From: Spartinivicinus ruber
Lineage (GTDB): Bacteria; Pseudomonadota; Gammaproteobacteria; Pseudomonadales; Zooshikellaceae
Reading direction: 5' to 3'
NCBI RefSeq assembly: GCF_011009015.1
Contig: NZ_CP048878.1
Coordinates: 1,835,001-1,899,000 of the forward strand
Length of the DNA stretch: 64,000 nt
Part shown: in pieces, positions 1 to 64,000 of the stretch
Position numbering within the stretch: the first letter of the stretch is position 1
Layout: each line of letters opens with the position of its first letter
The notes under the pieces: model-generated
What the model saw: the letters and a program-made list of their open reading frames with translations, nothing else
Told to the model about the DNA's origin: nothing
The model's database searches: none
Position numbers and translations under genes: made by a program

Positions 1-764
1 AATATCGCCAGATATTGCTGAATAGCCCTTAATCTCACTTTAGTTTGCAAATAGCTTTTGATTTTAGCTTCAACTTGCTCATAAGGTAGCTGCTGTCCTT
101 CTGCTTTTGCTGTTACCCAAACTACATGATATCCATAACGCGTTTCAATAGGTCGAGGTGATAGCCCTGGTGCTAGTTTAAATACTTGGCGTTCAAATTC
201 TGGAGTAGTTTGCCCTTTACTAATTTGTCCTAAGTCACCGCCAGACTCTTTAGATGGACAAGCTGAGTGGAATAAAGCAAGTTCATTGAAAAGAGCGGGT
301 TCTTTAGTCAGTTCTTTAATTATTTTTTCTGCTTGTTGTTTAGCTTCCATTCTTGCGGGGGTATCTTCTGGTGGTGCTGCTAATAAAATATGTTTAACCG
401 CTATGACAGGGGGGCTGGTAAACCGTTCTGGGTTAGTAGCATAGATTTGTTTGCACTCTTGTTCTGAAGCAGTGGGGATATCTACTTCTTGTTCTAATAA
501 TGTGCGTATAGCGGCTTCTTCTTCAGACTCTTCGGTCCGATGTTCTATAGGCAGTTGCTGTTTTTTTATTTGTTGATTAAGTAATAGTTTTATTACTAAA
601 GCTTGGGTTGCTAAATACACAGCTTCTTCAGGATTATCTGCTGGATGATATTGTACTTCCTGTGCTATTTCCTGTTCTGATATTTCTTCTCCATTGACGA
701 AAACAGGATTAATTGTAATGGGAGCTGTTTGTTGTGAAGCATGAGAGCAGGCTGGTTGATTCAT
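1..764 (-). CDS. PpiC-type (parvulin) peptidyl-prolyl isomerase, C-terminus cut by window edge
   Basis: The ATG start at 764 follows an AAGGA ribosome site that lies in the 3' end of narI, and the frame is open to base 1, giving about 254 codons with no stop in the window. A central parvulin domain can be read: KHILLAAPPEDTPARM, then SKESGGDLGQISKGQT, then a later RYGYHVVWV segment, in the usual order. There is no clear signal peptide, and the N-terminus (MNQPACSHAS) is hydrophilic, so a cytoplasmic location is likely. It is the last visible gene of narK1K2GHJI. Pseudomonas aeruginosa has a PpiC-type gene in the same place, and a role in folding or maturing the nitrate reductase is assumed rather than shown. 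Family call is firm; role is inference. Confidence 0.85.
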   Translation of the reverse strand, partial: MNQPACSHASQQTAPITINPVFVNGEEISEQEIAQEVQYHPADNPEEAVYLATQALVIKLLLNQQIKKQQLPIEHRTEESEEEAAIRTLLEQEVDIPTASEQECKQIYATNPERFTSPPVIAVKHILLAAPPEDTPARMEAKQQAEKIIKELTKEPALFNELALFHSACPSKESGGDLGQISKGQTTPEFERQVFKLAPGLSPRPIETRYGYHVVWVTAKAEGQQLPYEQVEAKIKSYLQTKVRLRAIQQYLAI

Positions 765-770
765 AGTAAA

Positions 771-1448
771 TTATCCTTTTTGCCTGACTACCTGATAACA
801 CCTACCGATATACCACACGGGGGCACTGATAATATGTACAAGCCGTGTGAATGGGAACAATATAAATAATGTCATTCCCAAGAACACATGCAGCTTATAA
901 ATAATACTCACTGGTGATATTGAGGCGGCCGCAGCGGCTGGTTGCAGAGTAATAATATATTGTGCCCAGTTAGCCAATAACACCATCACTGAACCATCCA
1001 TATGCTGAGAGGACACCAGAATTGAAATTAAACCTAATACTAGCTGTACCCATAAAACAACTAACACTAATAAATCAGATTTACTGGTATTAGCTTTAAT
1101 TCTGGAGTCAGTTAAACGGCGGTGGATTAACATAGTTAACCCTACGAAGCATAAGATGCCGAATATACCACCAGATACCATAGCTAATAATTGTTTAGCA
1201 GGGGTAGAAATAACATGGTGATAAACTGACTCTGGTGTTAACAAACCAACCACATGGCCGAGCAAAATAAAAATAACGCCTACATGGAACAGGTTACTGG
1301 CAAGGCGCATATTTTTCTTTCGCAACATCTGGCTTGAGCCTGCTTTCCAAGTATATTGGGATAAATCAAAGCGTGCCCAACTGCCTATCAAGCAAATGGC
1401 TAACGCGACATAGGGATAGATGCCAAATAACAATAAATTGATAGTCAT
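771..1448 (-). CDS. narI: Respiratory nitrate reductase gamma subunit, cytochrome b
   Basis: 225 residues, the normal NarI length. NarI is the membrane di-heme b subunit that oxidises quinol at the periplasmic side and passes electrons to NarH. Five hydrophobic segments can be traced. Two His-containing helices fit the four heme ligands: LFHVGVIFILLGHVVG (about residues 53-68) and YKLHVFLGMTLFILFPFTRLVH near residues 185-207. The ATG overlaps the last codons of narJ by 4 bases, so the two are translationally coupled. The gene ends just before the parvulin start. Assignment is secure from sequence and operon position. Confidence 0.97.
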   Translation of the reverse strand: MTINLLLFGIYPYVALAICLIGSWARFDLSQYTWKAGSSQMLRKKNMRLASNLFHVGVIFILLGHVVGLLTPESVYHHVISTPAKQLLAMVSGGIFGILCFVGLTMLIHRRLTDSRIKANTSKSDLLVLVVLWVQLVLGLISILVSSQHMDGSVMVLLANWAQYIITLQPAAAAASISPVSIIYKLHVFLGMTLFILFPFTRLVHIISAPVWYIGRCYQVVRQKG

Positions 1449-2182
1449 GATCTTGCTCCCCTATTACTGTTAGTGGTATTGCGAGAAGAGGGATTGGTTA
1501 CAAAATGGATGGGAGTTGGCAGTTCCTCCTTGGCTTTTTTAGGTTTAGTACTAAGGTTGCAACTGTTGCCTTCTAAACCAAAGGTCACTTGCTCTTCTTC
1601 CCATACCTTATCAATGGCCTCGGGAGTATAATCAGGCTCTTCATTTGCCACTTGTTTTTGCAGGTCGCTTAAATCAACCTTGACATCTGCAAGCTCAAGT
1701 AATACTTCAAAGCAACGGGAATAAATGCTCTCACGTTGAGCTAGGCGCACTTTTAAAACAGCTAAAATTGGCGCAATATTGGTTAGTTGCTGTTGTATAG
1801 AGGTTTGATCTTGATGAGTTAAAAATTCAAGAAAAAGTGGCAAATAATCGGGTAATTCCCGAACTCTGATATGAAAGCCTTGTTCTTTATAAAGCTCCAT
1901 TAAATCGACCATCGCTTGACCACGGTCACGGGATTCACCATGAACATGTTCAAATAATAGCAGCGAAACAGCACGGCCTCGGTCAAATAAACCAACATAT
2001 TCTTCTTGCCGGTCCATTAAATCCGTGGTGGTTAGGTGATTTAGCACATCGATCAAAACAGTTTTGTTTTTTGGATTTAATTCCTGATCATGCTCAATGG
2101 CTTCAGCAAGCTCACCTCGTCCTTGTTGTAATTCAGTTGAAGGATAATCAAGCAGTAATGAAATAACCTTTAATATTTTCAT
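1445..2182 (-). CDS. narJ: Nitrate reductase molybdenum cofactor assembly chaperone
   Basis: 245 residues. NarJ is a cytoplasmic chaperone of the TorD/NarJ family. It binds apo-NarG, helps insert the Mo-bisMGD cofactor and Fe-S cluster, and does not stay in the final enzyme. The start (MKILKVISLLLDYPSTEL) and the segment LFEHVHGESRDRGQAMVDLM are typical of NarJ. The C-terminal 50 residues are polar, Ser/Asn-rich and probably disordered. It starts 3 bases after the narH stop and overlaps narI by 4 bases, the usual GHJI order. Nothing looks damaged. Confidence 0.96.
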   Translation of the reverse strand: MKILKVISLLLDYPSTELQQGRGELAEAIEHDQELNPKNKTVLIDVLNHLTTTDLMDRQEEYVGLFDRGRAVSLLLFEHVHGESRDRGQAMVDLMELYKEQGFHIRVRELPDYLPLFLEFLTHQDQTSIQQQLTNIAPILAVLKVRLAQRESIYSRCFEVLLELADVKVDLSDLQKQVANEEPDYTPEAIDKVWEEEQVTFGLEGNSCNLSTKPKKAKEELPTPIHFVTNPSSRNTTNSNRGARS

Positions 2183-2185
2183 TCG

Positions 2186-3721
2186 TTACCCCTCAATTTT
2201 TACAGTTTGAATGATATTACGCTGGTCATTTTGTTTGCCACCAAACAGGCTAACGCCAGAATTACTTTGACAGCCATCACCAAAAGAGAAGCCACAGCCA
2301 GAACGGTAACCATAAGTATCTTCTACTGCAGACTCGCGATGGCCTGTTGGGATGACATAACGGTCTTCATAGTTAGCAATTGCCAGATAACGGTACATGT
2401 CTTCTACCTGAGCAACGGTTAAACCAACTTCATCCAGCACGGCTTGATCAACTTGTTGATCAACAAGTTGGCTACGTTTGAATGCCCGCATTGCCAGCAA
2501 ACGTTTTAGTGCAAGTAAAACAGGTTTGTCGTCACCGGCAGTAAGCATGTTGGATATATAACGAACGGGAATTCTTAAGCTAGCAACATCTGGAATAATT
2601 CCATTCATACCAATATGTCCAGCTTCAGCTGCATGTTGAATTGGGCTTAAGGGAGGAACATACCAAACCATGGGTAAGGTACGATATTCTGGATGTAAAG
2701 GTAGAGCCAGCTTCCAATCAACCGCTAATTTATAAACAGGAGATAGCTGTGCAGCCTCTAATACAGAGTCTTCAATACCATCAAGCTTTGCCTGTTTAAT
2801 GACTTCTGGATCACATGGATCTAAGAAAATATCCAGCTGTTTTTGGTAAAGGTCTTGTTCTAAAGGTGCACTGGCTGCTTCTTTAATTTTATCGGCATCA
2901 TAAAGTAAAACACCTAAATAACGAATTCGTCCAACGCAGGTTTCAGAACAGACGGTAGGCATTCCTGATTCAATCCGGGGGTAGCAGAAAATACATTTTT
3001 CTGATTTACCGCTTTTCCAATTGAAATAGATTTTTTTATAAGGGCAGCCAGAAATACACATCCGCCAACCACGACACTTGTCCTGGTCTATTAACACAAT
3101 ACCATCTTCTTCCCGTTTATATATAGCACCAGAAGGGCATGAAGCGACACAGGCTGGGTTAAGGCAATGTTCGCAGAGTCTGGGCAAATACATCATAAAG
3201 GTATTTTCGTACTGCCCATAAATTTCTTTTTGGATATTATCGAAGTTTTTATCTTTTGAGCGCTTTCTAAACTCAGTCCCTAGAATTTCTTCCCAGTTAG
3301 GCCCCCATTCGATCTTTTCCATGCGCTCGCCGCTAATTAAAGACCGGGGGCGAGCAGTGGGTTGATGATCACCTAGTGGTGCTGTGTGTAAATGTTGGTA
3401 GTCAAAATCAAATGGTTCGTAATAATCATCAATTTCAGGTAAATCAGGGTTAGCAAAAATATTCGCAAGAATACGAAATTTACCACCAATTTTGGGCTCA
3501 ATGGTGCCATCCGCTTTACGAGTCCAGCCACCTTTCCATTTTTCCTGATTTTCCCATTCTTTGGGGTAGCCCACTCCTGGCTTAGTTTCGACGTTATTGA
3601 ACCAGGCATATTCCATGCCTTCTCGAGAAGTCCAAACATTTTTACAAGTAATTGAGCAGGTATGGCAGCCAATGCATTTATCCAGATTTAATACCATACC
3701 AACTTGTGCGCGTATTTTCAT
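2186..3721 (-). CDS. narH: Respiratory nitrate reductase beta subunit, four Fe-S clusters
   Basis: 511 residues, normal for NarH. It carries electrons from NarI heme to NarG through one [3Fe-4S] and three [4Fe-4S] clusters on the cytoplasmic face. Visible cysteine groups are CIGCHTCSITCKNVW near the N-terminus, CEHCLNPACVASCPSGAIY, CRGWRMCISGCPYKK (a Trp where a fourth Cys would stand, the classic [3Fe-4S] mark) and CIFCYPRIESGMPTVCSETC. It lies 39 bases downstream of narG and 3 bases upstream of narJ in one operon. The C-terminal tail (FSFGDGCQSN and on) is the usual variable region. Confidence 0.98.
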   Translation of the reverse strand: MKIRAQVGMVLNLDKCIGCHTCSITCKNVWTSREGMEYAWFNNVETKPGVGYPKEWENQEKWKGGWTRKADGTIEPKIGGKFRILANIFANPDLPEIDDYYEPFDFDYQHLHTAPLGDHQPTARPRSLISGERMEKIEWGPNWEEILGTEFRKRSKDKNFDNIQKEIYGQYENTFMMYLPRLCEHCLNPACVASCPSGAIYKREEDGIVLIDQDKCRGWRMCISGCPYKKIYFNWKSGKSEKCIFCYPRIESGMPTVCSETCVGRIRYLGVLLYDADKIKEAASAPLEQDLYQKQLDIFLDPCDPEVIKQAKLDGIEDSVLEAAQLSPVYKLAVDWKLALPLHPEYRTLPMVWYVPPLSPIQHAAEAGHIGMNGIIPDVASLRIPVRYISNMLTAGDDKPVLLALKRLLAMRAFKRSQLVDQQVDQAVLDEVGLTVAQVEDMYRYLAIANYEDRYVIPTGHRESAVEDTYGYRSGCGFSFGDGCQSNSGVSLFGGKQNDQRNIIQTVKIEG

Positions 3722-3760
3722 TTTAGGTGCTCCTCACACATCTTCAGGCTATTGGTATTG

Positions 3761-6700
3761 TCATATTTTTGTAGGCAGTGGTTGCGGTAATTCATGCCCT
3801 GTTGGGCCATCCAGCCAATCTACTTTTGCCATTTTTCTGACCACTACAAACTCATCTCGGTTACAGCCGACGGTGCCGTAATAATTAAAACCATAGGACT
3901 GTTGGGCGTAGCCACCAATCATATGGGTGGGTTTAAGTACCACCCGGGTAACAGAATTATGGTGACCACCACGAGTGCCTGTGACTTCAGAGCCGGGTAC
4001 ATTCACAATCCGCTCCTGCGCGTGATACATCATCACCATGCCTTGTTTTACCCGTTGGGATACCACCGCTCGACAAGCAATAGCACCATTGGCATTAAAT
4101 ACTTCTACCCAGTCATTGTCTTCGATACCAGCATCTGCAGCATCTAATTCACTTAGCCAAATAATCGGGCCACCTCGATTTAAGGTAAGCATAATTAAAT
4201 TGTCAGAGTAGGTACTGTGAATCCCCCATTTTTGGTGAGGGGTGATCCAATTTAGCACAATCTCTTTATGACCATTGGTATGTTTGCCTTTTACAAAGTC
4301 GACAGTTTTGGTGCAAATGGGGGGGCGATAAGAAACCATTTGCTCGCCAAAAGCCTGCATCCAGAGGTGGTCTTGGTAAAACTGTTGTCGTCCAGTAATG
4401 GTGCGCCAGGGAATTAATTCATGCACATTAGTATAACCTGCGTTATAACTCACATGCTCAGATTCCAAGCCAGACCAGGTAGGCGAAGAAATAATTTTTC
4501 TGGGTTGTGCTTGTACATCCCTAAAGCGGATTTTTTCCTCATGCTTGGGTTCCGCTAAGTGTCTATGGTTACGTCCTGTCACTTGACCAAGGGCATCCCA
4601 GGCTTTTACTGCTACATTACCATTGGTTTCTGGCGCTAAGCTTAAAATAATTTCTGCAGCATCAACTGCTGTATTAATTTGTGGCTGGCCTCTGCTGACA
4701 CCTTCTTCGTTTACGCTGTAATTTAATTGCCGAAGTAATTCGACTTCTTCCTCAGTATTCCAACTAATACCTTTACCACCATTCCCAGCTTTTTCTAACA
4801 AAGGACCAAGTGATGTGAACTTTTTATAGGTATTTGGATAATCCCGTTCAACCACTACCATATTGGGTGCAGTTTTACCTGGGATTAGATCGCACTCGCC
4901 TTTTTTCCAGTCTTTTACTTCAAATGGCTGAGCAAGTTCTCCTGGAGTGTCATGTAATGTTGGCACGGTAACAATATCTTTTTCTACCCCAAGTTCACCT
5001 TCAGCCACTTGAGAGAAGGCTTTTGCAATGCCTTTATAAATATCCCAATCAGAGCGTGCTTCCCAGGCAGGATCCACAGCTTTTGATAAAGGGTGAATAA
5101 AGGGGTGCATATCGGAGGTATTTAAATCGTCTTTTTCATACCAAGTAGCGGTAGGTAAAACAATATCGGAATATAAGGCAGTTGAAGACATCCTGAAATC
5201 AAGAGTTGTTACCAAATCTAATTTGCCTTCAACACCTTGTTTTTCAAAGTCAATTTCTTTAGGAATAATGCCATCACGAGTGGCATTGTCTTCATTTAAT
5301 ACGCCATTTTTGGTACCTAATAAATACTTCAGCATATATTCATGGCCTTTACCTGAAGATCCCAATAAATTAGAACGCCAGACAAATAAACAGCGAGGGA
5401 AGTTATTAGGATTATCAGGTTGTTCTGCTGCAAAACGAATATTGCCGGATTTAAGCTGCTCCACTAAATAATCTTTAGGATCTTTACCTGCTTTTACTGC
5501 CTCTTTGGTAATTTCCAGTGGGTTTTTATTTAATTGTGGTGCACTGGGTAACCAACCCATCCGCTCTGATTTAATGTTGTAATCCAACATATGCTCTGGC
5601 CATTGGCTATGATCAACCAACGGTGAGAGTACTTCATGGATGCTAACTTTTTCGTGACGCCATTGCGAACTGTGATTATAGAAAAAAGAGGTGGAGTTCA
5701 TATGGCGAGGAGGACGACTCCAATCTAAGCCAAAGGCGAGTGGTTGCCAGCCAGTTTGTGGACGTAATTTTTCCTGACCTACATAATGTGCCCAACCTCC
5801 GCCAGTTTGACCCACACAACCGCACATAATGAGCATATTAATCAAACTACGGTAATTCATATCCATGTGATACCAGTGGTTCATCGCAGCGCCAACAATG
5901 ACCATTGAACGGCCTTTGGTTTTATCGGCGTTATCAGCAAATTCCCTGGCCACTTGAATAACTTTTTCTCGTGAAACACCAGTGATTTTTTCTTGCCAAG
6001 CTGGGGTGAAAGGAATGTCATCATCATAACTGGCAGCAACATTGTCACCACCCAAGCCACGGTCAATACCATAATTGGCAATGGTTAAATCAAATACAGT
6101 TGCTACCTTGGCTTTTTTGCCATCAGCTAGTTTTATTTCTTTATAAGGTAATTTACGGGCTAAAATTTCATCATGTTCACAATAGTTCCAATATTCATTG
6201 CTTTCATCGGCGGCAAAATGGGGAAAGGCCACATCAACGGTATTCTTCGTTCCATCGATAAGAGAAAGTTGCAGTTTAGCCTCTTTTCCTGATTTGCCCT
6301 CTTTATTTTCTAAATTCCATTTGCCTTGTTCTCCCCAGCGATAGCCAATACTGCCTTGTGGTGACACTAACTTATTCGTATTCTCATCAAAGGCAATGGT
6401 TTTCCATTCAGGATTATTATCCTGATCTAGATTGTCGACAAGATCAGATGCTCTTAAAAAACGGGTAGGTTTTAGGATTTTGCCTTCATACTCTTCTAAT
6501 AATACCAACATGGGCATATCAGAATAACGACGAATATAATCAGTAAAGTATTCACTAGGTTTATCAAGATGAAACTCTTTTAAAATAACATGACCAAAGG
6601 CCATTCCTAATGCTGCATCAGTCCCTTGTTTTGGATTTAACCAAATATCGGTTAATTTGGCTACTTCGGAGTAATCTGGGGTAATGCTAACGGTTTTAGC

Positions 6701-7522
6701 GCCTTTATAACGAACTTCTGTAAAAAAGTGAGCATCAGGGGTACGAGTTTGTGGAACGTTGGAACCCCAGGCAATAATGTAATTGGAATTATACCAATCA
6801 GCTGATTCCGGTACGTCGGTTTGTTCACCCCAAGTCATAGGTGATGACGGAGGTAAATCACAGTACCAGTCATAAAAGCTCATGCAAACGCCACCAATTA
6901 ACGACAGGTAGCGTGAGCCAGCTGCATAAGAGACCATTGACATGGCAGGAATGGGAGAGAAACCAATAATACGGTCAGGGCCGTATTTTTTAGCGGTATG
7001 GACATTAGCTGCTGCAATAATTTCGTTGACTTCATCCCAAGATGAGCGAACAAACCCACCCATGCCCCGTTTTGTTTTATATTGTTTGGTTTTTTCTGGG
7101 GCAGAAACTATGGATTCCCAGGCAGCAACCGGCTGTAGAGTTTTCCTTGCTTCCCGCCATAGTTTTAATAATGGCTTACGTACTTTAGGGTATTTAAGTC
7201 GGTTGGCACTGTAAATATACCAACTAAAGCTGGCACCACGAGGACAACCACGGGGCTCATGATTAGGTAAATCTGGGCGGGTTCTTGGGTAGTCAGTTTG
7301 TTGGGTTTCCCAGGTCACCAAGCCATCTTTTACATAAATTTTCCAACTGCAGGAGCCTGTACAATTAACACCATGCGTTGAGCGGACAATTTTATCGTGC
7401 TGCCAGCGACGACGATAACTGTTTTCCCAGGCACGGCTTTCATTGGTGGTTTCACCATGCCCATCAGAAAACTCACCGATTTTTTTCTTAAAGAACTGTA
7501 GTCTATCAAGTAAGAGACTCAT
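3761..7522 (-). CDS. narG: Respiratory nitrate reductase alpha subunit, Mo-bisMGD catalytic
   Basis: 1253 residues from the ATG at 7522. This start was chosen because the peptide then begins MSLLLDRLQFFKKKIGEF, as known NarG proteins do, with GGAG 10 bases upstream. An open frame continues 50 codons further upstream but reads as non-coding. The FS0 cluster ligands are His50, Cys54 and Cys58 in HGVNCTGSC. The Mo-ligand Asp lies in YCDLPPSSPMTWGEQTD. The protein reduces nitrate to nitrite in the cytoplasm as part of membrane-bound NarGHI. The N-terminus lacks a working Tat export signal, as expected. It is followed by narH. Length matches the family (about 1250). Confidence 0.98.
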   Translation of the reverse strand: MSLLLDRLQFFKKKIGEFSDGHGETTNESRAWENSYRRRWQHDKIVRSTHGVNCTGSCSWKIYVKDGLVTWETQQTDYPRTRPDLPNHEPRGCPRGASFSWYIYSANRLKYPKVRKPLLKLWREARKTLQPVAAWESIVSAPEKTKQYKTKRGMGGFVRSSWDEVNEIIAAANVHTAKKYGPDRIIGFSPIPAMSMVSYAAGSRYLSLIGGVCMSFYDWYCDLPPSSPMTWGEQTDVPESADWYNSNYIIAWGSNVPQTRTPDAHFFTEVRYKGAKTVSITPDYSEVAKLTDIWLNPKQGTDAALGMAFGHVILKEFHLDKPSEYFTDYIRRYSDMPMLVLLEEYEGKILKPTRFLRASDLVDNLDQDNNPEWKTIAFDENTNKLVSPQGSIGYRWGEQGKWNLENKEGKSGKEAKLQLSLIDGTKNTVDVAFPHFAADESNEYWNYCEHDEILARKLPYKEIKLADGKKAKVATVFDLTIANYGIDRGLGGDNVAASYDDDIPFTPAWQEKITGVSREKVIQVAREFADNADKTKGRSMVIVGAAMNHWYHMDMNYRSLINMLIMCGCVGQTGGGWAHYVGQEKLRPQTGWQPLAFGLDWSRPPRHMNSTSFFYNHSSQWRHEKVSIHEVLSPLVDHSQWPEHMLDYNIKSERMGWLPSAPQLNKNPLEITKEAVKAGKDPKDYLVEQLKSGNIRFAAEQPDNPNNFPRCLFVWRSNLLGSSGKGHEYMLKYLLGTKNGVLNEDNATRDGIIPKEIDFEKQGVEGKLDLVTTLDFRMSSTALYSDIVLPTATWYEKDDLNTSDMHPFIHPLSKAVDPAWEARSDWDIYKGIAKAFSQVAEGELGVEKDIVTVPTLHDTPGELAQPFEVKDWKKGECDLIPGKTAPNMVVVERDYPNTYKKFTSLGPLLEKAGNGGKGISWNTEEEVELLRQLNYSVNEEGVSRGQPQINTAVDAAEIILSLAPETNGNVAVKAWDALGQVTGRNHRHLAEPKHEEKIRFRDVQAQPRKIISSPTWSGLESEHVSYNAGYTNVHELIPWRTITGRQQFYQDHLWMQAFGEQMVSYRPPICTKTVDFVKGKHTNGHKEIVLNWITPHQKWGIHSTYSDNLIMLTLNRGGPIIWLSELDAADAGIEDNDWVEVFNANGAIACRAVVSQRVKQGMVMMYHAQERIVNVPGSEVTGTRGGHHNSVTRVVLKPTHMIGGYAQQSYGFNYYGTVGCNRDEFVVVRKMAKVDWLDGPTGHELPQPLPTKI

Positions 7523-7815
7523 TTTATTATCTCCATAGTAGCCAAACTTATTTCTACTATTCAGGCATTCACAGTTATGGTTAAACTCTAGTTTTTTCTT
7601 ATCACCTGTAGAAGGGTTTGTAGATGTTAATGGATATGGAGTGATAGGGTCTTTCGTAGCTAAGTAAGACAAAGGTGTCTTTTTAGCCCTTGATAGGGCA
7701 TGGATGGCCCTTCAAGAGTGGCAGAGAAATACCCTATTATTCCATATCTGACACTTAATCCACTTCTGTTCACTGTTTTCATAGAGTTAACCATAAATAC
7801 AATCTATGTACTGTC
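7523..7815. other. narG-narK2 intergenic region
   Basis: 293 bases without a convincing gene. On the minus strand it holds the narG ribosome site and a GC-richer patch near 7691-7712 with GGGC/GCCC segments that could fold into a small hairpin. A hairpin there could set the level of narGHJI relative to narK1K2. I see no Anr box or clear NarL heptamer pair in it. Confidence 0.4.
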
Positions 7816-9483
7816 TTATGGGTTTTTATGTTCAGCTCCGGGCCTTAAATAAAACCACCAATTAATCAGAATACATAAGCCATAAAAAGCCGCGAACCCA
7901 TATAAAGCGTACTCTGGTGTAGTTGCTTTAATTTGTTCCCCAAATACCTTAGGAATATAAAATGCACCATAAGCAGCCACTGCAGAAGTCCAGCCCAAAA
8001 CGGGGCCAGCTTGTTCTTTATTAAATACCATTGCAATGGTGCGGAAGGTGGAGCCATTGCCAATACCGGTAGCGGCAAATAACACTAAGAATAGCAGAAA
8101 GAAAGGTACAAAATATTCTTCTGGTGTGGCTGAGGCATAAGCGGCTTTCATATAATAAGCAACACCTAACGCGCTCAATACCATCACAACAGACACAACT
8201 TGGGTAACTAATGCGCCACCGACTTTATCAGCAATCCAACCGCCAACTGGACGAATTAATGCACCAATAAATGGACCCATCCATGCATACATTAATGCTG
8301 AAGGACCATTAGGGTTAACTGTATCATGGGTTAAGACTCCATCTGCCCCTGCTATATGGGAGTAACCAAAAATTACTTTAATGGCTAATGGAAAGGCTGC
8401 AGAAAATCCAATAAAAGAACCAAAGGTCATGGTGTAGATAACACTCATTACCCAAGTATGCTGATGACCAAAAATTTGGTACTGACGAGTGAGATTCTGT
8501 TTGATATCACCTGGAAATAGTTTGAGTAAAAATACGGTTGATGCAATCACGATCACCAATACAATTTCTTTTGGCACGTTAAAGCCAGAACCATTAGCTC
8601 TTTCTGGTAGCAGTAACCATAAGCCTATGATGGCAGTAATAAAACCAACCAACAGCATGCAGGTGATAATAGAGAAAGCTTTAAAGGGTGAGCCTATATC
8701 CGGAGAAACTTCTGGAGTCCGGATATTGTTCATACCAAACCAACCGGCAAAGGCAAGAGGGATTAAAAATAATAGCCAAACAAAACCCGCATTTTGAATC
8801 CAAGTTTCGGAACCGGCTGGAATTTTGCCAATTAATGTACCAGAGGTGTTTTGTAGAGTCATTGAATCACCACCCAATGCTCCAAATACCCCAAACGTCA
8901 TCATTAAGGGTACTAGGATTTGCATGGTGGTAACGCCAAAATTACCTAACCCTGCATTAAGGCCAAGGGCTAACCCTTGCATTTTTTTTGGGAAAAAGTA
9001 ACTGATATTTGACATGGATGAGGCAAAGTTGCCGCCGCCAAATCCTGATAATAGGGCAAGTAACTGAAATACCCAAAGTGGTGTATCCTTTGATTGCAGG
9101 GCTATTCCAGTACCAAAGGCAGGAATCATTAATAAGGCAGTAGTAAAGAAAATAGTATTTCTTCCTCCTGCTAGGCGAATAAAAAAGCTGGAAGGAATAC
9201 GTAAAGTAGCACCTGTTAATCCGGCAATAGCCATTAATGTAAATAGCTCTGATTTCTCAAATGGAAATCCCAGGTTTAGCATTTGAACGGTAATAATTCC
9301 CCAGTACAGCCATACGGCAAAACCACATAATAAACTGGGAATAGAAATCCATAGGTTTCGGTTAGCAATTTTTTTACCTTTGGACTCCCAGAACTCTGTA
9401 TTTTCAACATCCCAGTTAGTAATATCTGCACTCTTAGAAGCAGCAGCTGGGGTAGGGTTGGATGTATGAATAGTCTCTGACAT
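7816..9483 (-). CDS. narK2: Nitrate/nitrite transporter, NarK family (second of the pair)
   Basis: 555 residues with about 12 hydrophobic segments, a major facilitator superfamily protein of the nitrate/nitrite porter family. A long hydrophilic N-terminus (about 45 residues) precedes the first helix. The ATG has AGGAG 7 bases upstream. Family marks include the glycine-rich LSGFGGGNFASSMSNISYFFP (nitrate signature) and PFIGALIRPVGGWIADKVGG. It sits between narK1 and narG, where P. aeruginosa has narK2, the importer needed for nitrate respiration. Here the protein is longer than the usual 460-470 residues, through the N-terminal extension and a larger central loop. Direction of transport (nitrate/nitrite antiport) is inferred from family and position. 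Confidence 0.93.
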   Translation of the reverse strand: MSETIHTSNPTPAAASKSADITNWDVENTEFWESKGKKIANRNLWISIPSLLCGFAVWLYWGIITVQMLNLGFPFEKSELFTLMAIAGLTGATLRIPSSFFIRLAGGRNTIFFTTALLMIPAFGTGIALQSKDTPLWVFQLLALLSGFGGGNFASSMSNISYFFPKKMQGLALGLNAGLGNFGVTTMQILVPLMMTFGVFGALGGDSMTLQNTSGTLIGKIPAGSETWIQNAGFVWLLFLIPLAFAGWFGMNNIRTPEVSPDIGSPFKAFSIITCMLLVGFITAIIGLWLLLPERANGSGFNVPKEIVLVIVIASTVFLLKLFPGDIKQNLTRQYQIFGHQHTWVMSVIYTMTFGSFIGFSAAFPLAIKVIFGYSHIAGADGVLTHDTVNPNGPSALMYAWMGPFIGALIRPVGGWIADKVGGALVTQVVSVVMVLSALGVAYYMKAAYASATPEEYFVPFFLLFLVLFAATGIGNGSTFRTIAMVFNKEQAGPVLGWTSAVAAYGAFYIPKVFGEQIKATTPEYALYGFAAFYGLCILINWWFYLRPGAEHKNP

Positions 9484-9495
9484 GTCGTGCTCCTA

Positions 9496-10761
9496 TTAAT
9501 AAACACTTTCGTCTAGTTCTAAACCTTCTGCTTTTCGTAGCTTGCGAATGGCAATATTCATTAAAATCATGCAAATGGCGACAATACCGAATAACACCAT
9601 AAAACAAGAACTGCGTACGCCGATCCAATCATTTGCAATGCCGAAAATAATGGGTAAAGTAAAGCCGCCTAAGCCGCCAATAACACCTACCATGCCACCG
9701 ACTGACCCCATATTAGCTGGATAATAATCGTGGATAATGCGATAAACAGAGGCTTTACCGATACCTTGGGCGATACCTATCAGGAAGACTAAGACAGTAA
9801 ATACCCAGATATTAAGGCCCACTTTAAAGTGCACATCTCCCTCAATACCGTGAATAATCATGGTAGTTTGTGGGTAAGATATAAAGAATAAACAAACCAG
9901 TGATACCCAGAAAACGGCCCAATTTATTGATCGTGCACCAAATTTATCAGATAACCAGCCGCCTAAGGCACGAATAACACCTGATGGTAAGGTAAATAAC
10001 ATGGTAATAAATGAAGCAGTTTTTAAGTCTAACTCATATTCACCAACATAGTATTTTGGTAACCATAGTGCTAAGGCGACAAACCCACCAAAAACAAAGT
10101 AGTAGTAAAGACCAAACCGCCAAACCCTAATTTCTTTTAATGGGGCTAGCTGAGCAGCTAATGAGATATGTTTGCCTGATTTTTTTCGTTCTTCATGGGC
10201 GGGATCATTAAAGGTAAAAAACCAAAAAATCACTGCCATGATGACCATTGCAACAGAATAAATCTGAGGTACAGCCCTCCAGCCAAGTGCAACAACAATC
10301 ATTGGAGCCACTAAGTTAGTAATGGCTGCACCGGCATTGCCTGCACCAAAAATCCCCATGGCTGTGCCTTGTCGGTCTTTTTCAAACCAGGCTGAGGTAT
10401 AAGCGATACCAATAGCAAAAGAGCCACCTGCTAAGCCAACAAATAAACCAATGACAAGGTACTGCCAATATTCAGAGGCAAAAGCTAAACCATAAGTTGG
10501 TATGGCAACCAACAACATGTGAATAAAAAAGACAATCCGGCCACCAAAGCGATCAGTCATTATTCCGAGAGGTAAACGGGTAATAGAGCCAGTAAGAATA
10601 GGGGTAGCAACTAAAATACCAAACTCAGTATCTGATAAATTCAGTTCCTGTTTGATTTTTATTCCAATGATAGAGAACATGGTCCATACAGCAAAATTTG
10701 CTGCAAAGGCCACGGTGTTCATGGAAAGGACCGACCATTGCTTTTGGGTATGGCTAAGCAT
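9496..10761 (-). CDS. narK1: Nitrate/nitrite transporter, NarK1-type MFS protein
   Basis: 421 residues with about 12 membrane segments. It is a NarK-type major facilitator protein: GLFVGLAGGSFAIGIAYTSAWFEKDRQGTAMGIFGAGNAG holds the glycine-rich nitrate signature and the residues after it. The ATG at 10761 has GGAGG 7 bases upstream. It is the first gene of the narK1-narK2-narGHJI operon, 12 bases before narK2. Type I NarK proteins are usually assigned proton-coupled nitrate uptake, which would prime nitrate entry before nitrite builds up. It is transcribed from the divergent promoter region shared with narX. Confidence 0.94.
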   Translation of the reverse strand: MLSHTQKQWSVLSMNTVAFAANFAVWTMFSIIGIKIKQELNLSDTEFGILVATPILTGSITRLPLGIMTDRFGGRIVFFIHMLLVAIPTYGLAFASEYWQYLVIGLFVGLAGGSFAIGIAYTSAWFEKDRQGTAMGIFGAGNAGAAITNLVAPMIVVALGWRAVPQIYSVAMVIMAVIFWFFTFNDPAHEERKKSGKHISLAAQLAPLKEIRVWRFGLYYYFVFGGFVALALWLPKYYVGEYELDLKTASFITMLFTLPSGVIRALGGWLSDKFGARSINWAVFWVSLVCLFFISYPQTTMIIHGIEGDVHFKVGLNIWVFTVLVFLIGIAQGIGKASVYRIIHDYYPANMGSVGGMVGVIGGLGGFTLPIIFGIANDWIGVRSSCFMVLFGIVAICMILMNIAIRKLRKAEGLELDESVY

Positions 10762-10818
10762 ATTAACCTCCTTTACGACTGCATACCCTGAAGTTAGGGG
10801 AGGTTAATGGAACTATAG

Positions 10819-10832
10819 TTGATCTCGGTCAA
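10819..10832. promoter_or_regulatory. Anr/FNR-type box, TTGATCTCGGTCAA
   Basis: TTGAT-CTCG-GTCAA matches the FNR/Anr consensus TTGAT-N4-ATCAA at 9 of 10 conserved bases. Its centre is 64 bases upstream of the narK1 start. If it acts at -41.5, transcription of narK1 would start near 10784, which leaves a short leader. This suggests oxygen-limited activation of the nar operon. Confidence 0.8.
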
Positions 10833-10869
10833 TAGTTGTTTTTGTGGATAGTTGTCAAACAACAATAAA

Positions 10870-10885
10870 TACCTATTTAGAGGTA
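10870..10885. promoter_or_regulatory. NarL 7-2-7 binding site
   Basis: TACCTAT-TT-AGAGGTA is a perfect inverted pair of NarL heptamers (consensus TACYYMT) with the 2-base spacing that NarL/NarP prefer. It lies 52 bases from the centre of the Anr box, on the side far from narK1, the layout expected for a nitrate-boosted, Anr-dependent promoter. NarL is encoded next door. Confidence 0.8.
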
Positions 10886-10973
10886 TGCTAGCAGTTTAGT
10901 ATAATATATTGAAAAATAAGAATTTTTTATTTTTTATTGAAATAGAAGGGGCTAAAGGCAGCAGTATAGTCTC

Positions 10974-10987
10974 TTTAGAGGTATGCT
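10974..10987. promoter_or_regulatory. Second NarL half site within a 14-base repeat
   Basis: TTTAGAGGTATGCT occurs here and again at 10876-10889, a spacing of 98 bases. Each copy holds the heptamer AGAGGTA (TACCTCT on the other strand). At this copy the partner heptamer is degenerate, so it is a half site. It lies closer to narX and may serve that promoter. Confidence 0.5.
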
Positions 10988-11020
10988 TGCGGGGTTACAT
11001 AGTATGGCTGGATTAATAAA

Positions 11021-11034
11021 AATGATTCTCATTA
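11021..11034. promoter_or_regulatory. Possible Fur box upstream of narX
   Basis: AATGATTCTCATTA matches the core of the Fur consensus (AATGATAATCATTA) at 12 of 14 bases and is itself an inverted repeat. It lies 75 bases before narX. Iron control of narXL would be unusual, so this is only a motif match. Confidence 0.35.
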
Positions 11035-11108
11035 ATTATGTTTGGCATAAAAAAATTGGTGATTTGAGATATAGTTAATTTCACTTAAGTCTGAATTAGA
11101 TAATTACT

Positions 11109-12953
11109 ATGGTTGAAAAAAAACAATATAGCTTATTAACCCGAGTTGGAGTGGCTTTTGCCGCAGTCGTCACCTTAGGTTTGGTAAGTATGATTAGTTC
11201 AGTCATTATTGCTGATTCAGCTGAAGGAGACAGCTTTGCAATAAATTTATCAGGATCGCTTCGCATGCAAAGTTATCGTATTGTCACCTTATTACAACGA
11301 AAAGAGCCACCAGCAACAATTAAGCAAGCGATTAATAATTTTGAGCAGCGCCTATTCAACCCTATATTACAACATGTTGTTACCAGTCAATTAGATGATC
11401 AAGTTGATAATAGTTATCAACGGGTTGTAAACCGTTGGCAAAGCTTAAAGCCACAATTGCTAACAAGTCTTTCTTCAGATTTAGCATTTATTCATTTTCA
11501 GCAGGTGGAAAGTTTTGTTAATGGTATTGATGAGCTGGTAAAACACTTAGAAGTTGTCTCTGAAACAAAAATTTACACCTTAAGAGCTATTCAAGTTGTT
11601 ACTTTATTCTTAACTTTATTAGTTATTTTTATTGCCATGTATAATTTACATACACGACTAATGGCTCCTTTAAAAGAGCTGGTGCAAACGGCCAGTGCGA
11701 TAAGGGATGGTGATTTTGAGCAGCGTTCTCCTTATCAAAGTGCTGATGAACTAGGATTACTCAGCAATACTTTTAACCAGATGCTAGATCATCTTACTCA
11801 GTTAAATAGTGAGCTGGAACAGCGGGTAGAACAAAAAACAGCAACATTACAAAGAACCAATCGAGTGCTGGAAACCCTATATGAAACTAGTCGTTGGCTG
11901 AATGACTTTCCACAGGAAATCCAAACCAGTTTGGTTAAATGCTTGGAACGTTTACAACAGGTAACAGGTTTAAAACGAATATCTACTTGTTTGGAATTAA
12001 CTAAAAGTGAACCATTTAATCAATTATTATCTTCTGACCAAAATAAACGACCACCATTTTGTCAGTTGCCCGATTGTGAAGGATGTCAAGAAAGAAGGGA
12101 AATACAAGGTGATTTAAAGCAGTCTCAATTAATTAGCCTTGCAATAAAAAATAAGGTTGATTGTTATGGAGAGCTATTAGTCGAAACAGAAGTGAACACC
12201 TCCATTACTGATTGGCAATTGCAGTTGTTACAAGCATTTACTGATATGGTCGCAACAGCTTGTAACCATAATCAGTTTATTGAGCAAAAGGCCAGGCTGG
12301 CAATGATGAATGAACGTGCGGTGATTGCCCGTGAGTTACATGACTCGCTAGCTCAGTCTTTGTCCTACCAAAAATTACAGGTTGCTCGGTTACGGAAACT
12401 AATAAGTGCACAGGCAGATCCTGATGTGTTGGAAAAGACAATTAATGAAATACAGCAAGGGCTAAATTCTGCTTATCGTCATTTGCGGGAGCTACTCAGC
12501 ACATTCCGTTTAAAAATAGATGCGCCAGGGCTTGAGCAAGCGTTGAAAGGTACAATAGAGGAATATCAACAACAAACACACATCACGTTGCACTTGGATT
12601 ATCAACTGCAGCAAAGTCATTTAACAGCACATGAAGAAATTCATTGTTTACAGATTGCGAGAGAAGCCTTATCCAACGCGATCAGGCATTCCAATGCAAG
12701 TAGGGTGACTGTATACCTTTCGGAAACGGCTAATGGTCAGGTGGAGCTGGCTATTGTAGATGATGGGATCGGCATTGATTTGAACACAGAAAAGCCTAAT
12801 CACTACGGGCTAATTATTATTCAAGAGCGAGCTAACAGTTTGCAAGGGGTTTTAACTTTAAGGCGTTCTACTGAGGGTGGTACAGAAGTTAAAGTTGAGT
12901 TTACTCCACAACAGACAACTAGAAACCAACAAGAATTAGGTGAGTTAGTATAA
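11109..12953 (+). CDS. narX: Nitrate/nitrite sensor histidine kinase
   Basis: 614 residues. Order of parts: transmembrane helix 1 (about 12-34), the periplasmic P-box (DSAEGDSFAINLSGSLRM, about 36-53) that binds nitrate/nitrite, transmembrane helix 2 (about 158-178), HAMP, a coiled-coil S-helix, a central domain with a Cys cluster (CQLPDCEGC, typical of NarX), then HisKA_3 with the phosphorylated His near residue 411 (ARELHDSLAQSL) and an HATPase_c domain (AIVDDGIGID). It autophosphorylates and passes phosphate to NarL. It is followed 3 bases later by narL and is transcribed away from the nar structural operon. Confidence 0.96.
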   Translation: MVEKKQYSLLTRVGVAFAAVVTLGLVSMISSVIIADSAEGDSFAINLSGSLRMQSYRIVTLLQRKEPPATIKQAINNFEQRLFNPILQHVVTSQLDDQVDNSYQRVVNRWQSLKPQLLTSLSSDLAFIHFQQVESFVNGIDELVKHLEVVSETKIYTLRAIQVVTLFLTLLVIFIAMYNLHTRLMAPLKELVQTASAIRDGDFEQRSPYQSADELGLLSNTFNQMLDHLTQLNSELEQRVEQKTATLQRTNRVLETLYETSRWLNDFPQEIQTSLVKCLERLQQVTGLKRISTCLELTKSEPFNQLLSSDQNKRPPFCQLPDCEGCQERREIQGDLKQSQLISLAIKNKVDCYGELLVETEVNTSITDWQLQLLQAFTDMVATACNHNQFIEQKARLAMMNERAVIARELHDSLAQSLSYQKLQVARLRKLISAQADPDVLEKTINEIQQGLNSAYRHLRELLSTFRLKIDAPGLEQALKGTIEEYQQQTHITLHLDYQLQQSHLTAHEEIHCLQIAREALSNAIRHSNASRVTVYLSETANGQVELAIVDDGIGIDLNTEKPNHYGLIIIQERANSLQGVLTLRRSTEGGTEVKVEFTPQQTTRNQQELGELV

Positions 12954-12956
12954 AAT

Positions 12957-13607
12957 ATGAGCGATATGGTAGTGAGCGACATCATTATTATTGATGACCA
13001 CCCAATGTTACGTAAGGGGTTAATTCAGTTGTTGGAGTTAGAAGTTGATTTTAACCCCGTAGCGGAATGCGGTGATGGAAAACAAGCTGTCGAATTGGCT
13101 CAGCAGTATGAACCAGATTTAATTTTATTAGACTTGAATATGCCTGGCTTCAGTGGGATTGATACCTTAAAGGCTTTACGGGCAGCAGATATAGATGCAC
13201 GTATCCTGATGTTTACTGTTTCTGATGCTCAGGAAGATGTAGTTGAGGCTTTTAAATGGGGGGCTGATGGTTATCTATTAAAGGATATGGAGCCTGAGCA
13301 GATTGTTGAGCAGTTGCGCCAGGCATTAACTGGCCAAATGGCGATTAGTCCAGAGCTCACTAATATTCTTGCTTCTGCAATACGGCATAAGTCAACCATA
13401 CATAAAGCCAATATTAATGATTTGACCAGTAGGGAAAAACAGGTACTAAAACTAATTGCCGCAGGACAAAGTAATAAACTGATTGCTCGTAAGCTAAAGA
13501 TATCAGAAGGAACAGTGAAAGTGCATGTTAAAAGAGTATTAAGCAAGCTGAATATGAAGTCTCGGGTTGAGGCAGCTGTGTGGTTAGTGGAGAACCGGAT
13601 AAGTTGA
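12957..13607 (+). CDS. narL: Nitrate/nitrite response regulator, NarL/FixJ type
   Basis: 216 residues: receiver domain with DD at 17-18 (IIIDDHPM), acceptor Asp near 59 (LLDLNMPG) and conserved Lys (LLKDME), then a LuxR-type helix-turn-helix at about 150-210 (LTSREKQVLKLIAAGQSNKL). It is the partner of NarX and should bind the heptamers at 10870-10885. Its stop codon directly abuts the stop of the next gene on the other strand, with no spacer. Confidence 0.96.
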   Translation: MSDMVVSDIIIIDDHPMLRKGLIQLLELEVDFNPVAECGDGKQAVELAQQYEPDLILLDLNMPGFSGIDTLKALRAADIDARILMFTVSDAQEDVVEAFKWGADGYLLKDMEPEQIVEQLRQALTGQMAISPELTNILASAIRHKSTIHKANINDLTSREKQVLKLIAAGQSNKLIARKLKISEGTVKVHVKRVLSKLNMKSRVEAAVWLVENRIS

Positions 13608-14336
13608 TTATTGTAAGTATTGTCTTTGGATCTCAGTGAGTGTGCCACTACTCTTTAGTTTATCAAAAGACTGCTGAAGCCTTTCAACAATATTGGGATC
13701 AGTATTTTTTTGGATAACGATATAGTATTTTTTAGAACCGTCTAATAAAAGTATTTTCTCAAATTCAGCATAATTGCTACCAGCTTGTTTAGCTAAAAAA
13801 GCAAGTGAATATTCTAAAAAAACGACGAGATCTGTTCTACCTAACAGTATCATATGTACAGTTTGTTCGTAGTTGACAGTTTCTGTAACGTTTAGCCCCT
13901 CACTTTTTAGTTGTTCTGTTGCTGCTGTACCAATTACTGTTCCAATGGTATAGCCTTTCGATTTAATCTCTTCAAGTGATGAAGCTTTAATATCTTGCCT
14001 TTTCTTGAGTTTGTAAATGTAAATGTTTCGATCACTGATAGGACCAATCCAATGAAACAGTTTTTCTCGATTCGGCTTTCGAACGACCGTATAAAGTAAT
14101 GTACCCGGCTTTTCAGTGGCTAATAGAAATGCTCGTTTCCAAGGGGCAAATGCCCACGATTTGACTTTGATACCAGAATCTTTAAGTATATGTTGAGTTA
14201 TATCTGTCGATAGCCCAGTAAATTTCCCATTTTCTTTGTAAGCGTAGGGTGGATAGTTTTCTACAATGATATCAATGCTTTCTGCCAGTAATGTAGGTTG
14301 GTACAAGGCAATAATAAAGAAAGCAAAGAATTTCAT
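13608..14336 (-). CDS. Periplasmic solute-binding protein, SBP_bac_3 family
   Basis: 242 residues from the ATG at 14336. I prefer this to an ATG 24 codons upstream because it puts a signal peptide (MKFFAFFIIALYQPTLLAES) at the N-terminus. The mature part opens IDIIVENYPPYAYKENGKFTGLSTDI, the start of the polar amino-acid-binding fold (PF00497). No permease or ATPase gene is near, so it may feed an uncoupled transporter, act as a sensor component, or be an orphan binding protein. It is one of three related proteins in this window (others at 25830 and 59016). Ligand unknown. Confidence 0.8.
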   Translation of the reverse strand: MKFFAFFIIALYQPTLLAESIDIIVENYPPYAYKENGKFTGLSTDITQHILKDSGIKVKSWAFAPWKRAFLLATEKPGTLLYTVVRKPNREKLFHWIGPISDRNIYIYKLKKRQDIKASSLEEIKSKGYTIGTVIGTAATEQLKSEGLNVTETVNYEQTVHMILLGRTDLVVFLEYSLAFLAKQAGSNYAEFEKILLLDGSKKYYIVIQKNTDPNIVERLQQSFDKLKSSGTLTEIQRQYLQ

Positions 14337-14552
14337 TGCAAAAATGTATACCCTTTTAGAATAAATAGGCCATACATAAATATTAGCTAACTTTATTTGA
14401 ATAGACAACAGCAGATTTCTTTTAATTCATGCCAGGTTTACTGAACCAATAGCCATTGAACTCGCTATCATGTGCGATTATAGATGGGGAGTCACCTTGT
14501 ATCGCCTTATTAAATTTATCTATTCGATACAGTGCAGATTATATTTCATTAT

Positions 14553-15245
14553 TTAATAATAACGGATCTGTGTGTTAGCAACATATTGTTTTATGTCAGG
14601 TAATAGCTGTTCTAAATGATAATAGTGACTTTTCTGGTTAAGTTCAGTGTTGAGAATATTGCCCGGTCTAAAGGACTGTAATATCCAGTGCTTAACCTTG
14701 TATGAGGCTAAAGTGACAGCTATTGAAAGTAGTTGGTCAGGGGACAATAGCTGGCAATTAATGGTGGTTCTAATTTCATAAGGTATGTTCGATTGCAATA
14801 GGCTATTTAAACTACTTAAGCATTTTTTATAGTAAGCTCGGTTACCAGTAATAACTGTCGCGACCGAGGGAGGTGCTTTATAGTCAAAACCCACCCAGTC
14901 CAGTTGCGGTAAAATAGCTTTAAAATGTTTAGGGAGACTACCACTGGTATGTAACCCTACTTTAAACCCCTGTTGTTTGCACCATTGTATAGCCTCGACT
15001 AACCCTGGTTGAATTAATGGTTCACCACCACTGAAAACGATTGCTTCAACTAAATTCACTCGTCGTGTTAAAAAATGTTGAATAGCCAGCCATTGATAGG
15101 CTCCAGAACAGATTTTAATTAACTCTGGATTATGACAATACTGACAGCGTAAATTACAACCTTGGCAATATAGCACTGTTGCCAAATGGTCGGGAAAATC
15201 AATGGTGGTAAGGGGGGTTATTCCCCCTATTTGAATTGCTTTCAT
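14553..15245 (-). CDS. nrdG: Anaerobic ribonucleotide reductase activating protein (radical SAM)
   Basis: 230 residues. The radical-SAM cluster motif is CQGCNLRCQYC (a CxxxCxxC core), followed by FSGGEPLIQP, the SAM-binding GGE motif. NrdG uses SAM and a [4Fe-4S] cluster to put the glycyl radical on NrdD. The gene lies 7 bases after the small glycyl-radical gene and is the last gene of the nrdD operon. It resembles the longer NrdG type that starts MKAIQIGGITPLTTIDFP and is close to pyruvate-formate-lyase activases. The neighbour makes the nrdG assignment safe. Confidence 0.92.
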   Translation of the reverse strand: MKAIQIGGITPLTTIDFPDHLATVLYCQGCNLRCQYCHNPELIKICSGAYQWLAIQHFLTRRVNLVEAIVFSGGEPLIQPGLVEAIQWCKQQGFKVGLHTSGSLPKHFKAILPQLDWVGFDYKAPPSVATVITGNRAYYKKCLSSLNSLLQSNIPYEIRTTINCQLLSPDQLLSIAVTLASYKVKHWILQSFRPGNILNTELNQKSHYYHLEQLLPDIKQYVANTQIRYY

Positions 15246-15252
15246 TGTTACC

Positions 15253-15420
15253 CTACGTTTTGCGTATGTTTTCTTTGTCTTCTATAAAAAAGCATCTGTC
15301 ATTGTGTTCAGATAATTTACCTGGGTTGAAAGCGACAGTGGGGCGATGGTAGCCCATTACCCGGGTCCAGACTTCGCAGCGTTGTCTTTTTGGATGATTG
15401 TTTAAAGTTTGTTTGGCCAT
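15253..15420 (-). CDS. Separate glycyl-radical domain of class III ribonucleotide reductase
   Basis: 55 residues from an ATG at 15420 with AAGGAG 7 bases upstream. The frame runs further upstream into nrdD, but this start has the ribosome site. The peptide holds CEVWTRVMGYHRP and FNPGKLSEHNDR. These match the C-terminal glycyl-radical segment of NrdD, in which the Gly of the RV-x-GY motif carries the radical. In most NrdD proteins this segment is the end of the same chain, after the CPxC zinc site. Here nrdD stops 13 bases earlier and the segment is its own gene. It should dock on NrdD and be activated by NrdG. The short length is not a truncation: the conserved end is complete. Confidence 0.8.
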   Translation of the reverse strand: MAKQTLNNHPKRQRCEVWTRVMGYHRPTVAFNPGKLSEHNDRCFFIEDKENIRKT

Positions 15421-15433
15421 TAATTGCTCCTTA

Positions 15434-17149
15434 TTAAAGATCATTGGCGATAATTGCTTGATCGCACTTTGGACAAAACTCGTGTTCGCCTGGTAAATAA
15501 CCATGCACAGGGCAAATAGAAAAAGTAGGGGTAATCGTAATATAAGGGACTTTAAAGTTGCTTAACGCAGCTTTAACCAATTTACGACAACTGATACTGC
15601 TGGAAATAGGCTCGGCCATATAAAGGTGTAGTACGGTCCCGCCGGTATAAGCTCGTTGAAGTGGTTCCTGCATCTCCAAGGCTAAAAATGGGTCATCGGT
15701 GTAACCCACGGGTAATTGACTGGAGTTGGTATAGTAGGGAGCATCGGCAGGCCCACACTGAATAATATCGGTAAACCGTTTTTGGTCTTCTTTGGCAAAG
15801 CGATAGGCAGTGCCTTCTGCTGGAGTGGCTTCCAGGTTATAGAGTTGCCCTGTTTGCTGTTGAAATTCAACAATTTTAGTTTTGATATGAGCCAGTAACT
15901 CTGAGGCTAACTGCTGGCCTTGGTTGGTGGTAATATCTTCCTGATCATTACTAAAATTACGAACCATTTCGTTTATACCGTTGACCCCAATAGTAGCAAA
16001 ATGATTCCGTAAGGTCCCTAAATAGCGTTTGGTATAAGGGTATAAGCCTTCATCCATCAGTTGTTGTACTACATGACGTTTAATTTCCAGGCTTTCTTTG
16101 GCAGTATTTAATAAGTAATCTAACTGTTGAAATAAAGCTTGTTTGTCGCCTTTATGTAAATAACCCAGCCGGGCACAATTAATAGTAACCACGCCCAATG
16201 AGCCAGTTTGTTCCGCAGAGCCAAATAACCCATTGCCTCTTTTTAGCAGCTCTCGTACGTCGAGTTGTAAGCGGCAGCACATGGAGCGTACCATATGAGG
16301 TTTTAGGTCGGAATTTAAAAAATTTTGAAAATAAGGCAAGCCATATCGAGCGGTCATAGCAAATAAGCGCTCAGTATTTTCGGATTCCCAGTCGAAGTCA
16401 GGGGTAATATTGTAAGTAGGGATAGGAAAGGTAAACACTCGACCTTTATCATCTCCTTCGGTCATTACCTCAATAAAGGCTTGATTGATCATAGCCATTT
16501 CGTTGCTAAGCTCACCATAGCTAAAAGGCTGCTCTTCACCTGCAATAATAGGAATTTGTGTTTGCAGATCTGTAGGACAGGTCCAATCAAACGTTAAATT
16601 AGTAAAGGGAGTTTGGGTACCCCAGCGTGAAGGAATATTGAGGTTATAAATAAACTCCTGTATCAGCTGTTTAACTTGTTGGTAATTTAGTTGATCTTTA
16701 CGAATATATGGCGCTAGATAAGTATCAAATGAACTGAAAGCTTGTGCACCAGCCCATTCGTTTTGCAAAGTACCTAAAAAGTTAACAATTTGCCCCAGTG
16801 CTGTTGATATGTGTTTGGGTGGTGCTGACTCCACTTTACCCGCGACTCCATTAAACCCTTCGTACAACAGTTGGCGTAATGACCAGCCAGCACAATAACC
16901 ACCCAACATGTCTAGGTCGTGAATGTGAAAGTCAGCATTGATATGTGCACTTCTCACTGCTTCGGGGTAAAGGCTGTAGAGCCAGTAGTGGGCAGTCATT
17001 TTGCCTGAAGTGTTTAAAATCAGACCACCTAAAGAATAACCTTGGTTAGCATTGGCTTTGATCCGCCAGTCTTGCTTGGTCAAATATTCCTGGTAGGTGT
17101 GGTGTATATCCAAGAGTGGTAGGGATTCGACAGTATTTGTACTTAACAT
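15434..17149 (-). CDS. nrdD: Anaerobic (class III) ribonucleoside-triphosphate reductase, main chain
   Basis: 571 residues. NrdD reduces ribonucleotides to deoxyribonucleotides without oxygen. Visible marks: LGGYCAGWSLRQLL (active-site Cys about 86), SMCCRLQLDVREL (about 290), the finger-loop segment GLFGSAEQTGSLGVVTINCARLGYL, and a C-terminal CPVHGYLPGEHEFCPKC zinc-type motif. Two parts of typical NrdD are absent: the N-terminal ATP-cone (the chain starts almost directly with the catalytic barrel) and the glycyl-radical tail, which is the next gene. Regulation by dATP through an ATP-cone is therefore unlikely. The promoter carries NrdR-like and Anr-like sites. Confidence 0.94.
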   Translation of the reverse strand: MLSTNTVESLPLLDIHHTYQEYLTKQDWRIKANANQGYSLGGLILNTSGKMTAHYWLYSLYPEAVRSAHINADFHIHDLDMLGGYCAGWSLRQLLYEGFNGVAGKVESAPPKHISTALGQIVNFLGTLQNEWAGAQAFSSFDTYLAPYIRKDQLNYQQVKQLIQEFIYNLNIPSRWGTQTPFTNLTFDWTCPTDLQTQIPIIAGEEQPFSYGELSNEMAMINQAFIEVMTEGDDKGRVFTFPIPTYNITPDFDWESENTERLFAMTARYGLPYFQNFLNSDLKPHMVRSMCCRLQLDVRELLKRGNGLFGSAEQTGSLGVVTINCARLGYLHKGDKQALFQQLDYLLNTAKESLEIKRHVVQQLMDEGLYPYTKRYLGTLRNHFATIGVNGINEMVRNFSNDQEDITTNQGQQLASELLAHIKTKIVEFQQQTGQLYNLEATPAEGTAYRFAKEDQKRFTDIIQCGPADAPYYTNSSQLPVGYTDDPFLALEMQEPLQRAYTGGTVLHLYMAEPISSSISCRKLVKAALSNFKVPYITITPTFSICPVHGYLPGEHEFCPKCDQAIIANDL

Positions 17150-17179
17150 GATTTTTAACTGCTAAACAATGAGTGATGT

Positions 17180-17227
17180 ATACTATATATAGTATGGTTA
17201 TATAGATATTTATACCATTTATTGTAT
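17180..17227. promoter_or_regulatory. Tandem NrdR boxes upstream of nrdD
   Basis: Two 16-base elements, ATACTATATATAGTAT (17180-17195, perfect palindrome) and ATACCATTTATTGTAT (17212-17227), start 32 bases apart, or about three helical turns. This form and spacing are those of the NrdR repressor box pairs that precede ribonucleotide reductase genes. The first box is 31 bases before the nrdD start, well placed to block the promoter. Confidence 0.8.
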
Positions 17228-17241
17228 TTGACTTAAGTCAA
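17228..17241. promoter_or_regulatory. Anr/FNR-type box, TTGACTTAAGTCAA
   Basis: A perfect 14-base palindrome of the form TTGAC-N4-GTCAA, matching the FNR/Anr consensus at 8 of 10 bases. It directly abuts the second NrdR box. At -41.5 it would place the nrdD start site near 17193, so Anr would activate and NrdR repress the same promoter. Confidence 0.7.
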
Positions 17242-17456
17242 AGCTTTAGTGGGTTACTACTTAAAGAAGGAAGTACTACACCTGATATAGAAGTTATCCA
17301 TGTGGCTCAGCAAAGCTGGCCGAATAGTAATTAGTCATAAGATATGAAAAAGGCAGGAATAAGAGGGTATAAAATAGAACAGCCTTTTTTAGTAGATTAG
17401 TACTCACCACTATTGGTTATGATAAGGGTGTCTGCCATTGGTATGGGAAGTAAACC

Positions 17457-19250
17457 ATGACAAATTCTCTCAGTAGTTACTTAGGCAACGGTTCTATCGA
17501 CTCAGGTTCCAGTGTGGATGGTTTGGAGCAGTTACCTTCATCATCTGCCAATCAACCAGTTGACCAAGCGCCTCAGGAAAATGTTATCCAGTTGAATGAG
17601 TCTGCGGCGGCACAACGGCTATTTCAACAGCAAGTTCATTACCCTCCACAACAGCATATGCTGACTGGGTTGGATGCAGTCAATACTGAACTGGTGGCTG
17701 CCACAAGTGATGCACAACAGTTAGTAAGTAGTTGTATTATAGATGATCATGGCGTCGCCATTGATGAGCAGGGAAGAGAGCTAATTAAACAGCACCTGGA
17801 AACGGTACTGAATAATTATGTTTTACATTATGGAAAATGGGAGATTAAATCCAAGTTAAGACGTTTGCCCAAAGACCCTGTCGGTTATTTTGCTAAAACA
17901 GGTAATGAACAAAGGCCTGTTAATGGCAAATGGGCTTCTCCAAAACATTTAGCTGTATTTAATAAGCTTCAGGGACAAATGCCTGAGGGGGCTCTTATTA
18001 TTGAGGACGGCAGAATTAAGGTAAAAGAACCTTTCCCTAACACTGTACAGGGTTTAGCCAATTATTTGAATAGGCTAGTGGGGTATGACACTATTACGGA
18101 AGAAAAATCCCATAACTCAAACAAATCTATGCTAACTAAACTGCTATTAAAAGGGGATCAGGTAGTTATTAATACATTGATCAAGTATGTAGATGTTATC
18201 GGCTCAGAAAAAAATAATACCACCAAAAAATACCGTGTTTTGTTTAAACCACACGATAATCCTTTTACTGAAACCACAGCAACTAAATCTTATCATAGCC
18301 AGTTAAGAATTCGAGCGAATACCCAGCGGGCTGCTGAAGTGATTGAGCATGAGACACTACTGCTTCGCCAGTTACTTCAACGCCTGGAAACTTATCAAAA
18401 GCAAGTCGCAGCGATTAGCCGAGGTGGTTTGTTTGAGCAGGCAATTCAGCAAATTGCTACCAAAGCAGATAACCATTTTCGTAATCATCCCGTCGATTAT
18501 AAAATACGAGACTTACAAGCGTTAAAAATTGAACTAAGTAAATGTCGGGAATCATTAGATCAGCAACAAACCCATTTGGCGACTAAGGACGGAATAAAGC
18601 AGCTTAGAGAGCAATTAATGCACTATCAGAGTTATGTAAATCGTCTGGGTCAATATGTCGATACTGTTAAAGATTTAAGCTCGGCATTAACTGGTTATAA
18701 AGCAGTTTCAGATACAGGTAAAGCCATTAGCCTGCTTGAACGGCTGGAAAATCGTCAGATCAGTTGGCGTGATTATATGCCTGCCGATGACAGTCAATCA
18801 GGTAAGGTCAAACTGTCCTTTCAGAAATTCAGGGCAAAATGGTGGGCGTTTGTAGCGCGTTCTTCCGATTGGCAGCACACTATTCACTACAATCGCAAAA
18901 ACGATATTATCAGTAGCATTAAAATTATGTATGAACAGACTGATAAACTGAATGAACTATTAATAACTGAAGGAAAAAGCCAACAACTTGATAAGAATGC
19001 TTTATTGTTTCGGGTTGAACTAGCAGACCGGCTACTAAAGATTTCTCGTAAACTAAAAAATAAATCAGCTATTCGGTTTGGTTTTGTTATGCTGAAGCGC
19101 AAGGCTTTAGAAAAGTTGCTTGATAAACAGCTGGGGTTAGAGGAAGGGAGTGTGCGCAACTTTAAAACCAGCCCAAATAAAAAAGGTATTACTGGGGGTA
19201 TTAATCGACTTACTGAAAGAGCAGGTCGGATAGTTTATAGATATAAATGA
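17457..19250 (+). CDS. Unrecognised large hydrophilic protein
   Basis: 597 residues with no family I can name. The first 60 residues are Ser/Gln/Asn-rich and probably disordered (SSVDGLEQLPSSSANQ). Residues about 100-240 look globular and basic. Residues about 285-420 are rich in heptad-like Leu/Gln/Lys (ETLLLRQLLQRLETYQKQV, LRDL-type runs) and may form coiled coils. There is no signal peptide or membrane helix. The lysine-rich C-terminus ends RAGRIVYRYK. It stands alone, convergent with the peptide-export operon. Proteins of this look include secreted effectors of type III/VI systems, but no secretion genes are nearby, so I assign no function. Coding status is supported by length and uninterrupted frame. 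Confidence 0.7.
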   Translation: MTNSLSSYLGNGSIDSGSSVDGLEQLPSSSANQPVDQAPQENVIQLNESAAAQRLFQQQVHYPPQQHMLTGLDAVNTELVAATSDAQQLVSSCIIDDHGVAIDEQGRELIKQHLETVLNNYVLHYGKWEIKSKLRRLPKDPVGYFAKTGNEQRPVNGKWASPKHLAVFNKLQGQMPEGALIIEDGRIKVKEPFPNTVQGLANYLNRLVGYDTITEEKSHNSNKSMLTKLLLKGDQVVINTLIKYVDVIGSEKNNTTKKYRVLFKPHDNPFTETTATKSYHSQLRIRANTQRAAEVIEHETLLLRQLLQRLETYQKQVAAISRGGLFEQAIQQIATKADNHFRNHPVDYKIRDLQALKIELSKCRESLDQQQTHLATKDGIKQLREQLMHYQSYVNRLGQYVDTVKDLSSALTGYKAVSDTGKAISLLERLENRQISWRDYMPADDSQSGKVKLSFQKFRAKWWAFVARSSDWQHTIHYNRKNDIISSIKIMYEQTDKLNELLITEGKSQQLDKNALLFRVELADRLLKISRKLKNKSAIRFGFVMLKRKALEKLLDKQLGLEEGSVRNFKTSPNKKGITGGINRLTERAGRIVYRYK

Positions 19251-19268
19251 AGCGAAGGCTAGTGGTGC

Positions 19269-19299
19269 ATGCGTAACGCTGGGTAACAATGTTACGCAT
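19269..19299. terminator. Strong hairpin between convergent genes
   Basis: ATGCGTAAC (19269-19277) pairs with GTTACGCAT (19291-19299). Flanking bases GCTAGTGGT and ACCATTAGC can extend the stem outward with one G-U pair. It sits between the 3' ends of the 597-residue gene and the HlyD gene. No T-run is present on either side, so it may act bidirectionally or protect 3' ends. Confidence 0.5.
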
Positions 19300-19305
19300 A
19301 GACCA

Positions 19306-20565
19306 TTAGCTACTTAATAGACGCTTTTTAATCCGATAAAGAGGTTCAAATATCCACTCCATAAGGGTGCGTTGTTCTTGAATCAGATCGGCACTTAAAG
19401 TCAGCCCTGGACGGAGTGGATATTGTTTGTCATGGAGTTGCATATATTGCTTATCGATATCCACTTCTGCCCGATAATAAATTAATCGATCATCGAGTTT
19501 AATATTACTCTCTTTTGCATAGGAAGCCACATTGGAAAGCTGGGTAACAATACCTTTGAGTGTACCGAATTTTTCTACTGGATAAGCATCAACTAATACC
19601 CTGACCGGTTGGCCTTCTCGGGCAATACCTACTCGTGGAGAGGGAATATAAAGTACTGCTTTTAAACCCTTGCTGTTTTCAGGCTGAATTTCGACAGCAA
19701 TTTGCTCTGATGGTAGAATGGTTGAGCCTTGTACAACATTGATCTTTTGAATAATCCCTGAGGTGCGGGCAGTAACAACTTTTTTCCGGTTGCTGTTATA
19801 GTCATTGGCCTGGCGTTGAATATTATTCAGTTGAATTTTTAATTCTGCTCGTTGCTTTTCTATTTGGATTTTTTTACGTTGGAAGTCTTCTTGGTGGTTT
19901 TCAATTTCAAGATTAACTTGCTGTAAGTTATCAGTCAGTTCCAACTGTTGTTGTTTGGCTTGAAATAAGCGAATTTCTGCATCATCCAATACTTTCTCTG
20001 AAACAATTTTAGTTTTGGCTAGTTTCTTTAAGCGAGTGACATGTTTGGTTAATTTATGAATAAGCTGTTTTTGTAGGGCTAACTTTGTTACTAAGGAAGA
20101 CTTGTCATTTTTTAACCGCCTGTTAGTGGATTGGTTGATTTTCTTTTCAATGATGATTTCTTCATCAAGTTGGCTGATTTGTTTGGTGAGAGTTTGTTTT
20201 TGTTGATTTTGCAACTGTACATTCTGTTGTTGAAACGACACTTGGTTGGTATCAATGTTTTCATTAAGGATTGAAAACAGGGGGGTTCCTTTAGACACTT
20301 TATCACCTAGCTTGATAAAAATGTCATCGACTTGTCCTGAATAGGGCGATTTTACTTTAATCAGGCCTTTTTCTGGTTCCAAATAGCCTGTTACTGTTTC
20401 CCCTGGGGCGTATTGAAAGGAAACCAGAACAATAATCGTAATGAAAAGCACTGAAAAGCAAACAAGAGAAAATAGCTTGATACTCACAGGTACACTGATA
20501 TTGCCATCCAGTACATGCTCGATAGTTTTATCGTGAGTGACAAATCTTCCTTTTGTTTTCTTCAT
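19306..20565 (-). CDS. HlyD-family membrane fusion protein of a peptide exporter
   Basis: 419 residues: a cytoplasmic N-terminus, one transmembrane helix (about 30-50), a lipoyl/barrel half (GETVTGYLEPEKGLIKVKSPYSGQVDDIFIKLGDKVSKGTPLF), a long coiled coil (about 95-250, rich in Gln/Lys/Leu), then the returning lipoyl half and C-terminal barrel domain. Such adaptors join an inner-membrane ABC exporter to an outer-membrane TolC channel. It is the last gene of the operon, 16 bases after the acyltransferase. No TolC gene is in the window, so a general TolC is probably used. Confidence 0.9.
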   Translation of the reverse strand: MKKTKGRFVTHDKTIEHVLDGNISVPVSIKLFSLVCFSVLFITIIVLVSFQYAPGETVTGYLEPEKGLIKVKSPYSGQVDDIFIKLGDKVSKGTPLFSILNENIDTNQVSFQQQNVQLQNQQKQTLTKQISQLDEEIIIEKKINQSTNRRLKNDKSSLVTKLALQKQLIHKLTKHVTRLKKLAKTKIVSEKVLDDAEIRLFQAKQQQLELTDNLQQVNLEIENHQEDFQRKKIQIEKQRAELKIQLNNIQRQANDYNSNRKKVVTARTSGIIQKINVVQGSTILPSEQIAVEIQPENSKGLKAVLYIPSPRVGIAREGQPVRVLVDAYPVEKFGTLKGIVTQLSNVASYAKESNIKLDDRLIYYRAEVDIDKQYMQLHDKQYPLRPGLTLSADLIQEQRTLMEWIFEPLYRIKKRLLSS

Positions 20566-20581
20566 AATCTTACAACTGATC

Positions 20582-21514
20582 TTATTGGGCTAACTTCGTG
20601 GGTTGAAAATAGGTGCCCACTTGTTGCCAGTTCATCCATTCGCTAGGTCTTGCCCGAATAGACTGCTCTAGCATTCGTACAATCGCATTAAGATAAACTT
20701 GTTGCCCTTCTATACTTGGTTTTTTCCTTACATAAAAAGGCGGTTTAATCTGCAAATAGGGTTTCTTGTGAAGTTCGAAGGCATTCCCCCAGAGTTCAAT
20801 CGGTAATAGTGGGCATTGGGTTTGGTATGCAATTTTTAGGGCGCCAACAGCAAAGCGGGCTTTTTTACCAAAAAAACGAGTTTCCTGAGCTGTGCCAAAT
20901 GCGCCACTGAGATCACCATAAATAATGACCACTACTTGCTGTTTCCGTAGTTTTCTAAGGAGCTGCTTTAAATCTTGGCTATCAGTTGCTGAAAGAATAC
21001 TGACGCTTAATTGGTGAATATTGATCAGTTTATTAATCCAGTTAAAGCTTAATCCTGTGGTATGTGCACCCCGTAAAATAATTAGTTCATATTCAGGGGG
21101 TAATAGTGGCCAAATCACTGAACATAGACTAATAAAATCGCCGAAATGAAAGGGTAATAAGATAGCATTTTGTGATTGTGCCAATAGCCTTTTCAGTGGC
21201 TCTACATTTGTGACGCTAATGCGTTTGTTAACAAAATTTAACCAGCGTTTTAATCCAACGCGGCAACAGAGGAAAAAGCAAGCAACCAGTTTATATTGGT
21301 TTTCAAAGAAGCCAACGGCATGAGCATAAGCAACATCGCTTTCTTGCTTGAGCAGTAACCGAAAATTTTGGTGCTGATTATTGATATCCGCTCTGGCAAA
21401 TAGCGTCGATTGCCTGCCAAACCAGCCGGCAACTACGATTACCCAGCGATAGGGTAAGGTATAAGCTGCAATAAAAAGTAATAATAAGGCAAATCGGGTA
21501 TACCAGTTTCTCAT
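20582..21514 (-). CDS. LpxL/HtrB-like lysophospholipid acyltransferase in peptide-export operon
   Basis: 310 residues of the lipid A biosynthesis acyltransferase family (PF03279 type). An N-terminal hydrophobic helix (about 8-30) anchors it. The catalytic-block region reads LLPFHFGDFISLC; further on come TRFFGKKARFAVGALKIAYQ and PLLPIELW, and the end has PSEWMNW, all matching the family in order. Most relatives have His-x4-Glu (HFGNWE); here the Glu position is Ile and an Asp stands three residues after His. Its ATG overlaps the stop of the ABC exporter gene by 4 bases, so it is translated with the exporter. It may acylate the exported peptide, or alter the host envelope for self-protection. 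Both are inference. Confidence 0.82.
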   Translation of the reverse strand: MRNWYTRFALLLLFIAAYTLPYRWVIVVAGWFGRQSTLFARADINNQHQNFRLLLKQESDVAYAHAVGFFENQYKLVACFFLCCRVGLKRWLNFVNKRISVTNVEPLKRLLAQSQNAILLPFHFGDFISLCSVIWPLLPPEYELIILRGAHTTGLSFNWINKLINIHQLSVSILSATDSQDLKQLLRKLRKQQVVVIIYGDLSGAFGTAQETRFFGKKARFAVGALKIAYQTQCPLLPIELWGNAFELHKKPYLQIKPPFYVRKKPSIEGQQVYLNAIVRMLEQSIRARPSEWMNWQQVGTYFQPTKLAQ

Positions 21515-23652
21515 GGCTTGATTGCCTTTCGCTTGCTATCTTTGATGGCATCATGGAAAAGGTGACCTTTGCGCATGAGGAAAATACGGTCTACCCCTGG
21601 TAATAACTTGAAGTCATGAGTGACGATGATCGTGGTGCGTTTTAGCTGCTTGATATTATTAAATACTTTTGCGGCCGTTACCCGGTCTAAATGGGAAGTA
21701 AATTCATCTAACAGCAAAATATCGGGGTTTTTGTATAGCATTCTGGCAATCAATAGCCGTTGTTTCTGACCGGCTGATAAAAAGCCTGCATTTTCGCCAA
21801 TTACGGTGCGATAACCAAAGGCAAACTGCATAATATCATTATGTACTTCTGCAACTTTGGCACACCACTCTAAACGTTGATCATCCACTTCACCAGCAAA
21901 AGCACAGATATTATCAATAATAGTGCCACGAAACAGTTGATCATGTTGGGTGACAATTCCGATGCGTTGACGATATTCATTGATATTCAACTGGGTCATA
22001 TCAGCCTGATTAATAAAGACACTATTGGCTGACGGCTTGTATAAGCTGGCAATAATATTCAGCAGTGTTGTTTTGCCACTACCTGTTTGCCCAACAATGC
22101 CAATAATTTCACCGGCACTTATATTCAGGCTGACATTTTTTAAGATAGGCTCTTCTTCACCTTTGGGAGCATAGCTTAAATTACGAATTTCAATGGTATT
22201 TGGCTTTTCAATGTAAACTTTGGGCTTATTATCCAAGCGTTGGTTTTCATTGGGTTGAGAAACAATATCGTAAATACGCTCCAAGTGAACTTTCATCACT
22301 TCTTTGTCTAGAATAACATCCAATACCTTGAAGGTATTTTCTGCAAAAACAAACTTAAACTGAATAAAAGCGTAAAGTTCCCCAACAGTCAGCTTGCCTT
22401 TAATCACTAATAGGCTGCCAACAAGAATAATTGTCATTTGTTCAATATTTAGGCAGAACTTACTGAGCACATCAAAGACAATCTTGACTTTCTCTTGTTG
22501 GCGGTTAGCAATAATATAATTGAGAAAGTTGTTTTTCCAAAGAGTGGTTCTTTCAATTTCACCGGCGCCAAATTTAATTGAATGGATATTACTTAAATTT
22601 TCTATCAGATAAGCATCGGAACTGGCTTTTTTGTTAATAGCTTCTGCTGCAGCCTGTTTCAAAGGTTTATGAAAGAAGTAACGAGAACAAGCAAAGATTG
22701 TCATGGCAATAAAAATCAGCCCAGAAAGCATTGGGCTGTAATAGAGCATCAACACTAAACTGATTACAGCACCGATTATTAAAGCCACAGAAGTCGCTAA
22801 ACTGCCAGCAATGTAATTAGTGACTTGCTCTGCAGAATTGACTCGGGAAATGATGTCGCCTGAAGTTCTGACAGAGAAATAGTCAATAGGCAGACGCAGT
22901 AAGTAAGCAACAATATTGCCTTTAACTTTTCTGTTTAGGCTATTGGAGAAGTAACTGATTAAATTAGCATTTAGGTACTTAAATACCACTTCATATAGAA
23001 AGATCAAACCAAAAACTATGGAAAGTAGGTAAACGACATCCGTATCTGCCTTACTGATGGCTTCATCAACGGTGAGCTGGATATAAAAGGGGGTTAATAA
23101 CCCGAGTGCCTGTAAGGTTATGCCGGTGGCAAAAATAATAAAAAATGAAGCGGGAATGCCTTTGATATACTTAAAAAAATCGCTTAACAGTAAACCGCGT
23201 TCTTCAAATAGTGTCTGTTGACCAAAGTTTACATCTGGAATTAACTCTATAGCATAGCCGCTAAGGTAGTCGAGATAATCTTCCCGGTAAAGGGTACGGC
23301 GTCCCAGTGCTGGGTCAATGATTGTAATAGCATCACTACTGACTTTTTCTAAAACCACGAAGTGGTTTTGCCCCCAGTGTAATATACAGGGCAGGTTAAG
23401 GGTATCTACTGCATTAATATCAAATCGTATAGGGAAAGCTCTTAAGCTTAGCTCACCAGCCACTTGCACTAAATTGTATATACTATGGCCGGATTCGGCG
23501 GAAGGAGGGTAGTGTTTGCGTAAATAGCGTAACGACGTTTTTTGACCAAAACCACTGGTAATCATCGCCATGCAGGCCAGCCCACATTCAGTGATTTCTT
23601 CCTGCAGAATGACTGGAATTTTACGCTGTCGGTTTATTTTTTGAGACTGCAT
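21511..23652 (-). CDS. Peptidase-containing ABC transporter (C39 bacteriocin processing/export)
   Basis: 713 residues in three parts. The C39 peptidase (about 10-140) has Gln17 and Cys23 in QEEITECGLACMAM, His in LHWGQNHFVVLEKV and Asp in IIDPALGRR, a full catalytic set. A six-helix transmembrane domain follows (about 165-440). The nucleotide-binding domain has Walker A GIVGQTGSGKTTLL, signature LSAGQKQRLLIARML, Walker B DILLLDE and switch His in IIVTHD. Such proteins cut leader peptides after a double glycine and export the core. A matching precursor lies 81 bases upstream. With the HlyD adaptor it forms a type I peptide secretion system. Confidence 0.96.
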   Translation of the reverse strand: MQSQKINRQRKIPVILQEEITECGLACMAMITSGFGQKTSLRYLRKHYPPSAESGHSIYNLVQVAGELSLRAFPIRFDINAVDTLNLPCILHWGQNHFVVLEKVSSDAITIIDPALGRRTLYREDYLDYLSGYAIELIPDVNFGQQTLFEERGLLLSDFFKYIKGIPASFFIIFATGITLQALGLLTPFYIQLTVDEAISKADTDVVYLLSIVFGLIFLYEVVFKYLNANLISYFSNSLNRKVKGNIVAYLLRLPIDYFSVRTSGDIISRVNSAEQVTNYIAGSLATSVALIIGAVISLVLMLYYSPMLSGLIFIAMTIFACSRYFFHKPLKQAAAEAINKKASSDAYLIENLSNIHSIKFGAGEIERTTLWKNNFLNYIIANRQQEKVKIVFDVLSKFCLNIEQMTIILVGSLLVIKGKLTVGELYAFIQFKFVFAENTFKVLDVILDKEVMKVHLERIYDIVSQPNENQRLDNKPKVYIEKPNTIEIRNLSYAPKGEEEPILKNVSLNISAGEIIGIVGQTGSGKTTLLNIIASLYKPSANSVFINQADMTQLNINEYRQRIGIVTQHDQLFRGTIIDNICAFAGEVDDQRLEWCAKVAEVHNDIMQFAFGYRTVIGENAGFLSAGQKQRLLIARMLYKNPDILLLDEFTSHLDRVTAAKVFNNIKQLKRTTIIVTHDFKLLPGVDRIFLMRKGHLFHDAIKDSKRKAIKP

Positions 23653-23733
23653 TATGATTCAAAAAGTAGCAAGTAGTGGTCTTTGATATATCTGCCTATC
23701 ACATATGAGAGGCAGATATAAGTGCTTTTGAAG

Positions 23734-23910
23734 TTATGACTTAACTTTAGAAGCACTAATGACCGCGTTTTCAATTGCAGCGAATGCGCCACCAATGCCA
23801 GTTAAAATACTAGTAGCGACTTGAGTAACAGGGCCAAGATCAACGCCGCCACGGATATTTTTAGTTTCTTCTAAAGAAAGTGTTTCTTTTTTAGTAGTAT
23901 TTTTTTGCAT
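23734..23910 (-). CDS. Double-glycine leader precursor peptide (bacteriocin/microcin-like)
   Basis: 58 residues from the ATG at 23910, which has GGAG 7 bases upstream (an in-frame TTG two codons earlier is less likely). The leader has the double-glycine form ETLSLEETKNIRGG, with cleavage expected after GG at residue 22. The core (36 residues) begins VDLGPVTQVATSIL and is small-residue-rich and hydrophobic (LTGIGGAFAAIENAV), ending in a basic KVKS. It has no Cys, Ser/Thr-Cys pattern or other lanthipeptide mark. It lies directly upstream of the C39 exporter on the same strand. It is probably the operon's cargo: a class II microcin-like antibacterial peptide, or a signal peptide. Activity is not shown by sequence. 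Confidence 0.85.
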   Translation of the reverse strand: MQKNTTKKETLSLEETKNIRGGVDLGPVTQVATSILTGIGGAFAAIENAVISASKVKS

Positions 23911-24385
23911 GGACAATCTCCATATGTAGTGGGCTTACATATAACTAAAATTTTTAACTAGATGAAGCCCTTATTTTTATTAACTGCTAATATTAAAGGT
24001 GATATGCGTCAAATATTGCTTTTTGGAAAAAACATCTATGACGCTCATCAAGAATATCAGGTTGAGCAGAACAAACAGTGATTTTGTTTACAAAGTTATG
24101 CAAACTCAATCAATGTGTTTTTGTTAATTATTTTGACGGCTATTTATTAGCTGATACAAATATATTGAACAACTAATCAAGGCTGAAGTGAATTTTTACA
24201 AGGTTTTTCTTAATGTTGAATGTTAACTATTGAAGAATGCGAATAAAGACGTAACAAGAAATAGAGCGAACGAAATAATAATTAAAGAGGTATATAAGAG
24301 GCGCCCTTATTTTTTAATTATATAAATTGTTGGAGTGATTGCAGTAAAGGTTTAATAAAGGTGTAGTATGTGGCGGTAATCTGTG
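23911..24385. other. Upstream region of the peptide operon
   Basis: About 475 AT-rich bases with no convincing gene. It holds the ribosome site of the precursor and should contain the operon promoter. A GGGCTT/AAGCCC inverted repeat near 23931-23970 could fold in the mRNA leader. I searched both strands by eye for a second double-glycine leader and saw none. Confidence 0.4.
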
Positions 24386-24670
24386 TTATTGAAATGAGAG
24401 TGCGTCAGTTTTATTAGTATCAAAGTTATTAAACGATTTTGAGATAATCTGTTGGCGTGCTATCAGCTTGGAAAATTGCTCTTTGATCAGATTTTTTAGC
24501 AATGATTCATAGTTGACTATTAAATATAGTAAGGCTGCTACACCTGCAGCAGTGAGAACTATTCCAATAATGTTAGAGCTGATGGTTAATGTGACTAATC
24601 CAATTATTAGTCCAAGCAATATATTGAACAGTATTACAAAACCAATCACTTCAAAAAATCGCTTACTCAT
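24386..24670 (-). CDS. Small two-helix membrane protein, possible immunity protein
   Basis: 94 residues, beginning MSKRFFEVIGFVILFNILLG. Two strong transmembrane stretches (about 7-30 and 34-50) are followed by a polar, Lys/Gln/Asn-rich tail (SKLIARQQIISKSFNN). It is on the same strand as, and upstream of, the peptide operon, with an IS5 element right behind it. Small membrane proteins beside class II bacteriocin genes are often immunity proteins, but I recognise no immunity family. The ribosome site is weak. Coding status is plausible, function unproven. Confidence 0.45.
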   Translation of the reverse strand: MSKRFFEVIGFVILFNILLGLIIGLVTLTISSNIIGIVLTAAGVAALLYLIVNYESLLKNLIKEQFSKLIARQQIISKSFNNFDTNKTDALSFQ

Positions 24671-24724
24671 CTTTTATAATCTGCACTCTATGCTAGTAAA
24701 GGCTTACATGATATTGAATGGCTG

Positions 24725-25694
24725 AGAAGGTGTTTTAAAAAGAGTGAATGCATACAAAGTTGTATTGTAAGAGATAACTACCAAGGGGTTACTCGTACGG
24801 CGGGCCTATAGGAATAGGCTCCCTTACTGTTTATTATTGGTTTCGCAAAAATCAAAGATAAACAATAAAAAGAGCCTAAATGGATTATCCAACAGATTTA
24901 ACTGATACACAATGGGAAATACTGAGCCCTGTATTACCTGCATCCAAATGGCAACCTGGCAATAGAGGCAGACCACCCGTTAATAGACGCCTAATCATGA
25001 ATGGCTTGCTTTATGTCCTAACAACTGGCTGTCAGTGGCGAATGGTGCCTAAAGACTTTGGCTGTTGGCAGACAGTATACGGTTATTTTAATTCCTGGAG
25101 CCAGCAGGGGGTTTGGGAAACCATTATGGATACCTTCAGGAAATGCTATCGTGAAAAAGTAGGAAGAAAAGCCGATCCCAGTGCAGGTTGTATTGATAGT
25201 CAAAGTATTAAAACTCATACGCAAGGTATTCATGTTGGTTTTGATGGTGGTAAAAAAGTAAAAGGTCGCAAACGTCATATTTTAGTTGATACGCTTGGTA
25301 TTATTATCTGTGTTGTAGTGACTTCAGCTGCCGTTGGTGAGCGAGAGGGATTAAAACAGCTACTTAAGGGCTATGTTGCAAAAGGCATGACGAGTTTACT
25401 CAAAATTTGGCTGGATAGCGGTTATTCTGGCACGCCTATTATTGATTGGGTTAAAGACTTTCATCAAGCTACTCGAGAAATTATTCTAGAGGTGGTTGAA
25501 AGGGCAGGTAAAGGATTCAATGTTATTAAACAGCGCTGGGTGGTTGAGCGTACTTTTTCTTGGCTAATTAACTATAGACGACATGCTAAAGACTATGAGG
25601 TTCTAACAAAAAATAGTGAAGCAATGATACAGATCGCCATGTTACATATTTTAGTCAGGAGAATCGCTTAAGCTTTTATTTTAAAACACCTTCT
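24725..25694. mobile_element. IS5-family insertion sequence
   Basis: Bounded by perfect 16-base inverted repeats, AGAAGGTGTTTTAAAA at 24725-24740 and its complement at 25679-25694. The element is about 970 bases and holds one intact transposase gene. I see no matching target duplication in the bases just outside the repeats, so it may be old, or one end may have rearranged. It separates the peptide-export region from the feo/nnrS region. Confidence 0.88.
24880..25671 (+). CDS. IS5-family transposase
   Basis: 263 residues in a single open frame. The N-terminus (MDYPTDLTDTQWEILSPVLP) and the following WRMVPKDFGCWQTVYGYF are the usual IS5-type start domain. The DDE catalytic residues fit IDSQSIKTH, then LDSGYSGTP, then an RWVVERTFSWLINYRR segment with the closing Glu. 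Upstream between the left repeat and the start is a promoter-like AT-rich segment. Intact, so probably functional. Confidence 0.93.
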   Translation: MDYPTDLTDTQWEILSPVLPASKWQPGNRGRPPVNRRLIMNGLLYVLTTGCQWRMVPKDFGCWQTVYGYFNSWSQQGVWETIMDTFRKCYREKVGRKADPSAGCIDSQSIKTHTQGIHVGFDGGKKVKGRKRHILVDTLGIIICVVVTSAAVGEREGLKQLLKGYVAKGMTSLLKIWLDSGYSGTPIIDWVKDFHQATREIILEVVERAGKGFNVIKQRWVVERTFSWLINYRRHAKDYEVLTKNSEAMIQIAMLHILVRRIA

Positions 25695-25829
25695 GAACAA
25701 TAATATGGAGGCTGAATAAACTCAACGTGAATCCTGAATATTTACACATTTTTACACATGAATAGGATAAGAGCACAGTTTGATATAGATGCTGATTATT
25801 TTTTTATAAATACCAGTGATGATAGAGTT

Positions 25830-26630
25830 TTATTTTGAAAGTTTATTAGAGGATAAATTAAAATATCCTTGTCTTGATAGCTTAAATAACTCTTCATAGC
25901 GTCCACTTTGTTTTAATTGGGCTAATCCAATATTAAATGCAGTTATTATTTTTTTGGCTTTTTTTGTTTTTTTATTAATCAATAAGTAATAGCTTGGGTT
26001 AATGAGAGGCGTGGGATGGTATACAATTTTTCTAGCCTGTTCTGGCTGATAAAGCTTGCTTAAAATGGAATAGCCCACTTCTCTATCCAAGGGATAAAGT
26101 TGGATACGGCCTTGAAGTAATTTCATAAAGTTGGGTGGTTCTGTTGGAGTTCGTTCAACAATCAATTGCCCTGCAGACTCAGCTTGCTGGAATGCATCAC
26201 CATAATTAGCTCCAATCAACCCACCTATTTTATAAGGTTTTAAATCATCTACCTGCTGCCAATTAAATTTGAATGACTTCAGGTGCCAGAATACATATGG
26301 TGCAGTGAATAGGGAGTTAGAGTAGTAAAAAGACTGCTCTCTTTCAGCACTTTTCCCCCAGAAAGAAGCGCCATGAAACTTTCCTTGTTTGGCCAGCATG
26401 AGCCCACGTTGCCAGGGGAAAAATTGAAACTCGACGGTTATCAAGTCATTACTGGCTAACTTGAAGGCCTCAGCTACAACCAAGCTAATAAAGCCATAGT
26501 GTTTCAAATCTTGAGATACATAAGGTGGCCACTCCCCAGTCGCTAAGCGTAGAGTTTTACAAGCCCATAATTTACTATACGTAGCACTTGTTATAAGTAC
26601 TAGTGCTATAAGGTAAAGCTTTGCTTTCAA
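25830..26630 (-). CDS. Periplasmic solute-binding protein, SBP_bac_3 family
   Basis: 266 residues with a signal peptide (MKAKLYLIALVLITSATYSKLWAC). The mature part opens KTLRLATGEWPPYVSQDLKHYGFISLVVAEAF and has FQFFPWQRGLMLAKQGKFHGASFW, which are shared marks of this group of orphan binding proteins (compare the 59016 protein). No permease or ATPase is adjacent. The C-terminus is lysine-rich in the middle (KKTKKAKKI). Ligand unknown; the group resembles amino-acid-binding proteins. It lies between the IS5 element and feoC. Confidence 0.82.
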   Translation of the reverse strand: MKAKLYLIALVLITSATYSKLWACKTLRLATGEWPPYVSQDLKHYGFISLVVAEAFKLASNDLITVEFQFFPWQRGLMLAKQGKFHGASFWGKSAEREQSFYYSNSLFTAPYVFWHLKSFKFNWQQVDDLKPYKIGGLIGANYGDAFQQAESAGQLIVERTPTEPPNFMKLLQGRIQLYPLDREVGYSILSKLYQPEQARKIVYHPTPLINPSYYLLINKKTKKAKKIITAFNIGLAQLKQSGRYEELFKLSRQGYFNLSSNKLSK

Positions 26631-26712
26631 AGGAGTAGCCTATTTACTGAAAAAGTCTTGCTTTAAGATTAGCAAAAGGCTTGGTGTATAGTGGTTGTTT
26701 AGCTCTTATCCA

Positions 26713-26925
26713 TCAGCAATAGCAATAAATAGTGTCAACTTGAATATTACAGCCATTGCAGCGTTTATTGCACTGTTTGGGGTTTTGCTTGATGATCACA
26801 TTTTTACGTTCCCAGTGGACTAGCATCGCTTCAATAACCTGTGCTGGGGTGTTGAAGTGCCTGGTTAGCGTCGTGAGGGAAACAGACTGTTGAGTTTTAA
26901 TAAAATCACGTAGTTCTAATAACAT
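26713..26925 (-). CDS. feoC: FeoC-like winged-helix protein with Cys-rich tail
   Basis: 70 residues. The first 50 form a small winged-helix unit (MLLELRDFIKTQQSVSLTTL, then HFNTPAQVIEAMLVHWERK), and the end is Cys-rich (CNKRCNGCNIQ, then YCYC, six Cys in all). FeoC in enterobacteria binds FeoB and may carry an Fe-S cluster that reports oxygen or iron. It lies 3 bases after feoB, completing feoABC. Confidence 0.85.
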   Translation of the reverse strand: MLLELRDFIKTQQSVSLTTLTRHFNTPAQVIEAMLVHWERKNVIIKQNPKQCNKRCNGCNIQVDTIYCYC

Positions 26926-26928
26926 GGC

Positions 26929-29244
26929 TTAAGCACTCGCAATTTTATGGTTAATAAAGGGCTGTTTGTTGGCTCGTCGCCTTAACAAAATAAGCACAAT
27001 AATCCATAACCCAAGCAAAGTGATAACCCAGCTGATTGAATAACCAGGGTGCTTGGATAAAGTCGCTAGTTGGTAATATACAGTAGCAGTGGTATAGGCA
27101 ATAGCCAAGGTCCAGCTAGCGACTAACCACATCCAGCAAGCATTGGCTTCACGAAAAATAGCTCCTAAAGTAGCCAGGCAGGGAGTATAAAGTAAGATAA
27201 ACAATACATAGGCAAATGCAGCATGTGATGAGCCAAATAACTGGTAAATGGTTGAAAATGTGTGTTCTGTGGCAACCGTTTGTTGATTATTGATTTCGTC
27301 AATACTCATACCGAAAGGGTCTTGCCAGCCATCAGCTAATTCTGCCAAGTTGGCAGGAATAGTGGATATAGCTAAATAAATAGTTTTCCAAAACTCGAGC
27401 GCTTGCTGGTTAGTCTGGGGAGCAACGGTATTTAACTGACTGTACATGGTGTCGAGGGTTCCAACTACCGCTTCTTTGGCAAATACGCCGGTGAAAATTC
27501 CTACTGTGGCTGGCCAGTTTTCTTGGGTAATTCCCATCGGGGTAAACAAAGGGGTTAATGCTTTACCCGTTATAGAGAGTAATGATTGTTCGGTATTTTC
27601 GTTATTAAAGGTTGCATTGGTTCCCAAGCTATTTAGAATACTTAATAACGCTACCATCACGATAATCACCTTGCCTGCTCTGGCAATAAACCCTTTCAGA
27701 CGACTCCAGGTATGAATAAGAATCGCTTTTAAAGTGGGGAGATGATAATCGGGCAACTCTAAAATAAAGGGGCTGGATTTCCCTGGTAGCAGAGTATGCT
27801 TCATTATTATGCCTGTGATAATGGCAAGCAAAATACCAGTAAGATATAAAATAAATACAATGTTTTGGCCATTATCAGGAAAAAAGGCAACGGCAAACAA
27901 TGCGTAGACAGGTAACCGGGCACCACAAGACATAAAAGGGGTCATGCAAATGGTTAATAATCGGTCTCGTTGGCTTTCTAATGTTCGGGTTGCCATTACA
28001 GCAGGTACATTACAACCAAAGCCAATCAACATAGGAACAAATGATTTGCCTGGTAAGCCAACCCATCCCATGACTTTATCCATAATAAAGGCAACTCTGG
28101 CCATGTAACCAGAGTCTTCCAATAAGGCTAAAAATAAAAATAAACAACCGATAATGGGAATAAAGGTGGCAACTGTTTGAATACCACTACCGATGCCATT
28201 GGCTACTAGAGTAATGAGCCAGTTTGGTGCGTTAATTTGTGCAAGCCAATAAGCAGGAGTATCAATAAAGAGGGCTCCTGCCGTAATATCAAAAAATTCA
28301 ATAAAAGCACTGCCGATATTAATGCTAAACATAAACATTAAATACATGATGGCTAAAAATATCGGTATTCCTAGTAGGCGGTTAAGAACAATATTATCAA
28401 TTTTTTCAGTTAACGGAGTGAAGCTACAGGCTTCACTAGACACTACATGTTGAGTAATTTGACTGATAAACTGATACCGATCATTGGCAATAAGAATATC
28501 TAAGTCTTCGCCCATTTGCTGAGTTATGTTGGTCGCTTGTTCTTTAGCCCATTGTTGTAATGAGGTTATCCAAGCAAGGTGGGGGTTTTTATATGCTGAA
28601 AAAAGGAGGCTGTTTTCATCTTTTTCAAGTAAATTAATAGCTTGCCATTGTGAAATAGAGGTTTGACTGTCTTCACTTAGTTGTAAAAGTGCCTGGCGAA
28701 TTAAACTGTTATAAGGCTGTGGAGGTAGAGGGATGGCAGGTTTTTGTAGAGTTTTGGCTACTAGTTCTCTCAGCTTGGGTAGCCCTTTTGCCTGTTTTGC
28801 CACGATTGGCACCACTGGGCATTTTAATCGTTGTGCTAATTGCTTGACTGCGATTGTTTGCTTAGTCGCTGTAAGTTTGTCCATCATATTGAGGACAATG
28901 ATCATGGGTTTGCCTAGTTCAAGTAACTGCAAGGTTAAATATAAACTGTGTTGTAAATGGACTGCATCGATAATATTGATGATGAGTGAAGAGGAATCAG
29001 TTAATAAATAGTCCAGGGTGACTTGTTCATCAATTGCTGTATTTTCGACATTATCTAAAGAGTAGAGGCCGGGTAAATCCACTACTTGGATGGTTTGTTG
29101 GTTATGTTGAAAATACCCTGTCTTTTTTTCAACTGTTACTCCTGGCCAGTTACCTATCTTTTGTTTTGAGCCTGTTAAAGAATTAAATAATGAGGTTTTA
29201 CCACAATTAGGATTACCGACTAAACAGACTGTTGATAAAGACAT
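26929..29244 (-). CDS. feoB: Ferrous iron transporter FeoB
   Basis: 771 residues. The N-terminal G domain has G1 GNPNCGKTSLFNSLTG, G3 DLPGLYSL and G4 LNMMDK (about 9-125), then a GDI helical region and a membrane domain of about ten helices from residue 290, with the two Gate motifs (GCNVPAVMATRTLES and TPFMSCGARLPVYALF). It moves Fe(II) into the cell under low oxygen. It overlaps feoA by one base (TGATG). The gene is intact and of normal length. Confidence 0.97.
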   Translation of the reverse strand: MSLSTVCLVGNPNCGKTSLFNSLTGSKQKIGNWPGVTVEKKTGYFQHNQQTIQVVDLPGLYSLDNVENTAIDEQVTLDYLLTDSSSLIINIIDAVHLQHSLYLTLQLLELGKPMIIVLNMMDKLTATKQTIAVKQLAQRLKCPVVPIVAKQAKGLPKLRELVAKTLQKPAIPLPPQPYNSLIRQALLQLSEDSQTSISQWQAINLLEKDENSLLFSAYKNPHLAWITSLQQWAKEQATNITQQMGEDLDILIANDRYQFISQITQHVVSSEACSFTPLTEKIDNIVLNRLLGIPIFLAIMYLMFMFSINIGSAFIEFFDITAGALFIDTPAYWLAQINAPNWLITLVANGIGSGIQTVATFIPIIGCLFLFLALLEDSGYMARVAFIMDKVMGWVGLPGKSFVPMLIGFGCNVPAVMATRTLESQRDRLLTICMTPFMSCGARLPVYALFAVAFFPDNGQNIVFILYLTGILLAIITGIIMKHTLLPGKSSPFILELPDYHLPTLKAILIHTWSRLKGFIARAGKVIIVMVALLSILNSLGTNATFNNENTEQSLLSITGKALTPLFTPMGITQENWPATVGIFTGVFAKEAVVGTLDTMYSQLNTVAPQTNQQALEFWKTIYLAISTIPANLAELADGWQDPFGMSIDEINNQQTVATEHTFSTIYQLFGSSHAAFAYVLFILLYTPCLATLGAIFREANACWMWLVASWTLAIAYTTATVYYQLATLSKHPGYSISWVITLLGLWIIVLILLRRRANKQPFINHKIASA

Positions 29245-29480
29245 CAGGATAACTTCTCCACCTGTACTACATCAGCTTCATTTCGACGAAGGCTTAGTTT
29301 GTAACCGCGTACAGTAATTTCAATAGGGTCGCCTAAAGGTGCTATTCGAGCAACGGTAATAGTAGTGCCTGGGGTGATTCCCATGGTTAATAATTGGCGG
29401 CGGTAACCTGGGTTAGTATTACTAATCGTTGTGACATGCCCACTTTCACCGACCTGTAAGTTTTTAAGTGTATCTTGCAT
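29244..29480 (-). CDS. feoA: FeoA, SH3-like partner of FeoB
   Basis: 78 residues, the normal FeoA length. The SH3-like fold is visible in GYRRQLLTMGITPGTTITVARIAPLGDPIEITVRGYKLSLRRNEA (read in pieces: LTMGITPGT and PLGDPIEI are the core). It supports FeoB-driven Fe(II) uptake in the cytoplasm. First gene of feoABC, coupled to feoB by a 1-base overlap. Confidence 0.95.
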   Translation of the reverse strand: MQDTLKNLQVGESGHVTTISNTNPGYRRQLLTMGITPGTTITVARIAPLGDPIEITVRGYKLSLRRNEADVVQVEKLS

Positions 29481-29537
29481 AGCGTTAGGGGATTAGTTTA
29501 GTTTTCAACAGCTTATCGTTGAGATGAATGGTCTGTA

Positions 29538-29551
29538 TTGATTCAAGTCAT
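29538..29551. promoter_or_regulatory. Anr/FNR-like box upstream of feoA
   Basis: TTGATTCAAGTCAT matches TTGAT-N4-ATCAA at 8 of 10 bases. It is 58 bases before feoA. FNR activation of feo is known in enterobacteria, so the site is plausible. I saw no good Fur box in this short intergenic region. Confidence 0.5.
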
Positions 29552-29635
29552 TGTAAATGCAACTGATTCTTATTTTTCTTATGGGTTGAAAATGCTGAGA
29601 TAAGTTACAATAACAGTTATTGGCTAAGCAGTGGC

Positions 29636-29875
29636 TCATACCAAGTTATTTTTTTGTAATGCCCGGTAGATTTTTTTGCTAGTTTTTGCCAGGCGATCTA
29701 TTTCTCCAAGGGTAGGGATTTGCCCAGATTGTAAGCGTGATTCCCAGTCATCCAGTTCACAGGCAAGAAATTCCAGGAGTTTTTTAGCGCAACCATGACA
29801 AGTGCCGGTACATAATACTGACTCAGGAGTATCAAAGGGGACAGCTGATCTGATCTGGTTGACCAAGTTTTGCAT
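29636..29875 (-). CDS. Small protein with CxxxCxxC motif, beside nnrS
   Basis: 79 residues from the ATG at 29875. An in-frame TTG at 29917 would add 14 residues and overlap nnrS by 20 bases, but has no good ribosome site. The one clear motif is CTGTCHGCAKKLLEFLACEL, a CxxxCxxC group that could bind metal or an Fe-S cluster, followed by a helical region. It runs in the same direction as nnrS and feo. I do not recognise the family. The tight link to nnrS suggests a role in nitrogen oxide or metal handling. Confidence 0.6.
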   Translation of the reverse strand: MQNLVNQIRSAVPFDTPESVLCTGTCHGCAKKLLEFLACELDDWESRLQSGQIPTLGEIDRLAKTSKKIYRALQKNNLV

Positions 29876-29897
29876 AGCGACAGGTGTGGACTGCTTC

Positions 29898-31097
29898 TTA
29901 ACCAAACTGATGATCAACCCTGGGTTTAACTAATATTGGCGTGTAAATAATAAGAAAGATGACGAAAGCGGTGATCCAACATAACTGTGATAATACAATC
30001 CAATTTAAATAGTGGCTCATATCCAAGATGGGTAAAAATACCCTGATTACACCACCAATTGCTAAGATAATGCAGGCAGCTCCTACCAGTTTAGGTGGCT
30101 GTTGAACATTTCTACCTGTATGACCAAGGGAAACACGACTCATCATACTCAGTGTAACCAGACCAATGCCGCCAAAGGCCATACTATGAATGGCTAGAAA
30201 AAATGACACATAATGATAGCCACTAAGTGAAAACAATAAAAAGCCAACAATAATGAACGCATAAGCCAAGTATAAACTCCATAATAAGGGTTTACGCCAT
30301 ATTCCCTTGGTATACCAGCCAGTAATTCGAGCTAAATGAATAACAAACAATATTGCAGCCAACCAGGCAGCGATAATTGTGTAGTGAGTGAAAACGGTGG
30401 TAATAAAAAATAATAAAAAAATTACCAATGAACTAATATCAAGCCAAAGGTGATTTTTTAAAGTGACTGGATAGCAAACCCCACGTTCAATGAAAAAAGG
30501 GATAACTCTACGGCCCATAGTCAATATCAAACCAATGATAAGGTATAAGCCAGTATAATTTCCCCAGTGAATACCTGATTCTAGAATGCCAAACACACCG
30601 AGATAAAAGAGTGTATTTGCAACACCCATTAATAAAAGTTTGGCCATAATCCCTGTTTGTTTCCATTGTTTTGCTTTAACAACAGGCGCTATTACACAGA
30701 GAATTAATAACAGTATGAATAGGGTATCCATTATTGCAGCAATTAATAATCCTTGCTCAAATAAAATAGCAATACGTGGAACCACCCAACAACTAAATAA
30801 TAGTGCTAGTTTAACGCCATAGACAGTTTGAGTATTTGTCCAATTTTTTACGGCGGTTAATAAAAAGCCTGCAATAACAGCTAAGCTGTAACCAAAAATC
30901 ATTTCATGGGCATGCCAGACCATTGGGCTAATAGTAGAAGAGGTGAGTGACCAACCCAATCCATAAGTCCCTAGCCATATGGTAATGGAGGTAACAGCAT
31001 AAATGGCAGCCCCCAGAAAGAAAGGACGAAAGCCCAAGTTGAATAAGGCAAAGCGAGGTTGGTTCGATTGCTGACTATTTAGTGTAGCTAAAGCCAT
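29898..31097 (-). CDS. nnrS: NnrS family multi-pass heme-copper membrane protein
   Basis: 399 residues from the ATG at 31097 (an ATG 20 codons upstream gives 419; the shorter form begins MALATLNSQQSNQPRFALFNLGFRPFF, the usual NnrS start). About 12 transmembrane helices. Family marks: FNLGFRPFFLGAAIYAV, WHAHEMIFGYSLAVIAGFLLTAVKNWT and HSMAFGGIGLVTLSMMSRVSLGHTGR, with several conserved His likely to bind heme or copper. NnrS proteins are induced by nitric oxide in denitrifiers and help cells tolerate NO stress. Its place in a nitrate-respiration neighbourhood fits that role. Confidence 0.93.
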   Translation of the reverse strand: MALATLNSQQSNQPRFALFNLGFRPFFLGAAIYAVTSITIWLGTYGLGWSLTSSTISPMVWHAHEMIFGYSLAVIAGFLLTAVKNWTNTQTVYGVKLALLFSCWVVPRIAILFEQGLLIAAIMDTLFILLLILCVIAPVVKAKQWKQTGIMAKLLLMGVANTLFYLGVFGILESGIHWGNYTGLYLIIGLILTMGRRVIPFFIERGVCYPVTLKNHLWLDISSLVIFLLFFITTVFTHYTIIAAWLAAILFVIHLARITGWYTKGIWRKPLLWSLYLAYAFIIVGFLLFSLSGYHYVSFFLAIHSMAFGGIGLVTLSMMSRVSLGHTGRNVQQPPKLVGAACIILAIGGVIRVFLPILDMSHYLNWIVLSQLCWITAFVIFLIIYTPILVKPRVDHQFG

Positions 31098-31197
31098 ACG
31101 AATACAGTCTTTCCTTGTTGAGCACTTTATTGTTACTAACTTAAACATTAATAACAATAATCTATGATTGGCATAGAGGATAAATTAACAAGGTTCA

Positions 31198-31211
31198 TTG
31201 ATTCACATCAG
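31198..31211. promoter_or_regulatory. Anr/FNR-type box between nnrS and phosphoketolase gene
   Basis: TTGATTCACATCAG matches TTGAT-N4-ATCAA at 9 of 10 bases. It lies 101 bases from nnrS on one side and 88 from the phosphoketolase gene on the other, so it could serve either or both divergent promoters (-41.5 would give leaders of about 53-66 bases). Confidence 0.7.
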
Positions 31212-31298
31212 TATTAGCGAAGTATTCAGTTTATATGCTTGTTTTAAATAAAGTTTTTTGTAGTTAGGTGCACAAATTATATTGGGAATAGCGTTTTT

Positions 31299-33743
31299 AT
31301 GACAGTTACAACGGTACAAGATGAAATCCTTATTGAACAGCGTGCTTCAATTATTCGCAGTAATGATGAAGACTTTGCTAATTGGGCGGCAGGTTATGGT
31401 GTCATTATGCATAGTGCTCAAACGCAATTACGAATTTATGAATTGGTTTGTCTATTGGTAACAGAAGGAATCATTACCAATAAAGCTGAGGCCTATCAAC
31501 AATTAGCTGCGTTGGATAAATTGACCTGTGCAGCAATGTGGTTAGTTGTCCACATGACATATACCAAAAATGTCTTCTTAGATGGTAGAGAGTTAACCGC
31601 TGCGGATTTTAAACGGCAACCTCAAGGCCATACTGGGGGATCACTCAATATGGTGCCTGGTTATATGGGCTATATGGGGGTAAATGCATTAACAGGTATT
31701 ACTCGGCAATGGCTAATGGGACAAGGCCACTGTGTAGCAGCAATTGATGCGGTGAATTTGCTATTAGAAAATACAACTGATGTCCACAAAGAACGTTATA
31801 ATTGGTCTGAGCAAGGATTAACCCGCTTTGTAAGGGATTTTTACAGTTATCTAGTTAATCAACAGGGAAAGCCCGTTTCACCATTGGGTAGTCACGTTAA
31901 TGTACATACAGCTGGTGCAACCATTGAAGGAGGCTATTTAGGCTTTGCAGGCTTGTATTATGTTCATCAACCAATGCCTGATGAGCGTTTAGTGGCTTTT
32001 TTAAGTGATGGTGCATTTGAAGAACAACGGGGGAGTGATTGGGCGCCTAGGTGGTGGCGAGCTGAGGATACTGGCTTGGTTACACCGATTATGATTGCCA
32101 ACGGTCGTCGTATAGATCAGCGTACCACGATGAGTCAATCTGGTGGTTCTGAATGGTTTAAACAGCACTTAGCTTTAAATTATTTTGATCCTGTGGTGAT
32201 TGATGGCACTGACCCTGCTGCCTTTGTGTGGGCAATCTTTGAAATGGAAAATCGTTTACAAGCACGGGCGGAAGCCGTAAAGCAAGGTAAACAGCATTAC
32301 CCGATAAAACTGCCGTATGTGATTGCAGAGACAATCAAAGGTTATGGTTTTCCAGGTGCAGGTACGAATGCTGCGCATGGTACGCCTTTACAAGAAAATC
32401 CTGCTAAGTCAGCAGAAGCGTTAATAGCATTTAACCAAGGTGCAAAAAAACTGTGGGTGTCTACTGATGCTCTGAAAAGCGCGGTTAAATTGGTTAATAA
32501 TCATAACCAGGCAGGTCGTCCTAAAGAAAATAGGGTAAAACAATCTGCAGAAAAAAGCAGGGTAAACTGCCCGCCACTTAATTGGAAACAAGAACTGTAT
32601 AATAATTGTTCTCCTATGGCTGGGTGGGATGAAGGCTTTACGCTATTAGTAAAAGAGAATCCCCATTTGCGCGTGAGGGTAGGTAACCCAGATGAGTTAA
32701 GAAGTAACCAAATGAATCAAACCCTGGACTGGCTTAAGCATCGTGTGACCCAACCTGAGCGAGGTGTTGCTGAAGCAGTGGATGGAAAGGTGATTACGGC
32801 GCTTAATGAAGAAGCTGTGGTAAGTGCCGTATTAGCAAACCAACAAGGGATTAATTTGGTAGTGTCTTATGAAGCTTTTGCAGTGAAAATGTTGGGTGCT
32901 CTTCGTCAAGCAATTATTTTTGCGAGACATCAAAAAGAGGCGCACCAACCTGCGAATTGGTTAAGTGTGCCTGTTTTACTCACTTCCCATGTTTGGGAAA
33001 ATGGTAAAAATGAACAGTCCCATCAAGATCCAACTTTATCTGAAGCGTTGATGGGTGAAATGACTGATATGGTAAGGGTGTTGTTCCCTTGTGACTGGAA
33101 TAGTGCTTTAGCCACAATGCAATCAACCTATGCGAGCTATGGACAAATTTGGTTGGCGACATTACCTAAATTACCGGTACCTATTTTATTACCTAAAGAT
33201 CAATCGATAAAACTGCTTGAAGATGGTGCAATATTAGTAAGAGGAGCTACAGAGGCATCAATTCAATTAGTCGCGGTGGGTGCTTATCAGTTGGCTGAGG
33301 CATTAAAAGCCAGTGACCGATTAAAAGAGCGAGAGATACCCCATTCACTTATTTATATTATTGAGCCAGGTCGATTTAGAGTAGCAAGAGATAAGGCTGA
33401 AGCTGAGCAGTTAGTAGTTGAAGAGGTGATGGATAATTTGTTTCCAGATACTATTAAGACAAGAGTGTTTGTTTGCCATGGTCGACCAGAAGTCTATCTT
33501 GGTATTATGCGGCAACTGGATTTAGGGCCTAAACAGACAGCTGCTGTAGGCTATATCAACCAAGGTGGTACTTTGGATCTAGGCGGGATGCTTTATGCCA
33601 ATAAAACAACTTGGGCACATATTTTATACCAGACTGCTAAGACTGCATCACTAAACCCGTTGGATATTTTGTCAGAAAAGGAAATTCAAGCGGTAACAGG
33701 GGGGGGTGACCCTTATGCAATTATTGATAAACCTTATCAGTAA
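31299..33743 (+). CDS. Phosphoketolase-family (XFP) TPP enzyme, divergent type
   Basis: 814 residues, the usual length of phosphoketolases. The N-terminal TPP domain has GHTGGSLNMVPGYMGYMG, LGSHVNVHTAGATIEGGYLGF and FLSDGAFEEQRGSDWAPRWW; the middle and C-terminal XFP domains have VVSYEAFAVKMLGALRQA, SHVWENGKNEQSHQDPTLSE and KTRVFVCHGRPEVYL. Classic Xfp enzymes cleave xylulose-5-P or fructose-6-P to acetyl-P. Several motif positions differ here (for example DGAFEEQ in place of the usual DGEAETG, and NGRRI in place of NGYKI), so the substrate is uncertain. It is followed 3 bases later by an antiporter gene. Confidence 0.85.
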   Translation: MTVTTVQDEILIEQRASIIRSNDEDFANWAAGYGVIMHSAQTQLRIYELVCLLVTEGIITNKAEAYQQLAALDKLTCAAMWLVVHMTYTKNVFLDGRELTAADFKRQPQGHTGGSLNMVPGYMGYMGVNALTGITRQWLMGQGHCVAAIDAVNLLLENTTDVHKERYNWSEQGLTRFVRDFYSYLVNQQGKPVSPLGSHVNVHTAGATIEGGYLGFAGLYYVHQPMPDERLVAFLSDGAFEEQRGSDWAPRWWRAEDTGLVTPIMIANGRRIDQRTTMSQSGGSEWFKQHLALNYFDPVVIDGTDPAAFVWAIFEMENRLQARAEAVKQGKQHYPIKLPYVIAETIKGYGFPGAGTNAAHGTPLQENPAKSAEALIAFNQGAKKLWVSTDALKSAVKLVNNHNQAGRPKENRVKQSAEKSRVNCPPLNWKQELYNNCSPMAGWDEGFTLLVKENPHLRVRVGNPDELRSNQMNQTLDWLKHRVTQPERGVAEAVDGKVITALNEEAVVSAVLANQQGINLVVSYEAFAVKMLGALRQAIIFARHQKEAHQPANWLSVPVLLTSHVWENGKNEQSHQDPTLSEALMGEMTDMVRVLFPCDWNSALATMQSTYASYGQIWLATLPKLPVPILLPKDQSIKLLEDGAILVRGATEASIQLVAVGAYQLAEALKASDRLKEREIPHSLIYIIEPGRFRVARDKAEAEQLVVEEVMDNLFPDTIKTRVFVCHGRPEVYLGIMRQLDLGPKQTAAVGYINQGGTLDLGGMLYANKTTWAHILYQTAKTASLNPLDILSEKEIQAVTGGGDPYAIIDKPYQ

Positions 33744-33746
33744 CAT

Positions 33747-34922
33747 ATGATGTCCATACTTGATAACCATTTAGCGGTATTAGGTATTCTGTTTTTACTT
33801 GGGCTAATAACTGACGTTATTGGCCGTAAAACTCACCTGCCTCGAGTAACTTTATTATTAGTATTTGGGTTGCTGGTAGGGCCTTCTGGACTGGCATTGT
33901 TACCTCCCTTTACGCAAGACTGGTTTCCATTAGTAACGAATATTGCATTGTTAATGGTAGGATTTTTATTGGGAGAAAAATTAGCAGGCCGGTTTTTAAA
34001 GGAAAATGGTAGGGAAGTACTGATTATATCTTCAGTTGTCACTTTGATTACGGCAATAATTGTATTCATTGGTATGTGGCTGTTAAATTCAGGATTAATT
34101 TTTGCTTTATTAGTCGCAGGTGTTGCAACTGCGACAGATCCTGCTGCAGTGAGTGAGGTAGTTAAAGAAGCAAAAGCTAAGGGCAAAATAATTCAAGTAT
34201 TACTTGGCGTTGTAGCGATTGATGATGCTTGGGGATTATTACTCTTTAGTTTTATTTTAGTGTTATGTCAGTCAGTTTCAGGTAATCCGCAGATACTTGA
34301 TATTGTAATGCATGCCCTTTGGGATTTAGGTGGAGCATTTGTCATAGGTGCTCTATTAGGCATTCCTATGGCTTTTTTAACTGGGAGGATAAAATCTGGG
34401 GAACCTACTTTAATAGAAGCATTAGGTATGGTGTTTTTATGTGGTGGTATTGCCCAGTGGTTAAATGTGTCTTATTTGCTAGCTGCTATTGTAATGGGAG
34501 CAACAGTAGCAAACCTAGCCCACCACCACACTAGGCCATTCCATGCTATTGAAGAAATTGAGTGGCCTTTTATGGTGCTGTTTTTCATATTAGCTGGCGC
34601 TTCATTTGATGTTTCAGAACTTGCAAATATAGGTGTACTTGGAGTTGCTTACTTAATATTAAGGATATTAGGGCGTTTAATAGGCAGCTGGCTGGGAGGC
34701 AAGCCCTTTGCCTTTATCCCCCAACAATCGATGTGGATCGGTTTGTCTTTACTGCCACAAGCAGGAGTAGCATTAGGATTAGCTCTATTAGCCAAACAAC
34801 ATTTTCCTGAAATAGGTGAGTCTTTATTGCAACTAACCATTGCAGGTACGATTGTGTTTGAAATCATCGGGCCGATTTTTACCCGAATAGGGATTGGCCG
34901 AATGTATAAAGGTGATTATTAA
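33747..34922 (+). CDS. Cation/proton antiporter, CPA (NhaP/KefB-like) family
   Basis: 391 residues, about 12 helices with no large cytoplasmic tail. Family marks: ITDVIGRKTHLPRVTLLLVFGLLVGPSGLALLP at the start, the ion-binding helix region VAGVATATDPAAVSEVVKEA (the TDPA segment with its Asp), and VAIDDAWGLLLFSFILVL. It exchanges Na+ or K+ for H+ across the inner membrane. It starts 3 bases after the phosphoketolase-family gene, so they form a two-gene operon. That link is odd and may reflect acid stress from fermentation, which is only a guess. Confidence 0.9.
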   Translation: MMSILDNHLAVLGILFLLGLITDVIGRKTHLPRVTLLLVFGLLVGPSGLALLPPFTQDWFPLVTNIALLMVGFLLGEKLAGRFLKENGREVLIISSVVTLITAIIVFIGMWLLNSGLIFALLVAGVATATDPAAVSEVVKEAKAKGKIIQVLLGVVAIDDAWGLLLFSFILVLCQSVSGNPQILDIVMHALWDLGGAFVIGALLGIPMAFLTGRIKSGEPTLIEALGMVFLCGGIAQWLNVSYLLAAIVMGATVANLAHHHTRPFHAIEEIEWPFMVLFFILAGASFDVSELANIGVLGVAYLILRILGRLIGSWLGGKPFAFIPQQSMWIGLSLLPQAGVALGLALLAKQHFPEIGESLLQLTIAGTIVFEIIGPIFTRIGIGRMYKGDY

Positions 34923-35406
34923 TTTCCTTGAAGTTGTATAACTATCGGTGGAGAGACTTAGAAATAATTTTTTAATTGCTACCATGAAATTTGGTAACAA
35001 TTTATCTGATTGTCAAAGCCTGAATTAAGTTTTTTGTCATTGTCTTATTAAACGTATTTTAATCGTGTATTAACTTTATAGATATATTTACTGGTTACAC
35101 TGCAATATTGCATAAGCGTAACATTTTATGATGTTTCTTATTTGAAAAAGAATAGTCTTTATACTAATGGCTTATGCTACTCCAGATAAAATAGGATCTT
35201 GAATCATGCTTGGTCGGTTGAATTTTATACTTAAAAATATTCAGTATTATGTTGCTCAATATAAGTGATAAGACAGATGACTTATCAAAAGGCTGCTATA
35301 GTTTGATTAATAAAAAAGGAATAAAGGTCGATCAAGTATTATTCATGAGTCGCTTGTCACTGGAAAAAAATTGCTGAATAAAAGTATTGAAGGTTTTGTA
35401 GAGTTT
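34923..35406. other. AT-rich region with decayed coding remnant, left of IS4
   Basis: No intact gene. Short open pieces in shifting frames lie near 35206-35406: MLGRLNFILKNIQYY, then in another frame LLNISDKTDDLSKGCYSL and VDQVLFMSRLSLEK, then KLLNKSIEGFVEFISD, which reads straight through the IS4 target site into SDYI and a stop on the other side. This looks like a frameshifted old gene that the IS4 element later entered. The family is not recognisable. Confidence 0.4.
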
Positions 35407-35415
35407 ATATCTGAT
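35407..35415. repeat. 9-bp target site duplication, left copy (ATATCTGAT)
   Basis: ATATCTGAT directly precedes the left inverted repeat of the IS4-family element and is repeated exactly at 36678-36686 after the right end. A perfect duplication points to recent insertion by transposition. Confidence 0.93.
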
Positions 35416-36677
35416 CACTGCTGTCCCATAAGATTGAAACAAAAAAGGCTTAAGTCCCCATAAGTTGTTACAATGAGAGTGCAACCAAACACTGCAAAAC
35501 CAGAGGATTTAAGCCTTGGCTCATCGTAACACAATCTTGCACCAAATACTTCAGTTGCTTTCTAGACATGAGTTTGAATCACTAGCCAATCAGCATCATA
35601 CGGGTCAACGGCTACGTAAAATGACTCGGTGGGGGCAGTTTGTTGCGCTATTATTTGGTCAGCTCTCAGGTCGCAATAGTTTGCGTGACATCATTGATCA
35701 CCTATCGATTCAGCAGCATAAACGCTATCACCATGGTATTGGAAATATCACCAGAAGTAGTTTGGCCCGTGTCAATGAACAGCAACCCGCTACGCTTTAT
35801 GAAGCCTTGTTTTATAAGCTATTAAATAAATGTCATCATCATCGGCCAGGGCATAAGTTTCGTTTTAAAAATCCATTGTATTCTCTTGATGCATCAGTGA
35901 TCGACTTGTGTTTATCCATGTTTCCTTGGGCAGATTTTCGAAAAAGTAAAGGTGCTATCAAGTTACATGTTGGGTTTGATCATAATGGCTACTTGCCTGC
36001 ATTTATGAGTATTACTGAAGGGAAATGTCATGAAATACAGATAGCACGCAGCCTTGATCTCCCCAAGGGGAGTATTCTTGCTGTAGACCGTGGCTACACT
36101 GATTATCGCTGGTTTAATACTTTAAATGAGCAAGGAATCTTCTTTGTAACCCGACTAAAAAAGCAAGCCAAATACCGTGTACTAAAGCGCCAGCCTACCG
36201 ACAATAGCAGTACAGTCACTTCTGATCAGCACATTCAGTTGACTAGCCAACAAGGGGCTGTTTATAAAGGTCATTTACGTCGTATCGGTTTTAAATGCCC
36301 AGAGACTGGCAACCAATATTACTTTTTAACTAATAATAGTAAGCTCGCAGCCAGCACCATTGCAGCTATTTACAAAGAACGCTGGAAAATAGAGCTATTT
36401 TTTAAGTGGATAAAGCAAAACCTAAAGATAAAATCGTTTGTCGGTACCTCTAAAAATGCCGTGTTAACCCAGATATGGGTAGCCATGTGTGCTTATTTGC
36501 TCGTCGCTTATCTAAAATTTTCTCATGGAATAACACTATCGATCACTCAAATAGCTCGACTCATACAACTCACTTTGTTTGAGCGTAGAGAGCTTAAAGC
36601 ATTATTTACACCCTCACCACCGAATAATACAGATGATCATAAGCAAATGAGGATGCTGTAAATGTGGGACAGCAGTG
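35416..36677. mobile_element. IS4-family insertion sequence
   Basis: Terminal inverted repeats CACTGCTGTCCCA (35416-35428) and its complement (36665-36677), one transposase gene, and a perfect 9-base target duplication on both sides. Size 1262 bases. All features agree with a complete, recently inserted IS4-type element. Confidence 0.95.
35516..36661 (+). CDS. IS4-family transposase
   Basis: 381 residues from a TTG start preceded by AGAGGA. The N-terminal DUF4372-like part reads MAHRNTILHQILQLLSRHEF. The DDE domain shows SLDASVIDLCLSMFPWA (first Asp), LAVDRGYTDYRWFN (second Asp) and YKERWKIELFFKWIKQ (closing Glu in the YREK-like motif of IS4). The frame is intact, so the element is probably active. 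Confidence 0.94.
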   Translation: MAHRNTILHQILQLLSRHEFESLANQHHTGQRLRKMTRWGQFVALLFGQLSGRNSLRDIIDHLSIQQHKRYHHGIGNITRSSLARVNEQQPATLYEALFYKLLNKCHHHRPGHKFRFKNPLYSLDASVIDLCLSMFPWADFRKSKGAIKLHVGFDHNGYLPAFMSITEGKCHEIQIARSLDLPKGSILAVDRGYTDYRWFNTLNEQGIFFVTRLKKQAKYRVLKRQPTDNSSTVTSDQHIQLTSQQGAVYKGHLRRIGFKCPETGNQYYFLTNNSKLAASTIAAIYKERWKIELFFKWIKQNLKIKSFVGTSKNAVLTQIWVAMCAYLLVAYLKFSHGITLSITQIARLIQLTLFERRELKALFTPSPPNNTDDHKQMRML

Positions 36678-36686
36678 ATATCTGAT
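36678..36686. repeat. 9-bp target site duplication, right copy (ATATCTGAT)
   Basis: Exact copy of the 9 bases at 35407-35415, flanking the right end of the IS4-family element. Confidence 0.93.
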
Positions 36687-37080
36687 AGTGATTATATATA
36701 AAGCCCAAGCAGTTAAGTTTGCCAAAAACTGTTCTTCATTCTACTTACTGCAGATAATGTAATAGGTTAAAGTTAGTATTGAAACATTATTTCATCTGGT
36801 TTATGTGATCTCAGTTTATAGCAGACACTGCTTATATCAAAATAGGTTACAGGCCTTGTGAAGAGGGGAGCTAATAGAACGAATGTTGATCAATGGTTAA
36901 TATTACTTACTCGTGACATTATGCTACGGTTATCTAAATAGACAGAACCTATTGACATGTTTAACAAAAGCTTTATATGATTTCGAGATGATCAATTTAA
37001 CTATTCTTTCAATCAACAATTATCACCACTCACACTCAATTTGTGCTGAGAGGGTTGGTGTGTATGTGATTTGATCAGTC
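36687..37080. other. AT-rich intergenic region right of IS4
   Basis: About 390 bases with no gene I can support. The first 14 bases complete the frame interrupted by the IS4 element. The last part (about 37030-37080) is a short GC-richer patch with CACTCACACTCAA and GAGAGGGTTGGTGTG segments. It precedes a strong terminator and could be the body of a small transcript. Confidence 0.35.
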
Positions 37081-37092
37081 ATAAGACGTACT

Positions 37093-37133
37093 AAAAGCCC
37101 TCCCAGTTGATGAATTGAGAGGGCTTTTTTTTT
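37093..37133 (+). terminator. Rho-independent terminator
   Basis: AAAAGCCCTC (37093-37102) pairs with GAGGGCTTTT (37119-37128), and the T-run continues to 37133. The inner bases CCA/TGA can lengthen the stem. It is a textbook terminator, yet no intact gene lies upstream of it on this strand apart from the IS4 transposase, so it may end a small RNA or belong to a lost gene. Confidence 0.8.
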
Positions 37134-37180
37134 GGCTATACTTTTGCGAGCAAAGGGTATATGAGAGAAAGAAAAGCTAT

Positions 37181-37275
37181 ATGGAAGGTATCATTTTTAT
37201 TGGTTTGCAGGCTTCTGGTAAGTCTTCATTTTTTCTTCAGCAGTTCTATAAGACCCATTTAAGGTTGAATTTGGA
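37181..37275 (+). pseudogene. N-terminal remnant of an AAA-type kinase (P-loop)
   Basis: Begins MEGIIFIGLQASGKSSFF, a Walker A P-loop of the small predicted-kinase (AAA_33-like) family, and runs about 32 residues to THLRLNLE, where relatives continue into a much longer domain. The frame then passes into unrelated out-of-frame sequence. The rest of the gene is missing and the next bases belong to a Thg1-like gene in another frame. This looks like an internal deletion that fused the two neighbours. Confidence 0.65.
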
Positions 37276-37920
37276 AAGGATACCCATGGCTTTGAAGCAC
37301 CATACGACACTCGTTTTCGAGATGGGATGGTTGAGACTGTTCAACATTTAATGGATTGTGGCTTTAAAATTATTTATGGTTATACGCAGAGTGATGAAAT
37401 TTCACTGTTGTTTGATTTAAATGAAAATACCTTTCAAAGAAAAGAACGAAAGTTAAACTCTGTACTGGCAGGTGAGGCCAGTGCTAAGTTTAGTTTGTTG
37501 CTGGGTGATCATGGAGTATTTGACTGCCGAATCTGTCAATTGCCTGCTAGACAACTAGTGGTTGACTATTTCAGGTGACGTAACGAAGATGCTCACCGGA
37601 ATGCATTGAACGCTCATTGCTACTGGTTGTTAAGAAAAGAAGGAATAAAGCCTAAAACTGCGGCCGCAACTTTTTGTAACATGTCTGTTGCAGAGAAAAA
37701 CGAGTTTCTCTTTCAAAGAGGTATTAATTTTAATGAGTTACCAAGCTGGCAGAAAAGAGGTGTGGGAATCTACTGGGAAACCTATGAAAAAACAGCGGTT
37801 AATCCATTAACAAAAGAGATGGTATTAGCAACTAGAAAGCGACTGAAAGTAGATTATAAATTGCCAATGAAAGACATGTATAGTGATTTTGTTTGTACGT
37901 TGGTGCAGAATTCAGAATAA
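37276..37920 (+). pseudogene. Truncated Thg1-like tRNA guanylyltransferase with internal stop
   Basis: From about 37276 the frame reads THGFEAPYDTRFRDGMVETVQ and then GYTQSDEISLLFDLNENTF, the family signature of tRNA(His) guanylyltransferases. It continues with FDCRICQLPARQLVVDYFR, then a TGA at 37576-37578 where relatives have Trp, then RNEDAHRNALNAHCYWLL and the normal C-terminal half to 37920. The N-terminal 30 or so residues with catalytic Asp residues are gone. Thg1 adds nucleotides in the 3'-5' direction; bacterial forms repair tRNA 5' ends. With both a missing start and a nonsense codon, it is dead. Confidence 0.75.
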
Positions 37921-37941
37921 AAAAGGAAGTAAAGAAAATAT

Positions 37942-38277
37942 ATGAAATACCACCACTTGGGTATACCCACTAAAGAGCCATTAAAAGATGAAATTCACTT
38001 AAAGCATTTAAAAATGTATGTGAGTGGTTATGGTAAAAACCCTTACGGCATTGAATGGGTGAGGTATGAAGAAGATGCACCTTACCCGGAAATTGTTAAA
38101 ACATTGCCTCATGTTGCCTTTGAAGTGGAGGATATTTATGAAGCAATTAAGGATAAGAATGTGATCATTGAACCGAATAGCCCTAGTCCTGGTGTAATAG
38201 TCGCATTTATTGAAGATAATGGCGCGCCTATCGAGTTTTTGCAAGTTGATCGTTCAATTGCTGAAGAGGGGATATAA
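37942..38277 (+). CDS. VOC (glyoxalase/dioxygenase fold) family protein
   Basis: 111 residues, beginning MKYHHLGIPT, with a later LPHVAFEVEDIYEAIKDKNV and a closing GAPIEFLQVD. The His and Glu in these segments match the metal-binding pattern of vicinal-oxygen-chelate proteins. It lies 21 bases after the Thg1 remnant, with an AAGGAAG ribosome site. Substrate unknown. Confidence 0.75.
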   Translation: MKYHHLGIPTKEPLKDEIHLKHLKMYVSGYGKNPYGIEWVRYEEDAPYPEIVKTLPHVAFEVEDIYEAIKDKNVIIEPNSPSPGVIVAFIEDNGAPIEFLQVDRSIAEEGI

Positions 38278-38355
38278 AATATTTGGCGTGGTGGTTTAGG
38301 CCTCTCACCCAAGCATGAACTGGGTGAAAGGCGTTGACTATAAATTTGGGTACCC

Positions 38356-39342
38356 TTAATTTTTTACACTGAAAGTACGCTTATTATTTACTATAGTTTG
38401 CATGTTAGTCACAGCCACTGCTTTAGCCACTTTTTTAGGCAGTGCATCAAGAATGGGTTGCCATCTATTTAAAATTTTATTTTGAATATTAAATTGATTA
38501 ACAACATCAGATCCAATCATAAAATGGCTTGGGTAATCCGTAATTAATTTTATCCATTGTTTATTAGGTTTATTGTCCTCTAGCATCAAGTCTAAAAGCT
38601 GCCAGGAAGCTAATACATAAAGATTAGGGTATTCAGTTAGCATGCGTCGTAGTTCTGTTAAAACAAACTCAATTGATTGATTTTCTACCAATGTGGTGCT
38701 GACACCAGCATGGGCCCATATAAAGTAGGTTTTGGGATTGGACTTAATAGCTTCTTCAAGCTCTGGTAAGTAAATAGGTTTTTTTTCTTTGGTAGAGGTT
38801 ATATTAGAGTGAAGTATAACAGGTAATTTATAACGTGCTGCTAGTTGATAGATTTTCATTAGGGCAGGGTGGTTGGCTCTAGCTCTTTCTCCAGTGGTTA
38901 ATGCTGTTAAACTATCATGCCGAGTGAGTATCTCACCAATTCCTTTCCAGAAACCTGGTCGCCATTTTAGTTCTTGTTCAATCTGTTCAGCAGCATGTAA
39001 GTCTGTTGGGTTAAACCCACTAAGGAAGGGGTGTAAGCGTAGTTGATCTTCCTTAGGTAATGTTTCAATTTCTCTTGCAAGGATTTCGTCAGTACGCGAA
39101 TAATAATAAAGGGGGGCATCGTCACTAAAAGTTGATCTTGGTTTGTTCGGTTCTGCTGCATCCCACTTTTTGATAACAGGCATACCCATTACATATGCTT
39201 GTTCAATGTTTGATTTGTTCATGCTTCCTATTAGTGTTTCAACACCATGGGATTTGCCAAAAAAACCGACAAGGTGAACTTCTGCATCATTAATATGCCC
39301 TTCATAAGCACCTAATTGGTGGCTAATGGATAGGAAGTAATA
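38356..39342 (-). pseudogene. Amidohydrolase family gene, 5' end cut off by IS630
   Basis: An ATG-started frame gives 288 residues, but the same frame is open upstream through HQLGAYEGHINDAEVHLVG, a recognisable amidohydrolase (PF04909-type) N-terminus that should be part of the protein. It stays open to the IS junction at 39342. Later marks: GIGEILTRHDSLTAL, LHSNIT, WAHAGVSTT and MIGSDV, metal-site segments of the TIM barrel. The missing signal-peptide end lies beyond the IS630-family element (40486-40538). The gene cannot give its normal exported product. Confidence 0.75.
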
Positions 39343-40483
39343 CCAATCGTGGTAAATAATCTGTAAAATACCTGGTCACAGTATTTCACTTAATTTGACT
39401 AGGAATTTAATAATGGCAAGGATTGCTTCTATTCCAGATGAATTGTATGACTACGACTTTGATGCCTTACTGAACAGAGAACCACATCCAAGAACACGGC
39501 TTCGCTTATTAGCGATGGCTCATTTACAAGCAGGTTGGTCTCAAACTGAAATAGCACGAGCATTAAGGAAATCAAACAATACCATTCAGGACTGGCTCAA
39601 CCGTTTTAGACGAGATGGCCTTGAAGGACTTTATGAACAACCCGGTAGAGGAAAAAAACCGTTTCTTTGTCCTTCACAATATAATGAATTTAAAGCAGCG
39701 GTTATTACCTTACAAAACCATCGTCAAGGCGGTAGAGTTCAGGGTAAAGACATACAACAGTTGCTGCTGGAACAATTTAATATAGACTACAGCTTAAGTA
39801 GTATTTATGAAGTATTGCATAAAGCAGGACTTTCTTGGATTACATCAAGATCTAAACATCCTAATCATCGCCCAGATAAACAGCAAGCATTTAAAAAAAC
39901 TTTGAAAAAGAGGCCTTAAAAGTACTTCCCTCATGCGTTTCTCCAGATAAAGTTGATATTTGGTTTCAAGATGAAGCCAGAGTGGGTCAGCAAAATACCT
40001 GTACGCGTATTTGGGCAGAGAAAGGTACGCGTCCACGAGTGGTAAAGCAACAACAGTTTGAGTCAGCTTATCTCTTTGGCGCTGTGTGTCCTGCTAAAGA
40101 TAGAGGAGTGGCTCTTGTATTACCTATTGCTAACACAGAAGCAATGAGGTTGCACTTAACAGAAATTTCAAAAGCCATTTCTAAGGGAAGACACGGACTG
40201 GTTATCGTTGATCAAGCGGCATGGCATACGACTCATCGCCTAGAAATACCTGCGAATATCACGCTATTAAATTTACCACCCGTTTCCCCAGAGCTTAACC
40301 CGGTAGAGCGGATATGGGAAAAACTGAGAGAAGATTCACTGGCAAATCGTTGTTTTAAAAATTTCAATGATATTGTTGAGTCTTGTTGTGAGGCATGGAA
40401 TGTATTTGTGAATAAGAAAAATAACATTAAAAGCTTGTGCTCCAGATGTTGGGCTGTTTTAACAAGCTAATAAACAGGATTGG
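39343..40483. mobile_element. IS630-family insertion sequence inside an amidohydrolase gene
   Basis: Ends CCAATC... and ...GATTGG are flanked on both sides by TA (39341-39342 and 40484-40485), the target duplication of the IS630/Tc1 group. The inverted ends share CCAATC exactly, with weaker match inward. It holds a transposase in two frames. Size about 1140 bases. Confidence 0.85.
39413..40470 (+). pseudogene. IS630-family transposase, split by a -1 frameshift
   Basis: The first part (39413-39919) is an N-terminal helix-turn-helix unit, LRLLAMAHLQAGWSQTEIAR and IQDWLNRFRRDGLEGLYEQ. A shift is needed near 39900-39915 (after FKKTL), around an A7 run and a GAAAAAG. The second frame then reads EALKVLPSCVSPDKVDIWFQDEARVG and ends with LVIVDQAAWHTT and LNPVERIWEKLRED, the D-D-E sites. 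Some IS630 elements use programmed -1 frameshifting, so this may be working rather than broken. The slippery context is imperfect, so I lean to a lost base. Confidence 0.7.
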
Positions 40484-40485
40484 TA

Positions 40486-40538
40486 TAACTAATGGATAAA
40501 AACTTAAACAACAATTTCAACTTCATTACTAAAGCCAT
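40486..40538 (-). pseudogene. Signal-peptide end of the amidohydrolase gene, beyond IS630
   Basis: The minus strand reads from the ATG at 40538 MALVMKLKLLFKFLSIS, a basic then hydrophobic signal-peptide-like start, and meets the IS630 end. It is in the right place and direction to be the missing N-terminus of the amidohydrolase. Joining the two sides after precise removal of the IS is off by a frame, so a small indel is also present. Confidence 0.45.
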
Positions 40539-40908
40539 GTTAAAAGGTAGATCAAAATAGGTTATCGCAACAAAATAATGGTAGGTAAAAGATCAGTACT
40601 TTTACTGATCAGATTGTCATTATGACACTCAATATAGAGTACATTTTACTTCCGATCTCAATGTAAAGAGTTTGTAAATGAATAACAACTGAGCAGATAT
40701 TGGTATTGTTATTGTCCTCACAATAGTGTATTTGTTCCTGAAAACTACCTGAACTGGATACAAACCTATCATAAATCAGAATTGCGTCAGCTTTAGTAAT
40801 CATAATGTGTCTGTTAGATGCTGAAATCCCTGACGTTATTTGGCAATAGTAAGAATTTGGTAATTTGATGAAATATTTAAACTCATCGTTGTATAAATGG
40901 GTTACGTA
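40539..40908. other. Region between IS630 and response regulator gene
   Basis: About 370 AT-rich bases with no supported gene. It should hold the promoter for the two-component operon. I saw no known operator motif. Confidence 0.3.
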
Positions 40909-41568
40909 ATGAAAATATTGTTGGTTGAAGACGATTTAATGATTGCGGATGCAATTGCTCGAGGGGTAAGTAAAGTCGCGTTACAAATGGAACATGTGTC
41001 CTCTATTGAAAAGGCAAAATTGGCACTAGCTGATCAAGAAATAGGCTTGCTTGTCTTAGACTTGGGTTTACCTGATGGTGATGGCTTAAAGCTATTACGA
41101 GACCTACGTCACCAAGGTTTGGAATTACCAGTACTGGTATTAACCGCTAGAGATGAACCAAGGGATAGGGTAGTTGGTTTAGATAGTGGTGCTGATGATT
41201 ATTTGATCAAACCCTTTGATATGGATGAGTTAATTGCTCGTATCAGAGCATTATTGAGACGAAGGATGGGCAGGGCTGCTGCGGTTATTGAGTATGGTCA
41301 ACTAACGTTGGACCCTGGGCAAATGCAGGTTTTGCTGAATCAGCAATTGGTCACAATCCCTTTACGCCAGTTTCGGTTGCTTCAGTATTTATTAGAATCC
41401 CAGGGGCGAGTGAAAACCAAGCAGCAGATTATTGATGCTCTTTATCGCTGGGATCAGGATATTGAAGAAAACACCATAGAAGTTTATGTTTCGCAGTTGA
41501 GAAAACACTTATGGCCCAAGTTAATCAAGACAATGCGTGGAATCGGTTATTTAATACCAAGACAGTAA
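40909..41568 (+). CDS. OmpR/PhoB-family response regulator
   Basis: 219 residues from the ATG at 40909 (MKILLVEDDLM); four extra codons upstream are possible. The receiver domain has acidic ED-D at 8-10, acceptor Asp about 51 (LVLDLGLPDGDG), Thr in VLTARDEP and Lys in YLIKPFD. The C-terminal winged-helix has LTLDPGQMQVLLNQQ, RQFRLLQYLLESQGRV and the recognition helix near ENTIEVYVSQLRKHL. It resembles the QseB/PmrA group. It overlaps the kinase gene by 58 bases. Target genes unknown. Confidence 0.9.
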   Translation: MKILLVEDDLMIADAIARGVSKVALQMEHVSSIEKAKLALADQEIGLLVLDLGLPDGDGLKLLRDLRHQGLELPVLVLTARDEPRDRVVGLDSGADDYLIKPFDMDELIARIRALLRRRMGRAAAVIEYGQLTLDPGQMQVLLNQQLVTIPLRQFRLLQYLLESQGRVKTKQQIIDALYRWDQDIEENTIEVYVSQLRKHLWPKLIKTMRGIGYLIPRQ

Positions 41569-42866
41569 AGCACCGATTATTAATTAGAATTGGTCTGGTG
41601 CTTACCATTACTTGGTTTATTGCTGTTTATTTTGCTAAAAGTTTGGCCTGGCATAAAACCATGGAATTTTTTCAGGATCAAACTCAATCAATGGCTCGTA
41701 GCTGGGTAGAGCTGGTTTTAATGCAAAATGAAAAATATTTACAACTGCCTAGCCAGTCTTGTGTGTTATTATTAGGGTGGCGCGATAACCAATTAGTCTT
41801 TCAACAAGGAGAAGTCACCTTTCCTAAGCCAACACAGCAGCAGACGTATGTTACCAAAATAAATGGAAACAAATGGGTGATCAGTACCCTGTGTAAAAAA
41901 GGTACTTGTGTGTTAGTGGGGTTAAAGGATGCTGAACGAAAGCATGCCGTTCGAGGGTTAATCATATTAATTTTTTTACCTTTATTGATTATTTTCGGCT
42001 TAGCTATGTGGGCAATGAATTACGCCGTTCGTTCAGGACTGCAACCATTAAATACGTTAGCAGAGAAAGTTTCTAGTGTGTCTGTAGATAAGTTAACACC
42101 TTTTTCAGAAACAACAATGAGCAAAGAGCTATTACCACTAGTTCAAGCGATTAATCAATTGATGAGTAATATGAATGCTCAGTTATTAAAAGAAAGGCAG
42201 TTTCTGGATACCTGTACTCACGAGTTAAGAACACCTGTAACGGCATTAGTTTCCCAAATACAAAGCTTAGGGTTTATAAATAAGGAAATAAATACTAATT
42301 TTCAGAAAGTAAGTGCTGCCGCATTGCGAGTTGTTCGTGTAGCGAATCAGTTTCTGAGCTTGGCAAAAAGTAATAATGCAGGTGCATTAGCTAATCAATG
42401 TGAAAAATTTGACCTTTGTGAGTTGTTTCGTCAAGTGATTGTTGATCTGGCAATTGATCATGATCGGTGTGACTGTCAAATGGACGGTTTAACCTCTCTG
42501 CTTGTTTATGCAGACCCGTTGGCAATGGAAATGGTGTGTAAAAACCTAGTTGAAAATGCATTACTTTATGGGGTTTCACCTGACAATGAACAAGTAAAAG
42601 TGATGATAACTTGTGAAGCTCATGGTGATACAGTCACTGTAACTGTTGAAGATGCTGGACCAGGAGTTGAGGCAAAGTACCGGGAAAAATTATTACATCG
42701 TTTTTATCGGGTTCCTGGGAAAAACTCTGAAGGAGCAGGACTTGGGTTGAGTATTGTCAAAGAAGTTGCATTGCGTTATGAAGGAAATATAATTCTTGAT
42801 AAGAGTCTGTTAGGAGGATTAAAAGTGACAGTTTCATTTAAAAATATTCAAATCCAAGGAAGTTGA
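41511..42866 (+). CDS. Membrane sensor histidine kinase
   Basis: 451 residues. Two transmembrane helices (about 20-40 and 146-168) bracket a short periplasmic domain with several Cys (SQSCVLLLG, LCKKGTCVLVG), then HAMP, HisKA with the phosphorylated His about 237 (CTHELRTPVTALVSQIQ) and HATPase_c (NLVENALLYGV, VEDAGPGV, GAGLGLSIVKEV). The start overlaps the regulator gene by 58 bases; no later Met is in a good place. The periplasmic cysteines may sense redox or metal, which is speculation. It pairs with the preceding response regulator. Confidence 0.88.
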   Translation: MAQVNQDNAWNRLFNTKTVKHRLLIRIGLVLTITWFIAVYFAKSLAWHKTMEFFQDQTQSMARSWVELVLMQNEKYLQLPSQSCVLLLGWRDNQLVFQQGEVTFPKPTQQQTYVTKINGNKWVISTLCKKGTCVLVGLKDAERKHAVRGLIILIFLPLLIIFGLAMWAMNYAVRSGLQPLNTLAEKVSSVSVDKLTPFSETTMSKELLPLVQAINQLMSNMNAQLLKERQFLDTCTHELRTPVTALVSQIQSLGFINKEINTNFQKVSAAALRVVRVANQFLSLAKSNNAGALANQCEKFDLCELFRQVIVDLAIDHDRCDCQMDGLTSLLVYADPLAMEMVCKNLVENALLYGVSPDNEQVKVMITCEAHGDTVTVTVEDAGPGVEAKYREKLLHRFYRVPGKNSEGAGLGLSIVKEVALRYEGNIILDKSLLGGLKVTVSFKNIQIQGS

Positions 42867-42965
42867 TCATCTTTATGTAAAGAAAAATATGAGGAATGTA
42901 AAGAGCCTTTCGTCAATATAGTTTTTGCTAACTTCCTATAGAGGAATGGAACAGGTATAAGAGAA

Positions 42966-42989
42966 ATGCCTCCTTCAAATAGGAGGCAT
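42966..42989. terminator. Hairpin between convergent genes
   Basis: ATGCCTCC (42966-42973) pairs perfectly with GGAGGCAT (42982-42989) around an 8-base loop. It lies between the 3' ends of the sensor kinase and the subtilase-like gene. A weak T-rich tract follows on the plus strand. Confidence 0.65.
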
Positions 42990-43012
42990 GAATATATTTT
43001 ATTAGCTAGTTT

Positions 43013-44539
43013 TTAATAACGACTTAATAAGTCGTCGATTGCTGCATCACAATTAAGTAGTGGTACAGGATTTAGGGTATCACCTGGCTTATAGGTATAT
43101 CCATTACTATTTTTAGTGAGATAATTTTTGATAGCCTGCTGGTTAAGAGAAGGTTCTATTTCCTTTAATTTGGCTATGCAAGAGAGAGTTTTTGCGGCTG
43201 CTACATGAGTTGATACAGCTTGATAGTTATGACTACCTCTAGAAATTATTCGCTCTGGATATAGGTCATTTGTTATAGGTTCCCTCGATATAAAAAATCC
43301 TTCTGCTGAGATAGTTGTACTTTTACTTATATTGGAAAAATACATGGGTACATTCTCAGTATAAGGACTATTAAGCCATGTTCCTACTGTAGGATAAGCA
43401 TAAAGGTCAAAGTTATCTATCACAGAGCTAGAAACATCAACTGGAGAGTGGGCCGTAACTGATATTGTCTCAGGTAAACACGCAGGGAAAGCAGTTTGCC
43501 CTGTATAGCCCTTATTACCAGTAGGAGTAATGACTACCACACCACGGGCTATCAGATCATTAATGGCTTGTCTTATTTGAAAGAAGGTGTTTTCACTATT
43601 TTGAACCACAGAATGTCCAGAGCAATCACTACCCTTAACACCCCTATAATACAAGCTGGGTAAATAAATAATGTCCACCTTTTTATTTGGATTATTTACA
43701 TACTCTAATAAACCTTCTTTAATACCTAGCCAGTCATAAGTGCCACCATCAGAGCCTAATTCACTTCCATGTAAATTATTTGGTCTATAATTGGTGTGGT
43801 GTACGTTATACACGTTTATATCGCTAAGATAGGCGCTGCCAATTTTAGCGTTTGATTCTTTTTTACTACCTGATTTGTATTTTTTGGCTGCGATACTGCT
43901 CACTATCTCTGCTCCCATGTAGCTAGCATCATCAATGCTATATGCAGCTCCCTTACCAGATTGACGACTTGATCCAGATGGACATGAAGATTTCTTTTGA
44001 TATTTTTTATCTTCTGGCTCATACAAACCATCATCATAATCTGGGTCAAAACCTTCCCTATCATAAAGTGGAAGTAAGCAATGTTCATTGACATGCGCTA
44101 GTTCAGAGCGGTTGCTCGGTATTCCTGTAGTAAAAACAGCTACTTTTATATTTCTTCCTTCTGGGCTTGCATTTATATTCAATATATTTGGATGATTTGC
44201 AAGTTTTTTTAGTGTGTCAATGTCAAGAGCCATATACTCACGATAAATAGAATCCTTTATATGTTTTTCATAATTCAAACCAATTCGATAGTTGCTACTT
44301 ATTAGTTTAATTAGCTCTATTTTTTCTTTATCAGGAAGATTGAAATCAACTTTAATCCATACTTTGTAAAGCTCATTGTTATAATCACTTGATTGGGCGA
44401 TATCATTAATTATTGTTTTGCCATATTTGTTTAAATTTGGTGACAGCTCTTTTTTGACTTCATCTACAGTAATTGCTTTTAAGTGAGTGCAGTTTAATGC
44501 TATAAAAAAAATAGTGCTGAGTTTTATGGCTGGCTTCAT
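43013..44539 (-). CDS. Subtilase-fold pseudoprotease, catalytic residues lost
   Basis: 508 residues with a signal peptide (MKPAIKLSTIFFIALNCTHLKA). It aligns with the subtilase encoded next door: AVFTTG where the neighbour has the active AVIDSG (Asp replaced by Thr137), DASYMGAEIVSSIAAK where it has DTHGTHVAGIIAAK (no His), and STHVAAAKTLSCIAKL where it has GTSMAAPYVSACIARM (Ser replaced). The oxyanion Asn region (GNKGYTGQTAFPACL) and several Cys remain. An intact 1.5-kb frame with all three triad residues gone suggests a maintained non-catalytic role, such as an inhibitor, chaperone or decoy for the active protease. Confidence 0.8.
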   Translation of the reverse strand: MKPAIKLSTIFFIALNCTHLKAITVDEVKKELSPNLNKYGKTIINDIAQSSDYNNELYKVWIKVDFNLPDKEKIELIKLISSNYRIGLNYEKHIKDSIYREYMALDIDTLKKLANHPNILNINASPEGRNIKVAVFTTGIPSNRSELAHVNEHCLLPLYDREGFDPDYDDGLYEPEDKKYQKKSSCPSGSSRQSGKGAAYSIDDASYMGAEIVSSIAAKKYKSGSKKESNAKIGSAYLSDINVYNVHHTNYRPNNLHGSELGSDGGTYDWLGIKEGLLEYVNNPNKKVDIIYLPSLYYRGVKGSDCSGHSVVQNSENTFFQIRQAINDLIARGVVVITPTGNKGYTGQTAFPACLPETISVTAHSPVDVSSSVIDNFDLYAYPTVGTWLNSPYTENVPMYFSNISKSTTISAEGFFISREPITNDLYPERIISRGSHNYQAVSTHVAAAKTLSCIAKLKEIEPSLNQQAIKNYLTKNSNGYTYKPGDTLNPVPLLNCDAAIDDLLSRY

Positions 44540-44586
44540 ATTATATTCCAGAATGTATACTTAAGATTAATGGTATTATTTAGGAT

Positions 44587-46041
44587 CTAAGTTCTAGAAG
44601 AAGGAGTTAGTAATAGTGCATCATCACAATTTAGCATAGGTCTACTAATATCGTAGTCGTTCTTCTTGCTTCCTTGTTTGACTGAATATTTAAAAATATC
44701 TTTTATTTCAGTGGTTGATAATTTTGGGTTTCTCTCTAGCATTCTGGCAATACATGCTGAAACGTAAGGAGCTGCCATAGAAGTGCCAGAGATCTTTAAT
44801 TTCAAAGAATTAGGATCAGCTTCATCATAATTTGCATTTGTTGATTCGATATTATGGCCTGGAGCTAATACTGTTACATGCTTAGATAGATTGGTATAGT
44901 CTGTCACATTTCCACTATTGTAGGTCTCATTTGTATAGTCATCTGTTCCTGATGTTGGGTAGACAGCACCAACAGAAATTACGTTTTGAAGACAAGATGG
45001 AAATCCAACGTATCCTTTTTGGTAATCATTACCAGAAGCGACAACAATTTTTACCCCTTTTTTTGCTAGATTATCAATTGCTTTTTTATAATCAGCTAGA
45101 TGTCCTGATAACATGCCATCACAATTTTCTGAAGCATAACTACTACTACCTAAACTCATATTAACGATATCCACATCAGGAATATCTGATGTAATTTTAT
45201 TTAATGCTTCAATAGTGTCAAAAGTTGATCCATTGCCGTTTTTATGTAAAGAGCGTAAGTTGACAATGTTAGCATTATAGGCCATTCCAGCAGGAGCACC
45301 TCCCTTGAGAGGTTTCGCCGCAATGATGCCTGCTACATGTGTACCATGAGTATCTTGTTTACCATCTATGGTACGAGCACTACCTCCTTCATTTGGGTAG
45401 TTTTGTGGACAATTGGACGGCTCCCCCTTCTGATCTATATGCTTAGAAAAGCAATAGTGAGAAACATTAGGCAGCTGCGGGACATTGGCTACGCCTGAAT
45501 CAATAACAGCTACAGTAATTCCCTTTCCAGTAAGGTCTTTGAATCTTGTATGTCCATTATAGTCACTTTGGGTAAAAGAAGTACGATATCCTCTATTTTT
45601 TTTTGATAAATTTCCTGTATTAAGTGAAACCTCTTCTATATAAATATCTTTGGAAGAATTGCTTAGCTTAATGATATCTTCATATGTAATTTCTATTGTA
45701 AATAATGGCGATGTTCCAACCATATTAAAATTACTATATTGTATCCCTGCATTGTTTAAAACAGCTTTTGCTTCATTTTCAAAGTTTGTATCATCACTAT
45801 TTATTAAATTGTCTGAAAGCTTGATGGAAATTTTTATCGCTATATTTTTATTGGTTGTTTCCAGCTTTCGTTTAAGCTGTCCTGAGATGTTAGGGTAATT
45901 AAATTTGCTGTTTGAGTTAAAGCTTGTTTTATTAATTGTTTTGGGACTGAGTTTGTTGGAGTCTTCTGTATTTTCAGTTGCTAGGGCATTACAGGAAACA
46001 AAAATAGCAAGGCTTAAACTTGATAATAAATAATACTTCAT
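44587..46041 (-). CDS. Secreted subtilisin-like serine protease, S8 family
   Basis: 484 residues with a signal peptide (MKYYLLSSLSLAIFVSCNALA), an inhibitor-like propeptide (about 60-140) and a catalytic domain. Triad: Asp181 in AVIDSGVA, His232 in DTHGTHVAGIIAA, Ser421 in SGTSMAAPYV, with oxyanion Asn338 in VVASGNDY. Several Cys in the mature part suggest disulfides, as expected for an exported protein. The pseudoprotease gene lies 47 bases downstream in the same direction, so the two are probably co-transcribed and arose by duplication. Confidence 0.94.
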   Translation of the reverse strand: MKYYLLSSLSLAIFVSCNALATENTEDSNKLSPKTINKTSFNSNSKFNYPNISGQLKRKLETTNKNIAIKISIKLSDNLINSDDTNFENEAKAVLNNAGIQYSNFNMVGTSPLFTIEITYEDIIKLSNSSKDIYIEEVSLNTGNLSKKNRGYRTSFTQSDYNGHTRFKDLTGKGITVAVIDSGVANVPQLPNVSHYCFSKHIDQKGEPSNCPQNYPNEGGSARTIDGKQDTHGTHVAGIIAAKPLKGGAPAGMAYNANIVNLRSLHKNGNGSTFDTIEALNKITSDIPDVDIVNMSLGSSSYASENCDGMLSGHLADYKKAIDNLAKKGVKIVVASGNDYQKGYVGFPSCLQNVISVGAVYPTSGTDDYTNETYNSGNVTDYTNLSKHVTVLAPGHNIESTNANYDEADPNSLKLKISGTSMAAPYVSACIARMLERNPKLSTTEIKDIFKYSVKQGSKKNDYDISRPMLNCDDALLLTPSSRT

Positions 46042-46134
46042 AAATAGCTCTTTAAGGTTGGGTGGATATTATTTAATTGAAGTTGATTATAGATATATGA
46101 TCAATACTTCTCATATATGTAGTTGTTGGATTAA

Positions 46135-46881
46135 TTAACTATTTTTACTCACTTTCAACTTATCAATAACAATCGTACTTGCAGGATCATCAGCAAAAAT
46201 ACGAATATTGCCACAGCTGTTATATACACTGCTATTGACTCTACCCGTTGAATTGCCGCCTGAAACAGTAATGCGGCTGGTGCTACCACAAGCATATACG
46301 TTGACAGTTGTTTTTTGGTTGTTAACGCCATGGACTACCATTTCTAGCTGATAGTTACCATCTTCTTTTAATTGATATTGAAGCTCTCCACCACTCGCAT
46401 AAGTGTTAGTTAAATGAAACTCATTTTTATCTTCACATAAAGTACTGGGCTTGGCCTCAGCAAGCTTTGCTGTACCTGTGGTTTTCCAATTAGTGAGCTT
46501 ATCTATTTTTTGAATAGATTGACATAATTTAGTTTTAGAGTTTGCATCGCCAGGTGAAGGCCAGTTGTTATCAGTAGGCCAACTATTATCTGTTGGCCAA
46601 TTAGGTTTAGGCCAGTTACTACTAGGCCAATTATTTGTAGACCATGAATTATCAAACCAGTCATCATTACTTGTATTTTTGTTATTCCAGCGGTTTGTTT
46701 TATTTGAACTGATTTTTTTTGATGAATGTTTGTTAGAGCTATTCCAGCTAGCTGAAGTACTACATTTGGAAGAGCCTTTACCTGATTGATAGCAAGAGTC
46801 ACTATCAAAATTACCGTTGGCCTGGCTTAGTGAACTAAAAGCAAGGGTAGTAGCTATAAAAGCTAGTTTATTAAGTTTCAT
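46135..46881 (-). CDS. Secreted Ser/Asn-rich protein with NWP repeats
   Basis: 248 residues with a signal peptide (MKLNKLAFIATTLAFSSLSQA). Residues about 25-75 are Ser/Asn/Lys-rich and low complexity. About 75-110 hold a run of short repeats of the type SNWPKPNWPTDNSWPTDNNW. The C-terminal 130 residues look like a beta-rich domain (YQLEMVVHGVNNQKTTVNVY, RIFADDPASTIVIDKLKV) that could be a carbohydrate-binding or prepeptidase-like module. Four or more Cys are present. I do not recognise the family. It lies upstream of the subtilase genes on the same strand. Confidence 0.65.
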   Translation of the reverse strand: MKLNKLAFIATTLAFSSLSQANGNFDSDSCYQSGKGSSKCSTSASWNSSNKHSSKKISSNKTNRWNNKNTSNDDWFDNSWSTNNWPSSNWPKPNWPTDNSWPTDNNWPSPGDANSKTKLCQSIQKIDKLTNWKTTGTAKLAEAKPSTLCEDKNEFHLTNTYASGGELQYQLKEDGNYQLEMVVHGVNNQKTTVNVYACGSTSRITVSGGNSTGRVNSSVYNSCGNIRIFADDPASTIVIDKLKVSKNS

Positions 46882-47082
46882 ATTTTATCCTTAATTTTAT
46901 TAGAGGTGTTCTATGATTTGTTAGTGCAAATTATTTTAATTATGTGGTTAGTTAATATGTTGGTTTATTTTGCATTTTTAGGTTTGTAAGTTTTATCTTT
47001 ACATTCTAATGTGATGTTGGTGAGCTAACTTAAAACTAATTTGTTAGGTTGAGCTAAGTGCTGGTTATAAAGGGGAAATGTT

Positions 47083-47111
47083 AAAAAAAAGCCCATTTTT
47101 AAAATGGGCTT
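47083..47111 (-). terminator. Rho-independent terminator of the PagL-like gene
   Basis: On the minus strand AAGCCCATTT (47111-47102) pairs with AAATGGGCTT (47098-47089), followed by a T-run (the A-run at 47083-47090 of the plus strand). It ends transcription from the gene at 47163-47744. Confidence 0.85.
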
Positions 47112-47162
47112 AGAGGTATTATTTGGAGAGATTGATTTTCATAGGAAAAATTATTGTTTGAA

Positions 47163-47744
47163 TTAGAATGTATAACCAACACTTAGGCCAGCAAAATTTT
47201 GTCCACTGTTTTCCTTTGTTAGTGAACCATTAGAAAAGTGTCTTGCGTAAAGTTCTAGTGCAATACCACTATCAAAACGATAGCCTACCGCTAACCGTTC
47301 CCCAAAGGTGAATTTAGAACCTATGCGGTTGGTGTCATTATCTTTAATATAAGCGCCTAAACCAACAGTGAGGTAAGTATTTTTTCCGCTAAGTAGTGCT
47401 ACATCTTTCGATATGCCAAACATGTTCAGGTCATACTGACTTAAGTCTACATTATCTTTAAAACTTTTATTAGTAGGATCATTTTTTGAGTTTTTTCCTC
47501 GGAATATACCTAATTCAAGATTATTTCTTGCTGGTAAACGAAAGAATGTATCAGGTTGACTATAGGAAATACCTCCAAAGTAAAGTTTTTCAAACCCTTT
47601 GCCACGAAAACTCATGCCACCGTGTACCATGATTTGATTTTCTTTATCGCCAAACATTGGATTGTTGGTTTTAGACTCAGCGAGAGCTGTGTTTGTTAAA
47701 CAGTGAGTAATAAGTAAGGCTGTTGAGTAAAGCTGAAATCTCAT
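47163..47744 (-). CDS. PagL-like lipid A 3-O-deacylase (outer membrane)
   Basis: 193 residues with a signal peptide (MRFQLYSTALLITHCLTNTALAES) and an alternating hydrophobic/polar beta-barrel pattern ending in the aromatic GYTF. The C-terminal motif YARHFSNGSLTKENSGQNF matches the PagL active site, with His169 and Ser171 in HxSN. The acidic residue expected 14 residues after His is Asn here, as I believe occurs in some family members. PagL removes the 3-O fatty chain of lipid A. It is followed by its own terminator. Confidence 0.75.
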   Translation of the reverse strand: MRFQLYSTALLITHCLTNTALAESKTNNPMFGDKENQIMVHGGMSFRGKGFEKLYFGGISYSQPDTFFRLPARNNLELGIFRGKNSKNDPTNKSFKDNVDLSQYDLNMFGISKDVALLSGKNTYLTVGLGAYIKDNDTNRIGSKFTFGERLAVGYRFDSGIALELYARHFSNGSLTKENSGQNFAGLSVGYTF

Positions 47745-48143
47745 CGGAAATGGCCTTTATTTATTCTGAAAAAATACAGTAGGAATTGTAGGTATATATT
47801 ATTGATAATAAAGTAGCTTTACAGTTTCTTTACTATGAGTTGTGACTTATATCTATATTATCTTAGTCTGATTTTTTTATTAATGTGTTGGGTTGTTATT
47901 GGTTGTGTTTGATTATTCTTAATAAAACTTTAAATACATGTGTTTAATTTATTTTTATGTAAAACAGCTTTTAGCATGGATTTAATTTTTGATGCACTAC
48001 ACTTTCCTAAAGCTTTACTACACTAAACAAGTTAGCTAGATTTTTTTTATAAGCTACCAATGCTATATAACAGGAATATTGAAAAAGGAACTATTCATTC
48101 TTGTGTTTAAGTACTTGAATATATAAAGAACAAGGAAGTTCTC
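47745..48143. other. Divergent promoter region, PagL-like gene and chemoreceptor
   Basis: About 400 very AT-rich bases with no gene I can support. It should hold the two divergent promoters. The chemoreceptor ribosome site (AAGGA) is at its right end. I saw no recognisable operator. Confidence 0.35.
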
Positions 48144-50171
48144 ATGGTAAACTTTTGGTATTTTGGCCAAAGACTCATTGCTAAACTGCGTTTGACACAA
48201 AAGTTTCAGTTAATTTTGGGCTTGTTAGCTTTTCCTATTGTATATGCTTTTTGGCAACTTGTGGCTACACATAATCAAGATATCCGTGTATGGGAGGCTG
48301 AGTTACAGGGGCAGCAGCTTATTGCTGCTGTGCATCCTTTGCAGCTTATTGCTGCTGAACATAGGGGTAAAACAGTTGCTTGGCTGGCTGGTAGTGAACT
48401 TGCAGCGGATGACCTTCCTAACATTAGAAATAAACTTGAACAAGCATTTCAACATGCAATTAAAGTGGCAAATGATAAAGGGTATCCAAAAATTTCTCGT
48501 GAGCTTAGCTCTATTTTTCATGATTGGAAGTCGATGGTTGATCATTTATCCATGAATGTACCAGCTAACAAGGCCTTTTCTCAACATTCAGATTGGATCA
48601 ATCGTATATCTATTATTGTCGATACCATTGCTACAGATAGTGGTCTTATTCTTGACCCTAAATTAAATACTTTTTTAGCCATGGATATTTTTGTATATCA
48701 GTTACCTCTATTGTTTGAAACAACAGGAAAACTTCGTGGTAAAGGGAGTTTAGTTGCTGCTAAAGGCCAATTTACCCCTGAGTTATTTATTGAGGTAACC
48801 CGGCTTACTGAAGTTATGGAAGAAACCTATAAAAAAGTTGTCGCACAGATTACAGCATTAGGGAATTACTCTGATAGCTATCAAAAACGCATAGAACCTT
48901 ATTCTAACCAGTTATCAAAAGTGGTGAACGATTTTATATTAACCAGCAGAAGTGAACTACTAAAAAATGACAGCCCATCAATTGCAGTAGAAGATTTTTT
49001 TAATAATGGTTCTACCGCAATAAAAGCTCAAATGGATTTTTACCTCCTAATTGAAGAGCTATTTGTGGAAGGTGCTAGACAACACTTAGCTGAAACGCAA
49101 AACAAACGTAATATGGTAATTACTGTATTTAGTGTAACTATGCTGTCTGCACTATATTTATTAGTTTGTTATCAAATTAATACACGCTTAGCTATAAATA
49201 AATTACTTTATGCTGCAAACTCACTAGAGTTAGGCCAACTAAATATTCAATTGGAAGCAACAGGCCAGGATGAGCTCTCTGAAGCCATTAATGCAACAGG
49301 CCGAGCGATGAACTTATTACGTCAGAAAGTGAAGGCACTGGCTGATGAAGCTGTTGTGTTAAACCAAACGGCTCAGGCACTTGATCAAGAGTCAGATACT
49401 AATCAGCAATCAGGGAATGACCAAAAGCAGAGGATTAGTCATATTGTAGAGCTTGTTAGGCATAGTACTGATTCGGCACAGTCGATGCTAGAGCTTGCAG
49501 ATGAAACATCGCACCATGTTCAAAATGTCTATCACTCTGTTGAAGAAAGCTCACAGCAGTCTATTGAAACAGCTAATGTAAGTCATCGTTTGGCTGAGCA
49601 AATTAATGATGCTGCCCAACAGATTATCCAATTGGCTAACAGTGCTAACAATATCAGTAATGTGATACATGTGATTAGAGAGGTAGCAGAGCAAACCAAC
49701 TTATTAGCACTGAATGCCGCGATTGAAGCCGCCAGAGCAGGAGAGCAGGGGCAAGGCTTTGCAGTTGTCGCTGAAGAGGTTCGTACCCTGGCAACAAGAA
49801 CCCAAGAGGCGACGAATGAAATTAGTCAGTCTATTTTAAACTTACAGCAAATAGCTGAAGATGCGGTTAAGGTGATGGAGGCTTCATCAAGTGATGCCGC
49901 GACCAGTGAAGAGAGAACCCGTAATACAGGTGATGCATTACAAAAGGTGACTGAGGCTACAAATCAAGTGGCTGCAGCATTCCAAAAAGTTGCCGAGGCT
50001 GCGAACATTCAAGCATCTACAGCAGCTGATATTAATTCGCATATAGACTCAGTTAATCAATCGGCATCAAATTTAGTATCTAGTGCAAAACGTGTTGCTG
50101 AAAGTGCTAATTCTGTACATATCCGCAGTAAAAATATTGAAGATATTGTTTCTGGCTTTAAGTTTGGTTGA
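48144..50171 (+). CDS. Methyl-accepting chemotaxis protein
   Basis: 675 residues. Two transmembrane helices (about 22-42 and 325-345) bracket a large periplasmic helical domain (about 45-320) that resembles nitrate/nitrite-sensing-type chemoreceptor domains in its helical character. I do not assign a ligand. HAMP follows, then the signalling hairpin with the conserved tip [21 protein letters not shown] and [13 protein letters not shown]. No C-terminal CheR pentapeptide is seen. A 27-base direct repeat in the N-terminal part (48314-48330 and 48341-48357) gives [16 protein letters not shown], a small tandem duplication. Confidence 0.94.
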
Positions 50172-50420
50172 TTATTGGTGGTATTACAGTAAATCATTTG
50201 AGCCAATTTATATCTGGCACAGCTGGCTTATATGAGTATACGTTGATTTTTGTAAAATAACTGTCTTGTCAATCATCTTTACTTTTTTTACATTTGCTGC
50301 TTTTGTAATACTCAGACTATAGCGGCCCTATACGTATTATTACAATGGTTATTTTATTTTAAAAAGGTCTTCAATGTTATAAGATTCAATAGTTATCTAT
50401 ATATGAGTCTTAATCAGTAG

Positions 50421-51068
50421 ATGTACATGAATATGAATTGGTGTCTGATAAAGCTTATTAAAGCTGCTGGTATACCCACTTTGCTTATTAGTCTTACCGC
50501 TTGCAGTGTTATGTCTAGAGAAGAGTGCTTGACAGCAGACTGGTATACAGTTGGTTATGCAGATGGTGCTGATGGGCGGCCTCCATCTAGAATTGGAGAC
50601 TATCGACAAGACTGTGCTGAATATGGGGTTAGACCTGATTTAGACAACTATCGTTTAGGTCATCGTTCTGGGCTTGATAGATATTGTACTGAGGCAAATG
50701 GTTTTCAAGAAGGTGTTGAAGGTAATAGGTATAAGGGTGTTTGCCCTTATCCATTAGAAGCTAACTTTTTAGCTGGGTATAACCGAGGGAAACAAATCTA
50801 TCAGGCGAAAAGAGAGTGGAAAAATATTCAAGATGATTTAAGGCGTGCAAGCTCTGAATTAGAAGAATTTGATGAAAAGATTAATAAAAAAGAGCGTGAG
50901 CTGGTAAAAGATGGGTTGACATCCGCGCGGCGGGCTGAAATATTGCAAGATTTAAATAATATCCGGTATAACAAGCAACAGTTACAACATAAAATCTATC
51001 AGCTGGAAAGTGATGAGCGCTGGTCAAAACAACAGTATAATTCACTGCGTTTTAGAGATAGTTGGTAA
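50421..51068 (+). CDS. DUF2799 family lipoprotein
   Basis: 215 residues. A lipobox (LLISLTAC, Cys at 28) marks it as an exported lipoprotein. Residues about 35-120 hold repeated short units with GYADGADGRPPSRIGDYR, RLGHRSGLDRYCTEANGFQEG and LAGYNRGKQIY, the DUF2799 pattern. The C-terminal 80 residues are a charged coiled coil (LRRASSELEEFDEKINKKER). Three ATGs lie close together at the start, and none has a strong ribosome site, so the exact start is uncertain. Function unknown. Confidence 0.8.
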   Translation: MYMNMNWCLIKLIKAAGIPTLLISLTACSVMSREECLTADWYTVGYADGADGRPPSRIGDYRQDCAEYGVRPDLDNYRLGHRSGLDRYCTEANGFQEGVEGNRYKGVCPYPLEANFLAGYNRGKQIYQAKREWKNIQDDLRRASSELEEFDEKINKKERELVKDGLTSARRAEILQDLNNIRYNKQQLQHKIYQLESDERWSKQQYNSLRFRDSW

Positions 51069-51122
51069 ATGCTCAATTGGGATGAGTCATGAACTATAAG
51101 TGGGGAATGTTAAAATAAGTGT

Positions 51123-51761
51123 TTATTTAGTGTTTATGTTGGCAACTATATTTTCTACTGCTACAGATTTTCCTTTTAGAATTAATTCTAAAGCGTACTG
51201 AGGGTATTTATTATAGGTGATAATCACTATGTGATGGTGCTTGTGATGTTGATAAACGTACGCATGAATGCCATCTTTTGCATAAAACCATTTGTTTTGG
51301 TCTGCATTTAGTATTTTTCCAAACAAGCCATTTTCCCATGAGGCTTCTTCTATAGAACTATTAATTGTTTCTGGTAAATCGTTGAGTGTAAATTGAAATT
51401 CTACTTGAAATTGATTCCGTGGCACTGGATTGTATTTGATATGGTGATTTTCTGGCGAATGAGGTGGTTTGAGCAAAATAAGAGGAGTTATTTTTAATGA
51501 GGTATTTACTGGATACTCCAGTAATATAGAGTCATGGATTTGACGTACAGATTGGAAGCTTGAGGGAAGTACAAGCTGGAGGTCTTTCCATTTATACTGA
51601 AAGCCTTGGCTAACATTGGTTTTTGGCCACTCTTTTTTAATCGCTACTTGGTTGCAAATATGTTCTTGATTAAGGCAGATAGTACGAGTGGAATTTGTTG
51701 ACTCACTACATGCTGTGGTAGTAAGTATAAGACTAATAGTCAGAAAGGATTTTTTTAACAC
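51123..51761 (-). CDS. Predicted lipoprotein of unknown function
   Basis: 212 residues. The start MLKKSFLTISLILTTTACSE has a lipobox (TTAC, Cys18). The rest is mixed alpha/beta with no motif I can name; two more Cys occur near CLNQEHIC. It is convergent with the DUF2799 gene. The N-terminal features support export to the envelope; nothing more can be said from sequence. Confidence 0.65.
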   Translation of the reverse strand: MLKKSFLTISLILTTTACSESTNSTRTICLNQEHICNQVAIKKEWPKTNVSQGFQYKWKDLQLVLPSSFQSVRQIHDSILLEYPVNTSLKITPLILLKPPHSPENHHIKYNPVPRNQFQVEFQFTLNDLPETINSSIEEASWENGLFGKILNADQNKWFYAKDGIHAYVYQHHKHHHIVIITYNKYPQYALELILKGKSVAVENIVANINTK

Positions 51762-51852
51762 TTTATTGCATCACTTATAATGAAGTAAACTAACGTAGTC
51801 TATTCAATTTGTTGGCTTATGAATAGCGTAAAAAGGCTTTTTGTTATAGTCA

Positions 51853-52317
51853 TCAAGAAAGCTGCTTAGTCATTATATGACTTACAATCTGATAGCCGCT
51901 ATTTTTATAAAGTGTTTGGGCAATTTTATTATTTTTGTAAACGTGTAGTATTATATGGTTTACATGATGTTGCTTTATCTTGCTCTCAATTAAAGCCAGT
52001 ACTTGTTTGCCATAACCTTGTTGCCGATGAGGTTGATCTATTTCTATAGTATCAAGCCAGGCAGATTGCTCATCCTTCTGAATAGAATAAGAGACAACCC
52101 CTATTTTTTGTTGATGTTTATCTTCAATTGTATAAATATATTGGTTTTTTGTATTGATGCCATCTTTATACTTATATGAAAGTTGCTCTTTGGCGATATC
52201 CAAGGCTCTTTTAGGTGGTAACTTGTAGGCTTTTGTCATCCACTCAGCAAATTCTTTTACTTCATTTTCAAAAAATATAGTAAATTCATATTGTTTCATT
52301 GGGCGAAGTGTAACCAT
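51853..52317 (-). CDS. GNAT-family N-acetyltransferase
   Basis: 154 residues. The acetyl-CoA binding motif is IDQPHRQQGYGKQVLALIESK (the Q-x-x-G-x-G type), and a closing HVYKNNKIAQTLYKNSGYQIV is typical of GNAT proteins. Substrate unknown. Stands alone on the minus strand. Confidence 0.88.
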   Translation of the reverse strand: MVTLRPMKQYEFTIFFENEVKEFAEWMTKAYKLPPKRALDIAKEQLSYKYKDGINTKNQYIYTIEDKHQQKIGVVSYSIQKDEQSAWLDTIEIDQPHRQQGYGKQVLALIESKIKQHHVNHIILHVYKNNKIAQTLYKNSGYQIVSHIMTKQLS

Positions 52318-52531
52318 AATTTTTCTCTCTTATATGTTATCAGGTGGTTTGGAATGGTCTATCCCATTAACAAGGATATTCAAACAAGAGTTTAGTTTGC
52401 TAAAATAGTATAAATAGGTACTTTAAACAAAATAAAATATTTTAGAAAGTCAGCTTAACATCAGGAATGCAAGTTAGTCTATCAACTAAGTTTGAATAAC
52501 AATATCACTCTGTTGAGGAGAGCTGTACTCT

Positions 52532-53090
52532 ATGCCTACGTCAAATCAACCAGTTCCACGTATTGACAAGCTGGGAACAACCACTATTTTATTGCATTGG
52601 ATTGTCGCAGCTGTGATGATTTTTTTATTGTCATCCGGTATATATGACTACTTTCGAAGACTTTGGCTGGTATTCCTGGCATAAGTCAGTTGGTGTATTG
52701 GCGTTATTTATTGCGGTGTTAAGGGTTATTTGGCGAATAAAAGAAGGATTTCCAAAGCCTTTAAATAATGACCAGTCAATACAGGTTATATTAGCTAAAT
52801 TAGCGCACTATACGTTATTAGCTTGTACGATAGTGATGCCTATTTCAGGCATTATTGCATCTGCAGCAGGTGGTTATGGTTTGCCTTTCTTTGAATTCTC
52901 ATTAATTGAAAGTGTCCCTCCAGCTGAGAGGCCTATGAATAGTTTTTGGGCTGGTTTTTCCAAAGAGGCCCACTTCTTTGCCGGCTATTTAATGGTTGCA
53001 ATTTTAGCTATACATATTGTTGGAGCGCTTTGGCATCAGCTGGTTAAAAAGGACAATACTATGTATAGAATGATTGGCGTAAATAAATAA
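52532..53090 (+). pseudogene. Cytochrome b561 gene with a 2-base frameshift in a TA run
   Basis: The ATG at 52532 (GAGGAG upstream) starts MPTSNQPVPRIDKLGTTTILLHWIVAAVMIFLLSSGIYD, a cytochrome b561 N-terminus with the first heme His. The protein should go on as MTTFEDFGWYSWHKSVGVLA, which is present but in another frame from 52644. The break is in TATATAT (52639-52645): two more bases (one TA unit) would join the frames. The second part runs to 53090 with the remaining His (HYTLLA, HFFAGYLMVA, HIVGALWH). So the gene is off as it stands. Slippage may switch it, or this may be a sequencing error. Confidence 0.8.
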
Positions 53091-53110
53091 TAAGTGGAAT
53101 GTGTGAAATG

Positions 53111-53143
53111 CCAGCTATAGTGAGTATATTTTACTACAGCTGG
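53111..53143. terminator. Hairpin at convergent gene ends
   Basis: CCAGCTATAG (53111-53120) pairs with CTACAGCTGG (53134-53143) with one mismatch. It sits between the cytochrome b561 gene and the rhodanese gene and overlaps the rhodanese stop codon. Likely bidirectional. Confidence 0.5.
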
Positions 53144-53541
53144 TTTATGTAGCTTGTCAAAATGAATCCCTCATCAATCCAACCACAAATACCACCAATC
53201 ATTTTCTTAACTGGGCGTTTTAACTCGGCCAGGCGCACGGCCGCTTTTTCAGTCGCATTACAATGAGGGCCAGCACAATAAACAATAAATAGAGTATTTT
53301 TAGGAAATTGGTTGATTAATTCTGATTTTATTTTCCAATGAGGTAGATTAATAGCGCCTGCAATATGTCCTTGGTTAAATGCTTCTTCACCTCTCACATC
53401 CAATAACACAAAATCTTGTTGGTGGTTGGTTATTGCGTGGTGAACATCCCAACAATCAGTTTCATACTGTAGCAAATGCTGAAAATGGGCTAATGCTTGA
53501 TAGCTGGGCGCTGCAGGTGTTCTAGATACTACTGACGACAT
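53134..53541 (-). CDS. Rhodanese-like domain protein
   Basis: 135 residues. Single rhodanese domain: LLDVRGEEAFNQGHIAGAINLP, then the active-site loop VYCAGPHCNAT with the catalytic Cys, then the end GGICGWIDEG. Rhodaneses move sulfane sulfur. The ATG has AGGAG 7 bases upstream. No partner domain. It is divergent from the GlxA-type regulator and could be its target, as such pairs are common. Confidence 0.9.
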   Translation of the reverse strand: MSSVVSRTPAAPSYQALAHFQHLLQYETDCWDVHHAITNHQQDFVLLDVRGEEAFNQGHIAGAINLPHWKIKSELINQFPKNTLFIVYCAGPHCNATEKAAVRLAELKRPVKKMIGGICGWIDEGFILTSYINQL

Positions 53542-53682
53542 GTTATTGCTCCTGGGGAATTGATAAATCTATATCATGGGTTTTGGTATATATCTTATGC
53601 AGTGGGAGCCCCAATTTAAATTGGCTTAAAAGACAATATGCGTTAACTTTAAGCCAAGTGATTTAACTGATGGCAAGTAAAA

Positions 53683-54615
53683 GTGTGTACAGTAGCGATT
53701 TTGGCCTATCCGGGGTTGGCTACCTTTGAGTTTGGTTGCGCCATTGAGCTGTTTGCCTTATCCCGGCCAGAATATCAGCAGTGGTATCAAGCGGAAGTGG
53801 TCACTTTTGATCGTAGTCCGGTATCTGCGACTGGTGGTATTTTAGTGACAGCAAAGCCGGTGACGAGTTTATTGGATTATCACACCTTGATTATCCCAGG
53901 TTGGCCAGTTCAGCAAACGGAGGTACCCACATTAATAAAGCAACAAATAACTAACAAGTATAAAAGTGGTGGTCGAATATTATCGTTTTGTTCAGGAGCA
54001 TTTTTGCTTGCTGAATTGGGGCTGTTGAATGGTAGGCGGGCAACGACGCATTGGCGTTATGCTGAGTTATTTCAACAGCGTTATGGGCAAGTGCATTTTC
54101 AAGACAATGTCTTGTATACATTTGATGGCCAAATTGGTTGTTCGGCAGGTAGTGCCGCTGGAATTGATTTGGGTATTGAAGTGATCCGTCAGGATTTTGG
54201 TCATGACATTGCTAATCAAGTAGCGCGGCGTTTGGTGGTTTCCCCTCATCGTAGTGGCGGTCAAGCGCAGTATGTGGAAACACCTGTTATCAAACATCAT
54301 AATCATTTTTCTGCCACGCTGGACTGGGCTGTAGAGCACTTACATCTGCCAATAGCCGTGAATGACCTTGCTAAACAAGCTAACATGTCACGGCGAAGCT
54401 TTGATCGACATTTCAAATTGGCCTTGGGTATGAGCCCAAAAGAATGGCTTAACCGACAGCGGTTAACCTTGGCGCAAAAGCAGTTAGAGCAACGTACTGC
54501 TTCTATTGAGCAGATCGCGCTTAATGTAGGGTTTGGTAATGCTATGAATTTACGCCATTACTTTAGAAAATACCTAGGGATATCACCTAGCCAATATCAG
54601 GCACAATTTTTATAA
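53683..54615 (+). CDS. GlxA-type transcriptional regulator, DJ-1/PfpI plus AraC domains
   Basis: 310 residues from a GTG start (a stop is in frame five codons upstream). The N-terminal DJ-1/PfpI domain (about 1-175) has VAILAYPGLATFEFGCAIELF and the elbow LSFCSGAFLLAELGLLNGRRATTHW. The C-terminal AraC-type helix-turn-helix pair is in VNDLAKQANMSRRSFDRHFK and IEQIALNVGFGNAMNLRHYFRKYLG. The ligand is unknown. It starts about 140 bases from the divergent rhodanese gene. Confidence 0.92.
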   Translation: MCTVAILAYPGLATFEFGCAIELFALSRPEYQQWYQAEVVTFDRSPVSATGGILVTAKPVTSLLDYHTLIIPGWPVQQTEVPTLIKQQITNKYKSGGRILSFCSGAFLLAELGLLNGRRATTHWRYAELFQQRYGQVHFQDNVLYTFDGQIGCSAGSAAGIDLGIEVIRQDFGHDIANQVARRLVVSPHRSGGQAQYVETPVIKHHNHFSATLDWAVEHLHLPIAVNDLAKQANMSRRSFDRHFKLALGMSPKEWLNRQRLTLAQKQLEQRTASIEQIALNVGFGNAMNLRHYFRKYLGISPSQYQAQFL

Positions 54616-54733
54616 AAGTAGCTCTATAATAAGAGTGGCATTGCTTTCCTGGGGCTATTTATGAGCAGTACTATAGTCAAAGGAGGTAATCTATATAGCC
54701 ATTCGTGAAGGGTATAAAAAACGAGAGAATGCA

Positions 54734-55069
54734 ATGTTAGCAATATTGGTACACTTATTATTAACTGCCATTTTTCTATTGGTAGTGGCTAATTTTGTTA
54801 AGGGAGTTGAAATTGACAATTTTGGTACTGCCTTTTTCGGTGCTATTGTTTTAGGTATCTGTAATGCGGTGATTAAGCCGGTTATTTCCTTTTTAGCCTT
54901 TCCGATTACTATTATTACGTTAGGGTTATTTTTACTGGTAATTAATGCATTTATGCTACAGTTGACCGCAGCGCTGGTACCAGGCATTAAGGTAAGGGGA
55001 TTTTTGCCTGCCATTGTCGGTAGCATTATGTTAACCATATTAAATTTGCTGATTAACTGGGTGATGTAA
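54734..55069 (+). CDS. Small four-helix membrane protein, phage-holin-like family (PF04020 type)
   Basis: 111 residues, about four hydrophobic helices (MLAILVHLLLTAIFLLVVAN, then AFFGAIVLGICNAVIKPVI, LAFPITIITLGLFLLVINAF, IVGSIMLTILNLLINWVM). This matches the widespread chromosomal '4-TM phage holin' membrane family of unknown role; no phage genes are nearby. It lies 28 bases before a MarC gene. Confidence 0.82.
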   Translation: MLAILVHLLLTAIFLLVVANFVKGVEIDNFGTAFFGAIVLGICNAVIKPVISFLAFPITIITLGLFLLVINAFMLQLTAALVPGIKVRGFLPAIVGSIMLTILNLLINWVM

Positions 55070-55097
55070 CAAGGAGTAAGCAAAAGGAGGGTTTCAG

Positions 55098-55706
55098 TTG
55101 GAGGATTTAATACGGCAGTTTGTATTGCTTTGGGCTGTGATTGATCCTATCGGAACATTACCTGTTTTTTTGGCAGTAACGGCAAGTGGTAGTGCTGCTC
55201 ATAACCGAAAAATTGCTTTAGTTGCAGTAGGCGTTGCTTCTTTGGTTTTGCTGTTTTTTATTGTTGCTGGTGAAATACTGCTAGAGTCAATGTCAATTCC
55301 TTTATCTGCTTTTCAGGTGGCAGGTGGAGTCGTTTTATTTGTTTTTGCGCTGTCGATGATTTTTGGTGAAAGTAAGCCAGAAGAAGAATTACATATGGTT
55401 GATAAGGGTGTTGATAGTGCGATTTTTCCTTTGGCAATACCTTCCATCGCTTCGCCTGGTGCTATGATGGCGGTGGTATTACTCACTGATAATCACCGCT
55501 TTTCAATCGTCGACCAAGTGATAACCACTGGTATTGTGTTACTTATTATGCTCATAACATTGTTGTTACTGCTAGTTGCTCCTTTTATTCAGAAAATTAT
55601 TGGTACCTCTGGAGCGAGTGTTATTAGCCGGGTAATGGGGCTAATACTGGCTGCTGTAGCAACCAATAGTGTGTTGGAAGGGGTACAAGTTTACTTTCAG
55701 CTATAG
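55098..55706 (+). CDS. MarC family integral membrane protein
   Basis: 202 residues, six hydrophobic helices. It uses a TTG start with a strong AAAGGAGG 7 bases upstream, which settles the start. Marks: LLWAVIDPIGTLPVFLAVT, SAFQVAGGVVLFVFALSMI and PLAIPSIASPGAMMAVVLLT. MarC/UPF0056 proteins are inner-membrane proteins of unknown role. It follows the holin-like gene closely and may be co-transcribed. Confidence 0.92.
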   Translation: MEDLIRQFVLLWAVIDPIGTLPVFLAVTASGSAAHNRKIALVAVGVASLVLLFFIVAGEILLESMSIPLSAFQVAGGVVLFVFALSMIFGESKPEEELHMVDKGVDSAIFPLAIPSIASPGAMMAVVLLTDNHRFSIVDQVITTGIVLLIMLITLLLLLVAPFIQKIIGTSGASVISRVMGLILAAVATNSVLEGVQVYFQL

Positions 55707-55750
55707 GCTCTCTGTGGGTAGTCCCTAGTATATTCATAGGTGAGTAATTA

Positions 55751-55764
55751 TTGACTAAGGTCAA
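55751..55764. promoter_or_regulatory. Anr/FNR-type box, TTGACTAAGGTCAA
   Basis: TTGAC-TAAG-GTCAA is an inverted repeat matching the FNR/Anr consensus at 8 of 10 bases. It lies about 224 bases before moaB. A heptamer for NarL (TACCTAT on the minus strand) occurs at 55878-55884. Together they would tie Mo cofactor synthesis to oxygen limitation and nitrate. Confidence 0.6.
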
Positions 55765-55981
55765 TATATTCCCTAAGAGAGAAAGTAAGCTGATATCCAT
55801 GAAATTGTAAACAAAGGTGAGTGGTATTTGTAAAAAGTAGTCATAACGCATCAAGAGTAAGACAATTACAGATCGTTATAGGTACACAGGTCGTAATAGA
55901 TAATAGTCATTTCGTTTTGATTCCTACGTAAATATATTTATGATGGTAGGCTGAATTATTCTCGGATTAGGATTAACAAAA

Positions 55982-56494
55982 GTGCATCAACATACTGATT
56001 TTATTCCACTCAATATTGCTGTGCTTACTGTAAGTGATACCAGGGATGAGTCTACTGATACTTCTGGTCAGTATTTGATTAGCGCTTTACAGGAGTCAGG
56101 CCATCAATTAAAGCACAGGCAAATTATCAAAGACGATATTTATCATGTTCGTGCCATTATTTCGCAATGGATTTATGATGAAACAGTACAGGTGGTAGTG
56201 ATTACAGGTGGTACAGGGTTTACTGGCCGTGATAGCACACCAGAGGCAGTAGCCGTATTGTTTGATAAGGAAGTGACTGGCTTTGGTGAGTTGTTTAGGC
56301 AGGTTTCCTGGGAAGAGATTGGTACCTCAACCCTTCAGTCCCGCGCACTGGCTGGATTAGCCAATCATACCGTTATCTTTTGTCTGCCCGGATCAACGGG
56401 AGCTTGTAGGACCGGTTGGGAGAAAATTATTAAGCCCCAGCTGGATAGCACAACACGTCCTTGCAACTTTGTATGCCATTTGTTGCCGAAATGA
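55982..56494 (+). CDS. moaB: Molybdenum cofactor biosynthesis protein B (MoaB/MogA family)
   Basis: 170 residues from a GTG start (AGGA 9 bases upstream). Marks: LTVSDTRDESTDTSGQYLI and VVITGGTGFTGRDSTPEAV, the molybdopterin-binding GGTG motif of the MoaB/MogA family, and LPGSTGACRTGW. This family adenylylates molybdopterin before Mo insertion. It is the first gene of moaB-moeA-moaA. Confidence 0.94.
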   Translation: MHQHTDFIPLNIAVLTVSDTRDESTDTSGQYLISALQESGHQLKHRQIIKDDIYHVRAIISQWIYDETVQVVVITGGTGFTGRDSTPEAVAVLFDKEVTGFGELFRQVSWEEIGTSTLQSRALAGLANHTVIFCLPGSTGACRTGWEKIIKPQLDSTTRPCNFVCHLLPK

Positions 56495-56607
56495 AGTAAG
56501 TATCTGGGTTGATTGGTTATACACTGGAGGCCTTGATTTCACTGGCTGTAAGAAAACTTCTGGGGCCCGGTAAAAGCAACAAGCATAATCGGTGGAGAAA
56601 ATAGTTA

Positions 56608-57831
56608 ATGAGCTGCTCAGAGCATAATCTTATTACAGTTAGCCAGGCAATTGTACAAATTCAGGAAACTTTGCAACATAAGGCAGATGTTGAATGGCTG
56701 TCATTGGCTGAAGCTGTAAACAAAGTATTAGCAGCAGATCAATTGTCTACCTTAAATGTGCCGCCGGCAGCTAATAGTGCGATGGATGGCTACGGGTTTA
56801 ATGCTAAAGATTTGGCTACGGATCAATCTACCCGGCTTCCTGTTGGTTTGAGAGTAGCTGCTGGAGATCAACCGGGCATCCTGCCTTCGGGCATGGCAGC
56901 AAGAATTTTTACTGGGGCTTTTATTCCGGAAAATGTTGACTTGGTGATTCCCCAAGAGCAAGTGAAAGTAACTGGTGACCATGTTGAAGTACAGCCGGGC
57001 TGGCAAATTGGCCAACATATTCGTAATACTGGTGAAGATATTGCTGAAGGGCAGCAAGTGGTGGCTGCTGGCAAACGCTTAAGGCCTCAGGAACTAGGAT
57101 TATTAGCTTCGGTTGGGGTGATGCAAGTGCCGGTTTATAAGCCGCTAACAGTCGCGCTGTTTACTACGGGCGATGAGCTAATTGAACCAGGCCAGCCATT
57201 ACCAGAGGGTAAGATTTATAACTCAAACCGCTACACTTTGTTAGGCCTATTACAGCAAACAGGCTTTAAGGTGATGGATGGCGGTATTCTCCCTGATCAG
57301 CATGATGCAACTAAACAGGCCTTATTAAAGGCAAGCCATCAAGCCGACGCCATAATTACGACGGGTGGTGTCTCTGTAGGAGAGGAAGACTATGTTCAGG
57401 GCGTTATTCAAGAGTGCGGTACAGTGCATTTATGGCGTTTGGCAATCAAACCTGGTAAGCCGCTATTATATGGGCAATTAGATAAGAAGCCTGTGTTTGG
57501 CCTGCCTGGAAACCCAATATCCTCATTAGTCACTTACCTGATGGTTGCTCGTCCAGTATTGCAACAAATGCAAGGCTTACATGAGACAAAACCTGCCAGT
57601 TATCAATTTAAGGCTGGCTTCGCTAAAAAGAAAAACCTGCGTCGGGCTGAGTATTTGAGAGTACAACTACAGCCTCAAGCGGGAGAGCTAACCATTGTCC
57701 CTTATCCTAAGCAAGGTTCGGGGGTGTTGTCGTCGGCAAGCTGGGCTACGGGGTTGGCACTGGTGCCTGCTGATACGGAAGTCAACCAAGGTGATCTACT
57801 CGAATATTGGCCATTTGGCGAGCTAATTTAA
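56608..57831 (+). CDS. moeA: Molybdopterin molybdenumtransferase MoeA
   Basis: 407 residues, normal for MoeA. Domain marks: NSAMDGYGFNAKDL, GAFIPENVDLVIPQEQV, and the MoeA signature TGDELIEPGQPLPEGKIYNSN and TTGGVSVGEEDY, ending with FGLPGNPISSLVTYL. MoeA inserts molybdenum into adenylylated molybdopterin in the cytoplasm. It lies between moaB and moaA and is needed to make the cofactor of NarG. Intact. Confidence 0.96.
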   Translation: MSCSEHNLITVSQAIVQIQETLQHKADVEWLSLAEAVNKVLAADQLSTLNVPPAANSAMDGYGFNAKDLATDQSTRLPVGLRVAAGDQPGILPSGMAARIFTGAFIPENVDLVIPQEQVKVTGDHVEVQPGWQIGQHIRNTGEDIAEGQQVVAAGKRLRPQELGLLASVGVMQVPVYKPLTVALFTTGDELIEPGQPLPEGKIYNSNRYTLLGLLQQTGFKVMDGGILPDQHDATKQALLKASHQADAIITTGGVSVGEEDYVQGVIQECGTVHLWRLAIKPGKPLLYGQLDKKPVFGLPGNPISSLVTYLMVARPVLQQMQGLHETKPASYQFKAGFAKKKNLRRAEYLRVQLQPQAGELTIVPYPKQGSGVLSSASWATGLALVPADTEVNQGDLLEYWPFGELI

Positions 57832-58017
57832 TCAGTATAAGCTTTGTAATTAAAGAAGTAAGTGATGGTCGCTTCCGTCATACAATCTTGATCATTGCAG
57901 TTGCTAATATGCAGTAAAATAGGTAAAAAATGATGGTGAGAGTGTTTCGTGGTTTAAAAATAAGTTATACACCGATGGATTGCTCATTACTATCATGGAG
58001 TGGAAGAGGTAATAACA

Positions 58018-59010
58018 ATGAATTCTCCATTAGTTGATCGTTTTGGCCGGAAGATTACCTATTTACGCTTTTCTCTAACTGACCGCTGTGACTTTCGCTG
58101 TGTATATTGCATGGCGGAAGATATGACGTTTTTACCCAGACAAAAGATTCTAGGCTTGGAAGAAATTCTTCAAGTGGCGGAAACATTCGTTTCACTTGGG
58201 GTGAATAAAATTCGTTTAACTGGCGGTGAACCATTAATTCGCCATAACGTAATCTGGTTAATTGAACGGTTAGCTGCTTTATCTAACCTTGAAGAGCTGT
58301 TAATTACCTCTAATGGCTCTCAGCTAGTTAAGTATGCAACAGCATTAGCTAAAGCAGGCATCAAACGGATAAATATTAGTTTGGATACTCTTGATCCCAC
58401 TGAATTTAAACAGTTAACCCGTACTGGTAATATTGAAAAAGTATTGTCAGGAATTGATGCCGCGCAACAAGCAGGTATTGAAGGAATTAAATTGAATGTG
58501 GTCGTAATGAAAGGACGCAATCAGCATCAAGTTTTACCTCTACTGTCTTATGCATTGGCAAATAACCTAGATATCAGCTTTATAGAAGAAATGCCGCTGG
58601 GTGCTATTTCAGAGCACAGCCGAGGACTGACATTGTGTACCAGTGAAGAAGTTAGAACAATTATTCAGCAACAATACGAGTTATTCCCTTCTACTTATGA
58701 AACCAATGGACCTAGTCGTTATTGGCAAATACCGGGCTACCAAAGCAAAATTGGTTTTATATCCCCCCATAGCCATAATTTTTGCGGTGATTGCAATCGA
58801 GTAAGAGTGACGGCAGAAGGTAAACTTCTGTTGTGTTTGGGTAATGAGCATTCTGCTGATTTAAAAAATATTATTAGACGTTATCCGGGCGAGCAGGATA
58901 AATTACGCGAAACTATTATAACGGCGATGGACTTGAAGCCTGAACGCCACTATTTTGATCCTACTGGTGATGTACAGCTTGTGAGGTTTATGAATATGAC
59001 AGGGGGTTAA
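58018..59010 (+). CDS. moaA: GTP 3',8-cyclase MoaA (radical SAM)
   Basis: 330 residues from the ATG at 58018 (AGAGG 9 bases upstream; a GTG six codons earlier is less likely). The N-terminal cluster motif is [12 protein letters not shown] (CxxxCxxC). SAM is bound at RLTGGEPL. The C-terminal cluster has [21 protein letters not shown]. The chain ends in GG, needed for activity. MoaA turns GTP into the first pterin intermediate of molybdopterin. Last gene of the Moco group in the window; moaC, moaD and moaE are elsewhere. Confidence 0.96.
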
Positions 59011-59015
59011 CCCTA

Positions 59016-59798
59016 TTAAAGTGTTGGGTGGGGCTCAACAAAAAAATCATGTTCTAACATAAGTTTTAATAAAGAACCATTTCGTTGTATTTCGTCTAGG
59101 CTGCTGTTAAAGATATCAACCAGAGACTCATTTTTTTTAGGAAAAGCGATATGTAGTTTATTTTCTGATAAAGCTTTTGGTAAAAAATCAACCTCTTTAA
59201 GTAAAAGTGGCGATATTTTTTTTATTTCGTGGCGTGCAACCAGTTCATCTTCCAAGGTTAAATCAATTCTATAGTGAAGCAACTTATAAAAATTAATAAC
59301 AAAAGTACGTTCTGGTATTTTAGTTAGCTCAGTTGATGTGTCAAATGCCTTGTTGTAAGCATAATCCTGAACTATACCAATTTGGTAAGGTTTTAACTCA
59401 GACAGCTGATTAAACGTAATGTCATTGTTGCGGAGCTTTATAAACTTAATGCGATTATTCATATAAGGCTTACTAAACAACATTTTTTCAGCCCGTTCAG
59501 CAGAGTACCAGGCATCTAATAATCCATCATAACTACCCTCTACTGTTCCTTTTAAAGCTCTAGCCCAAGGTAAAATAATGATTTGTATTTCATAATCGTA
59601 CTGACTATAGATTAATCTTATTAATTGAGGAGAAAAGCCATTTCCTTTTAAATTAGCACCACTATAGGGTGGCCATTCTGTAGCAGCAAACCGAAGCTCT
59701 TTGCTTACAGCAGGAGTAATTAAAACGGCTGCAAATAAAATTATACTTAGCGGTTGCCTAAAGCCTTTTACCAACAACCGCTTGATTGAGGCTAACAT
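59016..59798 (-). CDS. Periplasmic solute-binding protein, SBP_bac_3 family
   Basis: 260 residues with a signal peptide (about residues 1-32, ending AVLITPAVSKE). The mature part opens LRFAATEWPPYSGANLKGNGFSPQL, and has IILPWARALKGTVEGSYDGL, close to the 25830 protein in layout. No transporter genes are nearby. Its stop lies only 5 bases from the stop of convergent moaA. Ligand unknown. Confidence 0.83.
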   Translation of the reverse strand: MLASIKRLLVKGFRQPLSIILFAAVLITPAVSKELRFAATEWPPYSGANLKGNGFSPQLIRLIYSQYDYEIQIIILPWARALKGTVEGSYDGLLDAWYSAERAEKMLFSKPYMNNRIKFIKLRNNDITFNQLSELKPYQIGIVQDYAYNKAFDTSTELTKIPERTFVINFYKLLHYRIDLTLEDELVARHEIKKISPLLLKEVDFLPKALSENKLHIAFPKKNESLVDIFNSSLDEIQRNGSLLKLMLEHDFFVEPHPTL

Positions 59799-59867
59799 TG
59801 TAGAATACTCTGAATAGTAATAAATCCACTATCACTACATTATAGAGCATTAGGGGTGCCCTTTCTT

Positions 59868-61568
59868 TTAGATCAGCTGTTGCTGAGCAAAAACCTCTCT
59901 TACCATAGAAACGGGCATATTGCCTGTGGCTAAAAATGCCTGGTGAAAAGCACGATCTAAAGCGTTGCCGGACAAAGTAGATTGCTGTTTTTTTATAAAA
60001 TCTTGTTTTAGCTGCCAAACCAATTGATTGCCAACCAAATAACACATGGGGTAACCCCGTTCAGTCGAATACCAGTTTAATTCTGCTTGAACCCGTCCAT
60101 CAGTAAAACCAGTAACTTTTTGTAAGAGCTCACCTGCTATGCTGAAAGGGTCATTGGTGGGTGTCTGTAAGGGAATTCCGACATCAAGAAACTGTTTGTT
60201 TCCGGTTAAGAAAAACAGGTCAATAGCCACCCGGGCGCCGATTCGGCAGATCTCTCGCTTGGCAATAAAACGTGCTTCATCGGTTAAGTCACCCATGTAT
60301 CCTATGTCTAACATATAGTCTTCAAGCATAGTGGTCCAGCCTTCTGCTTGCTCTGGGGCAAAAATGATACGGCGAATTTTGCTGCTATGGGTTGTGCTGG
60401 TTGCTAGTTGTAAATGGTGACCAGGAATTCCTTCATGAATCATCATTACAGGAATGCCCAGCATATTATGCTCATCAATTATATCTTCCCGTAAAGTCAG
60501 GTGAATTAAACTGGTACGTGTGCCTTCTCGTAATGGTAATGGAGAACGCATAGCACCAGCAGGAATGACTGGTTCTAAAAACTTCGGCGTTTGCTCAATT
60601 AACATTTGCTGGTCAGCGAAAATAGGAAATAAATCATGCTTGTTAATGAAGTTAATAATTTTTTGATTTTCTTGTTTATAAATATCGATAATAGAATGGA
60701 GGTCGTTATTGGTAAGTTGAACCTGATAATGCTTATTTAAAAATTGGTGAAGTGATTCTGGAGTAGTCTCAGTGGGTAACTGATATTTTTTTATTAAGGT
60801 TTGGGAGAGTTCATCAATTTGTTTTTGGGTACGATGAAGAAAGTTAGCTGCAAGGGTTTTTAATTCATTGAAGGATAAGTCTATACCATGGTTATGTACT
60901 ACTTGTTGGGCATCGCCTACCGATAATGCAAAGTGGTCGGTAGTGGGCAACTGGCTGAGTTGTCGCTGGTAATGGTTAAGAGCTGTATCGGCTTGGGCAA
61001 TGTGTTTTTTTAGCTCATTTAAACCACTAAACTGTTGCTCAGTTGCCCAATCAGTAATTGCTTTGAACAGCGTAGGTAATACTGCAACGGTTTCCAGATC
61101 AATTGATTGCCAGCGTTTAACTGGGGTGTCTAAGCGAGCTAACATGCCATGTAAAAAAGTAGGGATATTCGCAATGCGGGAAGAAATGTTTTCTAGGCGG
61201 TCACTGGCAGATCTGGGATCATCAACAAATAAAGTAAATATCCCCTCACTAATGTCGTTGCCAGCCGTTGGGTGTTGAGCAATTTCTAACCTGCCATTAA
61301 AGCGACGTTGATAGCGATGCACGATTTTACTGAGATGTAACTCAGATAGCTGTAAGTCAGTGAGTTGATTGAAGTCTGTTGTTGTCTGTTTTAATTGGTT
61401 AATTTGGTTGATTAAGTTTTGTGCCTGTTTAGCCCTGGCAGAGCAGTTTTCAATTGATGGCTCAGGTAAATCGTTGAGGTTTTTAGCTAAACCAAGCGAT
61501 AATGACTCATTAGGATCACTGGCAAGAAAATTGATAAGATCTGTTTCAAATCTTTGGTATTGTTCCAT
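59868..61568 (-). CDS. DUF885 family protein, predicted metallopeptidase-like
   Basis: 566 residues. The key motif is MMIHEGIPGHHLQLATSTTH (HExxxHH-like), the hallmark of DUF885 proteins and reminiscent of metallopeptidases. A C-terminal RVQAELNWYSTERGYPMCYLVG segment is also typical. No signal peptide is evident, so it may be cytoplasmic, whereas many relatives are exported. Function of the family is largely unproven; a peptidase role is inference. Confidence 0.85.
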   Translation of the reverse strand: MEQYQRFETDLINFLASDPNESLSLGLAKNLNDLPEPSIENCSARAKQAQNLINQINQLKQTTTDFNQLTDLQLSELHLSKIVHRYQRRFNGRLEIAQHPTAGNDISEGIFTLFVDDPRSASDRLENISSRIANIPTFLHGMLARLDTPVKRWQSIDLETVAVLPTLFKAITDWATEQQFSGLNELKKHIAQADTALNHYQRQLSQLPTTDHFALSVGDAQQVVHNHGIDLSFNELKTLAANFLHRTQKQIDELSQTLIKKYQLPTETTPESLHQFLNKHYQVQLTNNDLHSIIDIYKQENQKIINFINKHDLFPIFADQQMLIEQTPKFLEPVIPAGAMRSPLPLREGTRTSLIHLTLREDIIDEHNMLGIPVMMIHEGIPGHHLQLATSTTHSSKIRRIIFAPEQAEGWTTMLEDYMLDIGYMGDLTDEARFIAKREICRIGARVAIDLFFLTGNKQFLDVGIPLQTPTNDPFSIAGELLQKVTGFTDGRVQAELNWYSTERGYPMCYLVGNQLVWQLKQDFIKKQQSTLSGNALDRAFHQAFLATGNMPVSMVREVFAQQQLI

Positions 61569-61811
61569 GTACTTTCCATTAGCGAGTATGAAAGTGCTTA
61601 TTTACATACTTTTATCAGTAATTTTAAGCTGTTTGGATATAATACTTGCAATGTGGAATTTTAGCCAGTTATGAGCGTTGTATGACAGTTTTACTAAATA
61701 TTTTTTAAATAGAAGCTGGGCATTATTGAAAGTGACGAGTTCAATAATGGTCAAGTTCACCGATATGCAGGACTTGGTATAGCCATTTTTATAGAAGACT
61801 AGCTGTATATG

Positions 61812-62168
61812 TCAGTTTAATTTGATCCTATTCTCTGTATGAATATGTTTAATGGTAAACTGATTTAAATCTGTGTTTAGAGTTGCCGCTCTTAGCCTAA
61901 TTGTTTTTGGCTGTTGTGGTCGATAAGCATAGATATGGGAGCCACATTTCTTACAAAATACTCTGAATTTTCCGTTGGATGACTCAAATGCTTGAAGTGA
62001 ATCCTCTCCATTAACGAATTCAAAGCTTGATGAGTCAATTGTTACGCCTATGGCGAATGCAGATGAGTGCGCTTTTCGGCAGGTTTGGCAGTGGCAACAC
62101 TCTATGGTTGATATTGCTGTATTGACTTGATACATCACGGTACCGCAAAGGCACTCACCACGATACAT
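61812..62168 (-). CDS. GFA-family zinc protein
   Basis: 118 residues. The zinc-binding Cys pattern is GECLCGTVMYQV (CxC), CCHCQTCRKAHSSAF (CxxC) and FCKKCGSHIY (CxxC), as in glutathione-dependent formaldehyde-activating enzyme relatives. Most members of the group are of unknown role. Stands alone. Confidence 0.88.
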   Translation of the reverse strand: MYRGECLCGTVMYQVNTAISTIECCHCQTCRKAHSSAFAIGVTIDSSSFEFVNGEDSLQAFESSNGKFRVFCKKCGSHIYAYRPQQPKTIRLRAATLNTDLNQFTIKHIHTENRIKLN

Positions 62169-62263
62169 GGTAAACTCCTGAGAATTAACTTATTTTGGAT
62201 AAGTTAAACTACTTTTGTATTGATGTCATAATCTATTTACCTGCTTTCAGAAACATTTCTCAT

Positions 62264-62989
62264 TTAGAATCTAACAGACCCTTGAGAAAGCTGGATTCCT
62301 TTTAATTTTTTGACTGTTTCCTCATTGAGAGGATTGTTATTTACCTCTACCAAAATGAACTTATGAACTTCAGGAAGCGTTAAAGTGGTAATGCGATTAT
62401 TTATGGCATTTAGTGTTGATAAGTTGATGTTTTTTGATACATCAAGATCGCTAATTTTATTGGAGGAAATATCTATATGGCTTAGCTTAATATTATTTGA
62501 AAAATTAATCTTCTTAAGAATGTTACTTTCTATAGTAATTTCTTCTAATTTAGTATTATGTATAGTATTGAGGGTATCCAGTTTATTGTTAGATAGCATC
62601 AGTATTCTAATGTTAGAGTTACTGCTTAGATCAAGTTTGGAGAGTTGATTTCCCGAAAGGTTGAGCTCTTCTAACAATGGGTTCTTTGAAATATTCAGTT
62701 GTTGTATTTGGTTTTCAGCAAGGTTTATTTTCTTAATATTTGGAAGGTACTCTACTTCATCTGCATACATGATTTTCATATTAGGACAGTCAATAAACTC
62801 TATTTCTTTCAAAACTTGTTTTTCATTTTTAGCTAAACAGCGGTAAAAGTACTCATCTTTAAACCTGATATCTGAAACATATTTTAAGTTGGATTTTTGT
62901 GATGAGTTGGCAAAACTTATATTTTTAAATAATAAAGTAAGAAATATGGTACTAAAAAATATAACTAATTTTAAAATTTTGTTGCTCAT
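62264..62989 (-). CDS. Secreted leucine-rich-repeat protein
   Basis: 241 residues with a signal peptide (MSNKILKLVIFFSTIFLTLLFKNISFA). From about residue 85 there are roughly six leucine-rich repeats of 20-21 residues, e.g. PLLEELNLSGNQLSKLDLSS, then NIRILMLSNNKLDTLNTIHN, then KLSHIDISSNKISDLDVSKN. Such repeats usually bind proteins. Two Cys lie near the N-terminus (RCLAKN, DCPN). It stands alone and is AT-rich (many AAT/AAA codons), which may mean recent acquisition. Partner unknown. Confidence 0.85.
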   Translation of the reverse strand: MSNKILKLVIFFSTIFLTLLFKNISFANSSQKSNLKYVSDIRFKDEYFYRCLAKNEKQVLKEIEFIDCPNMKIMYADEVEYLPNIKKINLAENQIQQLNISKNPLLEELNLSGNQLSKLDLSSNSNIRILMLSNNKLDTLNTIHNTKLEEITIESNILKKINFSNNIKLSHIDISSNKISDLDVSKNINLSTLNAINNRITTLTLPEVHKFILVEVNNNPLNEETVKKLKGIQLSQGSVRF

Positions 62990-63325
62990 AAAAGTATCCC
63001 TTTAGTATAATATATCCAAGAGTAAATATCATATTTTGTATAAGGTATGCATTGCCTTTCATCAAGATTCTTTTATCAAGAGTAGTTCAATAAGCATCCA
63101 TCTCCATTAATAAATTATGGGAAGAATTGATAGTTATCAGTTAATAGTCCTTCAGTTATTTCTTATCTATTATTTAATTTTTCTCGAATATTACATCGGG
63201 TGTTAATTGTTTTGCTCGATAGTTACCTCCTTTTTGCGATATAAGTCTAATCCAGGTAGGTAAAGTGGGGCTTTATCTACTAATACTAATTGGAATAACA
63301 AAAATAAGACAAGTAAGGTGTTTAA
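62990..63325. other. Promoter region between LRR gene and ceramidase
   Basis: About 336 AT-rich bases with divergent promoters and no supported gene. The ceramidase ribosome site (AAGTAAGG) is at the right end. No operator recognised. Confidence 0.35.
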
Positions 63326-64000
63326 ATGAAGCTACTAATACAGATTTGTATCGCGCTAAGTGTAATTTTTATTTCAATTTCCAGCTGGGGGTATGCCAAT
63401 AATTATTTAATAGGGCAGGCCAAGAGAGATATTACTGGACCTGCAGCAGAAGTGGTGATGTTAGGATATGCTAAAGCCGATCAAGTGGCGGCAGGGATTC
63501 ATCAACGGTTGTGGGCTAGGGCATTTGTAGTCACTGACAGGTTTGATCAACAAAGGGTTGCTTTAGTGACTATTGATGCTGGCATGGTTTTTCAAGGCAT
63601 AACCCAAGCAGTAGTACGGCAGCTGCGGCAAAAATTAGGTAATCGTTATAGCGACAGGAATTTGCTAATTACTGCCACTCATACTCACAGTGGGCCAGGT
63701 GGCTTTTCTCACTATGCGTTATATAACATCTCCAGCAAAGGTTTTATTAAAGAAAATTTCCAGGTAGTGGTAGATGGTATTACGGATGCTATTCTAGCAG
63801 CAGACCAACAACTTAAACCGGGTTATATTTTGTTGAATAAAGGTAAATTGACAGGAGCTAATAAAAATCGTTCTTTAGAAGCTTATTTGAATAATCATGA
63901 CGCTGAATATTTTCCTGCAGAAGATCAGCAAATGACTATTTTAAAATTTATACGGCAAGGAAAGCCGATTGGTTTATTATCTTGGTTTCCTACCCACGCT
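63326..64000 (+). CDS. Neutral ceramidase, N-terminal part, cut by window edge
   Basis: 225 codons to the window end, no stop. A signal peptide (MKLLIQICIALSVIFISISSWGYA) is followed by NYLIGQAKRDITGPAAEVVMLGYA and then LITATHTHSGPGGFSHYAL, the metal/serine catalytic motif region of neutral/alkaline ceramidases. A final GLLSWFPTHA is also typical. These secreted enzymes hydrolyse ceramide to sphingosine and a fatty acid; P. aeruginosa has a relative active on host lipids. Bacteria without sphingolipids use them on host or environmental lipids. Confidence 0.92.
   Translation, partial: MKLLIQICIALSVIFISISSWGYANNYLIGQAKRDITGPAAEVVMLGYAKADQVAAGIHQRLWARAFVVTDRFDQQRVALVTIDAGMVFQGITQAVVRQLRQKLGNRYSDRNLLITATHTHSGPGGFSHYALYNISSKGFIKENFQVVVDGITDAILAADQQLKPGYILLNKGKLTGANKNRSLEAYLNNHDAEYFPAEDQQMTILKFIRQGKPIGLLSWFPTHA

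Follow-up and report, generated by a model that had tools for sequence, protein, structure and literature searches.

The window, a 64,000-nt stretch of Spartinivicinus ruber contig NZ_CP048878.1 (GCF_011009015.1, positions 1,835,001–1,899,000), contains a four-gene operon in which an LpxL-like acyltransferase stands among the genes of a peptide export system. This raises the question of whether the enzyme acylates the exported peptide or the lipids of the producing cell. The operon occupies positions 19306–23910 of the window on the minus strand and encodes a precursor peptide, a C39-peptidase ABC exporter, the acyltransferase and an HlyD adaptor (Table 1). The acyltransferase and exporter genes overlap by four bases (ATGA, 21511–21514). 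Coordinates and domain scans bear out the sequence-only reading, which had placed the four genes in one direction with this overlap. Its end coordinate, 24670, does not hold, as it takes in an additional open reading frame (24386–24670) that is not an operon gene. This small membrane ORF has a homologue in all three genomes of the genus, including the congener G034 (66% over residues 1–62), which has no operon. Because this operon-free genome carries a homologue, we place the ORF outside the operon and rejected a dedicated immunity role for it. The operon itself contains no ACP or acyl-activating gene, no immunity gene was recognised in it, and its promoter-like and terminator-like sites were not more numerous than in shuffled sequences.

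Table 1 Genes of the S. ruber operon (window positions)
Feature	Position	Strand	Supporting observations
Precursor peptide, 58 aa	23734..23910	-	ATG at 23910; leader ends RGG
C39-peptidase ABC exporter, 713 aa	21511..23652	-	Pfam PF03412 E 1.2e-27, PF00664, PF00005
LpxL/PatA-fold acyltransferase, 310 aa	20582..21514	-	PF03279 E 4.6e-13; Foldseek PatA/LpxM
HlyD-family periplasmic adaptor, 419 aa	19306..20565	-	PF13437 E 1e-11; PF16576

The operon has the components of a double-glycine peptide/C39-ABC export system: a GG leader, an HlyD-type adaptor and a C39 domain in which alignment located the catalytic Cys, His and Asp. The adaptor also matches TIGR01843 at E 4.6e-33, below the curated cut-off of that model. 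The precursor consists of a leader (residues 1–22) and a hydrophobic core rich in Ala, Gly, Val and Ile (residues 23–58; VDLGPVTQVATSILTGIGGAFAAIENAVISASKVKS). It is 91% identical to its counterpart in an orthologous operon (locus L024, genome G100), with dN 0.039 and dS 0.57, and is therefore not a chance ORF; it is under purifying selection. Aligned with seven precursors from Pseudohongiellaceae, another family of the same order, the S. ruber leader retains one Leu, one Glu and the GG as invariant positions. Both precursors of the genus and five of those from Pseudohongiellaceae end in Ser. We considered this residue as a common modification site, as in siderophore-microcins, and do not claim it because the precursors of loci L083 and L084 end otherwise.

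The acyltransferase passes the curated cut-off of PF03279 (49.5 versus 22.3 bits). Foldseek retrieved PatA (E 1.1e-9) and LpxM (E 3.3e-9), with a TM-score of about 0.5 by query length. Motif alignment placed His123 in HFGDF(I), without the acid of the HX4(D/E) motif that marks the family, and located the block-3 acid, Asp201. All 25 acyltransferases of the group carry the pattern HxG[DENH][FY] without an acid at +5. Comparison with the L024 enzyme (dN 0.040, dS 0.53) shows that the S. ruber acyltransferase is under purifying selection. The genome encodes two further PF03279 proteins, both scoring far higher than that of the operon.

Within the genus, the operon is present in two of three genomes. 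The L024 operon, the one ortholog found in our samples, keeps all four genes, its HlyD adaptor being 93% identical to that of S. ruber. Precursor, C39 exporter and PF03279 protein are thus found together a second time, the co-occurrence that the sequence-only reading had proposed to look for. Among 390 genomes of the order, ten acyltransferase matches fell below E 1e-70, all at loci combining acyltransferase, HlyD and C39 exporter; the locus check covered these ten and a minority of the weaker matches in the order. The phylum sample gave five weaker matches. A search with the acyltransferase alone as query gave no match indicating phage, plasmid or viral carriage.

The same association recurs in Pseudohongiellaceae, where 23 of the 59 genomes sampled encode a homologous acyltransferase. 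HlyD and a C39-ABC exporter adjoin it at 22 of these 23 loci; the exception, L092, is cut off where its contig ends. An ACP with its Ser is encoded at each of the 22 uncut loci, and 15 of them additionally encode a fatty acyl-AMP ligase and an AurF-like oxygenase, family names that derive from Pfam and NCBIfam assignments for the proteins of L023. All 25 aligned exporters retain Cys, His and Asp of the C39 domain. By contrast, no C39 peptidase was found at 32 control loci that carry other members of the family. The Pseudohongiellaceae acyltransferases bear an N-terminal extension, which we considered as a candidate peptide-recognition domain. Pfam and Foldseek gave no evidence for this: Pfam found no domain besides PF03279 in two of these proteins, and the predicted structure of one Pseudohongiellaceae acyltransferase retrieved only PatA and LpxM below E 0.001.

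Adjacent double-glycine precursors, seven in all, occur at five of the 23 Pseudohongiellaceae loci, and one of these precursors exceeds the score threshold of TIGR03949, a family of class IIb bacteriocins; none was recognised next to the other 18. We also searched for precursors encoded in trans with a profile (A5), covering 22 of the 23 acyltransferase-bearing and 22 of the 36 acyltransferase-free genomes. At E up to 0.002, a threshold chosen after the list was seen and with kinship to the model genomes uncontrolled, matches occurred in 8 of 17 acyltransferase-bearing genomes outside the five model genomes versus 1 of 22 acyltransferase-free genomes. In five of these eight, the leader pattern revealed a double-glycine ORF at the matched place. 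Such ORFs are also present in the acyltransferase-free genomes G110, G509, G510 and G520. Together with the uncontrolled kinship, this makes the profile weak support for putative trans-encoded precursors in the acyltransferase-bearing genomes.

The ancestry of the two groups of acyltransferases depends on the alignment columns used. A tree from all columns joins the S. ruber enzyme, which sits on a long branch, to those of Pseudohongiellaceae (support 94/91). When the two motif blocks are removed, this joining is lost and the pair from the S. ruber genus stands beside L021 (91/86); the joined tree is not rejected by these data (AU p 0.106). With L021 also removed, the pair groups with L020 (71), within one set that includes L107 and the Pseudohongiellaceae enzymes (70).

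The sequence-only reading had named the usual absence of the acyltransferase from related loci as one sign of an accidental association. The enzyme is kept in the L024 operon, and 22 of the 23 Pseudohongiellaceae loci pair it with HlyD and a C39 exporter. Because of the co-occurrence in L024, and because the homologous acyltransferases of Pseudohongiellaceae are linked to an ACP as well as to HlyD and a C39 exporter, a chance association is unlikely as judged from gene neighbourhoods, and acylation of the peptide is favoured over self-protection through lipid A. We consider it probable that the product of the operon is a lipidated microcin of class II: a bacteriocin-like peptide that the acyltransferase fatty-acylates from acyl-ACP and that is then secreted. 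The acyl donor would presumably be the housekeeping ACP in S. ruber and the dedicated ACP in Pseudohongiellaceae, in most clusters probably loaded by the fatty acyl-AMP ligase. At the cytoplasmic face of the inner membrane, the LpxL-fold enzyme would move the acyl chain from ACP onto a precursor side chain. Cleavage after the double glycine by the C39 domain would follow, and the product would leave through the exporter, the adaptor and a TolC-type pore whose gene lies outside the operon. What the analysis shows directly is the gene order, the family and fold of the enzyme, the conserved active-site residues of the C39 domain and the acyltransferase, the selection on the precursor and the recurrence of the association; the identity of the acyl donor, the role of the peptide and of one of its residues as acceptor, the pore in the outer membrane and antibacterial activity are inferred. 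Several observations weigh against acylation: the S. ruber operon has neither ACP nor ligase, the operon is missing from one of the three genomes of the genus, and its acyltransferase is not joined to those of Pseudohongiellaceae once the motif blocks are removed. The Pseudohongiellaceae loci with no recognised precursor and the locus L107 count against it as well.

These last two observations are what would be expected if acyltransferase, ACP and ligase made a product of their own, an acylated small molecule or lipid, that used the same exporter, the peptide being independent. At L107, an acyltransferase from the same clade is encoded next to an ACP, and the exporters there lack a C39 peptidase, so the acceptor there need not be a peptide. 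Such a separate product is nevertheless improbable: every aligned cassette exporter retains its C39 Cys, His and Asp, which makes continued cleavage of a leader peptide probable, and a precursor adjoins the cassette in S. ruber and at five Pseudohongiellaceae loci. We find it highly improbable that the S. ruber acyltransferase is a passenger, there by chance or decayed, within an otherwise ordinary operon for a class II microcin. Its long branch, its column-dependent kinship and the single orthologous operon would fit a passenger, but the purifying selection on the gene, its overlap with the exporter gene and the retention of His123 and Asp201 would not.

Alternatively, the peptide could be exported unmodified while the acyltransferase alters the lipid A or phospholipid of the producer as self-protection. 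The enzyme does belong to a family and fold of membrane-lipid acyltransferases, and this role would supply the immunity function for which the operon has no recognised gene, the ORF at 24386–24670 occurring without the operon too. We nevertheless regard self-protection as rather unlikely: the enzyme lacks the HX4(D/E) acid found in lipid A acyltransferases, the two higher-scoring PF03279 proteins would serve lipid A, and the ACP of all uncut Pseudohongiellaceae cassettes, with ligase and oxygenase in 15, exceeds the needs of such an enzyme.

How does a peptide-acylating system of this kind compare with those already known? MccE492 and MccH47 are siderophore-microcins, double-glycine microcins with their own exporter. 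The S. ruber operon resembles these systems (MceI/MceJ, MchD/MchC) in combining a double-glycine peptide with an acyltransferase-type enzyme, which there serves maturation. PMC3281104 presents MceI and MchD as HlyC-like enzymes (PF02794), whereas the S. ruber enzyme is of another acyltransferase family, PF03279. Scans of the operon genes found no HlyC-like PF02794 protein, MceJ/MchC-like partner or glycosyltransferase. GNAT-lipidated RiPPs (microvionin, goadvionins, lipoavitides, selidamides and nostolysamides) are, in the relevant sections of PMC13060382, lanthipeptides acylated by GNAT enzymes, and for nostolysamide a double-glycine site and C39-exporter cleavage are predicted there. These sections agree with the sequence-only reading, which had GNAT-type or other enzymes, not this family, at work on known lipidated peptides. 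The likeness to S. ruber lies in a ribosomal peptide with an acylating enzyme from its own cluster, as proposed here; the difference lies in PF03279, and Pfam and NCBIfam scans found no GNAT or lanthipeptide synthetase among the operon genes. The acyltransferase shares with LpxL, LpxM and PatA its domain, fold, conserved His and block-3 acid, but HxGD(F/Y) replaces HX4(D/E) and the genes stand with C39 exporters, unlike those at the control loci. With class IIb bacteriocins (lactobin A/cerein 7B, TIGR03949), the precursor shares a double-glycine leader and a small hydrophobic core rich in Ala and Gly; unlike them, it gave no hit to any NCBIfam or Pfam model, even with a limit of E 1. We know of no TIGR03949 member described as acylated.

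Published routes to lipidated ribosomal peptides comprise, in the sources consulted, GNATs, a CoA-transferase, the lipoprotein pathway and prenyltransferases; our literature search found no system of the present kind. The recurrent pairing suggests a route to lipidated peptides that may be new. We hold it to be an even chance that the loci represent an undescribed class of lipidated microcins built on LpxL/PatA-fold enzymes fed by ACPs. In Pseudohongiellaceae the acyl supply line would be complete, with ligase, ACP and, as a possible tailoring enzyme for the chain, an AurF-like oxygenase; in the genus of S. ruber it would be minimal and draw on the housekeeping ACP. The C39 exporter, HlyD, PF03279 protein with HxGD(F/Y) and ACP provide a signature for genome mining, and the compact four-gene operon a direct test bed for the chemistry. 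If the proposal is true, a lipid A-type acyltransferase using acyl-ACP would be a further class of enzyme that fatty-acylates genetically encoded peptides.

The four genes at 19306-23910 are co-directional on the minus strand, as the sequence-only reading had described them: a double-glycine precursor, a C39-ABC exporter, an LpxL/PatA-fold acyltransferase (AT) and an HlyD adaptor, with an ATGA overlap between the AT and exporter genes. The precursor had no match to Pfam or NCBIfam models at E up to 1. Elsewhere in the window, an adjacent gene pair resembles, by eye, subtilisin-type secreted proteases. Another site in the same genome (L019:3-3509) encodes a glycosyltransferase-acyltransferase fusion beside ammonia-lyase-like and dehydratase-like ORFs, a gene set like that of aryl polyene clusters.

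Operon genes and nearby features in the window.
Feature	Position	Strand	Pfam match
HlyD adaptor	19306-20565	minus	
AT	20582-21514	minus	PF03279, E 4.6e-13
C39-peptidase ABC exporter	21511-23652	minus	PF03412, E 1.2e-27
Precursor, 58 aa, leader end RGG	23734-23910	minus	
ORF outside the operon	24386-24670		
Transposase ORF, IS5-type by eye, directly past the preceding ORF	24880-25671		
Protease-like gene pair (by eye)	43013-46041		

A search of 145 genomes of the order gave AT matches of any strength in 13, the window's own included; the one orthologue is in the congener G100, and all others are weak. The G100 operon is complete (AT 92%, exporter 96%, HlyD 93% and precursor 91% against the window). 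Purifying selection on all operon parts is indicated by the values for the precursor (dN 0.039, dS 0.57) and the AT (dN 0.040, dS 0.53), to which those of the exporter and HlyD are comparable. The operon is absent from G034, the third genome of the genus, where a 559-aa gene with the look of a response regulator (by eye) occupies the syntenic place and a homologue of ORF 24386-24670 is retained. The site is thus variable and the operon an accessory unit; this ORF, which the earlier placement of the operon end at 24670 had taken in, does not belong to the operon. G100 also carries a locus (L090:2387-9265) with a double-glycine ORF, HlyD, a C39 exporter and three proteins of 336-337 aa that by eye are reminiscent of a grasp-with-spasm system.

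One of the weak matches among the 145 genomes, in G044, lies in a cluster of AMP-ligase, acyl carrier protein (ACP), AT, HlyD and C39-ABC genes, with two small double-glycine ORFs downstream. Of 59 genomes in the same family, here called Pseudohongiellaceae, 23 have a homologue of this AT, and all 23 loci were inspected. HlyD and a C39 exporter adjoin the AT in 22; the 23rd (L092) is cut by a contig end and retains ligase and oxygenase genes. The neighbourhood that the sequence-only reading had proposed to look for therefore recurs, with precursor, C39 exporter and PF03279 enzyme together in G100 and with the exporter beside a homologous AT in these 22 loci. Fifteen loci encode an AurF-like oxygenase (divergent), a fatty acyl-AMP ligase, ACP, AT, HlyD and exporter, gene ends mostly overlapping or touching; the oxygenase and ligase were identified at locus L023 by Pfam and NCBIfam and at the others by tblastn with the L023 copies. 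The seven ligase-free loci hold AT, ACP, HlyD and exporter, the ACP in five being spotted by reading the gap rather than by tblastn. The ACP serine is conserved in 22/22 loci. In one genus (L085-L089, L091 and L093), a similar ORF of 216-235 aa with a small-transposase look (by eye) follows the exporter gene in 5/7 loci, and a YbjQ-family-like ORF (by eye) lies upstream of the AT in 6/7.

Adjacent double-glycine precursors were found at 5 of the 23 loci (two each at L023 and L071, and at L074, L083 and L084), and none was recognised nearby at the other 18. Nine precursors, including the window's, share the leader consensus MRELxxEEIxxVxGG, and one from Pseudohongiellaceae exceeds the threshold score for a family of class IIb bacteriocins. 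Precursor-profile matches elsewhere in the genome occurred in 8/17 AT-bearing versus 1/22 AT-free genomes (E up to 0.002, Fisher p 0.005), a comparison that excludes the model genomes, uses a threshold chosen post hoc and ignores kinship. Double-glycine ORFs occur in AT-free genomes too.

Across 390 genomes of the order, 31 had AT matches at E up to 1e-10 and ten fell below 1e-70: the window, G100 and eight genomes with inspected loci. The best match beyond the own genome among 398 genomes of the phylum was E 6e-19. In these two samples the strong AT group is thus narrow, with a single further family besides the genus of the window. Among 369 genomes of the class, four matched at E up to 1e-6, the own included, the others being weak. 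A genome-collection scan with nine Pseudohongiellaceae-type ATs, blind to relatives of the window's AT type, returned 34 loci: 13 of cluster type, each with all six genes and 11 of them already counted, and 21 weak matches, including L107 from a MAG labelled Actinomycetota. A C39 peptidase was present at 36 of 37 AT-group loci, with duplicate copies of a locus counted separately, versus 0/32 control loci. The controls carry other acyltransferases of weak similarity; L107 is among them, a few lie on contigs shorter than 5 kb, and they were assessed without a locus-by-locus Pfam scan.

For the window AT, structure prediction gave a model with mean pLDDT 69, mostly good over residues of about 100-300, which matched PatA at E 1.1e-9 and LpxM at E 3.3e-9 (TM-scores of about 0.5, normalised to query length); a Pseudohongiellaceae AT model (pLDDT 81) likewise matches both, PatA at E 4e-11. 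The His of an HxG motif is invariant in 25/25 group ATs, followed by D in 22 and by E, N or H once each, then by F or Y; all likewise keep the Asp of block 3, which is D201 in the window AT. An acid five residues past the His is found in 0/25 group ATs, whereas the majority of the aligned lipid A-type proteins have one. PMC4792965 reports that PatA His126 acts with Glu200, and suggests that HtrB, MsbB and PatA employ a block-3 acid instead of the HX4D acid. By contrast, the title of PDB 5knk names Glu127 of LpxM, its HX4E acid, as a catalytic residue. Given this proposal and the invariant His and Asp, the catalytic dyad may be kept and the surroundings of the acceptor site altered.

A tree built from 64 ATs set the pair from the window and G100, L107 and the Pseudohongiellaceae ATs apart from the rest (94/91). 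Without two motif blocks, the pair stood next to L021 (91/86), a protein in which the active His is absent, and the Pseudohongiellaceae ATs and L107 were separate (99/98); constraining the window AT with the Pseudohongiellaceae group was not rejected (AU p 0.106). Without these blocks and L021, the pair and L020 joined the Pseudohongiellaceae group and L107 at 70. These trees are compatible with one origin and with two recruitments alike. A tree of 38 exporters placed those of the window, Pseudohongiellaceae and L090, another RiPP-like cluster, in one starred set without inner resolution.

The literature searched, at the level of titles and abstract openings and with few subscription papers covered, yielded no description of PF03279 enzymes in gene clusters for ribosomal peptides. 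A preprint (PMC13060382) describes GNAT lipidation, and its reference titles name a CoA-transferase and the lipoprotein pathway. The siderophore-microcin proteins MceI and MchD, described in PMC3281104 as HlyC-like acyltransferases, are a functional analogue from a different enzyme family.

Lipid modification by the AT for self-protection is possible, as is an independent small molecule as its product. The best case for the latter is L107, with AT and ACP and exporters without a C39 peptidase. This locus (L107:3752-9554) encodes an AT of the same clade with an HMGDF motif. Its neighbours are genes resembling MacA/MacB by eye, an ACP-like ORF and an ABC exporter that lacks the C39 peptidase, so that AT and ACP together may also act on a product other than a peptide.

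Enzymes of the LpxL type take their acyl group from acyl-ACP on the cytoplasmic side. With peptide acylation, the AT would act on the peptide ahead of export, and for the window operon the housekeeping ACP would be the acyl source. Because an ACP is conserved beside the AT, a ligase is present in 15/22 clusters and the peptidase residues of the exporter are kept, our analysis points to a putative acylation of the peptide before export.
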